A DNA stretch of 33,412 nucleotides from Oscillospiraceae bacterium (lineage in GTDB: Bacteria; Bacillota; Clostridia; Oscillospirales; Ruminococcaceae): contig JAFLUG010000013.1 in the NCBI GenBank assembly GCA_022508885.1, positions 1 through 33,412 of the forward strand, read 5' to 3'. A program made the translations under genes and the position numbers. Each line of letters starts with the position of its first letter. Positions within the stretch are counted from its first letter, which is position 1. Below, piece after piece: positions 1 through 33,412 of this stretch. A model generated the notes under the pieces. The model was not told where the DNA came from. It saw only the letters and a program-made list of their open reading frames with translations, and made no database searches.

Positions 1-323
1 AAGTTTTGGGAAAGGTTCCAAGGAAAACCCTTTTTCAAAAGGGTTTTCCTTGGTCACGCCAAAAAGGCGCTAAAGGGTGTGGGGAAAACAAGAGTTTTCC
101 CCACATTTGATTTGCGAAGCAGAGCTTCGCAAATCAAATCTAACGGTGAAAGCGTGCAGGAGAAACAAGAGTTTCCTATTGTACCGACAGGTTCTCTCGC
201 AATTTTTTCAGTTACAATAACAATGCGCAGTGGATTGCTCTAAAATAATCTTGTGGGGAAAAACCCTTCTGTAGAAAGGTTTTTCCCCACACCCCTTTTC
301 CAAAGACTTTTTGTACGCTTGCC
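1..323. repeat. Family-1 interspersed hairpin element (left part cut by window edge)
   Basis: This gene-free stretch holds a series of hairpins: arms 18-34/37-53 (17 bp), 78-89/94-105 (12 bp, loop AAGA), 106-120/124-138 (15 bp perfect), a weaker one at 158-177 with the same AAGA loop, and 253-265/278-290. Its right end (300-323) is, on the minus strand, GGCAAGCGTACAAAAAGTC continuing TTTGG, the same box as at 28338-28360 and 33351-33373 on the plus strand. Bases 1-15 look like a diverged left copy of that box, so the element may be bounded by inverted boxes. It abuts the tex stop codon directly. I see no open reading frame in it. The mobile (MITE-like) nature is inference. Confidence 0.65.
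253..290 (-). terminator. Hairpin immediately downstream of tex
   Basis: On the minus strand the tex stop is followed by the family-1 box and then a 13-bp GC/A-rich stem (253-265 with 278-290) extended inside by a short TTC/GAA stem and a TGTA-type loop. The position suggests a transcript end for tex. There is no clean U-tract after the stem; the U run lies inside the 3' arm, so termination is inferred, not shown. Confidence 0.4.
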
Positions 324-324
324 G

Positions 325-2469
325 CTAACTTTTCTTCATTGTCAGCGATATCCTCCCGCGCTTTAAGTCAACGTCCAATACCCGAACCTTTACCACGTCG
401 TTTACCTTTACAACGTCAAACGGATTCTTCACAAACCTGTCCGCAAGCTGCGAGATATGCACCAGACCGTCCTCGTGTACGCCGATGTCCACAAACGCGC
501 CGTAATCCACTACGTTGCGAACTGTTCCCATAAGCTCCATTCCGGGCTTTAGGTCCTTAAGCTCCATAACGTCGCCGCTTCTCATAAGAGGCGGCGGAAG
601 CTCGTCGCGCGGGTCGCGCCCCGGCTTTTCAAGCTCCTTTGCTATGTCCTCAAGCGTCGGCAGTCCCGTGCCGGTTTCCTCGGCAATTCCGCGAAGTTTG
701 ACGCTTTTAAGCTTTTCGCGTATCTTTTCGGCGTTTCCGAGCTCACTGTCGGAAATGCCGCATTTGTCCATAAGTAATTTCGCCGCTTCGTAGCTCTCGG
801 GATGAATGCCCGTGTTATCGAGCGGATTTTTTCCGCCTGAAACGCGCAGAAATCCCGCGCACTGCTCATAAGCCTTTGCGCCGAGCTTTTTTACCTTCAA
901 AAGCTGCTTTCTGTCGGTAAACTCGCCGTTTTCCTCGCGGTATGCGACAATGTTCTTCGCAACCGCCGAGTTTATTCCCGAAATGTATGAAAGCAGGGAA
1001 TAGGACGCGGTGTTTAAGTCAACTCCCACCGAGTTAACACAGTCCTCTACAACTCCCTTAAGCGCGTCGTCAAGCCTCGCTTTCGGCATATCGTGCTGAT
1101 ACTGTCCGACACCTATCGCCTTCGGGTCGATCTTAACAAGCTCCGCAAGCGGGTCCTGAAGCCTGCGCGCAATAGACACAGCGCTTCTCAGCGAAACGTC
1201 ATAATCGGGGAACTCCTCCGCCGCGAGTTTGGAGGCTGAGTACACCGATGCCCCCGCCTCGGAGACTACCATATATTGCACCTTGCTTGTTATTGATTTC
1301 AGCATATCCGCCGTAAACTGCTCGGTTTCGCGCGAGGCGGTGCCGTTGCCGATAGCGATTGTCGAAACGTGGTGCTTTTCTATCATCGCCGAGAGAATTT
1401 TCTTGGCGGTCTCCGCTTCGTTTTTAGAGCGTGTGAGATAAACTATCGCAGTATCAAGGACCTTTCCCGTGCTGTCGACTACCGCGCATTTACACCCGTG
1501 AGCATATCCCGGGTCAAGTCCGAGCGTTACGGTGTTTTTAACGGGCGGCGCCATGATAAGCTGGCGAAGATTTGAAGCGAACACTTTTATCGCGCCCTCG
1601 GCGGCGTTTGCAGTAAGCATTGAGCGCACCTCGCGCTCGATAGACGGGAAGATAAGGCGCTTATAGCTGTCCTCGCACGCCGCGCGGACAAGCCCTCCGC
1701 AAAGGCTCGTGTTTTTCACAAGCTCTTTTACACACATTTTTTCGCCTATTCCGTCTGACAGCGAGACCGTGACCTTCAGCGCCTCTTCCTTTTCGCCTCT
1801 GTCAAGCGCCAGAACGCGGTGTCCCGCGATCTTTCCCACAGGCTCGGAATATTCAAAATAGTTTTTGTACACGTCGTTTGCTTCTTCGCTTGCGGCAGCG
1901 GAAGAAATCATCCCGTGCGCGAAAATCTCCTCGCGTAATTCTTTTCTCAGCTCCGCGTTGTCCGAAAGGTCCTCGGCGATGATGTCCATTGCTCCCTGAA
2001 TGGCTTCCTCGGCAGAATTTACACCCTTTTCCGCGTCAATAAACGCCTCGGCTTCTTTTTCTGGAACCGTCGCGGTGTTCTGCTCGAGAATAATTTCCGC
2101 AAGCGGCTCAAGCCCTTTTTCTCTCGCGACAGAACCGCGCGTTTTGCGCTTGGGTTTGAACGGGCGGTAGATGTCCTCGACCTCCACAAGCGTTTCGGCT
2201 TTGGCGATAGCCGCGGCGATCTCGTCAGTCATTTTTTCCTGCTCGGTAATCGACGAGATGATCTCTTCCTTGCGCTTTTCCAGACCGCGCAGATAGCTCA
2301 GCCTGTCCGCAAGCTCGCGCAGAACAGTATCGTCGAGCGAGCCTGTCTGCTCCTTTCTGTAACGCGCGATAAACGGGATAGTCTTGTCGTCGTCGATAAG
2401 GGCTACCGTGTTGTCTACCTGCTCTTTTCTGAGCTTAAATTCCTGTGCTAATTTTTCGTTGATGTCCAT
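325..2469 (-). CDS. tex: Tex-family S1 RNA-binding transcription accessory protein
   Basis: Tex proteins are cytoplasmic nucleic-acid-binding proteins linked to transcription and toxin gene expression; their precise role in Clostridia is not settled. The 714-aa product has the family order: N-terminal helical Tex region with the conserved run TIPFIARYRKEQTG near residues 30-43, a YqgF/RNase H-like domain beginning around residue 318 (VTLGLDPGYAHG), helix-hairpin-helix repeats around 490-560 (VGVDLNTAS, GINSAVAKNIV), and a C-terminal S1 domain from about residue 640 (GTVRNVVDYGAFVDIG ... HISQL). Length is near the family norm. The ATG is preceded by AAGGAG at a 6-nt spacing. The gene follows the lipoprotein pair by 32 nt with no obvious promoter of its own, so it may be read from their promoter. 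Confidence 0.95.
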   Translation of the reverse strand: MDINEKLAQEFKLRKEQVDNTVALIDDDKTIPFIARYRKEQTGSLDDTVLRELADRLSYLRGLEKRKEEIISSITEQEKMTDEIAAAIAKAETLVEVEDIYRPFKPKRKTRGSVAREKGLEPLAEIILEQNTATVPEKEAEAFIDAEKGVNSAEEAIQGAMDIIAEDLSDNAELRKELREEIFAHGMISSAAASEEANDVYKNYFEYSEPVGKIAGHRVLALDRGEKEEALKVTVSLSDGIGEKMCVKELVKNTSLCGGLVRAACEDSYKRLIFPSIEREVRSMLTANAAEGAIKVFASNLRQLIMAPPVKNTVTLGLDPGYAHGCKCAVVDSTGKVLDTAIVYLTRSKNEAETAKKILSAMIEKHHVSTIAIGNGTASRETEQFTADMLKSITSKVQYMVVSEAGASVYSASKLAAEEFPDYDVSLRSAVSIARRLQDPLAELVKIDPKAIGVGQYQHDMPKARLDDALKGVVEDCVNSVGVDLNTASYSLLSYISGINSAVAKNIVAYREENGEFTDRKQLLKVKKLGAKAYEQCAGFLRVSGGKNPLDNTGIHPESYEAAKLLMDKCGISDSELGNAEKIREKLKSVKLRGIAEETGTGLPTLEDIAKELEKPGRDPRDELPPPLMRSGDVMELKDLKPGMELMGTVRNVVDYGAFVDIGVHEDGLVHISQLADRFVKNPFDVVKVNDVVKVRVLDVDLKRGRISLTMKKS

Positions 2470-2501
2470 AGTTTTCTCCTTAATTTATTTATTCTACAAA
2501 A

Positions 2502-3386
2502 TCATACATATATATGAGGAAGCTTCCATTCGCCGTCCTCAAGTACGATATATCCTTCTTCAGCGTAATCGTAATATAACTCCTCGTATCTGAATTCTGT
2601 ATTCGGCTCGTAAGCATAATCATCTTTAAGAAATGTAAACTCAATTTTTCCGTCCGATTTAGCGGTAACTCTTGCCGTATTATAGTCCAAATTCAACTGG
2701 TGAACACCAAATGCGTTAATGTGATACATACGACCGCCTGCCTCGAGATAATACGGAGGCATATACACCTCTGTGTCGCTGTCAAGCGTAACAAGAAGAA
2801 CTCCGTCCTCTTCGCCCGTTACAGTACCCTTTGCAACACGCTTCATAAACTCCGCGGTTTCCTGCTTGGTAAAAAACCTGCCGACGATCTTTTCCATCTC
2901 GTCGCGGGTTGAGGGAAATGTGAGAGTATAGTCTTTGTAGTTTTCCGGAATGATATGATAAGAGTCATATTTGTATGCATTCCTATCATCGTATCTGCTG
3001 TCGCCGTTAAATCTTATTTTTTGCTCTACGGGTTCTCTGACCGTAAATGAGTAAAACCAACCGTAAGCCTCATACGCGCCTCCCGAAATCAATCCGCGTA
3101 ATATCTCCTGAAGCTCCAAATCCTCGTCGGTAAAGCTAAGCGGCGTAAGTCCTTCGGTCGGGTCGGAGGAACTTTCGGAGCTTGAACTGTTTGTCGTTGT
3201 TGAAGAACCGCCCGATATTGCCGAGGAACCGCCTGAAGCTGTTGAATCACTGTCTGCCGAGGAATTTTCCGAATTTGCAGAGCTTGTCGAACTGCTTTGC
3301 ATATCGGAGCTTTCCGTCAGTTTGTCGCCTGTGCAGGCAGTAAGTAAAAGTGCCGATAATAAAATGATTGCTGTGAATCTCTTCAT
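2502..3386 (-). CDS. Predicted lipoprotein, paralog of the upstream neighbour
   Basis: A 294-aa exported protein of unknown function. The N-terminus is a lipoprotein signal peptide (MKRFTAIILLSALLLTAC) with lipobox LTAC and lipidation Cys18, followed by a Ser/Gly/Thr-rich linker of roughly 55 residues and a mature domain from about residue 80 rich in Asp, Glu and Tyr. It should be anchored to the outer face of the membrane. The mature part, with a segment TRDEMEKIVGRFF and a C-terminal ...LEDGEWKL strand, is reminiscent of small NTF2-like or IseA-like cell-wall proteins, but this is only an impression. It begins 6 nt after the neighbour's stop, with a GGGGAG ribosome site inside the neighbour's last codons, so the pair is probably co-translated. 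Confidence 0.85.
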   Translation of the reverse strand: MKRFTAIILLSALLLTACTGDKLTESSDMQSSSTSSANSENSSADSDSTASGGSSAISGGSSTTTNSSSSESSSDPTEGLTPLSFTDEDLELQEILRGLISGGAYEAYGWFYSFTVREPVEQKIRFNGDSRYDDRNAYKYDSYHIIPENYKDYTLTFPSTRDEMEKIVGRFFTKQETAEFMKRVAKGTVTGEEDGVLLVTLDSDTEVYMPPYYLEAGGRMYHINAFGVHQLNLDYNTARVTAKSDGKIEFTFLKDDYAYEPNTEFRYEELYYDYAEEGYIVLEDGEWKLPHIYV

Positions 3387-3392
3387 AAAAAA

Positions 3393-4265
3393 TTATACTC
3401 CCCAGATCTCATGAATATCTTGAAAATCTATAGGCTCAATAATACGACCCCAACCGAATTTCCATACGCCGTTTTCCTTTTTCAGCACGCCTTTTCCCGG
3501 CATTGCGTTTCCTATACCATCAATGTAGAAAAAATATGAAAATACGATCTCATCTTCTGTCTTTGTAATGACCTTTGCCATCATACCGGGACACGGCAGT
3601 TTCGTATTACCCGGACCAATCGGAACATGATACAATCTGCCGTTTATTTCAATAAGCAGCGGCTCATATGGCTCAGAGTAATCCCGAAGAACGATCCGGT
3701 CATTTTCAATATCCGCGTATGCTCTGTAATCATCAATAGAACCTGAGAAAAAATACTGTTGGTACAGAGCATTAAATTCGTCAAAATTGTTGAAATAAGT
3801 ATTGGGCATAATAAAGTAAGGAAGCTCCATGCCTTTGTATTCCAGTATATACTGATATTTGTGTTCGGCATCGGTGTTTATCTCATATTCAAGCTCATAA
3901 ATGTTATCATAATAAATGTTATAATGTAATGCACAATACAAAAAGAGAGCCATGGGATAGTTTTTCTTCAAGAATGATTGAAGCCATAGGTCGTCCTCTG
4001 TGAAATCATCATACTCAAAGTCGTCAAAATATACAACATCATATTCATGCGGTGTTTCCGCCGAGCTTTCGTTGCTGCCCGAATTTTGTGTATGATCCGA
4101 TGACGAGGAGTCTTCATATGTGCTGCCGTCCGGATCCGAAGATGAGCTTGAAGTGCTTGATAAACTTGTCGAACTGCTTTGCGTATCGCTTTCCGTCGGT
4201 TCTGTGTTTGTGCAGGCAGTAAGTAAAAGGGCCGATAATAAAATGATTGCCGGGAATTTTTTCAT
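3393..4265 (-). CDS. Predicted lipoprotein, first gene of paralog pair
   Basis: A 290-aa lipoprotein of unknown function. I start it at the second ATG (4263-4265, MKKFPAIILL), because the first possible ATG five codons upstream overlaps the AAAGGA ribosome site. The signal peptide ends in LTAC (Cys17), followed by a Ser-rich linker to about residue 65 and an acidic, Tyr-rich ectodomain that ends ...KKENGVWKFGWG, a layout shared with the downstream paralog (LEDGEWKL). Signal peptide and early linker are nearly identical to the paralog in DNA, while the ectodomains are strongly diverged. A consensus sigma-A promoter lies at 4313-4341. Function cannot be assigned; outer-surface location is well supported. 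Confidence 0.85.
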   Translation of the reverse strand: MKKFPAIILLSALLLTACTNTEPTESDTQSSSTSLSSTSSSSSDPDGSTYEDSSSSDHTQNSGSNESSAETPHEYDVVYFDDFEYDDFTEDDLWLQSFLKKNYPMALFLYCALHYNIYYDNIYELEYEINTDAEHKYQYILEYKGMELPYFIMPNTYFNNFDEFNALYQQYFFSGSIDDYRAYADIENDRIVLRDYSEPYEPLLIEINGRLYHVPIGPGNTKLPCPGMMAKVITKTEDEIVFSYFFYIDGIGNAMPGKGVLKKENGVWKFGWGRIIEPIDFQDIHEIWGV

Positions 4266-4312
4266 GATTTTTCCTTTCATAAGTTTATTTCAACCGTAGA
4301 CGACTTGATATC

Positions 4313-4341
4313 ATTGTACCATATTTTTCCTAAAATGTCAA
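4313..4341 (-). promoter_or_regulatory. Sigma-A promoter of the lipoprotein operon
   Basis: On the minus strand TTGACA (4336-4341), a 17-nt spacer, and TACAAT (4313-4318). The -35 overlaps the last codon of the upstream FAD dehydrogenase gene, so the lipoprotein genes form a separate transcription unit embedded at the end of the previous one. Confidence 0.85.
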
Positions 4342-5945
4342 ACGGTCGGTTTGTATTTTTCCATAATTCTTACTGCGGTCTTTATCCCGTCGACCGCCGC
4401 GGACATAATTCCCCCCGCGTAGCCCGCGCCCTCGCCGCAGGGGTAAAGGTTTTCGGCACAGAGCGCCTGTCCGATGTCGTTTCGCGGTATTCTTACAGGC
4501 GAGGAGCTTCGCGTTTCTATTGCGGTAAGAACGCTGTCACTGTCCGAAAAGCCTTTTATTTTCCGCTCGAATTGACGAATACCCTCGGCGAGATTTTCCG
4601 AGATATACTTGGGAAACAGCTCCCGAAGATCCGCGCTCTCAACTCCGAGCGGATAAGTAGGCGTGACCTTTCCGAGGGAAAATGAACCGCTTTCGCCGAT
4701 AAATTCGCGCGTAAGCATCGCGGGAGCTTTTCCGCTTGATTTTCCAAGTAAAAATGCTTTTTCTTCCAGCCTGTGTACGAAGTCAATACCCGAAAGCGGA
4801 TCATTCGGATCTTCAAAATCCTCGGGGAAGACCGAGACCAGAACAGCGCTGTTCGCGTTTTTACCCGCGCGGTCAAAGTTGCTCATGCCGTTTGTAAGGA
4901 CTGTGCCGTCGGTATTCTGCGAAGCCACGACAAATCCTCCCGGGCACATACAAAATGTATACACCCCGCGGTCGTTTTCGCGGCGCTTGTCATGATAAGA
5001 AAGAGCGTATTCGGCGGGCGGCAGGGCAGGGTGTCCCGCGTATTTTCCGTAAAGCGCCCTGTCAATATCCGACTGTAAATGCTCTATCCTCGCTCCGACC
5101 GAAAACGCCTTGGGAACAAGCTCAACGCCGCTTTCCATAAGCGCCTCAAATGTGTCGTGCGCCGAATGCCCAAGAGCCAGTACGACCGCTCCGCAGGAAA
5201 GCTCTTCTCCGTTTACGAGGATCGAATTTACTCTGTTGTTTTTTATCGTTATGCTTTCAACTGGCGATAAAAACCTTACCTCTCCGCCAAGCTCGATAAT
5301 TCTTTTTCGCAGGTTTACGACAATATCTCTCAGCTTGTCCGTTCCTATATGCGGCTTTGCTTTTGTGAGGATTTCCTCGGGCGCGCCGAATTCCACCAGC
5401 TTTTCAAGAACTCTCGCGCAAAGCGGGTCGTTTATTCTTGTCGTAAGCTTGCCGTCGGAAAACGTGCCAGCGCCGCCCTCGCCAAACTGAACATTCGCTC
5501 TTTTATCAAGCCTTCCGCCGTTCCAGAAACCTTCTACAGCGGAGATCCTCTCGCTCATCTCGGCACCGCGCTCGAAAACTATCGGCTTATAGCCGTATTC
5601 GCACAGCGTAAGCGCGCAGAACATTCCCGCAGGTCCGAAGCCCGCTACGCCTATCTTCCCCGAAAGAGGTTCGTTTCCGAATGAAACCGCAAGCCTTTCA
5701 CAGTCATAGGCTCTTGTATTCGGGAATTTTTCGCAAAGCCTTTTTTCCTTGTTTTCGTCGAAAAGCTCTATCAAAACAGAGCTTACGAAGGAAACTTCTC
5801 CGCGCCTTGCGTCAACCGAGGATCTGTACAGTTTTATGCTTTTTACTTCCGTATCTGAAAGCATTAAAAGAGAAATTGCCTTTCCGAGCGCGTTTTCACG
5901 CGGCTCGGAAAGGCTTGTTCTGATTTGCGAAACAATAAATGCCAT
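4338..5945 (-). CDS. COG2509-type NAD(P)/FAD-dependent dehydrogenase
   Basis: A 535-aa predicted flavoprotein of the uncharacterised FAD-dependent dehydrogenase group (COG2509). After an N-terminal domain of about 90 residues comes the dinucleotide-binding motif GFGPAG at residues 102-107, then the signatures of this group: VQFGEGGAGTFSDGKL around 160, a second GALVLALGHSA-like motif (AVVLALGHSAHDTF), a FCMCPGG motif and a C-terminal GEGAGYAGGI that should contact FAD. The FMCPGG and GEGAG segments make the family assignment firm; substrate is unknown. The start ATG shares its first base overlap with the cdaR stop (TAATG), implying translational coupling to the c-di-AMP genes. No transmembrane segment is evident. 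Confidence 0.9.
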   Translation of the reverse strand: MAFIVSQIRTSLSEPRENALGKAISLLMLSDTEVKSIKLYRSSVDARRGEVSFVSSVLIELFDENKEKRLCEKFPNTRAYDCERLAVSFGNEPLSGKIGVAGFGPAGMFCALTLCEYGYKPIVFERGAEMSERISAVEGFWNGGRLDKRANVQFGEGGAGTFSDGKLTTRINDPLCARVLEKLVEFGAPEEILTKAKPHIGTDKLRDIVVNLRKRIIELGGEVRFLSPVESITIKNNRVNSILVNGEELSCGAVVLALGHSAHDTFEALMESGVELVPKAFSVGARIEHLQSDIDRALYGKYAGHPALPPAEYALSYHDKRRENDRGVYTFCMCPGGFVVASQNTDGTVLTNGMSNFDRAGKNANSAVLVSVFPEDFEDPNDPLSGIDFVHRLEEKAFLLGKSSGKAPAMLTREFIGESGSFSLGKVTPTYPLGVESADLRELFPKYISENLAEGIRQFERKIKGFSDSDSVLTAIETRSSSPVRIPRNDIGQALCAENLYPCGEGAGYAGGIMSAAVDGIKTAVRIMEKYKPTV

Positions 5946-7213
5946 TATCTGACGTCCTTTTGCGTTGCGTTTATAGTGACCTTATATTCTCCGGATATCC
6001 AGCAGCTCTGGTTTTCGCCTTTGAGCTGAGCGCTTATGGTTACATCCTGTGAACCTTCACGCAGCGAGACTCCGAGAAGATTTGCGGTTACTACAAAGTC
6101 ATTTTCAAGAATTCCCGCGCAAACGTCCGAGGGTCCCACCACAGTAAAGTTTACGCTGCGCGTCGTAAGCTTAATATCAAAGTTATCCGGAGCGTTTGTC
6201 ACGGTGATATTCTCCGTCCTTACGGGAATATTGAGCGTTCCGTAGTTTTCGGTATCCCATTCTATCTTTACCGTGTTGTTGCCGGAAAGATTTTTATAGC
6301 CGTCGGGCAGGGGAATAGTGAAATAGGTGCTCTTGTTGAGGCTGATATCCGAAAGATTTATAGTGCCGATATCGAGCTTGCTTATATTGTCGATGAGATT
6401 GCCGGGAGCCGCTACTATAATAGACGACGGTTGGATATCGTACTTAAGGCTGTCTATATCGAAATTGGACGGATAGTTGATGACAATATTCAGAGGAAGC
6501 TCCTTCTGCCTGTAAATCGGTATCTCCACCGAGACCTTTTCGGGCGAGAGCTTGAGACTGTCAGCAAGTATGCGCGATCCGTTTTCGCCGTAGATGATTA
6601 TATCGCTGTTGGTATGGAGAGATTCGATTATATCTCCGTGATATCCCGAGCGGGCCTCCACCTTGGTTATTTTGTTTACAACAGACGCCGAGCCCGTTAT
6701 TGTTATCTTTTCCGGAGAGGTGGTTATGTCTCCCGCGTAATATCCCTCCGGAAGACTGATGTCCGGCGCGGTTCCTTCTATGTTAAATTCCCTTGAAATT
6801 ATCTCATCGACAGTAAGCGTAACTTTAAAAGGGTTTGTGTCAAGTATAGAATAGTCGAAATTCGATTTCGCGGAAACATCGACCGTAAAGCTGTATGTTC
6901 CGGCAGAGCGCACCGACGACAGATCTATCGACGCGTAAAAATCGTCCGCCCTGAGTCCGCTTATATCAAAGCGCTTTCCCTCTATGCGGATATTTACAAG
7001 TTCCGACAGTTCCTCTACGATCTGGAGATTGTTTGAAAGCATATATTCCGTCGGATTTGCCTCTATCGCTATTCCCGAAATCTCGGTCTCGATAGTGGGA
7101 AATACCTGTATAGATACAACTATCCAGAACGCCGCCGCTATTATAAAAGCAAGTATAAGCGTGCGGTAGTTTCGCTTTATGTCATTTAAAAAATTAAACA
7201 ACAGGTTCTTCAT
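5945..7213 (-). CDS. cdaR: CdaR (YbbR-domain) regulator of diadenylate cyclase
   Basis: A 422-aa membrane-anchored protein with one N-terminal transmembrane helix (about residues 17-36, LILAFIIAAAFWIVV) and an extracellular part made of repeated YbbR beta domains; recurring VNI/ITGPASVV-type strands (for example ITGSASVVNKI, FTVVGPSDV) mark perhaps four repeats. In Firmicutes CdaR binds and modulates the membrane diadenylate cyclase CdaA. Here it follows cdaA by 75 nt, with AAGGAG before its ATG. The usual third partner gene glmM is not next; instead the FAD dehydrogenase gene overlaps the cdaR stop. Role inferred from family and position. Confidence 0.93.
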   Translation of the reverse strand: MKNLLFNFLNDIKRNYRTLILAFIIAAAFWIVVSIQVFPTIETEISGIAIEANPTEYMLSNNLQIVEELSELVNIRIEGKRFDISGLRADDFYASIDLSSVRSAGTYSFTVDVSAKSNFDYSILDTNPFKVTLTVDEIISREFNIEGTAPDISLPEGYYAGDITTSPEKITITGSASVVNKITKVEARSGYHGDIIESLHTNSDIIIYGENGSRILADSLKLSPEKVSVEIPIYRQKELPLNIVINYPSNFDIDSLKYDIQPSSIIVAAPGNLIDNISKLDIGTINLSDISLNKSTYFTIPLPDGYKNLSGNNTVKIEWDTENYGTLNIPVRTENITVTNAPDNFDIKLTTRSVNFTVVGPSDVCAGILENDFVVTANLLGVSLREGSQDVTISAQLKGENQSCWISGEYKVTINATQKDVR

Positions 7214-7288
7214 ATTTCAGCTCCTTATTACTCAGTCGGAATGCCGATAAGTCATTGCATATTTTAACCCGTACGGTCAGACAAACGA

Positions 7289-8155
7289 TCAGCCGGCCTT
7301 TGACCTTGCCTTTTTCTTTTTGTCCGAGGATGTTCCGGGCATATACTTTCTGAGAATTGAAATAAGGCTGTCCCTTGATAAGTCGCGCGAAAGCTGTCCG
7401 TCAAGCGCCACAGAGATATTGCCCGTTTCTTCCGAAACAACAACCACCACCGCGTCAGAGTTTTCGCTCATTCCTATCGCGGCTCTGTGACGTGAGCCGA
7501 GGTCGGTCGAAAGATACTGGTCTTTCTGCGTGTTCGGCAGAAAACATCCCGCCGCGAATATCCTGTTGTCTCGGATAATTACAGCTCCGTCATGAAGCGG
7601 GGCTTTGTTGTAAAAGATGTTACAGAAAAGCTCCGGCTCGCATTCGGCATTTATTATGCTTGTGGTTTCCTTTTCGATTATATCTCCGAGCTTTGTAGCG
7701 CGTTCGATAACTATAAGCGCGCCCGTTTTCGAATCATGGAGCCGCGAGCAGGCGTCCGCTATACCCGCGATAGCTCTTTCCCTCGCGGAAGCGTTTGACG
7801 CGTTTTTCTCAACCGACTGCGCAAAGGTCGTGACCTTTGTTCCGCCGACCTTTTCAAGTATCCTTCTGAGTTCCGGCTGGAAAACTATGATAAGCGCGAT
7901 TATTCCGACCTGTAAAAAGTTGTCGAAGAGAAAGCTCATAGCCTTAAGCTGGAATGCCTGCACGAGAAAAAAAACTATTATGACAATAAAAATGCCCTTT
8001 AAAAGCTGCATGGCGCGCGTTTCGCGCATAAGCTTTATGATATAGTATACCAAAAACGTAAGGATAAGGATATCAAGAATATCAAAGAAATTTATTGACT
8101 GAAATATCTTTACGAAATTCTGAAATATATCCTTTATATATTCAACTGCTTCCAA
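7289..8155 (-). CDS. cdaA: CdaA membrane diadenylate cyclase
   Basis: Makes cyclic di-AMP from two ATP. The 288-aa protein has three N-terminal transmembrane helices (about residues 25-42, 53-68, 78-93) and a DAC domain with both catalytic signatures: DGA at 189-191 in LHDGAVIIRDNRI, and RHR at 222-224 in LGSRHRAAIGMS. The last 20 residues are strongly basic (KKKKARSKAG). The start codon is TTG (8153-8155), chosen because AAGGAG lies 7 nt upstream and no ATG gives the full first helix. It sits 40 nt downstream of degV and 75 nt upstream of cdaR, probably one transcript. Confidence 0.95.
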   Translation of the reverse strand: MEAVEYIKDIFQNFVKIFQSINFFDILDILILTFLVYYIIKLMRETRAMQLLKGIFIVIIVFFLVQAFQLKAMSFLFDNFLQVGIIALIIVFQPELRRILEKVGGTKVTTFAQSVEKNASNASARERAIAGIADACSRLHDSKTGALIVIERATKLGDIIEKETTSIINAECEPELFCNIFYNKAPLHDGAVIIRDNRIFAAGCFLPNTQKDQYLSTDLGSRHRAAIGMSENSDAVVVVVSEETGNISVALDGQLSRDLSRDSLISILRKYMPGTSSDKKKKARSKAG

Positions 8156-8195
8156 GTGTCTGCTCCTTAATTATCCGGAATAATCAAAGCAAAGC

Positions 8196-9074
8196 TCAGT
8201 CAATGCTGTGGTCCTTTGATTTTATGAATACGCCTATGAATTCGGGCCCCGCGTTACAGCTCACCACAACTCCGCACTTGCTGACATAGGCAGGCGCGTA
8301 GCCCAGCTTTTTCGTCAGCTTTTCGATAAGCTCCTTTTCAAGTTCGGGGCGCGTCGTTGTAATAACGCAGTACGGCGTCTTCGGGATTATTCTTGATGAT
8401 ATCGTTTCAACCGCCGCGTCTATTACCGCCTTTTCTCCGCGCGCTTTTCTCAAAACCGCGGTTGTTCCGGCATGAAGCATGATAAGCGGCTTAAGTCCCA
8501 TAAGCTCTCCGAGGAATGACGCCGCCGCGGATATCCTTCCCGATTTCTTCATGTGTCTGAGTCCAAAGCCTACGATAAATGACTCCGAATGTTCGGCCCA
8601 GTCCTTGAGATACGCGACCACGCTTTCCGTGCTCTGTCCCTCGCTGAGCTTCTTGCAAGCCTCAACAATGGGATAGCCGTAGTGTACGGAATAGTTTTTC
8701 GAGTCGATGTTGTATATCTTCAGGTCGGGAAATTCCTCTTGTATGTTCTGTGCCGCAATGACTGACTGAGAAAACGTCTGCGAACCCTCGGCGTTTATCA
8801 CGTCCACGATAATTTCCCTTACGCCCTCGTCGTAAAGCTCGCGGTATTTTTCTTCAAACTGAAGCTGTGTTATCTGCGAGTGCTTGGGAATTTCCTCCTG
8901 TACCTTGAGGATCTGGTAAAAGTCGCTTTCAAGAATATCTATCCTGTCGAGATATTCTCTTCCCTGAACAGTCACGACAAAAGGTATTATCGTAAGATAC
9001 TCTTCCCATTCCTTTTCGGACTCGCGCGTAATGTCACATCCGCTGTCTGTGATGATTTTAACCTTTTTGCTCAT
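8196..9074 (-). CDS. DegV family (fatty-acid-binding) protein
   Basis: A 292-aa soluble protein of the DegV/FakB family, which binds long-chain fatty acids; FakB members present fatty acid to the kinase FakA. Family signatures seen: VKIITDSGCDI at the N-terminus, IIPFVV strand, HSQIT (the ligand-proximal TSQPS-like site), and MKKSGRISAAASFLGELMGLKPLI in the second domain. Length is normal. No fakA is in the window, so whether this is FakB or another DegV member is open. It follows trmL by 44 nt; AAAGGA precedes the ATG at a long (about 11 nt) spacing. Confidence 0.92.
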   Translation of the reverse strand: MSKKVKIITDSGCDITRESEKEWEEYLTIIPFVVTVQGREYLDRIDILESDFYQILKVQEEIPKHSQITQLQFEEKYRELYDEGVREIIVDVINAEGSQTFSQSVIAAQNIQEEFPDLKIYNIDSKNYSVHYGYPIVEACKKLSEGQSTESVVAYLKDWAEHSESFIVGFGLRHMKKSGRISAAASFLGELMGLKPLIMLHAGTTAVLRKARGEKAVIDAAVETISSRIIPKTPYCVITTTRPELEKELIEKLTKKLGYAPAYVSKCGVVVSCNAGPEFIGVFIKSKDHSID

Positions 9075-9118
9075 AATTGTATATTTCCTTTCAAATTATA
9101 TACGTCATACATTAAAAA

Positions 9119-9631
9119 TTAATCGACCTTGTTCCAGTCGAATTTTGTAAGTGTCCCCTCGTTCTGCAGCTCGGGAAAATCCCACTGTCTCAGTATCTCG
9201 TACGCCGCGATAGCTACGCTGTTTGAGAGATTGAGACTCCTCAGCGTCGGCATCATCGGGATCCTCACACAGCTCTCTCTGTTTTTAAACAGCAGATCTT
9301 CCGGAAGTCCCGCGTCCTCTCTGCCAAAAACAATGAAACAGCCGTCGGGATAGGAAATGTCGGTATAACGGTTTTGTGCCTTAGTTGAAAAGAAGAAGCA
9401 CTTTCCGTTTTGTTCGTTCTGATACGAGAAAAAATCGTCAAAATTCTCATAGTACGAAATATCGAGATAATGCCAGTAGTCAAGTCCCGCGCGTTTGAGC
9501 TGTCTGTCCGTCGGTGTAAAGCCCATCGGCTTTATTATATGTAGCGCCGCGCCTGTAACCGCACAGGTGCGCGCGATATTTCCCGTGTTCTGCGGTATCT
9601 GCGGCTGAGCCAGAACAATATTCAGCTTCAA
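9119..9631 (-). CDS. trmL: tRNA (cytidine/uridine(34)-2'-O)-methyltransferase TrmL
   Basis: A 170-aa SPOUT-class methyltransferase that 2'-O-methylates the wobble base of certain leucine tRNAs using SAM. The trefoil-knot motifs are visible: QNTGNIARTCA at residues 14-24, FIVFGREDAGLPEDLL in the middle, and IPMMPTLRSLNLSNSVAIAAYE near the C-terminus. The start is TTG (9629-9631); the nearest upstream ATG is out of frame and hits a stop, and a GGGGAT stretch lies 7 nt before the TTG. It heads the leftward run trmL-degV-cdaA-cdaR-FAD dehydrogenase and has a good promoter at 9684-9712. Confidence 0.93.
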   Translation of the reverse strand: MKLNIVLAQPQIPQNTGNIARTCAVTGAALHIIKPMGFTPTDRQLKRAGLDYWHYLDISYYENFDDFFSYQNEQNGKCFFFSTKAQNRYTDISYPDGCFIVFGREDAGLPEDLLFKNRESCVRIPMMPTLRSLNLSNSVAIAAYEILRQWDFPELQNEGTLTKFDWNKVD

Positions 9632-9683
9632 GTCAGATCCCCGCTTTCATTGAAAATATCTGTTTGACATCACACCAAGTATA

Positions 9684-9712
9684 AGTATATCATAATTAAT
9701 TGACTTTTGCAA
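9684..9712 (-). promoter_or_regulatory. Sigma-A promoter for trmL and probably the c-di-AMP gene run
   Basis: On the minus strand TTGCAA (9707-9712), 17-nt spacer, TATACT (9684-9689). It faces away from the promoter at 9725-9753; the two are divergent and about 12 bp apart. Confidence 0.7.
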
Positions 9713-9724
9713 TAGTTTTTTATC

Positions 9725-9753
9725 TTGACAAAAACATTTTTATATGGTAGAAT
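9725..9753 (+). promoter_or_regulatory. Sigma-A promoter of the three-gene unknown operon
   Basis: TTGACA (9725-9730), 17-nt spacer, TAGAAT (9748-9753). Predicted start of transcription is around 9760, giving a short leader of about 30 nt before the 9789 ATG. Confidence 0.85.
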
Positions 9754-9788
9754 CTCAATAAGCAATAAAATCGTAAAGGAGAATGAAA

Positions 9789-10346
9789 ATGGGCGAAAAA
9801 ACAAATGAAAACGATCTTAGCGAGATCCAGCTCGGAGAGCCTATCCCTAATGAATTCGATTACAGCCTGCCATTAAGCGAGCTTGACAAACGGCTTACCG
9901 AAAAGTACGAGCTTTTAAACAGCGAGAAAAAGGGCGCGGTCACTCCGGAATGGGTAATGCTCGGCTGCGCATTGGATCTGGTGGATTTCGCAAAGGAAAA
10001 CCTTGATATCGAGCTTGATTTTTCCGAGGAAAGCTTGGAAAAATTACAGGCGGTCATTTTGATGATGAGGGAAAGCTACGCGGAGGAGACCCCATCCGAC
10101 GATATTTTTGCCACATGGGTTAATATGACCGCCGGTCTGCTCGGCTGTATAATAATAAATAATCTCGGCGGAAGCTGGATCGAATCAAACGCGGGAGTGT
10201 CGGTCATAGTAAACGGCACGGCGGCGTTTATCACAAATCAGTCAGTCGGTGTGATTTCGGGGGCAAACCCGAATGAAAACGCCGCGACAGAGATCTACGA
10301 TCTCCTCAAAAAGCAGAGCGGCAAATCAAATACGGACGAGTCTTAA
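9789..10346 (+). CDS. Unknown protein, tandem paralog A
   Basis: I do not recognise a named family with confidence. The product is 185 aa, acidic and without signal peptide or membrane helices, so probably cytosolic. It shares its whole layout with the next gene: an N-terminal FDYSLP.SELDKRL motif, a helical middle (MLGCALDLVDFA), and a C-terminal IIINNLGGSWIES..GVSVIVNGTAAFITN block followed by EIYDLLKKQSG. The LGGxW plus VNGTxAF pattern vaguely recalls small immunity-like or DUF3806-like domains, which I cannot confirm. I chose ATG 9789 because AAAGGAG is 7 nt upstream; ATG 9783 would leave only 1 nt. It is the first gene behind a strong promoter. Confidence 0.85.
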   Translation: MGEKTNENDLSEIQLGEPIPNEFDYSLPLSELDKRLTEKYELLNSEKKGAVTPEWVMLGCALDLVDFAKENLDIELDFSEESLEKLQAVILMMRESYAEETPSDDIFATWVNMTAGLLGCIIINNLGGSWIESNAGVSVIVNGTAAFITNQSVGVISGANPNENAATEIYDLLKKQSGKSNTDES

Positions 10347-10359
10347 TAAGGAGTTTCTT

Positions 10360-10887
10360 ATGGATGAATTGAATATTGAGATAGGCGGCGTGATAGAAAA
10401 TACATTTGATTATTCGCTGCCGCCCAAAGAGCTTGACAAGCAGCTTTCCGAGAGAATGAGCAAGGTGAAAAGCGGCGAGGTAAAACCGACGCATGAGCTT
10501 TCAATGCTTGGTTACGCGCTGGATTTTATTGACTTCGCGCAGCAGACAGTGAATATTGAGATGAATTTTGACGAGGAGAATTTGGCTGATCTGTGCGAAA
10601 TTTTGGGCGCTATAAAGGAAAGCTTCGCTCAGGAGCCTCCGACAAATGAAATTCTTGCGAGCTACGTTAAAGCGGTTACGGGCTTTTTCGGGGTCATGAT
10701 AATAAAGAACCTCGGCGGCAATTGGGTCGAAACAAGCGCGGGAATATCAGTGACAGTCAATGGAACGACCGCGTTTATATCAAATCGGATCGCTGGTATT
10801 TTTTCGGGTACGGGCGAAGATGAGAACATATTGACCGAGATATACGATCGTCTCAAAAAGCAAAGCGGAACAACAAATGCTGAGTGA
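10360..10887 (+). CDS. Unknown protein, tandem paralog B
   Basis: A 175-aa cytosolic protein of unknown function, clearly a tandem duplicate of the preceding gene: FDYSLPPKELDKQL, MLGYALDFIDFAQ, IIKNLGGNWVET..GISVTVNGTTAFISN and EIYDRLKKQSG align end to end. The start ATG at 10360 is set by AAGGAG 6 nt upstream, 13 nt after the previous stop; the longer reading frame upstream overlaps paralog A and is not used. Its last codons overlap the first ATG of the following ASKHA-like gene (ATGCTGAGTGA), which suggests coupled translation and a joint function of the three products. Confidence 0.85.
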   Translation: MDELNIEIGGVIENTFDYSLPPKELDKQLSERMSKVKSGEVKPTHELSMLGYALDFIDFAQQTVNIEMNFDEENLADLCEILGAIKESFAQEPPTNEILASYVKAVTGFFGVMIIKNLGGNWVETSAGISVTVNGTTAFISNRIAGIFSGTGEDENILTEIYDRLKKQSGTTNAE

Positions 10888-11965
10888 GGTACACGCGTCA
10901 AGCGCTAAATTCCGAACCGAAAGAAGCGCGGAAATGATACTCGCATGTGATGTTACCGCTAACTGCGCCGTGATAGAGATGTTTGACAAAGCGCTTAACC
11001 GACCGTATTCGCGCACGGCCTTGTACGGAGTGAAGATAACAGCCGAAAACACCGCCGAAACGCTGAGAAGACTTTCAGTCACGGCAATGCGCAGCGCGGG
11101 AGTCCCGTCATCGGCGGTAAAAGGCGCGGTCATCGCGGCGTCGGTTTTTGTTTCAAACCGTCTCGAAGAGGAGCTTTCGGCGGCGGATCTTGGTCTTGAT
11201 CCCGAAACGGAGCTTGTGTTTGTTCCGTATATCTCAATGGCGCTCAGCGGAAGATTTACCGCTACTTTGCTTACAATTCCAAACGGAAATTTTCTTGCCG
11301 CCGACTTGGGCGCAAATATATGTATTGCTGAAAAAGACGCAGACAATCTGCGCTGCGCGGGATTTTCGCTTTCGGGAGCTTTTGACGGAACTGCGCTCGA
11401 AAGCGGAATGCCATGTGAAAACGGAGCTATCGACGCAGTAAGATGCGAAAACGGCATAATTGAATACGAGGTGGTCGGTGACGGCGACAGCCTCGGTATT
11501 TCTCCCGCGGGGGCGGTCTGCGCGGCTCGGATAATGCTCTCGGAGGGCGTTCTTGACAGTGACGGAATAATGACCGACCGCGACCTGTTCGCCATTGGCG
11601 AGGATTTTTTTATCTCTCAGAGCGATATCCGCGCCATACAGTCCGATAAGGCAAAGTGCGCGGCGGCGTTTGGGCTGTTCGGTGCGGAAAAGCCGTATCT
11701 CTCGGGCGCGCCGTTTACCAATGACTACGGTTTCCGCGCAATGACGGCAATAGGCGCCGTTCCCGAAAAACTCCTAAAAGCGAGCTTCTGCGGAAATTCG
11801 GTTATTCGCGGCGCAGAAAACTTTCTGCTGTCGGAAAAATACCGCGAGGAAGCATACGAGATAGTGAAAAACACTGAGGACGTTTCCGAGCGAATGATCG
11901 AGGAATTTGACGGAAAATACTTAGAGCATCTTGCTTTTGAGAAAAAAATTGATAAATTTTGTTAA
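10877..11965 (+). CDS. Stand-alone degenerate RACo/DUF4445-like ASKHA protein
   Basis: The 362-aa product (343 aa if it starts at ATG 10934, MILACDV, which fits the family's first strand better) resembles the C-terminal ASKHA domain of RACo-type reductive activators of corrinoid proteins: VPYISMALSGRFTATLL, ADLGANICIA, SGAFDGTALESGM..GAID, EYEVVGD..LGISPAG, ISQSDIRAIQSDKA and a C-terminal GNSVIRGAENFLLS block. The family's nucleotide-binding signatures are altered: DIGTNGE has become D143-LGANIC, GICGSG has become GISPAG (207-212), and AGGFG has become SGAPFTN (276-282). No N-terminal [2Fe-2S] ferredoxin domain is present. It is probably inactive or altered as an ATPase. It overlaps paralog B by 11 nt. 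Confidence 0.75.
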   Translation: MLSEVHASSAKFRTERSAEMILACDVTANCAVIEMFDKALNRPYSRTALYGVKITAENTAETLRRLSVTAMRSAGVPSSAVKGAVIAASVFVSNRLEEELSAADLGLDPETELVFVPYISMALSGRFTATLLTIPNGNFLAADLGANICIAEKDADNLRCAGFSLSGAFDGTALESGMPCENGAIDAVRCENGIIEYEVVGDGDSLGISPAGAVCAARIMLSEGVLDSDGIMTDRDLFAIGEDFFISQSDIRAIQSDKAKCAAAFGLFGAEKPYLSGAPFTNDYGFRAMTAIGAVPEKLLKASFCGNSVIRGAENFLLSEKYREEAYEIVKNTEDVSERMIEEFDGKYLEHLAFEKKIDKFC

Positions 11966-11981
11966 AAGTTTATAAAACTAC

Positions 11982-12010
11982 TTGATTTTTTTTATCAATA
12001 GTGTTATAAT
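11982..12010 (+). promoter_or_regulatory. Sigma-A promoter of the rplS operon
   Basis: TTGATT (11982-11987), 17-nt spacer, TATAAT (12005-12010), just after the end of the ASKHA-like gene. Predicted transcription start near 12017, leaving a leader of nearly 200 nt before rplS. Confidence 0.85.
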
Positions 12011-12017
12011 AATTAGG

Positions 12018-12203
12018 CATTTGGTATCCGTCGGGATAATTGTGCCCTGAAATAAGCACAGTTTTCGGCGTGTGTTTAATGCACGGGAGTTGTTTCTCCC
12101 TAACATTAAAAAACGGATAGTCCGCTGAATCAAAAGGAAACGACCTTTTGCAAAGATTATATGCGCGGAATAAGCCGCATTCAAGAATATCCGAAAATCA
12201 TCA
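12018..12203 (+). promoter_or_regulatory. Structured 5' leader of rplS (candidate L19 autoregulatory leader)
   Basis: The leader folds by eye into successive stems: 12025-12029/12034-12038; 12038-12045/12056-12063 (8 bp, one G-U); 12075-12081/12104-12110 enclosing 12085-12089/12096-12100; and a multibranch domain closed by CGGATA 12114-12119 with TATCCG 12188-12193, holding 12126-12130/12179-12183, hairpin 12131-12137/12144-12150 and hairpin 12165-12168/12175-12178. TATCCG also occurs at 12025-12030, so CGGATA could pair either way. Ribosomal protein L19 leaders are known in Firmicutes; whether this belongs to that Rfam family I cannot tell by eye. Confidence 0.6.
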
Positions 12204-12212
12204 GGAGGAAAT

Positions 12213-12554
12213 ATGGACGCACTGAAAATCATTGAGCAGAGCAGCATGAAAGAAGCCGCTCCGCAAATCGAGGTCGGAGATCTGGTGAAGGTTTACGTTC
12301 GCATCAAAGAAGGCGACAAGAGCCGTATCCAGATGTTTGAGGGAACTGTTATCGCCAAAAAGCACGGCGGCATCAACGAAACCTTTACGGTCAGACGTGT
12401 TACGCACGGCTGCGGCGTTGAGAGAGTTTTCCCGCTTCATTCTCCGTCGGTTGACAGAGTCGAGGTAGTCAGAAACGGTAAAGTACGCAGAGCTAAGCTT
12501 TATTATCTGCGTGACAGAGTCGGAAAGGCTGCCAAGGTTAAGTCGAGAGTCTGA
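12213..12554 (+). CDS. rplS: 50S ribosomal protein L19
   Basis: L19 is a large-subunit protein at the 30S-50S interface. The 113-aa sequence has the family core: [28 protein letters not shown], the [26 protein letters not shown] segment, and the basic C-terminal [18 protein letters not shown]. Length is standard. AGGAGG precedes the ATG at a 6-nt spacing. It opens the conserved order rplS-lepB-rbgA-rnhB-yraN and is preceded by its own promoter and a long structured leader, which points to control at the RNA level. Confidence 0.98.
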
Positions 12555-12560
12555 TTTTCG

Positions 12561-12608
12561 GCGGATCTCCGCTGAATGGGTGCTTGTGCCCGAAAAGGGC
12601 ATAAGCAC
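12561..12608 (+). other. Paired hairpins between rplS and lepB
   Basis: A short stem GCGGA/TCCGC (12561-12565 with 12568-12572) is followed by a 12-bp stem, 12580-12591 with 12597-12608, loop GAAAA and one G-U pair. There is no U-tract after it, so an RNA processing or stability element, or partial attenuation between the abundant ribosomal protein and the signal peptidase gene, is more likely than full termination. Confidence 0.6.
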
Positions 12609-12632
12609 TTAAAACGCAAAGAGAGTTGTGCT

Positions 12633-13364
12633 ATGAACGATATTGACGAGAAATTTGAGCAGGAAGCCGAAAAAGCCCCTGCCAATAATATTGACAAAAT
12701 ATCCGAAGCAGGCGAATCGACAGAGATCTCTGTCGCAGAGCCGGAATCCGCCGAAGCCGTCGAGATGAAAGGCGAAGCCGGCGTAACAGAAACGGAGGCC
12801 GACGAAGACAAGCCGTTTTCTAACGCGGTGGATTGGGTATGTACCATAGTGTTTACCGCCGTGGCTGTTATACTGATTAATTTGTTTTTGTTCCGCGCGA
12901 TATCCGTTGATGGCACATCTATGTGTGATACATTACAGGACAATGACGTTGTCATAACTACAAATTTCTTTTATGCGCCGAACTTCGGCGACATCGTCGT
13001 TATCCGCACAGACAAGCTGGTAAATTCCGATACGGGCCTTTACGGAGAGCCGATAATAAAGCGCGTTATCGGGGTGGCGGGAGATACCATAAGGTTTGAC
13101 CTTGAAAAAGGTGAGGTCTACCGAAACGGCGAGCTTCTGACGGAGGACTATATCATCGGCCCGACCAATCAGAAGTACGGCGATTGGGTCGAGACCGATA
13201 CGGATTATGTTGTACCCGAAAACTGTGTATTTGTTCTGGGGGATAATCGAAAGGTCTCTCACGATAGCCGCGATCTCAGGCTTGTCGGCTTTGTGGACGA
13301 AAACTATATTATGGGAAAGGCGATTTTCCGAATCTTCCCGCTTGGCGGAATGAAGTGGCTGTAA
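12633..13364 (+). CDS. lepB: Type I signal peptidase
   Basis: Cleaves signal peptides of secreted proteins at the outer face of the membrane. The 243-aa product has a single transmembrane helix (about residues 69-86), then box B with catalytic Ser96 in VDGTSMCDTL, box D with catalytic Lys143 in IIKRVIGVAGD, and box E GDNRKVSHDSR. The start ATG 12633 follows a weak GAGAG site; a longer in-frame start at 12576 would place the rplS-lepB hairpin inside the gene and is rejected. A notable feature is an acidic N-terminal cytoplasmic tail of some 65 residues (many Glu/Ala), longer than in most Gram-positive signal peptidases. Confidence 0.95.
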   Translation: MNDIDEKFEQEAEKAPANNIDKISEAGESTEISVAEPESAEAVEMKGEAGVTETEADEDKPFSNAVDWVCTIVFTAVAVILINLFLFRAISVDGTSMCDTLQDNDVVITTNFFYAPNFGDIVVIRTDKLVNSDTGLYGEPIIKRVIGVAGDTIRFDLEKGEVYRNGELLTEDYIIGPTNQKYGDWVETDTDYVVPENCVFVLGDNRKVSHDSRDLRLVGFVDENYIMGKAIFRIFPLGGMKWL

Positions 13365-14216
13365 ATGAGCGATGTAGGAAATATACAGTGGTTTCCCGGT
13401 CACATGACAAAAACGCGGCGGCTTATCGAGGCTGATCTGAAGCTTGTGGACGCCGTAGTCGAGGTCATAGACGCAAGGATACCCGAAAGCAGCAGAAATC
13501 CTGTTATCGACGAGATATGCTCGGGCAAGCCGCGCGTAATTATAATGAATAAATGTGACGTAGCTGACGAAAACGCGACTTCGCGCTGGCGTAATTATTA
13601 CGAAAAACGCGGATTTTGCGTTATCGTGTGCGACTGCCGCAGCGGAAAGGGAATAAACAAATTCCTGCCCGCGGTCAAAAAACAGCTCTCCGGGCTTATC
13701 GAGCGCAGAAAATCCCGCGGAATGATAGGAAAAGCCCTGAGACTTATGGTAGTCGGAATTCCGAATGTCGGAAAAAGCTCGTTTATAAACCGAATGGCAA
13801 ACTCAAAGCGCACAAAGGTCGGCGACAGGCCCGGAGTTACCCGGGGAAAGCAGTGGGTGTCGATCGATAAGGACGTTGAGCTGCTTGATATGCCGGGAAT
13901 TTTGTGGCCGAAGTTTGACGACAAGGAAGCTGCGAAGAAGCTTGCTTTTACGGGAGCTATAAAGGACGAGATAATGGATACTGCGGCTCTTGCGGAGGCT
14001 CTCGGAGATATCCTTTCGGAACGCTTTCCCGAGCTGTTGAAGGCAAGGTATAAAATAAGCGGCGAGGGAAATGTCCTTGAGGAAATTGCCCGTTCGCGCG
14101 GAATGCTCGTTTCGGGCGGCGAGCCGGATATCGAGCGCGCGGCGATCACGCTTCTGGATGAGTTCCGCGGCGGCAAGATAGGAAGAATAACGCTTGACGA
14201 GGTTTACGCGGAATAA
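13365..14216 (+). CDS. rbgA: Ribosome biogenesis GTPase RbgA (YlqF)
   Basis: A circularly permuted GTPase needed for late 50S subunit assembly. The 283-aa protein shows the permuted motif order: G4 NKCD at 62-65, then G1 GIPNVGKSS at 131-139, G2 region PGVTRG near 156-161 and G3 DMPG at 175-178, followed by a C-terminal ANTAR-like helical domain. The N-terminal QWFPGHMTKT (8-17) is the RbgA signature. The ATG follows the lepB stop directly (TAAATG), so it is very likely translated by coupling. Confidence 0.96.
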   Translation: MSDVGNIQWFPGHMTKTRRLIEADLKLVDAVVEVIDARIPESSRNPVIDEICSGKPRVIIMNKCDVADENATSRWRNYYEKRGFCVIVCDCRSGKGINKFLPAVKKQLSGLIERRKSRGMIGKALRLMVVGIPNVGKSSFINRMANSKRTKVGDRPGVTRGKQWVSIDKDVELLDMPGILWPKFDDKEAAKKLAFTGAIKDEIMDTAALAEALGDILSERFPELLKARYKISGEGNVLEEIARSRGMLVSGGEPDIERAAITLLDEFRGGKIGRITLDEVYAE

Positions 14217-14232
14217 AACGCGTTTTTGATTT

Positions 14233-14907
14233 ATGGGTAAACATACAAAAAGCAAGGCTACACAGCTTGAGGATATTTCCGCAGAAACTCTGCGGGATTT
14301 CGATACGGCGGTTTTTGAAAAATACGGCGTTGTCTGCGGGATAGACGAGGCGGGCAGAGGACCTCTCGCGGGCGACGTTTACGCGGCGGCGGTCATTTTA
14401 GACCCGAATAAGCCGATAAGCGGACTTAACGACAGCAAAAAGCTGTCCAAGAAAAAGCGCGAGCTGATTTTCGACGAAATAGTCGAAAAGGCGGCGGCAT
14501 ATTGCGTTGGAATAGCGACAGTCGCGGAGATCGAGCAGACCGATATTCTTTCGGCAGATCTGCTTGCTATGAAACGCGCGTTTGAGGGGCTGTCAAAAAA
14601 AGCGGGTATTGTCCTGGTGGACGGCGACGTTCTCCCCGAAATTGACGGGATAACGGTGCGGAATGTCATTGGCGGCGACGCGAAAAGCGAAGCGATAGCC
14701 GCGGCGTCGATCCTCGCGAAGGTCTCGCGTGACAGGTATATGAACGAGCAGGCGAAGCTTTATCCCGAGTACGGCTTTGACAAGCACGCGGGTTACGGAA
14801 CAAAGGCGCACTATGAGGCGATAGACAAGCACGGCGCTTGTCCTATACACCGAAAGAGCTTTTTGAAAAAGCATTTCGCGGCTAAACAAACCGATGAAAA
14901 CAGATAA
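14233..14907 (+). CDS. rnhB: Ribonuclease HII
   Basis: Removes ribonucleotides misincorporated in DNA and RNA of RNA-DNA hybrids. The 224-aa protein carries the RNase HII active-site residues: D38 and E39 in CGIDEAGRGPLAG, D130 in LVDG, and the later Asp in ILAKVSRDRYM, plus LNDSKKLSKKKR and the C-terminal HAGYGTKAH. An N-terminal extension of about 30 residues precedes the catalytic core. The ribosome site before ATG 14233 is weak. The last 14 nt overlap yraN. Confidence 0.96.
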   Translation: MGKHTKSKATQLEDISAETLRDFDTAVFEKYGVVCGIDEAGRGPLAGDVYAAAVILDPNKPISGLNDSKKLSKKKRELIFDEIVEKAAAYCVGIATVAEIEQTDILSADLLAMKRAFEGLSKKAGIVLVDGDVLPEIDGITVRNVIGGDAKSEAIAAASILAKVSRDRYMNEQAKLYPEYGFDKHAGYGTKAHYEAIDKHGACPIHRKSFLKKHFAAKQTDENR

Positions 14908-15283
14908 GCAGATAAAAGGAACGCTCGGAGAAAACGCTGTCTGCGCGGAGCTTGAAAGGCGCGGTCATACGATAGTATGCCGAAACTTTCATAAACGCGT
15001 AGGCGAGATAGATATAATCTCGACGATAGGCGGGTTTATAGTTTTCACCGAGGTCAAAACGAGAAAATACAACAGTATGGTAAGCGGGCTTGAGGCGGTG
15101 GATTATTCCAAACAGCGCAAGATCGTGCTTACGGCGGACGCTTACCTTTCGGAAAATCCTGTTGATCTACAGCCGCGCTACGATATCGCTGAGGTAGTTA
15201 TTGCAAAAGGAAGCGGCGCCGTAACGCGGATAGATATTTACGAAGACGCGTTTTCGGCTGACGGGATATATACAGAAAACTGA
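14894..15283 (+). CDS. yraN: YraN/UPF0102 nuclease-like protein
   Basis: A 129-aa UPF0102 protein, a small family with a restriction-endonuclease-like fold that regularly sits next to rnhB and is of uncertain function. The fold's pattern is visible: GENAVCAELERRGHTIVCRNF at 12-33, GEIDII with Asp at 38-43, and FTEVKTRK with Glu-x-Lys near 51-58. Start at the ATG overlapping the end of rnhB by 14 nt, consistent with coupling. Length is typical. Confidence 0.93.
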   Translation: MKTDKQIKGTLGENAVCAELERRGHTIVCRNFHKRVGEIDIISTIGGFIVFTEVKTRKYNSMVSGLEAVDYSKQRKIVLTADAYLSENPVDLQPRYDIAEVVIAKGSGAVTRIDIYEDAFSADGIYTEN

Positions 15284-15311
15284 ATTGATTTTTTATAAAG
15301 GAATGACGGTT

Positions 15312-16805
15312 ATGAATTATCGAAGCACAAGAAATTCTTCTCTGAATGTGTCAAGCGCACACGCGATAGTAAAGGGACTTTCTGACGAGGGCGGACTTTT
15401 CGTTCCCGAAAGCATTCCGGCGCTTACAAAAGAGGAGATACTCAGTCTTGGCGATAAAAAGTATTCGGACAGAGCGTACGATGTTTTTTCAAAGTACCTT
15501 ACGGACTTTACTCCCGAGGAGCTTAGGCACTGCGTTGAAAGCGCGTACAACAGCAAGAACTTTGACAGCGACAATATCGCTGAAATAACAGGACTTAAAC
15601 AGGGAAGATATATTCTTGAGCTGTGGCACGGACCCACCTGCGCGTTTAAGGACATGGCGCTTCAGATATTGCCGTATCTGCTGACAACCTCCGCGAAAAA
15701 AGAGGTAAAGGGAAAGCAGATCGCCATTCTCGTCGCGACAAGCGGCGATACCGGAAAGGCGGCGCTCGAGGGATTTAAGGACGTGGACGGAACTTCTATC
15801 TGCGTTTTCTATCCCGAGGACGGCGTTTCTCCTATGCAAAAGCGACAGATGACCACCCAGGATGGCAAAAACGTAAACGTCTGCGCCGTGAAGGGAAACT
15901 TTGATGACTGTCAGAACGGCGTAAAGGCGATATTCACCGATAAAGACACCGAAAAGAAGCTCTCGGACAATAATATTCTGCTGTCGAGCGCAAACTCGAT
16001 AAACTGGGGCAGACTTGCTCCGCAGATAGTTTACTATGTTTCGTCATACGCTCAGCTCGTAAAGGACGGGCAGATAGAATACGGCGAAAAGGTAAATATC
16101 GTGGTCCCTACGGGAAATTTCGGAAATATCTTAGCGGCGTATTACGCGAAGCTTATGGGTATTCCCGTAAACAAGCTTATCTGCGCTTCTAACAGCAACA
16201 ACGTGCTGACGGATTTTATAAACACCGGCGTTTATGACAGAAACAGAAAATTCTATACGACGGTATCTCCGTCGATGGATATACTCATTTCGTCAAATCT
16301 CGAGAGACTTCTGTATCATTTTACGGGAGAAAACGACTCGCTTATAAACGAGTGGTTCACCTCGCTTAAGAACAGCGGAAGATACGAGGTAGACGAAAAT
16401 GTAAAGAAACAGCTTTCAGAGCAATTTTACGCGGGCTTCTGTTCGGATGACGAGACCAAGTCGCAGATTCGTAAAACGTTTGAAGAAGAGCACTATCTGC
16501 TTGACACACACACCGCCGTTGCGGTAAAGGTCTATGCGGATTACAGGGCGAAAACCGGTGATGAGACAAAGACTATCATTGCTTCAACCGCGAATCCGTA
16601 TAAGTTCGGCAGAGCCGTGTTTGACGCCGTAAACGGAGGCGAACAGCCGGAGGACGAGTTTGAGCTTATCGCGCGTCTTGAAAAGGCTACGGACACGAAG
16701 ATCCCCGCGCCTCTTGCCGCGACAAAGGACAAGGCGGTAAGATTCACGGGCTGCGTTGAAAAGCAGGAAATGACGGGCGCGGTTCTTGATTTTCTCAAAA
16801 GCTGA
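15312..16805 (+). CDS. thrC: Threonine synthase
   Basis: PLP enzyme converting O-phosphohomoserine to threonine. The 497-aa length and motifs fit the bacterial/fungal long class: MNYRSTRN at the N-terminus, the PLP lysine K113 in WHGPTCAFKDMALQ, ATSGDTGKAALEGF, and VPTGNFGNILAAYYA. I start at ATG 15312, 9 nt after AAAGGA; ATG 15303 lies directly on that site and TTG 15285 upstream of it. It follows yraN by about 28 nt and its stop overlaps the next ATG (TGATG). No leader peptide or riboswitch is seen upstream. Confidence 0.96.
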   Translation: MNYRSTRNSSLNVSSAHAIVKGLSDEGGLFVPESIPALTKEEILSLGDKKYSDRAYDVFSKYLTDFTPEELRHCVESAYNSKNFDSDNIAEITGLKQGRYILELWHGPTCAFKDMALQILPYLLTTSAKKEVKGKQIAILVATSGDTGKAALEGFKDVDGTSICVFYPEDGVSPMQKRQMTTQDGKNVNVCAVKGNFDDCQNGVKAIFTDKDTEKKLSDNNILLSSANSINWGRLAPQIVYYVSSYAQLVKDGQIEYGEKVNIVVPTGNFGNILAAYYAKLMGIPVNKLICASNSNNVLTDFINTGVYDRNRKFYTTVSPSMDILISSNLERLLYHFTGENDSLINEWFTSLKNSGRYEVDENVKKQLSEQFYAGFCSDDETKSQIRKTFEEEHYLLDTHTAVAVKVYADYRAKTGDETKTIIASTANPYKFGRAVFDAVNGGEQPEDEFELIARLEKATDTKIPAPLAATKDKAVRFTGCVEKQEMTGAVLDFLKS

Positions 16806-17494
16806 TGCTGTATACGATAGGCGATCTGCACCTTTCACTCGGGACCGACAAGCCCATGGACATTTTTGCGGGCTGGTCTAACCATATCGACAGACTTAAG
16901 GAAAATTGGAACTCAAAGATAACGGACGATGATACCGTTGTGCTTCTCGGCGACCATTCGTGGGCGCTTAAGCTTGAGGACAGCAAAAACGACCTCGGGT
17001 TTATCCATAAAGAGCTTAAAGGAAAGAAAATTCTCGTAAAGGGAAACCACGATCTCTGGTGGCAGACAATGAACAAAAACAAGCAGTTTTTAGAGGAAAA
17101 CGGTTTTACGAGCATATGCTTTCTGTTTAACAGCGCGTTTAGAATAGGCAATATTACGGTATGCGGAACACGCGGCTGGATAAGCGAAAACGGAGAGCCT
17201 GCCGATCAGAAGGTTCTCGCGAGAGAGGCGGGAAGGCTCAGCAGTTCTCTGAGCGAGGGAGTTAAGCTCGGAGGAGAGCTTGTGGCGTTTATACATTATC
17301 CGCCCATTTATCGCAGCGAGGAAAACCGCCCGATAATAGAGGTCCTGCAGAAATACGGCGTAAAGCGGTGTTATTACGCGCATTTGCACGGATCAGCCAT
17401 AAAAGGCGCAGTAAACGGAACGCGCGGCGGAATAGAATACAGGCTTGTTTCCGCTGATTCCCTTGGGTTCGACCCTGTAAAGGTAAGTGAATAA
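16805..17494 (+). CDS. Calcineurin-like metallophosphoesterase
   Basis: A 229-aa predicted cytosolic phosphoesterase. The five metal-binding signatures are in order: GDLHL (D7, H9), GDHSW, GNHDLWW, HYPP and HLHG. GDH-SWA instead of the classic GD-x-x-D/G is seen also in other members of this subgroup, to my recollection. Substrate is unknown. The ATG overlaps the thrC stop by one base, so it is coupled to thrC translation. Confidence 0.92.
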   Translation: MLYTIGDLHLSLGTDKPMDIFAGWSNHIDRLKENWNSKITDDDTVVLLGDHSWALKLEDSKNDLGFIHKELKGKKILVKGNHDLWWQTMNKNKQFLEENGFTSICFLFNSAFRIGNITVCGTRGWISENGEPADQKVLAREAGRLSSSLSEGVKLGGELVAFIHYPPIYRSEENRPIIEVLQKYGVKRCYYAHLHGSAIKGAVNGTRGGIEYRLVSADSLGFDPVKVSE

Positions 17495-17506
17495 AAATTC
17501 AAACAG

Positions 17507-17522
17507 CGAGGCTTCAGCCTCG
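17507..17522 (+). terminator. Hairpin after the metallophosphoesterase gene
   Basis: A 6-bp GC-rich stem CGAGGC/GCCTCG with loop TTCA, 12 nt after the stop codon, followed by TAAAATAATC and not by a U run. Weak as a terminator; it may end the rplS-to-phosphoesterase transcript partially. Confidence 0.4.
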
Positions 17523-17534
17523 TAAAATAATCGT

Positions 17535-17579
17535 CCGAGCGAGCATCGACCGAACGAGCACTGCCCGAACGGACAAGGA
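17535..17579 (+). repeat. Three 15-nt tandem units upstream of tig
   Basis: Units CCGAGCGAGCATCGA, CCGAACGAGCACTGC and CCGAACGGACAAGGA follow each other without gaps; the third runs into the tig ribosome site (AAGGAAGGA). The spacing to the tig start may be tuned by the repeat count. Confidence 0.6.
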
Positions 17580-17591
17580 AGGAATAACAAA

Positions 17592-18875
17592 ATGGAAATT
17601 ATATCAAAGAACAACACGTCGGTAAATACTTACACGCTCGAAGTAAAGTTCGGAGCGGACGAGTTTGAGGCGGCAGTCAACGCGGCATACAACCGTCAGA
17701 AATCAAGAATATCTGTTCCCGGCTTCCGCAAGGGAAAGGCTCCGAGAAAGCTGATCGAGAAACAGTACGGAGAAAACGTGTTTTATGAGGACGCGGTCGA
17801 TTCGCTTTATAAAGAAAATATCAGCAAGCTTCTTGAGGAATTTGACAAAGAGGTAGTTGATGTTCAAAATTCTGAAATTACTGAAGTAAGCAAGGAAAAC
17901 GGCGTTACCCTCAAAACAGAGTTTATCACAAAGCCCGAGGTAGAAATTTCAGATTATAAGGGTTTAAAGGTAAAGAAAACCGTCAAGACTGTAACCGATG
18001 AGGACATCGACAAAGAGATCGACTCTATGCGCGAAAAGATCGCGAGACTTATTACCGTTGAGGACAGAGCCGTTGAAAACGGTGATACCGCGGTAATCGA
18101 CTTTGAGGGCTTTGTAGACGGCGTTGCGTTTGCAAACGGAAAGGGCGAGAAGTTCCCGCTTGAGATAGGCTCGCACACCTTTATCCCCGGATTTGAGGAG
18201 CAGGTCGTAGGAAAGAATATCGGCGAGGAGTTTGACGTAAACGTTTCTTTCCCCGAGGATTATCAGGAAGAATCCCTCAAGGGCAAGCCCGCGGTATTCA
18301 AGTGCAAGCTCCATGAGATAAAGTCCAAGGAGCTTCCCGAGCTTAACGATGATTTCGTAAAGGATGTATCCGAAAAGGATACAGTAGATGAGCTTAAGGC
18401 TGAGATACGTGAAAATCTCGAAAAGAGAAACGCCGAGGAAGCCGAAAACGAGGTTGACGCGGCAATAGCCGAGGCGCTGCTTGCCAATATGAAGGCGGAG
18501 ATACCCAACGCGATGTACGAGCGTCACACCGACGAGCTTATACGCGACTGGAGCGCGCGTACCCGTATAAGCGTACAGGATTATCTCAAGTATACCGGCA
18601 CGACTGCCGCTCAGTTCCGCGCAAATTTCGAGGAGAATTCGAAGCGTCAGGTAAATCTTCGTCTTGCGCTTGAAAAGATCGCGATGATCGAAGGCTTTGA
18701 GGTTACGCAGGAGGAAGTTGACAAGGAGATCGCGGAGCTTGCCGAGCAGTACAAGATGGATGCTGACAGGGTAAAGCAGGCTATCCCCGAGAAAACGCTC
18801 ATAGACGATCTTAAGATCGAAAAGGCGCTTGAACTTGTAAAGGACAGCGCAGTTATAGAAGAGGTTACTGAATGA
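17592..18875 (+). CDS. tig: Trigger factor
   Basis: Ribosome-bound chaperone and peptidyl-prolyl isomerase meeting nascent chains. The 427-aa protein has the ribosome-binding N-domain with the signature VPGFRKGKAPRKLIEKQYG (about 38-56), an FKBP-type domain around 155-240 (GDTAVIDFEGFVDGVAFANG, IPGFEEQVVG) and the helical C-domain. It is first in the conserved order tig-clpP-clpX. A GGAAGGA site precedes the ATG. No convincing promoter was found in the 97-nt gap before it. Confidence 0.97.
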   Translation: MEIISKNNTSVNTYTLEVKFGADEFEAAVNAAYNRQKSRISVPGFRKGKAPRKLIEKQYGENVFYEDAVDSLYKENISKLLEEFDKEVVDVQNSEITEVSKENGVTLKTEFITKPEVEISDYKGLKVKKTVKTVTDEDIDKEIDSMREKIARLITVEDRAVENGDTAVIDFEGFVDGVAFANGKGEKFPLEIGSHTFIPGFEEQVVGKNIGEEFDVNVSFPEDYQEESLKGKPAVFKCKLHEIKSKELPELNDDFVKDVSEKDTVDELKAEIRENLEKRNAEEAENEVDAAIAEALLANMKAEIPNAMYERHTDELIRDWSARTRISVQDYLKYTGTTAAQFRANFEENSKRQVNLRLALEKIAMIEGFEVTQEEVDKEIAELAEQYKMDADRVKQAIPEKTLIDDLKIEKALELVKDSAVIEEVTE

Positions 18876-18899
18876 TCTCTTCGTTGAAAGGAGATAACT

Positions 18900-19505
18900 A
18901 TGGCTTATATCCCTTATGTTGTAGAGCAAAGCGCTCACGGAGAGCGTTCTTACGACATTTTTTCCCGCTTGCTCAATGACCGCATCATACTTTTACACGA
19001 TGAGGTAAATTCGGCGACGGCGAGTGTTGTCGTAGCGCAGCTTCTCTATCTCGAAGGACAGGATCCCGACAAGGATATCTTCCTTTATATCAACAGTCCC
19101 GGAGGCTCAGTTTCCGACGGAATGGCGATTTACGACACTATGCAGTATATAAAGTGCGATGTGTCGACTATCTGTATGGGACTTGCGGCTTCTATGGGCG
19201 CGTTTCTGCTCTCGTCCGGCACAAAGGGAAAGCGCATAGCTCTTCCTAACAGCGAGATCATGATACACCAGCCCCTTATTTCCGGCGGCGGAATTTCGGG
19301 TCAAGTAACCGATATCATGATAAGGTCGAATTATTTAAAGCGCACCAAAGACCGCCTGAACAAAATTCTCAGTGAAAACACCGGAAAGCCCTATGACACG
19401 GTTTGTCAGGATACCGAGCGCGACAACTTTATGACAGCCGAAGAGGCGCTTCAATACGGCCTTATCGACAAGGTCTACGATTCGCGCGATAACAACGACA
19501 AGTAA
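18900..19505 (+). CDS. clpP: ATP-dependent Clp protease proteolytic subunit ClpP
   Basis: Serine peptidase forming the double-ring chamber fed by ClpX. The 201-aa protein has the catalytic triad S98 ([11 protein letters not shown]), H123 (EIMIHQP) and D171 (QDTERDNFM), and the [17 protein letters not shown] oxyanion region. Start ATG follows AAGGAG with 6-nt spacing. It lies 24 nt after tig and 21 nt before clpX, so the three are one transcript. Confidence 0.98.
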
Positions 19506-19526
19506 TCAAGACGGGAGGAAAAACCG

Positions 19527-20831
19527 ATGATGACCTGCTCATTTTGCGGAAAAAATGAATCTCAGGCGCGTATGCTTTTCGGTGGAAACGAGGGAAGCGT
19601 TATCTGCAGCGACTGTGTGGTGGCTTCGTATAATCTTCTTGTCGACAGCGGAGATATAAAGCCCGCGAGGGGTCTCAGGCGTCCGTCAGCCAAGGGCAGA
19701 CACTCGGAGTTTATGCCGGATCCCGAAAGCATTCTTACTCCCGAGGATATAAAGGCTTATCTCGACCAGTATATCATCGGACAGGACGAGGCGAAAAAGG
19801 TACTTGCGGTTTCTGTGTACAACCATTACAAGCGTATCCTTACCCAGCTTGGTGAAGAGGACGAGGTAGAGCTTCAGAAGTCAAACGTGCTTTTGCTCGG
19901 ACCCACGGGCGTAGGAAAGACCCTGCTCGCGCAGAGCCTCGCAAAGCTTCTTAACGTGCCGTTCGCCATTGCCGACGCGACTACGCTTACACAGGCGGGT
20001 TATGTCGGAGAGGACGTTGAAAACGTTCTTCTTCGTCTGGTTCAGGCTGCGGATTTCGACATAGAAGCCGCCGAGCACGGAATCATCTACATCGACGAAA
20101 TCGACAAGATCTCCCGCCGCAGCGAAAACACTTCAATTACACGCGATGTCAGCGGCGAGGGCGTTCAGCAGGCGCTTCTTAAGATAATCGAGGGTACAGT
20201 GTCAAATGTTCCTCCTCAGGGCGGCAGAAAACACCCCCAGCAGGAGTTTATCCAGGTAAATACCAAAAATATTCTGTTCATATGCGGCGGAGCGTTTGAG
20301 GGAATTGAAAAGACGATCGCCCAGCGTGTTTCAAGCTCGGCTATGGGCTTCGGCGCGGATGTAAAGTCGCAAAAGGACAAGGAAAGCTCGGACTTGCTGG
20401 AGAAAGTTACGCAGCAGGATCTGGTCAAATTCGGTATAATTCCGGAGCTTATCGGACGACTCCCTGTTGTCGTTCCGCTTGAGGCGCTCGACGAGGACGC
20501 GCTTGTAAGAATACTCGACGAGCCGAAAAACGCGCTTATCAAGCAGTATAAGTGCTTGTTCAAGGCGGACGATATCGAGCTTGAGTTTGAGCAGGGCGCG
20601 CTTAAGGCAATAGCCAAAAAGGCGATCGAAACCAAAACGGGCGCAAGAGGACTCCGTTCTATCGTCGAAAAGCTTTTGAGAGAGGTTATGTTTACTGCTC
20701 CGAGCGATTATACGATAAGCAAAATTTCTATCACCGAGGACTGTGTGAATGGCACGGGCGAACCGGTCATAACCCGCGACGAGTCGCGCTCAAAGTCCGT
20801 AAAGTTTCCCAAAAAGAAGAAAATAGGATAA
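19527..20831 (+). CDS. clpX: ClpX unfoldase, ATPase subunit of ClpXP
   Basis: AAA+ unfoldase that delivers substrates to ClpP. The 434-aa sequence has the N-terminal C4 zinc-binding domain (C4, C7, C27, C30), Walker A GPTGVGKT (125-132), Walker [11 protein letters not shown] near 190, and the C-terminal AAA+ lid with [10 protein letters not shown]. The IGF loop for docking ClpP is not obvious as a contiguous IGF; the region around [16 protein letters not shown] contains MGFG at the equivalent position. Start ATG-ATG with GGGAGGA upstream. A hairpin follows the stop. Confidence 0.98.
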
Positions 20832-20835
20832 TTTT

Positions 20836-20870
20836 TCAAGGGCGGTGCTTAGGCAGTGCCCTTGATTTGT
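20836..20870 (+). terminator. Hairpin after clpX
   Basis: Stem TCAAGGGC (20836-20843) with GCCCTTGA (20858-20865), then TTTGT. The short T run makes it a weak, possibly leaky terminator; the next gene begins only 17 nt later and has no other visible promoter, so some read-through is likely. Confidence 0.5.
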
Positions 20871-20882
20871 AAAGGAGAGGTT

Positions 20883-21794
20883 ATGGGAAAGGTTTACAGA
20901 AAACAGACAATTGAGGGAGTGACAGTCCCCGCTGTAATTCATAACGTAAATTACTTCTGGCTCAATATGGGAGTTTTCGAGGACGGCACGATTAGCTGCT
21001 GGAACAAGACCGACCTCTCGGATGTGCCTTATCAGCTGAACAGAGGCTGGCTTACGCCGCGCGTTCCCGAGGGTAAGGGACTGAGTGTTTATGGGCTGTG
21101 TTGGCTGGAGATCATCAAAGCCGATTGGAAATTCAACAACGAAAGTTATAATGAGTTCATTCGGGATACCGTGCGTTCGCTTAATCCCGAAATGGCGAAC
21201 ATCTACAAGACGACCGAACGCGAGAAGGCAAAATGGAAGGACTATCATGTCGGCTTTACCGCCGAACCCACGCCGTGTAAAATCATCGGACGCTACGGTT
21301 ATCAGCTTATTGACGGAGATAAATCGAACATTCTCCTATATAACGATGAAAGGTTGTTTTTAACACAGGTGAACACATACTCGGATGGAACATTTTCGGT
21401 TGACGGCTTGGGAGAGCAGTTTTTCACGCTTGAGGAAATTGAAAAGCTGTTTGAGGACAAGACGCTGCGTACCTTTGTAAAAGATGGCGATACGGTGTCG
21501 TTCGGAGCATTGGGAGAAGCTCAGTGCAAGACGGTAAGCTCCGTCAAGCCCTCCGAAAAGCTAAAGGAGATAAGGGAAAAATCGTTTCGCGTTCAGAACA
21601 AGCCCGACGCTCACGAGCGCTGTCAGAGGGCATATCACGCGTATCTTGTCGAGCCGTCGGACATCAACAGGGAACAGCTAAGAAAGGCATACGAGGCTGT
21701 TCCCGAGCACGAGCGCATCTACCTCGGCGATATGGATACCCGAAACACCGATTTCGAGCGTATTTTGTACACCGATGAAAAGCGCGAGGTATGA
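20883..21794 (+). CDS. Unknown protein with a possible internal repeat
   Basis: I do not recognise the family with confidence. The 303-aa product has no signal peptide or membrane helix. Its N-terminal segment VTVPAVIHNVNYFWLNMGVF followed by EDGTISCW resembles uncharacterised domains of the type 'PAIIHNG..YF...VYEDG.I.CW' seen in Firmicutes. A second stretch near residues 160-215 (LLYNDERLFLTQVNTYSDGTFSV) looks like a diverged repeat of the first. The C-terminal 80 residues are charged and helical. The start ATG 20883 is set by AAAGGAGAGG just upstream; an earlier in-frame ATG at 20856 lies inside the clpX hairpin. Confidence 0.85.
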   Translation: MGKVYRKQTIEGVTVPAVIHNVNYFWLNMGVFEDGTISCWNKTDLSDVPYQLNRGWLTPRVPEGKGLSVYGLCWLEIIKADWKFNNESYNEFIRDTVRSLNPEMANIYKTTEREKAKWKDYHVGFTAEPTPCKIIGRYGYQLIDGDKSNILLYNDERLFLTQVNTYSDGTFSVDGLGEQFFTLEEIEKLFEDKTLRTFVKDGDTVSFGALGEAQCKTVSSVKPSEKLKEIREKSFRVQNKPDAHERCQRAYHAYLVEPSDINREQLRKAYEAVPEHERIYLGDMDTRNTDFERILYTDEKREV

Positions 21795-21795
21795 A

Positions 21796-21844
21796 TTAGA
21801 GGTTAGAGGTAAGAGATTAGAAGTTAGAAATTTTAGGTCAGAGG
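21796..21844 (+). repeat. Heptanucleotide tandem array
   Basis: Seven consecutive 7-nt units based on TTAGAGG: two perfect copies, then TAAGAGA, TTAGAAG, TTAGAAA, TTTTAGG, TCAGAGG. It fills nearly the whole gap between the 303-aa unknown and the MGMT-like gene and ends just before the latter's GGAG ribosome site. Confidence 0.7.
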
Positions 21845-21859
21845 TTTTTGGAGTAAATA

Positions 21860-22168
21860 ATGACGACATTTGAGAAGATTTACGAGATCGTGAGGAAGAT
21901 CCCTTACGGAAAGGTCGCAACATACGGACAGATAGCGAATATGTGCGGAAATCCGCGCTGGTCGAGAGCCGTAGGCTATGCGCTCCATTCAAACCCCGAT
22001 CCCGAGAACATACGCTGCTATCGTGTTGTAAACCGCTTTGGCGGCCTTGCTCCCGCGTTTGCGTTCGGCGGAAAGGAAGAACAGGCAAGACTGCTGAGAG
22101 CGGAGGGAATAGAGGTTAGCGGTGATTATACCGTTGATCTTGACAAATTTCTCTGGAACGGACTGTGA
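21860..22168 (+). CDS. MGMT/ATL-family protein with altered active-site motif
   Basis: A 102-aa single-domain member of the O6-alkylguanine-DNA alkyltransferase family, lacking the N-terminal domain of Ogt/Ada. Seen are the helix-turn-helix region YGKVATYGQIANMCGNPRWSRAVGYALHSNP and the active-site region, where the usual (I)PCHRVV reads I-R52-C53-Y54-R55-VV. The reactive Cys is thus present but the preceding Pro and the following His, which activates the Cys in MGMT, are replaced. NRFGGLAPAFAFGG follows as in other short Firmicute members. It could be a weak alkyltransferase or a lesion-binding ATL-like protein. GGAG lies 6 nt before the ATG. Confidence 0.88.
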   Translation: MTTFEKIYEIVRKIPYGKVATYGQIANMCGNPRWSRAVGYALHSNPDPENIRCYRVVNRFGGLAPAFAFGGKEEQARLLRAEGIEVSGDYTVDLDKFLWNGL

Positions 22169-22201
22169 CAGATTTTTTCGAGTCTTAAAATCATAATGTA
22201 C

Positions 22202-22230
22202 TTGATTTTTGTGATTGGATTTGCTATAAT
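22202..22230 (+). promoter_or_regulatory. Sigma-A promoter of the P-type ATPase homologue and DUF368 gene
   Basis: TTGATT (22202-22207), 17-nt spacer, TATAAT (22225-22230). Transcription would start near 22237, about 36 nt before the ATG. Confidence 0.85.
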
Positions 22231-22272
22231 AAAATAGTGTTTTCTATAATATAATTAACGAGGGAATGTCAG

Positions 22273-24735
22273 ATGGCACAGTTTTTTGATTTCAGAGGAG
22301 ATTATTACGGTCTTACCTCCAAAGACGTGGAAAAAAGACTTTTCACCTACGGTGCAAATATATATACCAAAAATGTAAAAAAGGACGGATTTTCGTACCT
22401 GAAGGCTGTTTTGTCGCCGTCGGTCATAATTTTGCTGGTGGCGGGTATTCTGGCTTTTTTTGGAATTGGGATTGCCGCTGGAATTGTTACTATTCTCATT
22501 GATGCACTTTACTGCGCGGCGGAGATATATTTTAAAAAATCCGCGGATAAGCGGCTGAATGAGCTTAGCGGAACATTCAGGATGAAAATGCGTGTTATCC
22601 GCGGCGGAAGTGTCGAGCTTGTTGATAAAGAGTATATTGTTCCCGAGGATCTGATCGTAGTTCAGGAGGGAGAGCGTGTTCCGGCAGACGCCTTTATTCT
22701 CGAGTCATATGATCTCGCTTGTGATGAGAGCCTTTTTACCGGAAGCAATATCCCTGCGGCAAAATATTCGGGAGGTATTTCAAGCAGCGAGCTCAAGCCT
22801 ACGTTTGTTTACGCTGAGACCACTGTTCTTTCGGGCATTGCCATCGCAAAGGTAAGCGCAACGGGAGTTGATACGAAATATTATCAGTATTGCGGCGAGC
22901 TTCCCGAAAGAAGCCCGTATTATACCGGTTTTGAGAGACTTATACGCTCGCTTATTCCCATAAGCAGCGCTGCGGCGCTTGTTATCACGGTTCTTACGCT
23001 TATCATAGGCTTTGCCGGAAGTAATGGAGTTGTAAACACAGCCATAAGCGGACTTGTGCTCGGACTTTGTTTGATCCCTACCGGTATTGAGCCCGTGATA
23101 AGATATTACTATGTTGGCGGCTGTTCCGAGCTTTTGAAATGCGGTGCTGTGATAAAATCCTATAACGATATTGAAAAGCTCAACAGCATGTCCGTGCTCT
23201 GTGTTGAAAAAGAGGGCGCTATTTCAAAGAACAACCTCGAAGTACGTGATATTTACGCACCCAGCGAGGAGCTTTTGTATAAGGTCGCCGCGCTTGCCTG
23301 CGGGCCGAATTCCTCAAATCCGGCAGAACGTGCGCTTATGGGAAAGGCGTCGTTTTCGTATGATAGGTTTTCGGAGATCTACGAAAACTGCGAGTTTATT
23401 GAAGATCTTCCCGATGACGACACAATAAGCGGAGCGCTTTGGGATGTGGGCGGCGACAGACTGTATTGTATAAAGGGAGTGCCGGAGCAGATACTCCCCA
23501 TGTGCAGTCTGAGGGGAGAGCATCTCATCTCTGCGCAAAAGCGCTATCAGGAATACTATGAAAAGGGATTTTCGGTTATGGCGTTTGCTTGTGTAGAGGC
23601 AAATTCCGAAGAGCTTGACAGGACTGTAGGCTTTAGCTATACGTTTGTGGGTTTTGTGGCGTTTTCCGCGCCTTTGAGGGATTCAGTTTCAACGGCGGTC
23701 AGGACTTGCCGCGCCGCGGGAGTTCGTGTTGTTATGCTTTGCGAGGATTCAGCCGATTCTTCCGCCGCAACGGCGAAAATGATCGGTATTCCTTCGGACA
23801 GGGTAGTTACGGGCAGCGAGCTTGAGAAAAACGAAAATGTGGATTTTGGAGCTGATATATTCGCTGATATCACATCTGACCAAAAGCGCCTTATAATTAA
23901 AAAGCTCAAGGCAGACAAAACAGTAGTCGGAATGGCAGGGACCCGCGCTACCGACACCGAGGCGCTTAAAACCGCCGATATAGGCTTTACTATAGCCGAG
24001 CATTGCTCGCCGAGTGTAAGAGAAGCGGCTGATATCGTAATGAACGACGATAATTTCCTGTCTATCGCCAAGGCGTTGACTTCCGCGCGCCAGGTACACC
24101 GAAACATAAAGCGCGGAGTTTCGCTGATATTTGCCGAATATATCGCTTTTCTGGTAATAATGATAAGGGATCTTATCGTTGACGCTCAGCTTATGTTAAA
24201 TCCGCCGATTATGGCATTATTTACGATGATTCTTATTCCGGTGCTGGCGATAAGCTATGCGGGCGGTAAAACCGATATGAGTGATCCTATGCCAAGTTCG
24301 GATTTTATCTCACACAGAAAGTTCAATCTGCGGTATCTGGTGTTTTGCTCTGTCGTAGGAGTTCTTACCGGCATAGCCGCTGCGGTTTCCTACGCGCTTA
24401 TGTACGGAGGTGAGGCTGTCGGGATCGATCAGGGAATAGCCCGTAGCTGCGGGTTTGTAACGTTTATGTTCGCAACATCCGGTTTTGCATTTATACGCCA
24501 TTCGGAAAACAATCCCTTTAAGGCGTTTATAAAGTCAAGTCTTTTGTCTAAGATCTCGCTTTTAGCGTCAGTTGTGCTTACGTTTGTGTTTGTGTATGTA
24601 CCGGGTGTAAATGGAGCGTTTGGACTTTCGGCTATCGACGCGTTTGCGGTAATAATAAGCATTGTTATAGGAGTACTGCCGCCGGCGGCGTATTTCGGAA
24701 TTAAATATCTTTTCAGGATCAAGGAGAGCGTATGA
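22273..24735 (+). CDS. P2-type ATPase homologue lacking catalytic motifs (pseudo-ATPase)
   Basis: Full-length 820-aa protein with P2-type ATPase layout: N-terminal GLTSKDVEKRLFTYGAN, two helices, actuator domain, M3-M4, P and N domains, and six C-terminal helices. The catalytic signatures are changed: DKTGT is E312-K-E-G-A; TGES is T156-G-S-N; DPLR is A466-P-L-R; TGD is C490-E-D; TGDGVND is A-G-T557-R-A-T-D561; the M4 PEGL is P269-T-G-I. The gap from T270 to E312 (42 residues) equals that from the M4 Glu to the phosphorylated Asp in SERCA, so the alignment is secure. KGVPE (401-405) in the N domain is kept. No frameshift or stop is present, so it looks selected as a non-pumping protein. GAGGGA precedes the ATG; the stop overlaps the DUF368 start. 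Confidence 0.9.
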   Translation: MAQFFDFRGDYYGLTSKDVEKRLFTYGANIYTKNVKKDGFSYLKAVLSPSVIILLVAGILAFFGIGIAAGIVTILIDALYCAAEIYFKKSADKRLNELSGTFRMKMRVIRGGSVELVDKEYIVPEDLIVVQEGERVPADAFILESYDLACDESLFTGSNIPAAKYSGGISSSELKPTFVYAETTVLSGIAIAKVSATGVDTKYYQYCGELPERSPYYTGFERLIRSLIPISSAAALVITVLTLIIGFAGSNGVVNTAISGLVLGLCLIPTGIEPVIRYYYVGGCSELLKCGAVIKSYNDIEKLNSMSVLCVEKEGAISKNNLEVRDIYAPSEELLYKVAALACGPNSSNPAERALMGKASFSYDRFSEIYENCEFIEDLPDDDTISGALWDVGGDRLYCIKGVPEQILPMCSLRGEHLISAQKRYQEYYEKGFSVMAFACVEANSEELDRTVGFSYTFVGFVAFSAPLRDSVSTAVRTCRAAGVRVVMLCEDSADSSAATAKMIGIPSDRVVTGSELEKNENVDFGADIFADITSDQKRLIIKKLKADKTVVGMAGTRATDTEALKTADIGFTIAEHCSPSVREAADIVMNDDNFLSIAKALTSARQVHRNIKRGVSLIFAEYIAFLVIMIRDLIVDAQLMLNPPIMALFTMILIPVLAISYAGGKTDMSDPMPSSDFISHRKFNLRYLVFCSVVGVLTGIAAAVSYALMYGGEAVGIDQGIARSCGFVTFMFATSGFAFIRHSENNPFKAFIKSSLLSKISLLASVVLTFVFVYVPGVNGAFGLSAIDAFAVIISIVIGVLPPAAYFGIKYLFRIKESV

Positions 24736-25604
24736 AGGGTTTTGCCCGATATATCAGGTATTTTTTGAGTGGACTTGTTTTCGGTACGGCAAATGTTATT
24801 CCCGGAGTAAGCGGAGGCACTATGCTTGTCATATTCGGAGTTTTCGACAGGCTTACCGAGTCGATCTCAGGCATTAAAAGCATACTCAAAAACCTGCCGT
24901 TTCTTATTGCGTTTGGTTTGGGCGCAGGTTCGGGAATACTTATCTCGGCAAAGGTCATCTCATCGATGTTTGAGATGTTCGGAGTACAGACAAATATGTT
25001 CTTCATCGGGCTTATTTTAGGCGGCATTCCGCTTATTTACAAAATAGGCACGACCGAAAAAAAGGCAAAGCCGCTTTGCGTCTTGCCTTTCGTAATTGCA
25101 ACGGCAGTTGTTATCGGTCTTTCCGTGCTTGATAGACTCGATATTCTTTCGCTTGGGTTAGAAGAGTCAGTAACGGGATTTGACCTTGTGTTTTCTCTTA
25201 AGCTGATAGGGTGCGCGGCGCTTGCGGCAGTTACTATGATAATTCCCGGAATTTCCGGCTCGTTTGTAATGATGCTTTTGGGCGTTTATGAAACGATAAT
25301 CGGCGCGCTTAAGGACTTAAATTTCTGGGTGATAATCCCGTTTGCTATCGGAGCCGTTTTGGGAATAATACTCGGCGCGAAGCTTATCTCAATGCTTATA
25401 AACAAAAACCGTCTTATGGTTTATTCTGTGCTTATGGGGCTTGTAGTAGGCTCGGTCTACGCTATCCTGCCGGAGGGCTTCGGATTTAATCTGGACACGG
25501 GTTACGGATTTGTGTGTCTGATTTTCGGAGTAATTGCCTCGGTATTGTTTGAAAGGATATCCGACGACGGGGAAAAGGCGGTAAAATCCGATGCAAGTTT
25601 GTAG
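24732..25604 (+). CDS. DUF368 family (polyprenyl-phosphate transporter, PopT-like)
   Basis: A 290-aa polytopic membrane protein of the DUF368 family, some members of which (PopT) were reported to recycle undecaprenyl phosphate across the membrane for cell-wall synthesis. The signature GTANVIPGVSGGTMLVIFGVFDRL is at 18-40, and a second copy, TMIIPGISGSFVMMLLGVYE, lies around 165-185, as expected of the inverted-repeat fold. About eight helices are predicted. ATG overlaps the stop of the P-type ATPase homologue (ATGA), implying coupled translation. It ends at a family-2 repeat that separates it from the convergent sigG. Confidence 0.92.
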   Translation: MKGFARYIRYFLSGLVFGTANVIPGVSGGTMLVIFGVFDRLTESISGIKSILKNLPFLIAFGLGAGSGILISAKVISSMFEMFGVQTNMFFIGLILGGIPLIYKIGTTEKKAKPLCVLPFVIATAVVIGLSVLDRLDILSLGLEESVTGFDLVFSLKLIGCAALAAVTMIIPGISGSFVMMLLGVYETIIGALKDLNFWVIIPFAIGAVLGIILGAKLISMLINKNRLMVYSVLMGLVVGSVYAILPEGFGFNLDTGYGFVCLIFGVIASVLFERISDDGEKAVKSDASL

Positions 25605-25616
25605 AAAAAGTACACT

Positions 25617-25725
25617 TTCAAAATGTTGAGAAGCCCTCAGATGCACGAAAGCCGTGCCACGGCTTGGCTTTGTGCCTGCCGTGGCGCGGCTGACGAAGCA
25701 GATGAGGGTTTATCGGCATTTTGAA
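25617..25725. repeat. Family-2 nested palindrome, copy A
   Basis: Basal stem TTCAAAATG (25617-25625) with CATTTTGAA (25717-25725); then CCCTCA-GA-TGC (25634-25644) with GCA-GA-TGAGGG (25698-25708), where the two GA steps face each other; then an 11-bp stem 25650-25660/25681-25691 capped by smaller stems 25661-25663/25678-25680 and 25666-25668/25674-25676. It fills the gap between the convergent DUF368 and sigG genes. Copy B is at 30188-30314. Confidence 0.8.
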
Positions 25726-25729
25726 TCGG

Positions 25730-26500
25730 TCATATCCGATTCTTGATCTTATCAAGAGCCCCCTTTTCAAGTCTCGATACCTGAGCCTGACTTATGCCGA
25801 TTTCCTTTGCTACTTCAACCTGAGTTTTTCCTCTGAAAAATCTCAGATTTAAAATGCGTTTTTCGCGCTTTCCAAGCTGAGCTATGGCCTCTTTGAGAGA
25901 TATTTCGTTAAGCCAGTTCATATCGTCGTTATGGTCGCCAAGCTGGTCAAGGACATAAATAGTGTCTCCCGATTCGCTGAATACAGGCTCATAAAGCGAG
26001 ATGGGTTCGCTTATCGCCTCAAGCGCAATAACGACGTTCTTTCGGGGAGCGTCAATTTCTTTTGCTATTTCCTCGATTTTAGGCTCGCGGCCGTTCTGGG
26101 CTGTGAGCTTTTCCTTTGCCTGCATTGCCTTATATGCAAGGTCTCTCATCGAGCGGCTCACCCGAACAGAAGTGTTGTCTCTCAGGTATCTTCTGAGTTC
26201 GCCCATTATCATCGGCACGGCATAAGTGGAAAATCTTACCTGCTGTGATATGTCGAAGTTGTCTATTGCCTTTATCAGCCCGATACAGCCTACCTGAAAC
26301 AGATCGTCCGCGCTTTCTCCCCGGTTTGTAAACCTCTGTATGACGCTTAAAACAAGTCTGAGATTTCCGCGGATAAGCTCCTCGCGGGCGTTCATATCAC
26401 CTTGCTTTACCTTTTTCAGAAGCTCGGTTTTTTCCGCTTCTTTCAGGACTTTTAGCTTGCTTGTGTTTACTCCGCTTATTTCAACCTTGTTGTAGTACAA
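25730..26500 (-). CDS. sigG: Late forespore sigma factor SigG
   Basis: RNA polymerase sigma-G, which drives late forespore genes after engulfment. The 256-aa protein starts with the sigma-G hallmark NKVEISGVNTSKL (residues 4-16), has region 2 (LVLSVIQRFTNRGESADDLFQVGCIGLIKAIDNFD, STYAVPMIMGELRRYLRD) and region 4 with the helix-turn-helix KTQVEVAKEIGISQAQVSRLEK. The start is TTG (26498-26500); a GGGGTGG stretch 4 nt upstream serves as ribosome site, and the resulting N-terminus matches known SigG length. A hairpin lies in the leader (26512-26553). It is downstream of sigE but separated by a terminator. Confidence 0.97.
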   Translation of the reverse strand: MYYNKVEISGVNTSKLKVLKEAEKTELLKKVKQGDMNAREELIRGNLRLVLSVIQRFTNRGESADDLFQVGCIGLIKAIDNFDISQQVRFSTYAVPMIMGELRRYLRDNTSVRVSRSMRDLAYKAMQAKEKLTAQNGREPKIEEIAKEIDAPRKNVVIALEAISEPISLYEPVFSESGDTIYVLDQLGDHNDDMNWLNEISLKEAIAQLGKREKRILNLRFFRGKTQVEVAKEIGISQAQVSRLEKGALDKIKNRI

Positions 26501-26511
26501 AAAACCACCCC

Positions 26512-26553
26512 GACCTTACTTTAATGTACAAGTATTATTGTCATTAAAAGGTC
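26512..26553 (-). promoter_or_regulatory. Hairpin in the sigG 5' leader
   Basis: An imperfect palindrome: GACCTT 26512-26517 with AAGGTC 26548-26553, TTAATG 26521-26526 with CATTAA 26542-26547, ACAA 26528-26531 with TTGT 26538-26541, loop of six. It lies 11 nt from the TTG start; the arm near the gene ends beside the ribosome site, so it could limit translation initiation or act as an operator. Confidence 0.6.
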
Positions 26554-26621
26554 AGGATATTCCGTAAAAAATGAAATTTACTTAACGAATATTATCAGAC
26601 AGTTATTTTAAGTGAAAATAC

Positions 26622-26653
26622 AAAAAAGCTCTGTTTGGTCACAGAGCCTTTTT
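26622..26653 (-). terminator. Rho-independent terminator of spoIIGA-sigE
   Basis: On the minus strand GCTCTGT (26641-26647) pairs with ACAGAGC (26628-26634), followed by six T residues (26622-26627). The plus strand also has a T run after the stem, so it could work in both directions. It isolates sigE from sigG. Confidence 0.88.
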
Positions 26654-26660
26654 CATTATA

Positions 26661-27368
26661 TCAGTTGCATACCTTCTCAAGCTCTTCTCTGAGCTGTTTG
26701 ATTATGCGCTTTTCAAGACGGGATATGTAGCTTTGTGAAATTCCTATCTCATCCGCTACTTCTTTTTGTGTTTTTTCTTTGCAGCCGTTTAGACCGAAGC
26801 GCATTTCCATAATTTTCTTCTCACGCTCGCCAAGATGATTTACCGCGTCGTGCAGCAGTTGTTTTTCAACTTCTTCTTCTATGTGCGAGTTTACACAGTC
26901 GCTGTCCGTTCCAAGAATGTCCGACAGCAAAAGCTCGTTTCCGTCCCAGTCGACATTAAGCGGCTCATCTATCGAAACGTCATATCTGTATTGGCTGTAT
27001 TTCCGTAAAAACATCAGTATCTCATTTTCAATACAGCGCGACGCGTATGTAGCGAGCTTTATGTTTTTATCCTTGCTGAAGGTGCTTACAGCCTTGATAA
27101 GTCCTACCGTGCCTATAGATGTAAGATCCTCAAGCCATATACCCGTGTTTTCAAATTTCTTCGCAATATAAACTACCAGTCTCAGATTATGCACTATAAG
27201 CATATCTCTCGCCTTGTCAAAATCGGTATCCAGAAGTGAAAGCGCGGCTTCTTCTTCCTCTTTTGAAAGCGGCGGGGGAAGCTGTTCGGAACTGTTTATG
27301 TAATGAACATAATTCTTTTTTTTACGGCGAAACATGCCGAGTATTTTATTCAGAAATTTTTTCAGCAT
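26661..27368 (-). CDS. sigE: Pro-sigma-E, early mother-cell sigma factor
   Basis: Sigma-E directs early mother-cell transcription in sporulation and is made as a membrane-associated precursor cut by SpoIIGA. The 235-aa product has a basic pro-region ([20 protein letters not shown]), then [15 protein letters not shown], region 2 ([36 protein letters not shown]), the linker [24 protein letters not shown] and region 4 ([25 protein letters not shown]). I start at the second ATG (27366-27368) since AGGGGG lies 8 nt upstream; the first ATG leaves only 2 nt. It follows spoIIGA by 12 nt with the ribosome site overlapping the spoIIGA stop, the classic spoIIG operon. Confidence 0.97.
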
Positions 27369-27380
27369 AGCCATTTCCCC

Positions 27381-28202
27381 CTATAATGAGATAATTTCCG
27401 GATTGAATATACAGTCGATATCCATGCCGAGTTTTGTTTTTGTCACGCCTATAAGCGCGTCCGCAGGCTTGCCGTTTATCAATATACTTTGTGCTCTGAA
27501 AATCGGCATAAGTGCCTCGCCCGATGCTGTGCTTAAAGGAACAAGACGTATTTTTTCCACCGACAGACTCGCGAAATATTTTTCAATATCCGGCGGAATG
27601 ATTTTTGTTATCTTATAATATTCGCAGATAATAATCGGTGTTTTGCTGAACATATCCTCTGCGTTACAGCCCGTATCACACAGTCCGTTAAGCGAGACCT
27701 CAATCTCATTTGCGGATATTTTGACCTCGCAGATCTTATCTTTCCTGTTTAGCTTTTTTGAGATCAGCTTTACCAGCTTTATCAGAAAAAACGCCGCGGC
27801 GGTAAACGCGATAAGTGCCACGACCGGTATATTAAAATAAAAAATGCCGTTTTCATAAAGCATTCCCGTAGGCGCGAAAAATACCCACAGCGCGTTTATA
27901 ACACCCGCGAAAATGAAATTTACTACAAGAAAGAACAACGCGCATACCGCGAAGTCCGACGGCTTCTGTTTTCCGAATGCAACAAAGGTCATGGCTGCGC
28001 CGAGGGCGATTTTGTATACTGCGGAAATCACGAAGTGAAGCTCGGGAGCGAGTATTATAAGCGCTCCAAGCGCGCCGATAAATGCCGAAAGTACAAGTCT
28101 TTTGCGCGAAACCCCGCGCCTGAGGAGCAAAGCTGTTCCCCATAGCAGAAAAAAATTTATGTACAGATTAAGCGCAACTAAAACATCTGCGTAGATCACC
28201 AC
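27381..28202 (-). CDS. spoIIGA: SpoIIGA, membrane protease processing pro-sigma-E
   Basis: An aspartic protease of the septal membrane that activates pro-sigma-E on a signal from SpoIIR. The 273-aa protein has about five N-terminal transmembrane helices (residues 4-145) and a C-terminal cytoplasmic protease half with the single catalytic motif DTG at 176-178 in NGLCDTGCNAED. In relatives the residue after DTG is usually Asn; here it is Cys179. The start is GTG (28200-28202), with GAGGTGA 6 nt upstream. It lies directly upstream of sigE and behind a candidate Spo0A-type promoter. Confidence 0.95.
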   Translation of the reverse strand: MVIYADVLVALNLYINFFLLWGTALLLRRGVSRKRLVLSAFIGALGALIILAPELHFVISAVYKIALGAAMTFVAFGKQKPSDFAVCALFFLVVNFIFAGVINALWVFFAPTGMLYENGIFYFNIPVVALIAFTAAAFFLIKLVKLISKKLNRKDKICEVKISANEIEVSLNGLCDTGCNAEDMFSKTPIIICEYYKITKIIPPDIEKYFASLSVEKIRLVPLSTASGEALMPIFRAQSILINGKPADALIGVTKTKLGMDIDCIFNPEIISL

Positions 28203-28225
28203 AGCAGTTCACCTCGCTTGTACTT

Positions 28226-28259
28226 ATTATACAGCTTAATACCAGCATATCCTGCCGAA
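28226..28259 (-). promoter_or_regulatory. Candidate Spo0A-controlled promoter of spoIIGA
   Basis: On the minus strand a perfect -10, TATAAT (28226-28231), has no TTGACA at 17 nt. Instead TTCGGCA (28253-28259), one mismatch from the 0A box TTCGACA, lies 21 bp upstream. The B. subtilis spoIIG promoter also has an over-long spacer with a 0A box overlapping its -35, so the arrangement fits Spo0A activation. Inference from one site only. Confidence 0.5.
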
Positions 28260-28337
28260 TCTGCCCGTCGGTTTATGGGATTTTGCGGGGAAAAAAGAGA
28301 AAACCGCCCGAGATGACACGAACGGTAAAAAGTAATA

Positions 28338-28535
28338 GGCGTGCGTACAAAAAGTCTTTGGAAGGGAGTCTGAGGGCGCATTATGCCCTTCGGGCAAAAT
28401 GCGCCCTCAGTTTAGTAAAATCATTGAATTTGTTTTTGATTTGCAGTAGTGTGTCTTAATTTTTTATTCTTGAGGAAAAACTTTCTGTAGAAAGTTTTTC
28501 CCCAAACCCCTTTTCAAAGACTTTTTGTTGGATTC
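28338..28535. repeat. Family-1 interspersed element bounded by inverted boxes
   Basis: The left end carries GCGTACAAAAAGTCTTTGG (28343-28361) on the plus strand, the right end the reverse complement CAAAGACTTTTTGT (28515-28528). Just inside each box is a hairpin: 28370-28382/28398-28410 with inner 28384-28388/28392-28396 on the left, and 28474-28485/28490-28501 on the right. The middle (28411-28473) is AT-rich and partly resembles bases 205-252 of the first element. It occupies the gap between spoIIGA's promoter and the prfC stop, and I see no gene in it. Confidence 0.7.
28474..28501 (-). terminator. Hairpin downstream of prfC
   Basis: A perfect 12-bp stem with TGTA/TACA loop, placed after the family-1 box that starts about 12 nt beyond the prfC stop. 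Read leftward it would follow prfC; the U residues are in the stem itself and no separate U-tract follows, so terminator activity is plausible but unproven. Confidence 0.45.
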
Positions 28536-28540
28536 AAACC

Positions 28541-30157
28541 CTAATTCCTGTTAAACTCCGCAAGCTCCAAGCCCTCGTTTTTGTCAAGCGCCCACTTTAT
28601 GTTCCACTCGCTTGTGAAGATCAAAAGATAGTTTTCACGGACGTCCTGAATAAGCTTTGTATCAGAAGTCAGCACCAGCTTTTTCAGCTCGTCAAGTCCT
28701 CCCGAAAGATGTTTTTCGCTTGTTATCCAGCGGATATATTCATACGACAGATCCTCGCGGATAATGTCCACGTTGTATTCGTTTTTCAAACGGTATTCCA
28801 AAACGTCAAACTGAAGAACGCCCACAACTCCGACAATAACTTCCTCAAATCCGCTCTGCGGCTCGGAGAATATCTGGATAGCGCCCTCCTGTGCGATCTG
28901 CGTTGTGCCCTTTATAAACTGCTTTCTTTTCAGCGTGTCTTTCTGTCGGATACGCGCAAAGTGTTCGGGAGCAAACGTCGGTATTCCCTCAAAAACAAGC
29001 TTTGTTTTCGGCGCGCATATCGTGTCGCCGATAGAGAAAACTCCCGGGTCGAAAACACCCATTATATCTCCCGCGTACGCTTCGTCGATAACCTCACGGT
29101 CGTTTGCCATTATCTGCTGAGGCTGAGAAAGCCGCATAACGCGGTTGTTCTGAACATGCAGGACTTCCATTTCCTTTGTGAATTTTCCGCTGACGATTCT
29201 CATAAACGCAATTCTGTCGCGGTGAGCCTTGTTCATATTAGCCTGAATTTTAAAGATAAACGCCGAGAAATTCTCGTCAAACGGGTCTACAGTTCCGTTT
29301 TCGGTATTTCTCGGAAGGGGAGAAGAGGTCATTTTCAGAAAGCTCTCCAAAAACGGCTCTACTCCGAAATTTGTAAGCGCTGAGCCGAAAAATACCGGCG
29401 AGAGCTTTCCGTTGTTTACAAGCTCCGCGTCAAATTCCTCGCTCGCTCCGTCAAGAAGCTCCACGTCATCTTTGAGAGTGTTGTAGTTAGACTCTCCGAT
29501 AAGTTCCGCAAGGTTTGCGTCGTTAAGGTCAGCCTCTGTTGCCGCTACCTCTTTTGTTCCGTAGTTCATCCCGTCGTTCATTTCAAACGAGATAATCCTG
29601 CGGTTTTCGCGGTCGTAAACTCCCTTAAAATCCTTTCCCGAGCCAATCGGCCAGTTTACGGGATAGGTCTTTATCCCAAGCTCGCTTTCTATTTCCTCAA
29701 GCAGATCAAAGGGGTTTCGGCTTTCTCTGTCCATTTTATTTATAAAGGTGAAAATAGGTATATTTCTCATGACACATACCTTAAACAGCTTTCGTGTCTG
29801 ATTTTCAACGCCCTTTGCCGCGTCTATCACCATTACCGCGCTGTCCGCAGCCATTAGCGTTCTGTATGTGTCCTCCGAAAAGTCCTGGTGTCCGGGAGTG
29901 TCAAGAATATTTATGCAAAAGCCGTTGTAGTTGAATTGCATGACCGACGACGTAACGGAAATTCCGCGCTGTTTTTCTATCTCCATCCAGTCGGAAACCG
30001 CGTGTCTTGTGTTTTTCTTTCCTTTTACCGCGCCAGCCATGGCGATAGCGCCTCCGTAAAGCAGAAACTTTTCCGTCAGCGTTGTTTTACCCGCGTCGGG
30101 GTGTGAGATAATTGCGAACGTTCTGCGGCGTTCAATTTCGTGTTTAAGATCGGACAT
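28541..30157 (-). CDS. prfC: Peptide chain release factor 3
   Basis: GTPase that recycles RF1/RF2 from the ribosome after peptide release. The 538-aa protein begins MSDLKHEIERRRTFAIISHPDAGKTT with the P-loop HPDAGKTT (19-26), has RGISVTSSVMQF (switch I), DTPGHQDF (G3), NKMD (G4), and the RF3-specific domain 2 and C-terminal domain (GGLDELKKLV, EWNIKWALDKN). Length is close to E. coli RF3. GGAGGA precedes the ATG. The gap to the upstream UPF0104 gene is filled by a family-2 repeat and shows no consensus promoter, so it may depend on read-through or a promoter I cannot recognise. Confidence 0.96.
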   Translation of the reverse strand: MSDLKHEIERRRTFAIISHPDAGKTTLTEKFLLYGGAIAMAGAVKGKKNTRHAVSDWMEIEKQRGISVTSSVMQFNYNGFCINILDTPGHQDFSEDTYRTLMAADSAVMVIDAAKGVENQTRKLFKVCVMRNIPIFTFINKMDRESRNPFDLLEEIESELGIKTYPVNWPIGSGKDFKGVYDRENRRIISFEMNDGMNYGTKEVAATEADLNDANLAELIGESNYNTLKDDVELLDGASEEFDAELVNNGKLSPVFFGSALTNFGVEPFLESFLKMTSSPLPRNTENGTVDPFDENFSAFIFKIQANMNKAHRDRIAFMRIVSGKFTKEMEVLHVQNNRVMRLSQPQQIMANDREVIDEAYAGDIMGVFDPGVFSIGDTICAPKTKLVFEGIPTFAPEHFARIRQKDTLKRKQFIKGTTQIAQEGAIQIFSEPQSGFEEVIVGVVGVLQFDVLEYRLKNEYNVDIIREDLSYEYIRWITSEKHLSGGLDELKKLVLTSDTKLIQDVRENYLLIFTSEWNIKWALDKNEGLELAEFNRN

Positions 30158-30187
30158 TTTTTATTCCTCCGGATTATTTACAGTTTT

Positions 30188-30314
30188 TCAGGCTGTAGAG
30201 AAGCCCTCAGATGCACGGGATATTGCATGCAAAATCCCTAAGCCGTACCACGGCTAACCATCTGGTTGCAGTGGTACGGCTGACAAAGCAGATGAGGGTT
30301 TATCGACAGCCTGA
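30188..30314. repeat. Family-2 nested palindrome, copy B
   Basis: Basal stem TCAGGCTGT (30188-30196) with ACAGCCTGA (30306-30314); then CCCTCA-GA-TGC (30204-30214) with GCA-GA-TGAGGG (30288-30298); then a small hairpin 30217-30238 (GGGAT..ATCCC) and an 11-bp stem 30241-30251/30271-30281 capped by AACCA/TGGTT. It lies 2 nt beyond the UPF0104 stop. The basal stem differs entirely in sequence from copy A but is equally paired, and one A-T pair of the 11-bp stem is G-C in copy A. Confidence 0.8.
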
Positions 30315-30316
30315 CT

Positions 30317-31411
30317 TTATTCCTCTTTATTGTTGTTATTTATCATATCTTGCTCTGCGTTGTATACGTGTTCGCCCGCCTCGAGCTTTGTCGGCTCATC
30401 GATCCCTTTGCTTTTGAGAGTAAGCGTAAACGTCATTCCGACAATAATCGGCAGATAAAACGTAAATATCCTCCACAGCATCATCGCCGTTCCCGTAAAT
30501 TCTCCGAAGATATCCCCGAAAAATCCCGCAAATCCCAGCTCCGCCGCGCCCATTGCCCCCGGAAGCGGGATAAACGAGGAGATCATAAGCACAAACGCCT
30601 GATAGGATAGTATCTGAAGAAGCCCCGAGCCCTCAAGCCCGAATCCCGTATACAGAACGTATGTAATACTGAGAAACAGCGAAAGCTGGATAAAGGTAAA
30701 AATACAGGATTTGATTATCGCGGGGATATTATTCTTTAAAAACATAAAGTTTGTGTGAAACTTTTCTACCTCGCGCGTGAAATAAACTCTGTGCTTCATT
30801 GGGTTTTTAACTATGCGCATTTTTGCCAGCAGGGAAATAACGGCGTTTAGAAATTTAACCGTACCCTTTCTCCATATAGCTATTCCCAACAGGAAAATGA
30901 TTACGAGAGTGTTTATGACAAAGCCTATTATCACAAACGGCATGAGACCCTTTGACATAAGGTCATCCCCAAACTGCCCGATACCGATAACAAGCGTAAA
31001 TACCGAATAAAGCGTAAGCACAAACTGATATACGATAAACCTTGAAAGCAGCGCCGTAAGCGTGTTTCCGAGAGGCACGCCGAATTTCACGAAATAGTAG
31101 GTCTGCATAGGCTGTCCGCCCGAAGCGAACGGTGTTATACAGTTGAAATACTGCCCGATTATCGTGTCGAGCCAGCTGTAATAAAACTTAACGTCTTTCT
31201 GCATGGGTTTCAGCATTGAGTGGACCGTAAGCGCCTCACACAGCCAGTATCCTACCATAAACATCACACCCAGCACGATAAACCACGGATTTATCGCTCT
31301 CATGGCGTTGAAAACCTTTTCGGGCTTGTCGAAAACAAACAGATAAACTATCATTATGATAAAGGCAATCCCGCAGACAATAAGGTTTAACTTTTTGCCT
31401 AATTTTTTCAT
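30317..31411 (-). CDS. UPF0104/YbhN-like flippase-domain membrane protein
   Basis: A 364-aa polytopic membrane protein related to the N-terminal transmembrane (flippase) part of MprF, without the lysyl-transfer domain. Family landmarks: an early helix pair (NLIVCGIAFIIMIVYLFVF), GYWLCEALTVHSML, the conserved FNCITPFASGGQPMQTYY, and IPLPGAMGAAELGFAGFF, followed by a last helix. About eight helices are predicted. Related proteins are thought to move lipid-linked cargo; the substrate here is unknown. AGAGG precedes the ATG and a perfect consensus promoter lies at 31442-31470, divergent from that of aspS. Confidence 0.92.
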   Translation of the reverse strand: MKKLGKKLNLIVCGIAFIIMIVYLFVFDKPEKVFNAMRAINPWFIVLGVMFMVGYWLCEALTVHSMLKPMQKDVKFYYSWLDTIIGQYFNCITPFASGGQPMQTYYFVKFGVPLGNTLTALLSRFIVYQFVLTLYSVFTLVIGIGQFGDDLMSKGLMPFVIIGFVINTLVIIFLLGIAIWRKGTVKFLNAVISLLAKMRIVKNPMKHRVYFTREVEKFHTNFMFLKNNIPAIIKSCIFTFIQLSLFLSITYVLYTGFGLEGSGLLQILSYQAFVLMISSFIPLPGAMGAAELGFAGFFGDIFGEFTGTAMMLWRIFTFYLPIIVGMTFTLTLKSKGIDEPTKLEAGEHVYNAEQDMINNNNKEE

Positions 31412-31441
31412 AATTTACCTCTTTATACAAATACTCATATT

Positions 31442-31470
31442 ATTATAAGAAAAAATGAGCCGCTTGTCAA
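31442..31470 (-). promoter_or_regulatory. Sigma-A promoter of the UPF0104 gene
   Basis: Minus strand TTGACA (31465-31470), 17-nt spacer, TATAAT (31442-31447): a full consensus promoter, about 31 nt from the ATG. Confidence 0.9.
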
Positions 31471-31501
31471 GGTCTTTTCGTCCGAAATATACTAAAATTA
31501 C

Positions 31502-31530
31502 TTGACAAAAATGGCATAAAATGATATAAT
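31502..31530 (+). promoter_or_regulatory. Sigma-A promoter of aspS
   Basis: TTGACA (31502-31507), 17-nt spacer, TATAAT (31525-31530): full consensus. The leader before the ATG is only about 28 nt, too short for a T-box, so aspS seems constitutive. Confidence 0.92.
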
Positions 31531-31564
31531 AAGATGTTGAATTACAAGCGAAAGGAAGAGAGAA

Positions 31565-33340
31565 ATGTTTATCGAAAACGAATACAGAACCGCCTATTGC
31601 TGCGGCTTTGGAGAAAGTGACATTGGTAAGAAGGTAAGAGCCGCGGGCTGGGTCGCAAATATCCGCGACCACGGCGGAATAATGTTTGTAGATCTGCGCG
31701 ATCACTATGGCGAGGTCCAGATCGTTTTTCATAACGAAAGCTTGCTTGAAAATATCCACAAGGAGTGCGCGGTCTCGATTTCGGGTACCGTTTTAAAGCG
31801 TGACGAAAGCACATATAACGATAAGATCGCCACGGGAACGATTGAAATTGAGGCGGAGGAAGTACGTATTCTCGGAAAGGTTACCGAGCAGCTTCCTTTT
31901 GAAATAGCCTCTTCCCGAGAAACAAGAGAGGATGTCCGTCTCAAATACCGCTATCTTGACCTGAGAAACAAAAAGGTGCATGACAATATCGTGCTCCGTT
32001 CTGATATTATTGCGTTTTTGAGGGATAAAATGCGCGAAATGGGCTTTTTGGAGCTTCAGACGCCGATTTTGTCGACTTCCTCTCCAGAGGGCGCGCGCGA
32101 TTATCTTATTCCAAGCAGAAAACACCACGGAAAGTTTTACGCGCTGCCTCAGGCTCCCCAGATATTCAAGCAGATATATATGGTCTCGGGCTTTGACAGA
32201 TACTTTCAGATAGCGCCGTGTTTCCGTGATGAGGACGCGCGCGCCGACCGTTCGCCCGGAGAATTTTATCAGCTTGACTTTGAGATGAGCTTTGCTACGC
32301 AGGAAGACGTCTTTACAGTTGCCGAAGAGGTCCTGTCCGCCGTATTCTCCAAGTTTTCGGATAAGGCGGTAAGCCCCGCGCCGTTCAGACGCATAACCTT
32401 TGCGGACGCGATGCTTAATTACGGCTCGGATAAGCCCGACCTTCGCAACCCGCTTATAATCAAAGAGCTTTCGGACTTGTTTGTAGACAGCGACTTCAAG
32501 CCATTCGCAAACAAGTGCGTACGCGGAATACGCGTTCCGAAAATGGCTTCGCAGAGTAAGAGCTTCTTTAAGAATATGGAGGACTTTGCCGTAAACGAGG
32601 TCGGAATGAAGGGACTCGGCTATTTCAAGGTAGAAGATGGCGAGGACGGACGCAAGTTCAAGTATAACGGACCTATTGACAAATTCCTTAACGATGAGCA
32701 GCGTGATGAGCTTGCGAAGCGCTGTGAGCTTGAGGTGGGAGATGTTCTCTACTTTATCGCGGACAGCAAGAAAAACGCGCCGAAGTTTGCGGGACAGATA
32801 CGCACAGAGGTTGCAAAGCGCATGGAGCTTATCGACGAAAGCCGCTTTGAGCTGTGCTTTATCGTAGATTTCCCGATGTACGAGCTTGATGAGGAAACGG
32901 GAAAGATAATCTTTACGCACAATCCGTTTTCAATGCCGCAGGGCGGTCTTGACGCGCTCTTAAACAAGGACCCGCTTGAAGTTCTCGCTTATCAGTATGA
33001 TATTGTCTGCAACGGCGTTGAGCTTTCTTCGGGAGCAGTCAGAAACCACGATCTTGACACCATGGTTAAAGCGTTTGAGATCGCGGGCTATTCGGAAGAG
33101 GATGTCGCGTCAAAGTTCGGCGCGTTGTACAACGCATTTAAGTTCGGCGCTCCGCCTCATGCCGGAATGGCGCCGGGCGTTGACCGCATGATAATGCTTC
33201 TTACGGGCGAAGACAGCATACGCGAGGTAATTGCGTTCCCGCTCAACTCCAACGCGCAGGATCTGCTTTTAGGCGCGCCCACGGAGGTTACGGAGCAGCA
33301 GCTGCGTGAGGTTCATATCAAGGTGAGAAAGCAGAATTAA
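31565..33340 (+). CDS. aspS: Aspartyl-tRNA synthetase
   Basis: Class II synthetase charging tRNA-Asp. The 591-aa bacterial-length protein has the N-terminal OB anticodon-binding domain (VRAAGWVANIRDHGGIMFVDLRD), motif 1 region (FLRDKMREMGFLELQTPIL), the aspartate pocket (STSSPEGARDYLIPSR, PQAPQIFKQ), motif 2 (FRDEDARADRSPGEFYQLDFE), the GAD insertion and motif 3 (GAPPHAGMAPGVDRMIMLL). Motif 2 with RSPGEFYQLD and the C-terminal FPLNSNAQDLLLGAP belong to the AspRS subgroup that I recall from alphaproteobacteria and some Firmicutes, distinct from the E. coli/Bacillus form (RQPEFTQID). AAGGAAGAGAG precedes the ATG. Confidence 0.97.
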   Translation: MFIENEYRTAYCCGFGESDIGKKVRAAGWVANIRDHGGIMFVDLRDHYGEVQIVFHNESLLENIHKECAVSISGTVLKRDESTYNDKIATGTIEIEAEEVRILGKVTEQLPFEIASSRETREDVRLKYRYLDLRNKKVHDNIVLRSDIIAFLRDKMREMGFLELQTPILSTSSPEGARDYLIPSRKHHGKFYALPQAPQIFKQIYMVSGFDRYFQIAPCFRDEDARADRSPGEFYQLDFEMSFATQEDVFTVAEEVLSAVFSKFSDKAVSPAPFRRITFADAMLNYGSDKPDLRNPLIIKELSDLFVDSDFKPFANKCVRGIRVPKMASQSKSFFKNMEDFAVNEVGMKGLGYFKVEDGEDGRKFKYNGPIDKFLNDEQRDELAKRCELEVGDVLYFIADSKKNAPKFAGQIRTEVAKRMELIDESRFELCFIVDFPMYELDEETGKIIFTHNPFSMPQGGLDALLNKDPLEVLAYQYDIVCNGVELSSGAVRNHDLDTMVKAFEIAGYSEEDVASKFGALYNAFKFGAPPHAGMAPGVDRMIMLLTGEDSIREVIAFPLNSNAQDLLLGAPTEVTEQQLREVHIKVRKQN

Positions 33341-33350
33341 AAACGTAAAA

Positions 33351-33412
33351 AGCGAGCATACAAAAAGTCTTTGAAAGGGAGTCTGAGGGGAAACTTTCTA
33401 CAGAAAGTTTCC
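33351..33412 (+). repeat. Family-1 box and hairpin after aspS (cut by window edge)
   Basis: AGCGAGCATACAAAAAGTC (33351-33369) continues TTTGAAAGGGAGTCTGAGG and a 10-bp stem 33389-33398/33403-33412, at which the window ends. It starts 10 nt after the aspS stop in the same orientation as the gene, as for tex and prfC, and may be the left end of a longer element or act as the aspS terminator. Confidence 0.7.

Follow-up and report, generated by a model that had tools for sequence, protein, structure and literature searches.

The window, by which we mean the whole 33,412-nucleotide stretch of DNA analysed here, carries on its + strand a gene for a P-type ATPase homologue without catalytic residues (positions 22273 to 24735; hereafter the pseudo-pump), which runs from an ATG start to a TGA stop, encodes 820 amino acids and contains no internal stop codons. 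A ribosome-binding-like GAGGG (22260 to 22264, + strand), read from the sequence, lies 8 bases 5' of the ATG, and the intact 820-aa frame and ribosome site claimed in a preliminary description of this DNA were thus both found. The promoter claimed there is present as a promoter-like site, TTGATT-17-TATAAT with TG ahead of the second hexamer (22202 to 22230, + strand; 10 of 12 matches in a consensus scan), but it counts for little as evidence because the scan found 11 sites versus 6.3 in shuffles. A known RNA, sought as a functional clue upstream, was absent from the window at Rfam gathering scores.

The pseudo-pump gene is followed on the same strand by a gene for a 290-aa DUF368/PopT-family polyprenyl-phosphate translocase (24732 to 25604; Pfam PF04018, E = 1.7e-40). 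Its start shares the four bases ATGA (24732 to 24735, + strand) with the stop of the pseudo-pump, an overlap that suggests translational coupling of the two genes, and a ribosome-binding-like site of the DUF368 gene, AAGGAGAG, can be read within the pseudo-pump 3' end (24721 to 24728, + strand). The partner scores 139.6 bits against PF04018 (gathering score, 26) and 121.5 bits against the NCBIfam PopT equivalog, below the cut-off of 400, so its substrate is assigned only by family. Of the DUF368/PopT and DedA/UptA C55-P translocases, the neighbour gene belongs with the former by its PF04018 match, in a family whose probable task is to recycle the lipid carrier of cell-wall synthesis. In the passages cited here, DUF368 proteins are presented as candidate C55-P translocases, and the questions of how such translocases are energised and in which direction they work are deferred to later studies (PMC9876793). 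The window's genome contains a single DUF368 match and no DedA match, and the genus counts are alike (DUF368 in 41 of 43 genomes, DedA above its cut-off in only one of them). C55-P may therefore return mainly through DUF368; 13 of the 43 genus genomes have DUF368 matches on two contigs. No solved structure similar to DUF368 by sequence was found at E values up to 1.

Catalytic residues of the pseudo-pump

The window protein aligns end to end with the Listeria Ca2+-ATPase LMCA1 (lmo0841) in phmmer (E = 3e-47, query residues 7 to 788) and matches Pfam E1-E2_ATPase (E = 3.6e-27), both in agreement with its earlier designation as an intact P-type ATPase homologue. The homology extends over the A, P, N and M domains, which places the protein in the P-type superfamily, and its scores stay below the cut-offs of the named NCBIfam P-type equivalogs (best, TIGR01647, 219.2 bits versus 615.5). 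Its nearest canonical relatives are PEEFPV/CVDKTGT pumps (e.g., L042, L043 and L082), which share its domain order and length, are 27 to 29% identical to it (L042 to L048 and others), have the same CV preceding the phospho-site and mostly carry KGSPE in the N domain. In the alignment, these pumps have DKTGT, a TGES-type Glu, TGDGVND and the M4 Glu (12/12) as well as the M6 Asp (11/12), all of which the window protein lacks; likewise, the phospho-Asp, TGES Glu, M4 Glu and M6 Asp of LMCA1 are missing from it.

P-type ATPases are defined by a phospho-aspartate. Removal of this residue and of the TGES Glu abolishes the normal E1P/E2P cycle, removal of the M4 and M6 acids abolishes the usual ion site, and in the N domain of SERCA, a Phe, a Lys and the Lys of KGAPE make the nucleotide pocket. 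Motif equivalences were assigned from the alignment to LMCA1 and counted over the window protein and 80 relatives (81 sequences, split into 36 genus-type and 45 distant), the contig scan for relatives having covered 80 of 112 and left out 32. All features below lie on the + strand.

In the P domain, EKEGA replaces DKTGT (residues 312 to 316; 23206 to 23220), with Glu312 at the phospho-Asp site in the window protein and in all 36 genus-type sequences, while the distant sequences have Asp (31), Glu (11), Gly (2) or Asn (1) there. In the A domain, TGSN replaces TGES (156 to 159; 22738 to 22749); the Glu, which is Ser in the window protein, occurs in 0 of the 80 sequences having that column. Further along the protein, APLR stands for DPxR (466 to 469; 23668 to 23679), CED for TGD (490 to 492; 23740 to 23748; Glu491 in 36/36 genus-type sequences, the TGD Asp being retained in 44/45 distant ones) and GTRATD for GDGVND (556 to 561; 23938 to 23955; more widely, AGTRATD for TGDGVND), with Arg558 in 35 and Asp561 in 36 of the 36 genus-type sequences. 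The ion-site acids of cation P2/P3 ATPases are absent throughout: PTGI replaces PEGL/PEEF in M4 (269 to 272; 23077 to 23088), where Glu is found in 0/81 sequences and Thr in 36/36 genus-type ones (Ala and Val in two further genus loci), and TMILIP in M6 (651 to 656; 24223 to 24240) replaces the E-x-x-x-D-P of the PEEFPV relatives, with Asp in 0/81 and Leu, Ile, Val or Phe at that position in 80/81. In the N domain, KGVPE is retained (401 to 405; 23473 to 23487; Lys in 78/81 sequences and 35/36 genus-type ones), and the nucleotide-pocket Phe and first Lys are found in 0/36 genus-type sequences each (distant set: Phe 31, Tyr 12; Lys 22, Arg 6). Also retained are K313 (81/81) and D561 (78/81), and all 81 sequences have Arg or Lys at 469, Lys or Arg at 538 and Asp or Glu at 492. 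Nearly the whole clade has nonetheless lost the TGDGxND motif together with the A-domain Glu and the acids of M4 and M6.

The window protein thus lacks the phospho-Asp, the TGES Glu and the N-domain nucleotide pocket, and from these losses we infer that the pseudo-pump is without catalytic activity. Each replacement listed in the preliminary description (EKEGA, TGSN, APLR, CED, AGTRATD and PTGI) was reproduced by alignment, as was the retention of KGVPE, and T270 and E312 lie 42 residues apart by count, as claimed; the spacing from the PEGL Glu to the phospho-Asp in SERCA is also 42 residues. The statement that every catalytic signature had been replaced goes too far in view of K313, D561 and the residues at 469, 538 and 492, whereas the list of losses was too short, as the Asp of M6 and the Phe and Lys of the N-domain pocket are missing as well.

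AlphaFold predicts a complete P-type fold for the pseudo-pump. Among the 50 Foldseek matches listed for the window model, with states classed by row title and rows naming no state left unclassed, TM-scores (query length) are 0.64 to 0.79 for E1-titled rows and 0.56 to 0.65 for E2-titled rows, and rmsd is mostly lower to the E1 rows for both the window protein and L144. The P-type models cover pseudo-pumps and no canonical control, so that their lean towards E1 may be a habit of AlphaFold, and the E1/E2 comparison says nothing about mechanism.

Conservation and pairing with DUF368

The pseudo-pump family is maintained by strong purifying selection in gut bacteria. We find an orthologue in 41 of the 43 genomes of the genus, with dN/dS ranging from 0.027 to 0.160 (NG86, 22/22 pairs; typically about 0.09, many dS values being >1 and hence saturated) and reaching 0.085 between the window gene and its nearest relative; the values for the DUF368 gene are similar (0.039 to 0.159). 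Within the genus-type clade, no 9-mer of the protein is more conserved than CVEKEGAIS, the dead site, which is a phosphorylation site rebuilt in a genus-specific way. The preliminary description had taken canonical motifs in sister genomes, or a dN/dS near 1, as signs of a decaying gene. None of the sister sequences has canonical motifs, Glu occupying the phospho-Asp site in 36/36 genus-type sequences, and the observed dN/dS is far from 1, so that the conserved pseudo-pump it had proposed is well supported by motif constancy and selection. As an enzyme homologue that is under selection and has lost its catalytic residues, the pseudo-pump qualifies by sequence as a pseudoenzyme. That the gene is instead decaying, or an artefact of sequencing, has a negligible probability in our view: two genus copies in drafts do look broken (L067/L117, which lies at a contig end and is interrupted by a stop codon at residue 767 of 781, and the G023 copy, L068/L119, with residues 1 to 205 and 215 to 817 in different frames), but genus-wide presence, low dN/dS and an identical dead-site residue in 36/36 sequences led us to set this explanation aside.

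The distant set comprises 45 sequences with 29 to 34% identity, in which most of the same functions have been lost through other substitutions; it is a grouping that need not form a single clade on the tree. Genus-type and distant sequences together separate from the canonical pumps in this tree, a quick search with SH-aLRT support only, in which L137 and other long branches are placed unsurely, and the Glu at 312 requires at least three changes on it. Some distant members might still be phosphorylated, since 31/45 have Asp312, 44/45 keep the TGD Asp, and L077, a distant sequence outside the 81-sequence set, combines SGES at the TGES site with Asp312. As to spread beyond the family, 7 genomes of an even class sample of 391 passed the threshold: the window's own, one from g16 and five with canonical pumps. 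In a phylum sample of 398 genomes, 23 passed it, the window's own again among them; 14 of the other 22 were read and proved to be canonical without exception, with 8 left unread. Rare members could escape both samples because two or three candidates were scored per genome.

With respect to gene neighbourhood, a same-strand DUF368 gene lies downstream of the pseudo-pump in 72 of the 73 loci with at least 300 bases of downstream sequence (7 further loci, too short downstream, were left out of the count). The spacing is −4 to +60 bases in 62/72 pairs, including a 4-base overlap in 14/72, and exceeds 60 bases in 10/72, some with an intervening gene; the single unpaired clade member is L137 (= L039, genus g99). 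When neighbours within 6 kb are clustered, the family in the DUF368 place is represented at 67 loci, of which 31 are genus-type and 36 distant, compared with 11 loci for the next family common to both groups. Unlike the pseudo-pump, the canonical relatives, PEEFPV pumps among them, have no DUF368 neighbour (0/38 read, i.e., 24 + 14, in flanks reaching at most some 1.5 kb), and a P-type-like neighbour of DUF368 was found in 0/30 loci from other genera of the family (one locus apiece from 30 of the 54 over-cut-off genomes, with no positive control alongside). The two genes are not locked together, since in one distant pair, L165/L166, the similarity of the DUF368 genes far exceeds that of the pseudo-pumps. 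In one genome rated 100% complete (G016), the pseudo-pump is present at a contig end and a DUF368 match is absent. Such gene order amounts to co-inheritance and probably co-expression; it does not imply contact. The preliminary description missed this pairing, which is the strongest clue to role, as well as the differently altered distant relatives.

Possible roles beside the translocase

Because a DUF368 gene almost always adjoins it, the pseudo-pump may be a dead pump that now serves the translocase. The reading we favour, and consider moderately probable, is that of a conserved P-type pseudo-pump in tandem with a DUF368/PopT-family translocase, most likely as its accessory or regulatory subunit, a partnership deduced from gene sequences and their order. 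The pair would form one operon, and the pseudo-pump would lie next to the translocase within the membrane, governing its activity or placement. More tentatively, we suggest a non-hydrolysing family in which the former motor has become a fixed or nucleotide-sensing subunit for the gating, positioning or stabilisation of a C55-P translocase, with two or more independent replacements of the phospho-Asp by Glu. In the window's genus, where the nucleotide pocket is lost, Glu312, Arg558 and Glu491 would lock the P domain in a single state, Glu312 either mimicking phospho-aspartate or simply preventing phosphorylation. In distant relatives, which often keep Asp312 and the N-domain Phe and Lys, nucleotide might still be bound and could make the protein a nucleotide-responsive switch of the translocase. 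The role as a sensor, scaffold or regulator put forward in the preliminary description is likewise deduced.

The pseudo-pump might instead have a role of its own, e.g., as a membrane sensor or envelope-protein scaffold, and merely be co-expressed with DUF368 as both serve the envelope. The conservation evidence (motifs, dN/dS and 9-mer) fits this equally well, adjacency is explained by shared regulation as well as by contact, and both the unpaired L137 and the second DUF368 matches in 13/43 genus genomes are in its favour; we nevertheless regard it as rather unlikely, given that no other neighbour family is nearly as widely kept across the deep split and that the 4-base overlaps suggest coupled translation of exactly these products. 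Less probable still is a lipid-handling protein beside PopT, in which the ion site is gone and the M domain binds or passively passes C55-P or C55-PP. P4 flippases use a non-acidic M4, the M4 Glu and M6 Asp are lost in 81/81 sequences with a mostly aliphatic or Phe residue at the M6 position, the partner comes from a lipid-carrier translocase family, and 7 of 16 members match the ATPase-Plipid (P4 flippase) model weakly (E up to 0.001). Against this, P4 is only one among the 19 matched families and does not figure in the window protein's own match list, an energy source is lacking, and a lipid pathway fits poorly because the transmembrane residues rank with the less conserved regions (genus-type mean entropy of 1.50 for M5-10 versus 0.57 for the first P segment).

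The remaining alternative, a still-active ATPase with a rebuilt site in which Glu312 takes phosphate or other chemistry (neo-catalysis) takes place, seems to us highly improbable. It would account for the phospho-site loop being the most conserved 9-mer, for the retention of K313 and D561, and for Asp312 in 31/45 distant sequences and Asp312 plus the SGES Glu in L077, but it is at odds with the absence of the TGES Glu (0/80), of the genus-type N-domain Phe and Lys (0/36) and of the ion-binding acids (0/81), losses that are expected to stop the cycling of known pumps.

Relation to known systems

A clade that is strongly selected although it has lost its ion-site acids, almost invariably the Glu for dephosphorylation and, in a single genus, also the phospho-Asp, would represent a new use of the P-type fold; a natural non-hydrolysing partner would offer a handle on C55-P translocase energetics and directionality. 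Among open-licence PMC papers, we found no description of a P-type partner of DUF368/PopT and none of inactive or pseudo P-type ATPases. In KdpFABC, as described in the cited passages, a P-type subunit and a second transport protein work together as one complex (PMC8385062, PMC9651954); KdpB is a live ATPase, unlike the P-type member of the present pair, which would be the dead one. By description, the pseudo-pump can be likened to human TMEM94/ERMA, a P-type-like membrane protein without TGES whose pump status is disputed in the passages cited, which differs in being a eukaryotic ER protein with a proposed phosphorylation site, D417 (PMC12134183, PMC13322241). According to the cited part of a 2014 survey, DKTGT is present in 99.77% of the 9,634 P-type ATPases identified, with 22 point variants (PMC3896382).

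Motif losses in the window protein and its relatives

The preliminary description of an intact P-type ATPase homologue of 820 residues at positions 22273 to 24735 (+ strand) is borne out, and the motif substitutions it listed are all in register in an alignment with Listeria LMCA1. The window protein is homologous to P-type ATPases along its entire length in both profile and sequence searches; it passes the cut-off of the general P-type NCBIfam model, and none of the P-type equivalogs listed exceeds its curated cut-off (top, 219.2 versus 615.5 bits). We retained 80 of 112 relatives from a scan of named genome contigs, 35 of them from the genus of the window (genus-type, 49 to 96% identity) and 45 more distant (29 to 34%). 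Most are titled as Oscillospiraceae, Ruminiclostridium or Clostridia MAGs, the few titled Roseburia or Bacteroides being likely mislabelled bins; isolate names imply gut and rumen samples and, we think, termites too.

The TGES Glu is found in none of the 80 sequences having that column, the M4 Glu in none of the 81 pseudo-pumps and the M6 Asp in 0/81, versus 16/17 canonical sequences. Position 312, equivalent to the phosphorylated Asp of DKTGT, is Glu throughout the 36 genus-type sequences (window included), and among the 45 distant ones Asp in 31, Glu in 11, Gly in 2 and Asn in 1. The N-domain Phe and Lys are both gone in 36/36 genus-type sequences; in the 45 distant ones the first position is Phe 31 times and Tyr 12 times, the second Lys 22 times and Arg 6 times. 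All 17 canonical relatives aligned alongside retain the TGES-type and M4 Glu residues as well as the phospho-Asp and TGDGxND. Canonical motifs in close relatives, which the preliminary description had named as a refutation, do not occur: the genus-type sequences have Glu312 without exception. Its statement that every catalytic signature is replaced is too strong as worded, although the listed substitutions are real: across the window and its 80 relatives, K313 is retained in 81/81 and D561 of TGDGVND in 78/81, while residue 469 (DPxR) is Arg or Lys, 538 is Lys or Arg and 492 (TGD) is Asp or Glu.

A recount adding loci from the numbered genomes revealed the one keeper of a TGES-type Glu among the pseudo-pump relatives seen, L077 from genus g16, which combines SGES in the A domain and Asp312 with loss of the M4 Glu and could be either an intermediate or a revertant. 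Since the M4 and M6 acids and the TGES Glu are gone nearly everywhere, whereas Asp312 and the N-domain Phe and Lys are often kept in the distant set, the losses seem to be two-stage: the ion site and dephosphorylation Glu would have gone throughout (L077 keeping the Glu), and in the genus of the window the phospho-Asp and nucleotide pocket would have disappeared as well.

AlphaFold2 models of the window protein (77 rows; mean pLDDT 83.4, pTM 0.76) and of the distant member L144 (83.0, 0.77) match solved P-type pumps across nearly their full length, with a somewhat better match to E1-type states in these models, which are of pseudo-pumps only.

Selection and descent

An orthologue is present in 41 of the 43 genomes of the genus. 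Completeness is 73% and 80% for the two genomes without one, and the DUF368 match of G017, one of this pair, begins 50 bases from the contig end, so that the upstream gene would fall outside the contig. All 22 pseudo-pump pairs give dN/dS values of 0.027 to 0.160 (NG86, several dS values being saturated), including 0.085 for the window against a 96% identical relative; this is far from the value near 1 that the preliminary description associated with decay. The adjoining DUF368 gene is similar (0.039 to 0.159). Of all 9-mers in the protein, the one best conserved across the 36 genus-type sequences is the dead phosphorylation loop itself (CVEKEGAIS, residues 310 to 318), with FSAPLRDSV third, tied with one other stretch; drift would be expected of a site that had simply lost its job. 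New constants have arisen at the dead site, with Glu312, Ala316 and the CED-type Glu491 in 36/36, Arg558 in 35/36 and Thr557 in 34/36. Judged from sequence, the gene is a conserved pseudo-pump and not a dying gene, because of its orthologues across the genus, its constant motifs and its low dN/dS.

Two genus-type copies in draft genomes look broken, reflecting either real loss or assembly error: L067/L117, at a contig end, is interrupted by a stop codon at residue 767 of 781, and L068/L119 (G023) is split over two frames.

In a quick-search tree of 101 rows (SH-aLRT support; L117, L119, L160 and L162 omitted), a branch of length 0.75 (SH-aLRT 100) separates the 77 pseudo-pumps from the two groups of canonical pumps, and all 34 genus-type rows cluster together (SH-aLRT 100). 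Glu at position 312 requires three changes on this tree, where it appears in the genus clade, in a clade of ten distant rows and in the lone sequence L142.

Pairing with a DUF368 gene

The next gene (24732 to 25604, + strand) overlaps the pseudo-pump gene by ATGA and encodes a DUF368 protein (PF04018, 139.6 bits) that scores below the NCBIfam PopT cut-off. Among the 73 of 80 named loci with at least 300 bases 3' of the pseudo-pump, 72 have a DUF368 gene downstream on the same strand (genus-type, 32/32; distant, 40/41), at a spacing of −4 to +60 bases in 62 of the 72 and with a four-base overlap in 14. The sole exception, L137, also sits on a long branch; in its counterpart genome (G140, locus L039), fragments of DUF368 are found on contigs other than that of the locus. 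Clustering of mechanically called genes within 6 kb places one family, taken to be DUF368, at a median of 17 bases 3' of the pseudo-pump in 67 loci from both groups; the runner-up among families shared by the two groups reaches 11 loci. No DUF368 neighbour was found for canonical relatives in 24 loci (L042 to L059, L081 to L086) or in 14 further loci read.

DUF368 and DedA proteins are presented as candidate translocases of C55-P, the wall lipid carrier, in passages of PMC9876793. The window's genome (90.6% complete) has one DUF368 match only and no DedA match. Across the 43 genus genomes DUF368 occurs in 41, and DedA (PF09335) exceeds its cut-off in 1, versus 13 of 14 control genomes; C55-P return in this genus may rest on DUF368.

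Twenty-one partner DUF368 proteins have at least 361 residues (L110, L114, L124, L129, L164, L165 and 15 more). Those that were aligned carry an insertion separating the two DUF368 halves, which is seen in both groups but which the window's copy lacks. In L150, L154 and L155, a gene of about 273 to 302 codons lies between the pair, and its N-terminal part (IVQASDLHNN in L154) resembles, by eye, a calcineurin-like phosphoesterase.

Possible role and precedent

Drawing on the observed loss of cycle residues, selection, predicted fold and pairing, we lean slightly toward a pseudo-pump that is non-hydrolysing and serves the DUF368 translocase as an accessory or regulatory subunit. The two genes would form one operon, and the pseudo-pump would contact and control the translocase; these three elements we infer. 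In the genus type, Glu312, Arg558 and Glu491 are suggested to hold the P domain in a single state, and in the distant group nucleotide binding may persist as a switch.

Several observations count against a subunit. DUF368 genes occur elsewhere without a P-type neighbour (no P-type-like gene within about 1.5 kb on each side in 30 loci read in the family's other genera), DUF368 matches lie on two contigs in 13 of the 43 genus genomes, and G016 has a pseudo-pump and no DUF368 match. In the distant pair L165/L166, moreover, dN is 0.007 for DUF368 versus 0.148 for the pseudo-pump, hinting at separate histories, as though either gene had been swapped independently of its partner. The protein could instead, less probably, be an independent pseudo-pump with its own role or a passive lipid-handling protein. 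Neo-catalysis, the least likely of these alternatives, is possible for the distant group, because L077 and many distant members have Asp312.

DKTGT was present in 99.77% of the 9,634 P-type ATPases that a 2014 survey identified, with 22 point variants (PMC3896382), and no family of pseudo-pumps is described in nine passages of a 2023 review on pseudo, lacking or inactive forms (PMC10654040). Among eukaryotic proteins, TMEM94 is a disputed case (PMC12134183), and no paper naming DUF368 together with a P-type ATPase was found in the literature searched. On these grounds we rate the finding as a pseudoenzyme branch, with a specific genomic partner, within a well-known superfamily.

Upstream of the pseudo-pump, between clpX and a methyltransferase-like gene, the window encodes a protein with DUF7638 and DUF7639 domains (20865 to 21794; Pfam), and such a gene also lies upstream in many genus-type loci.
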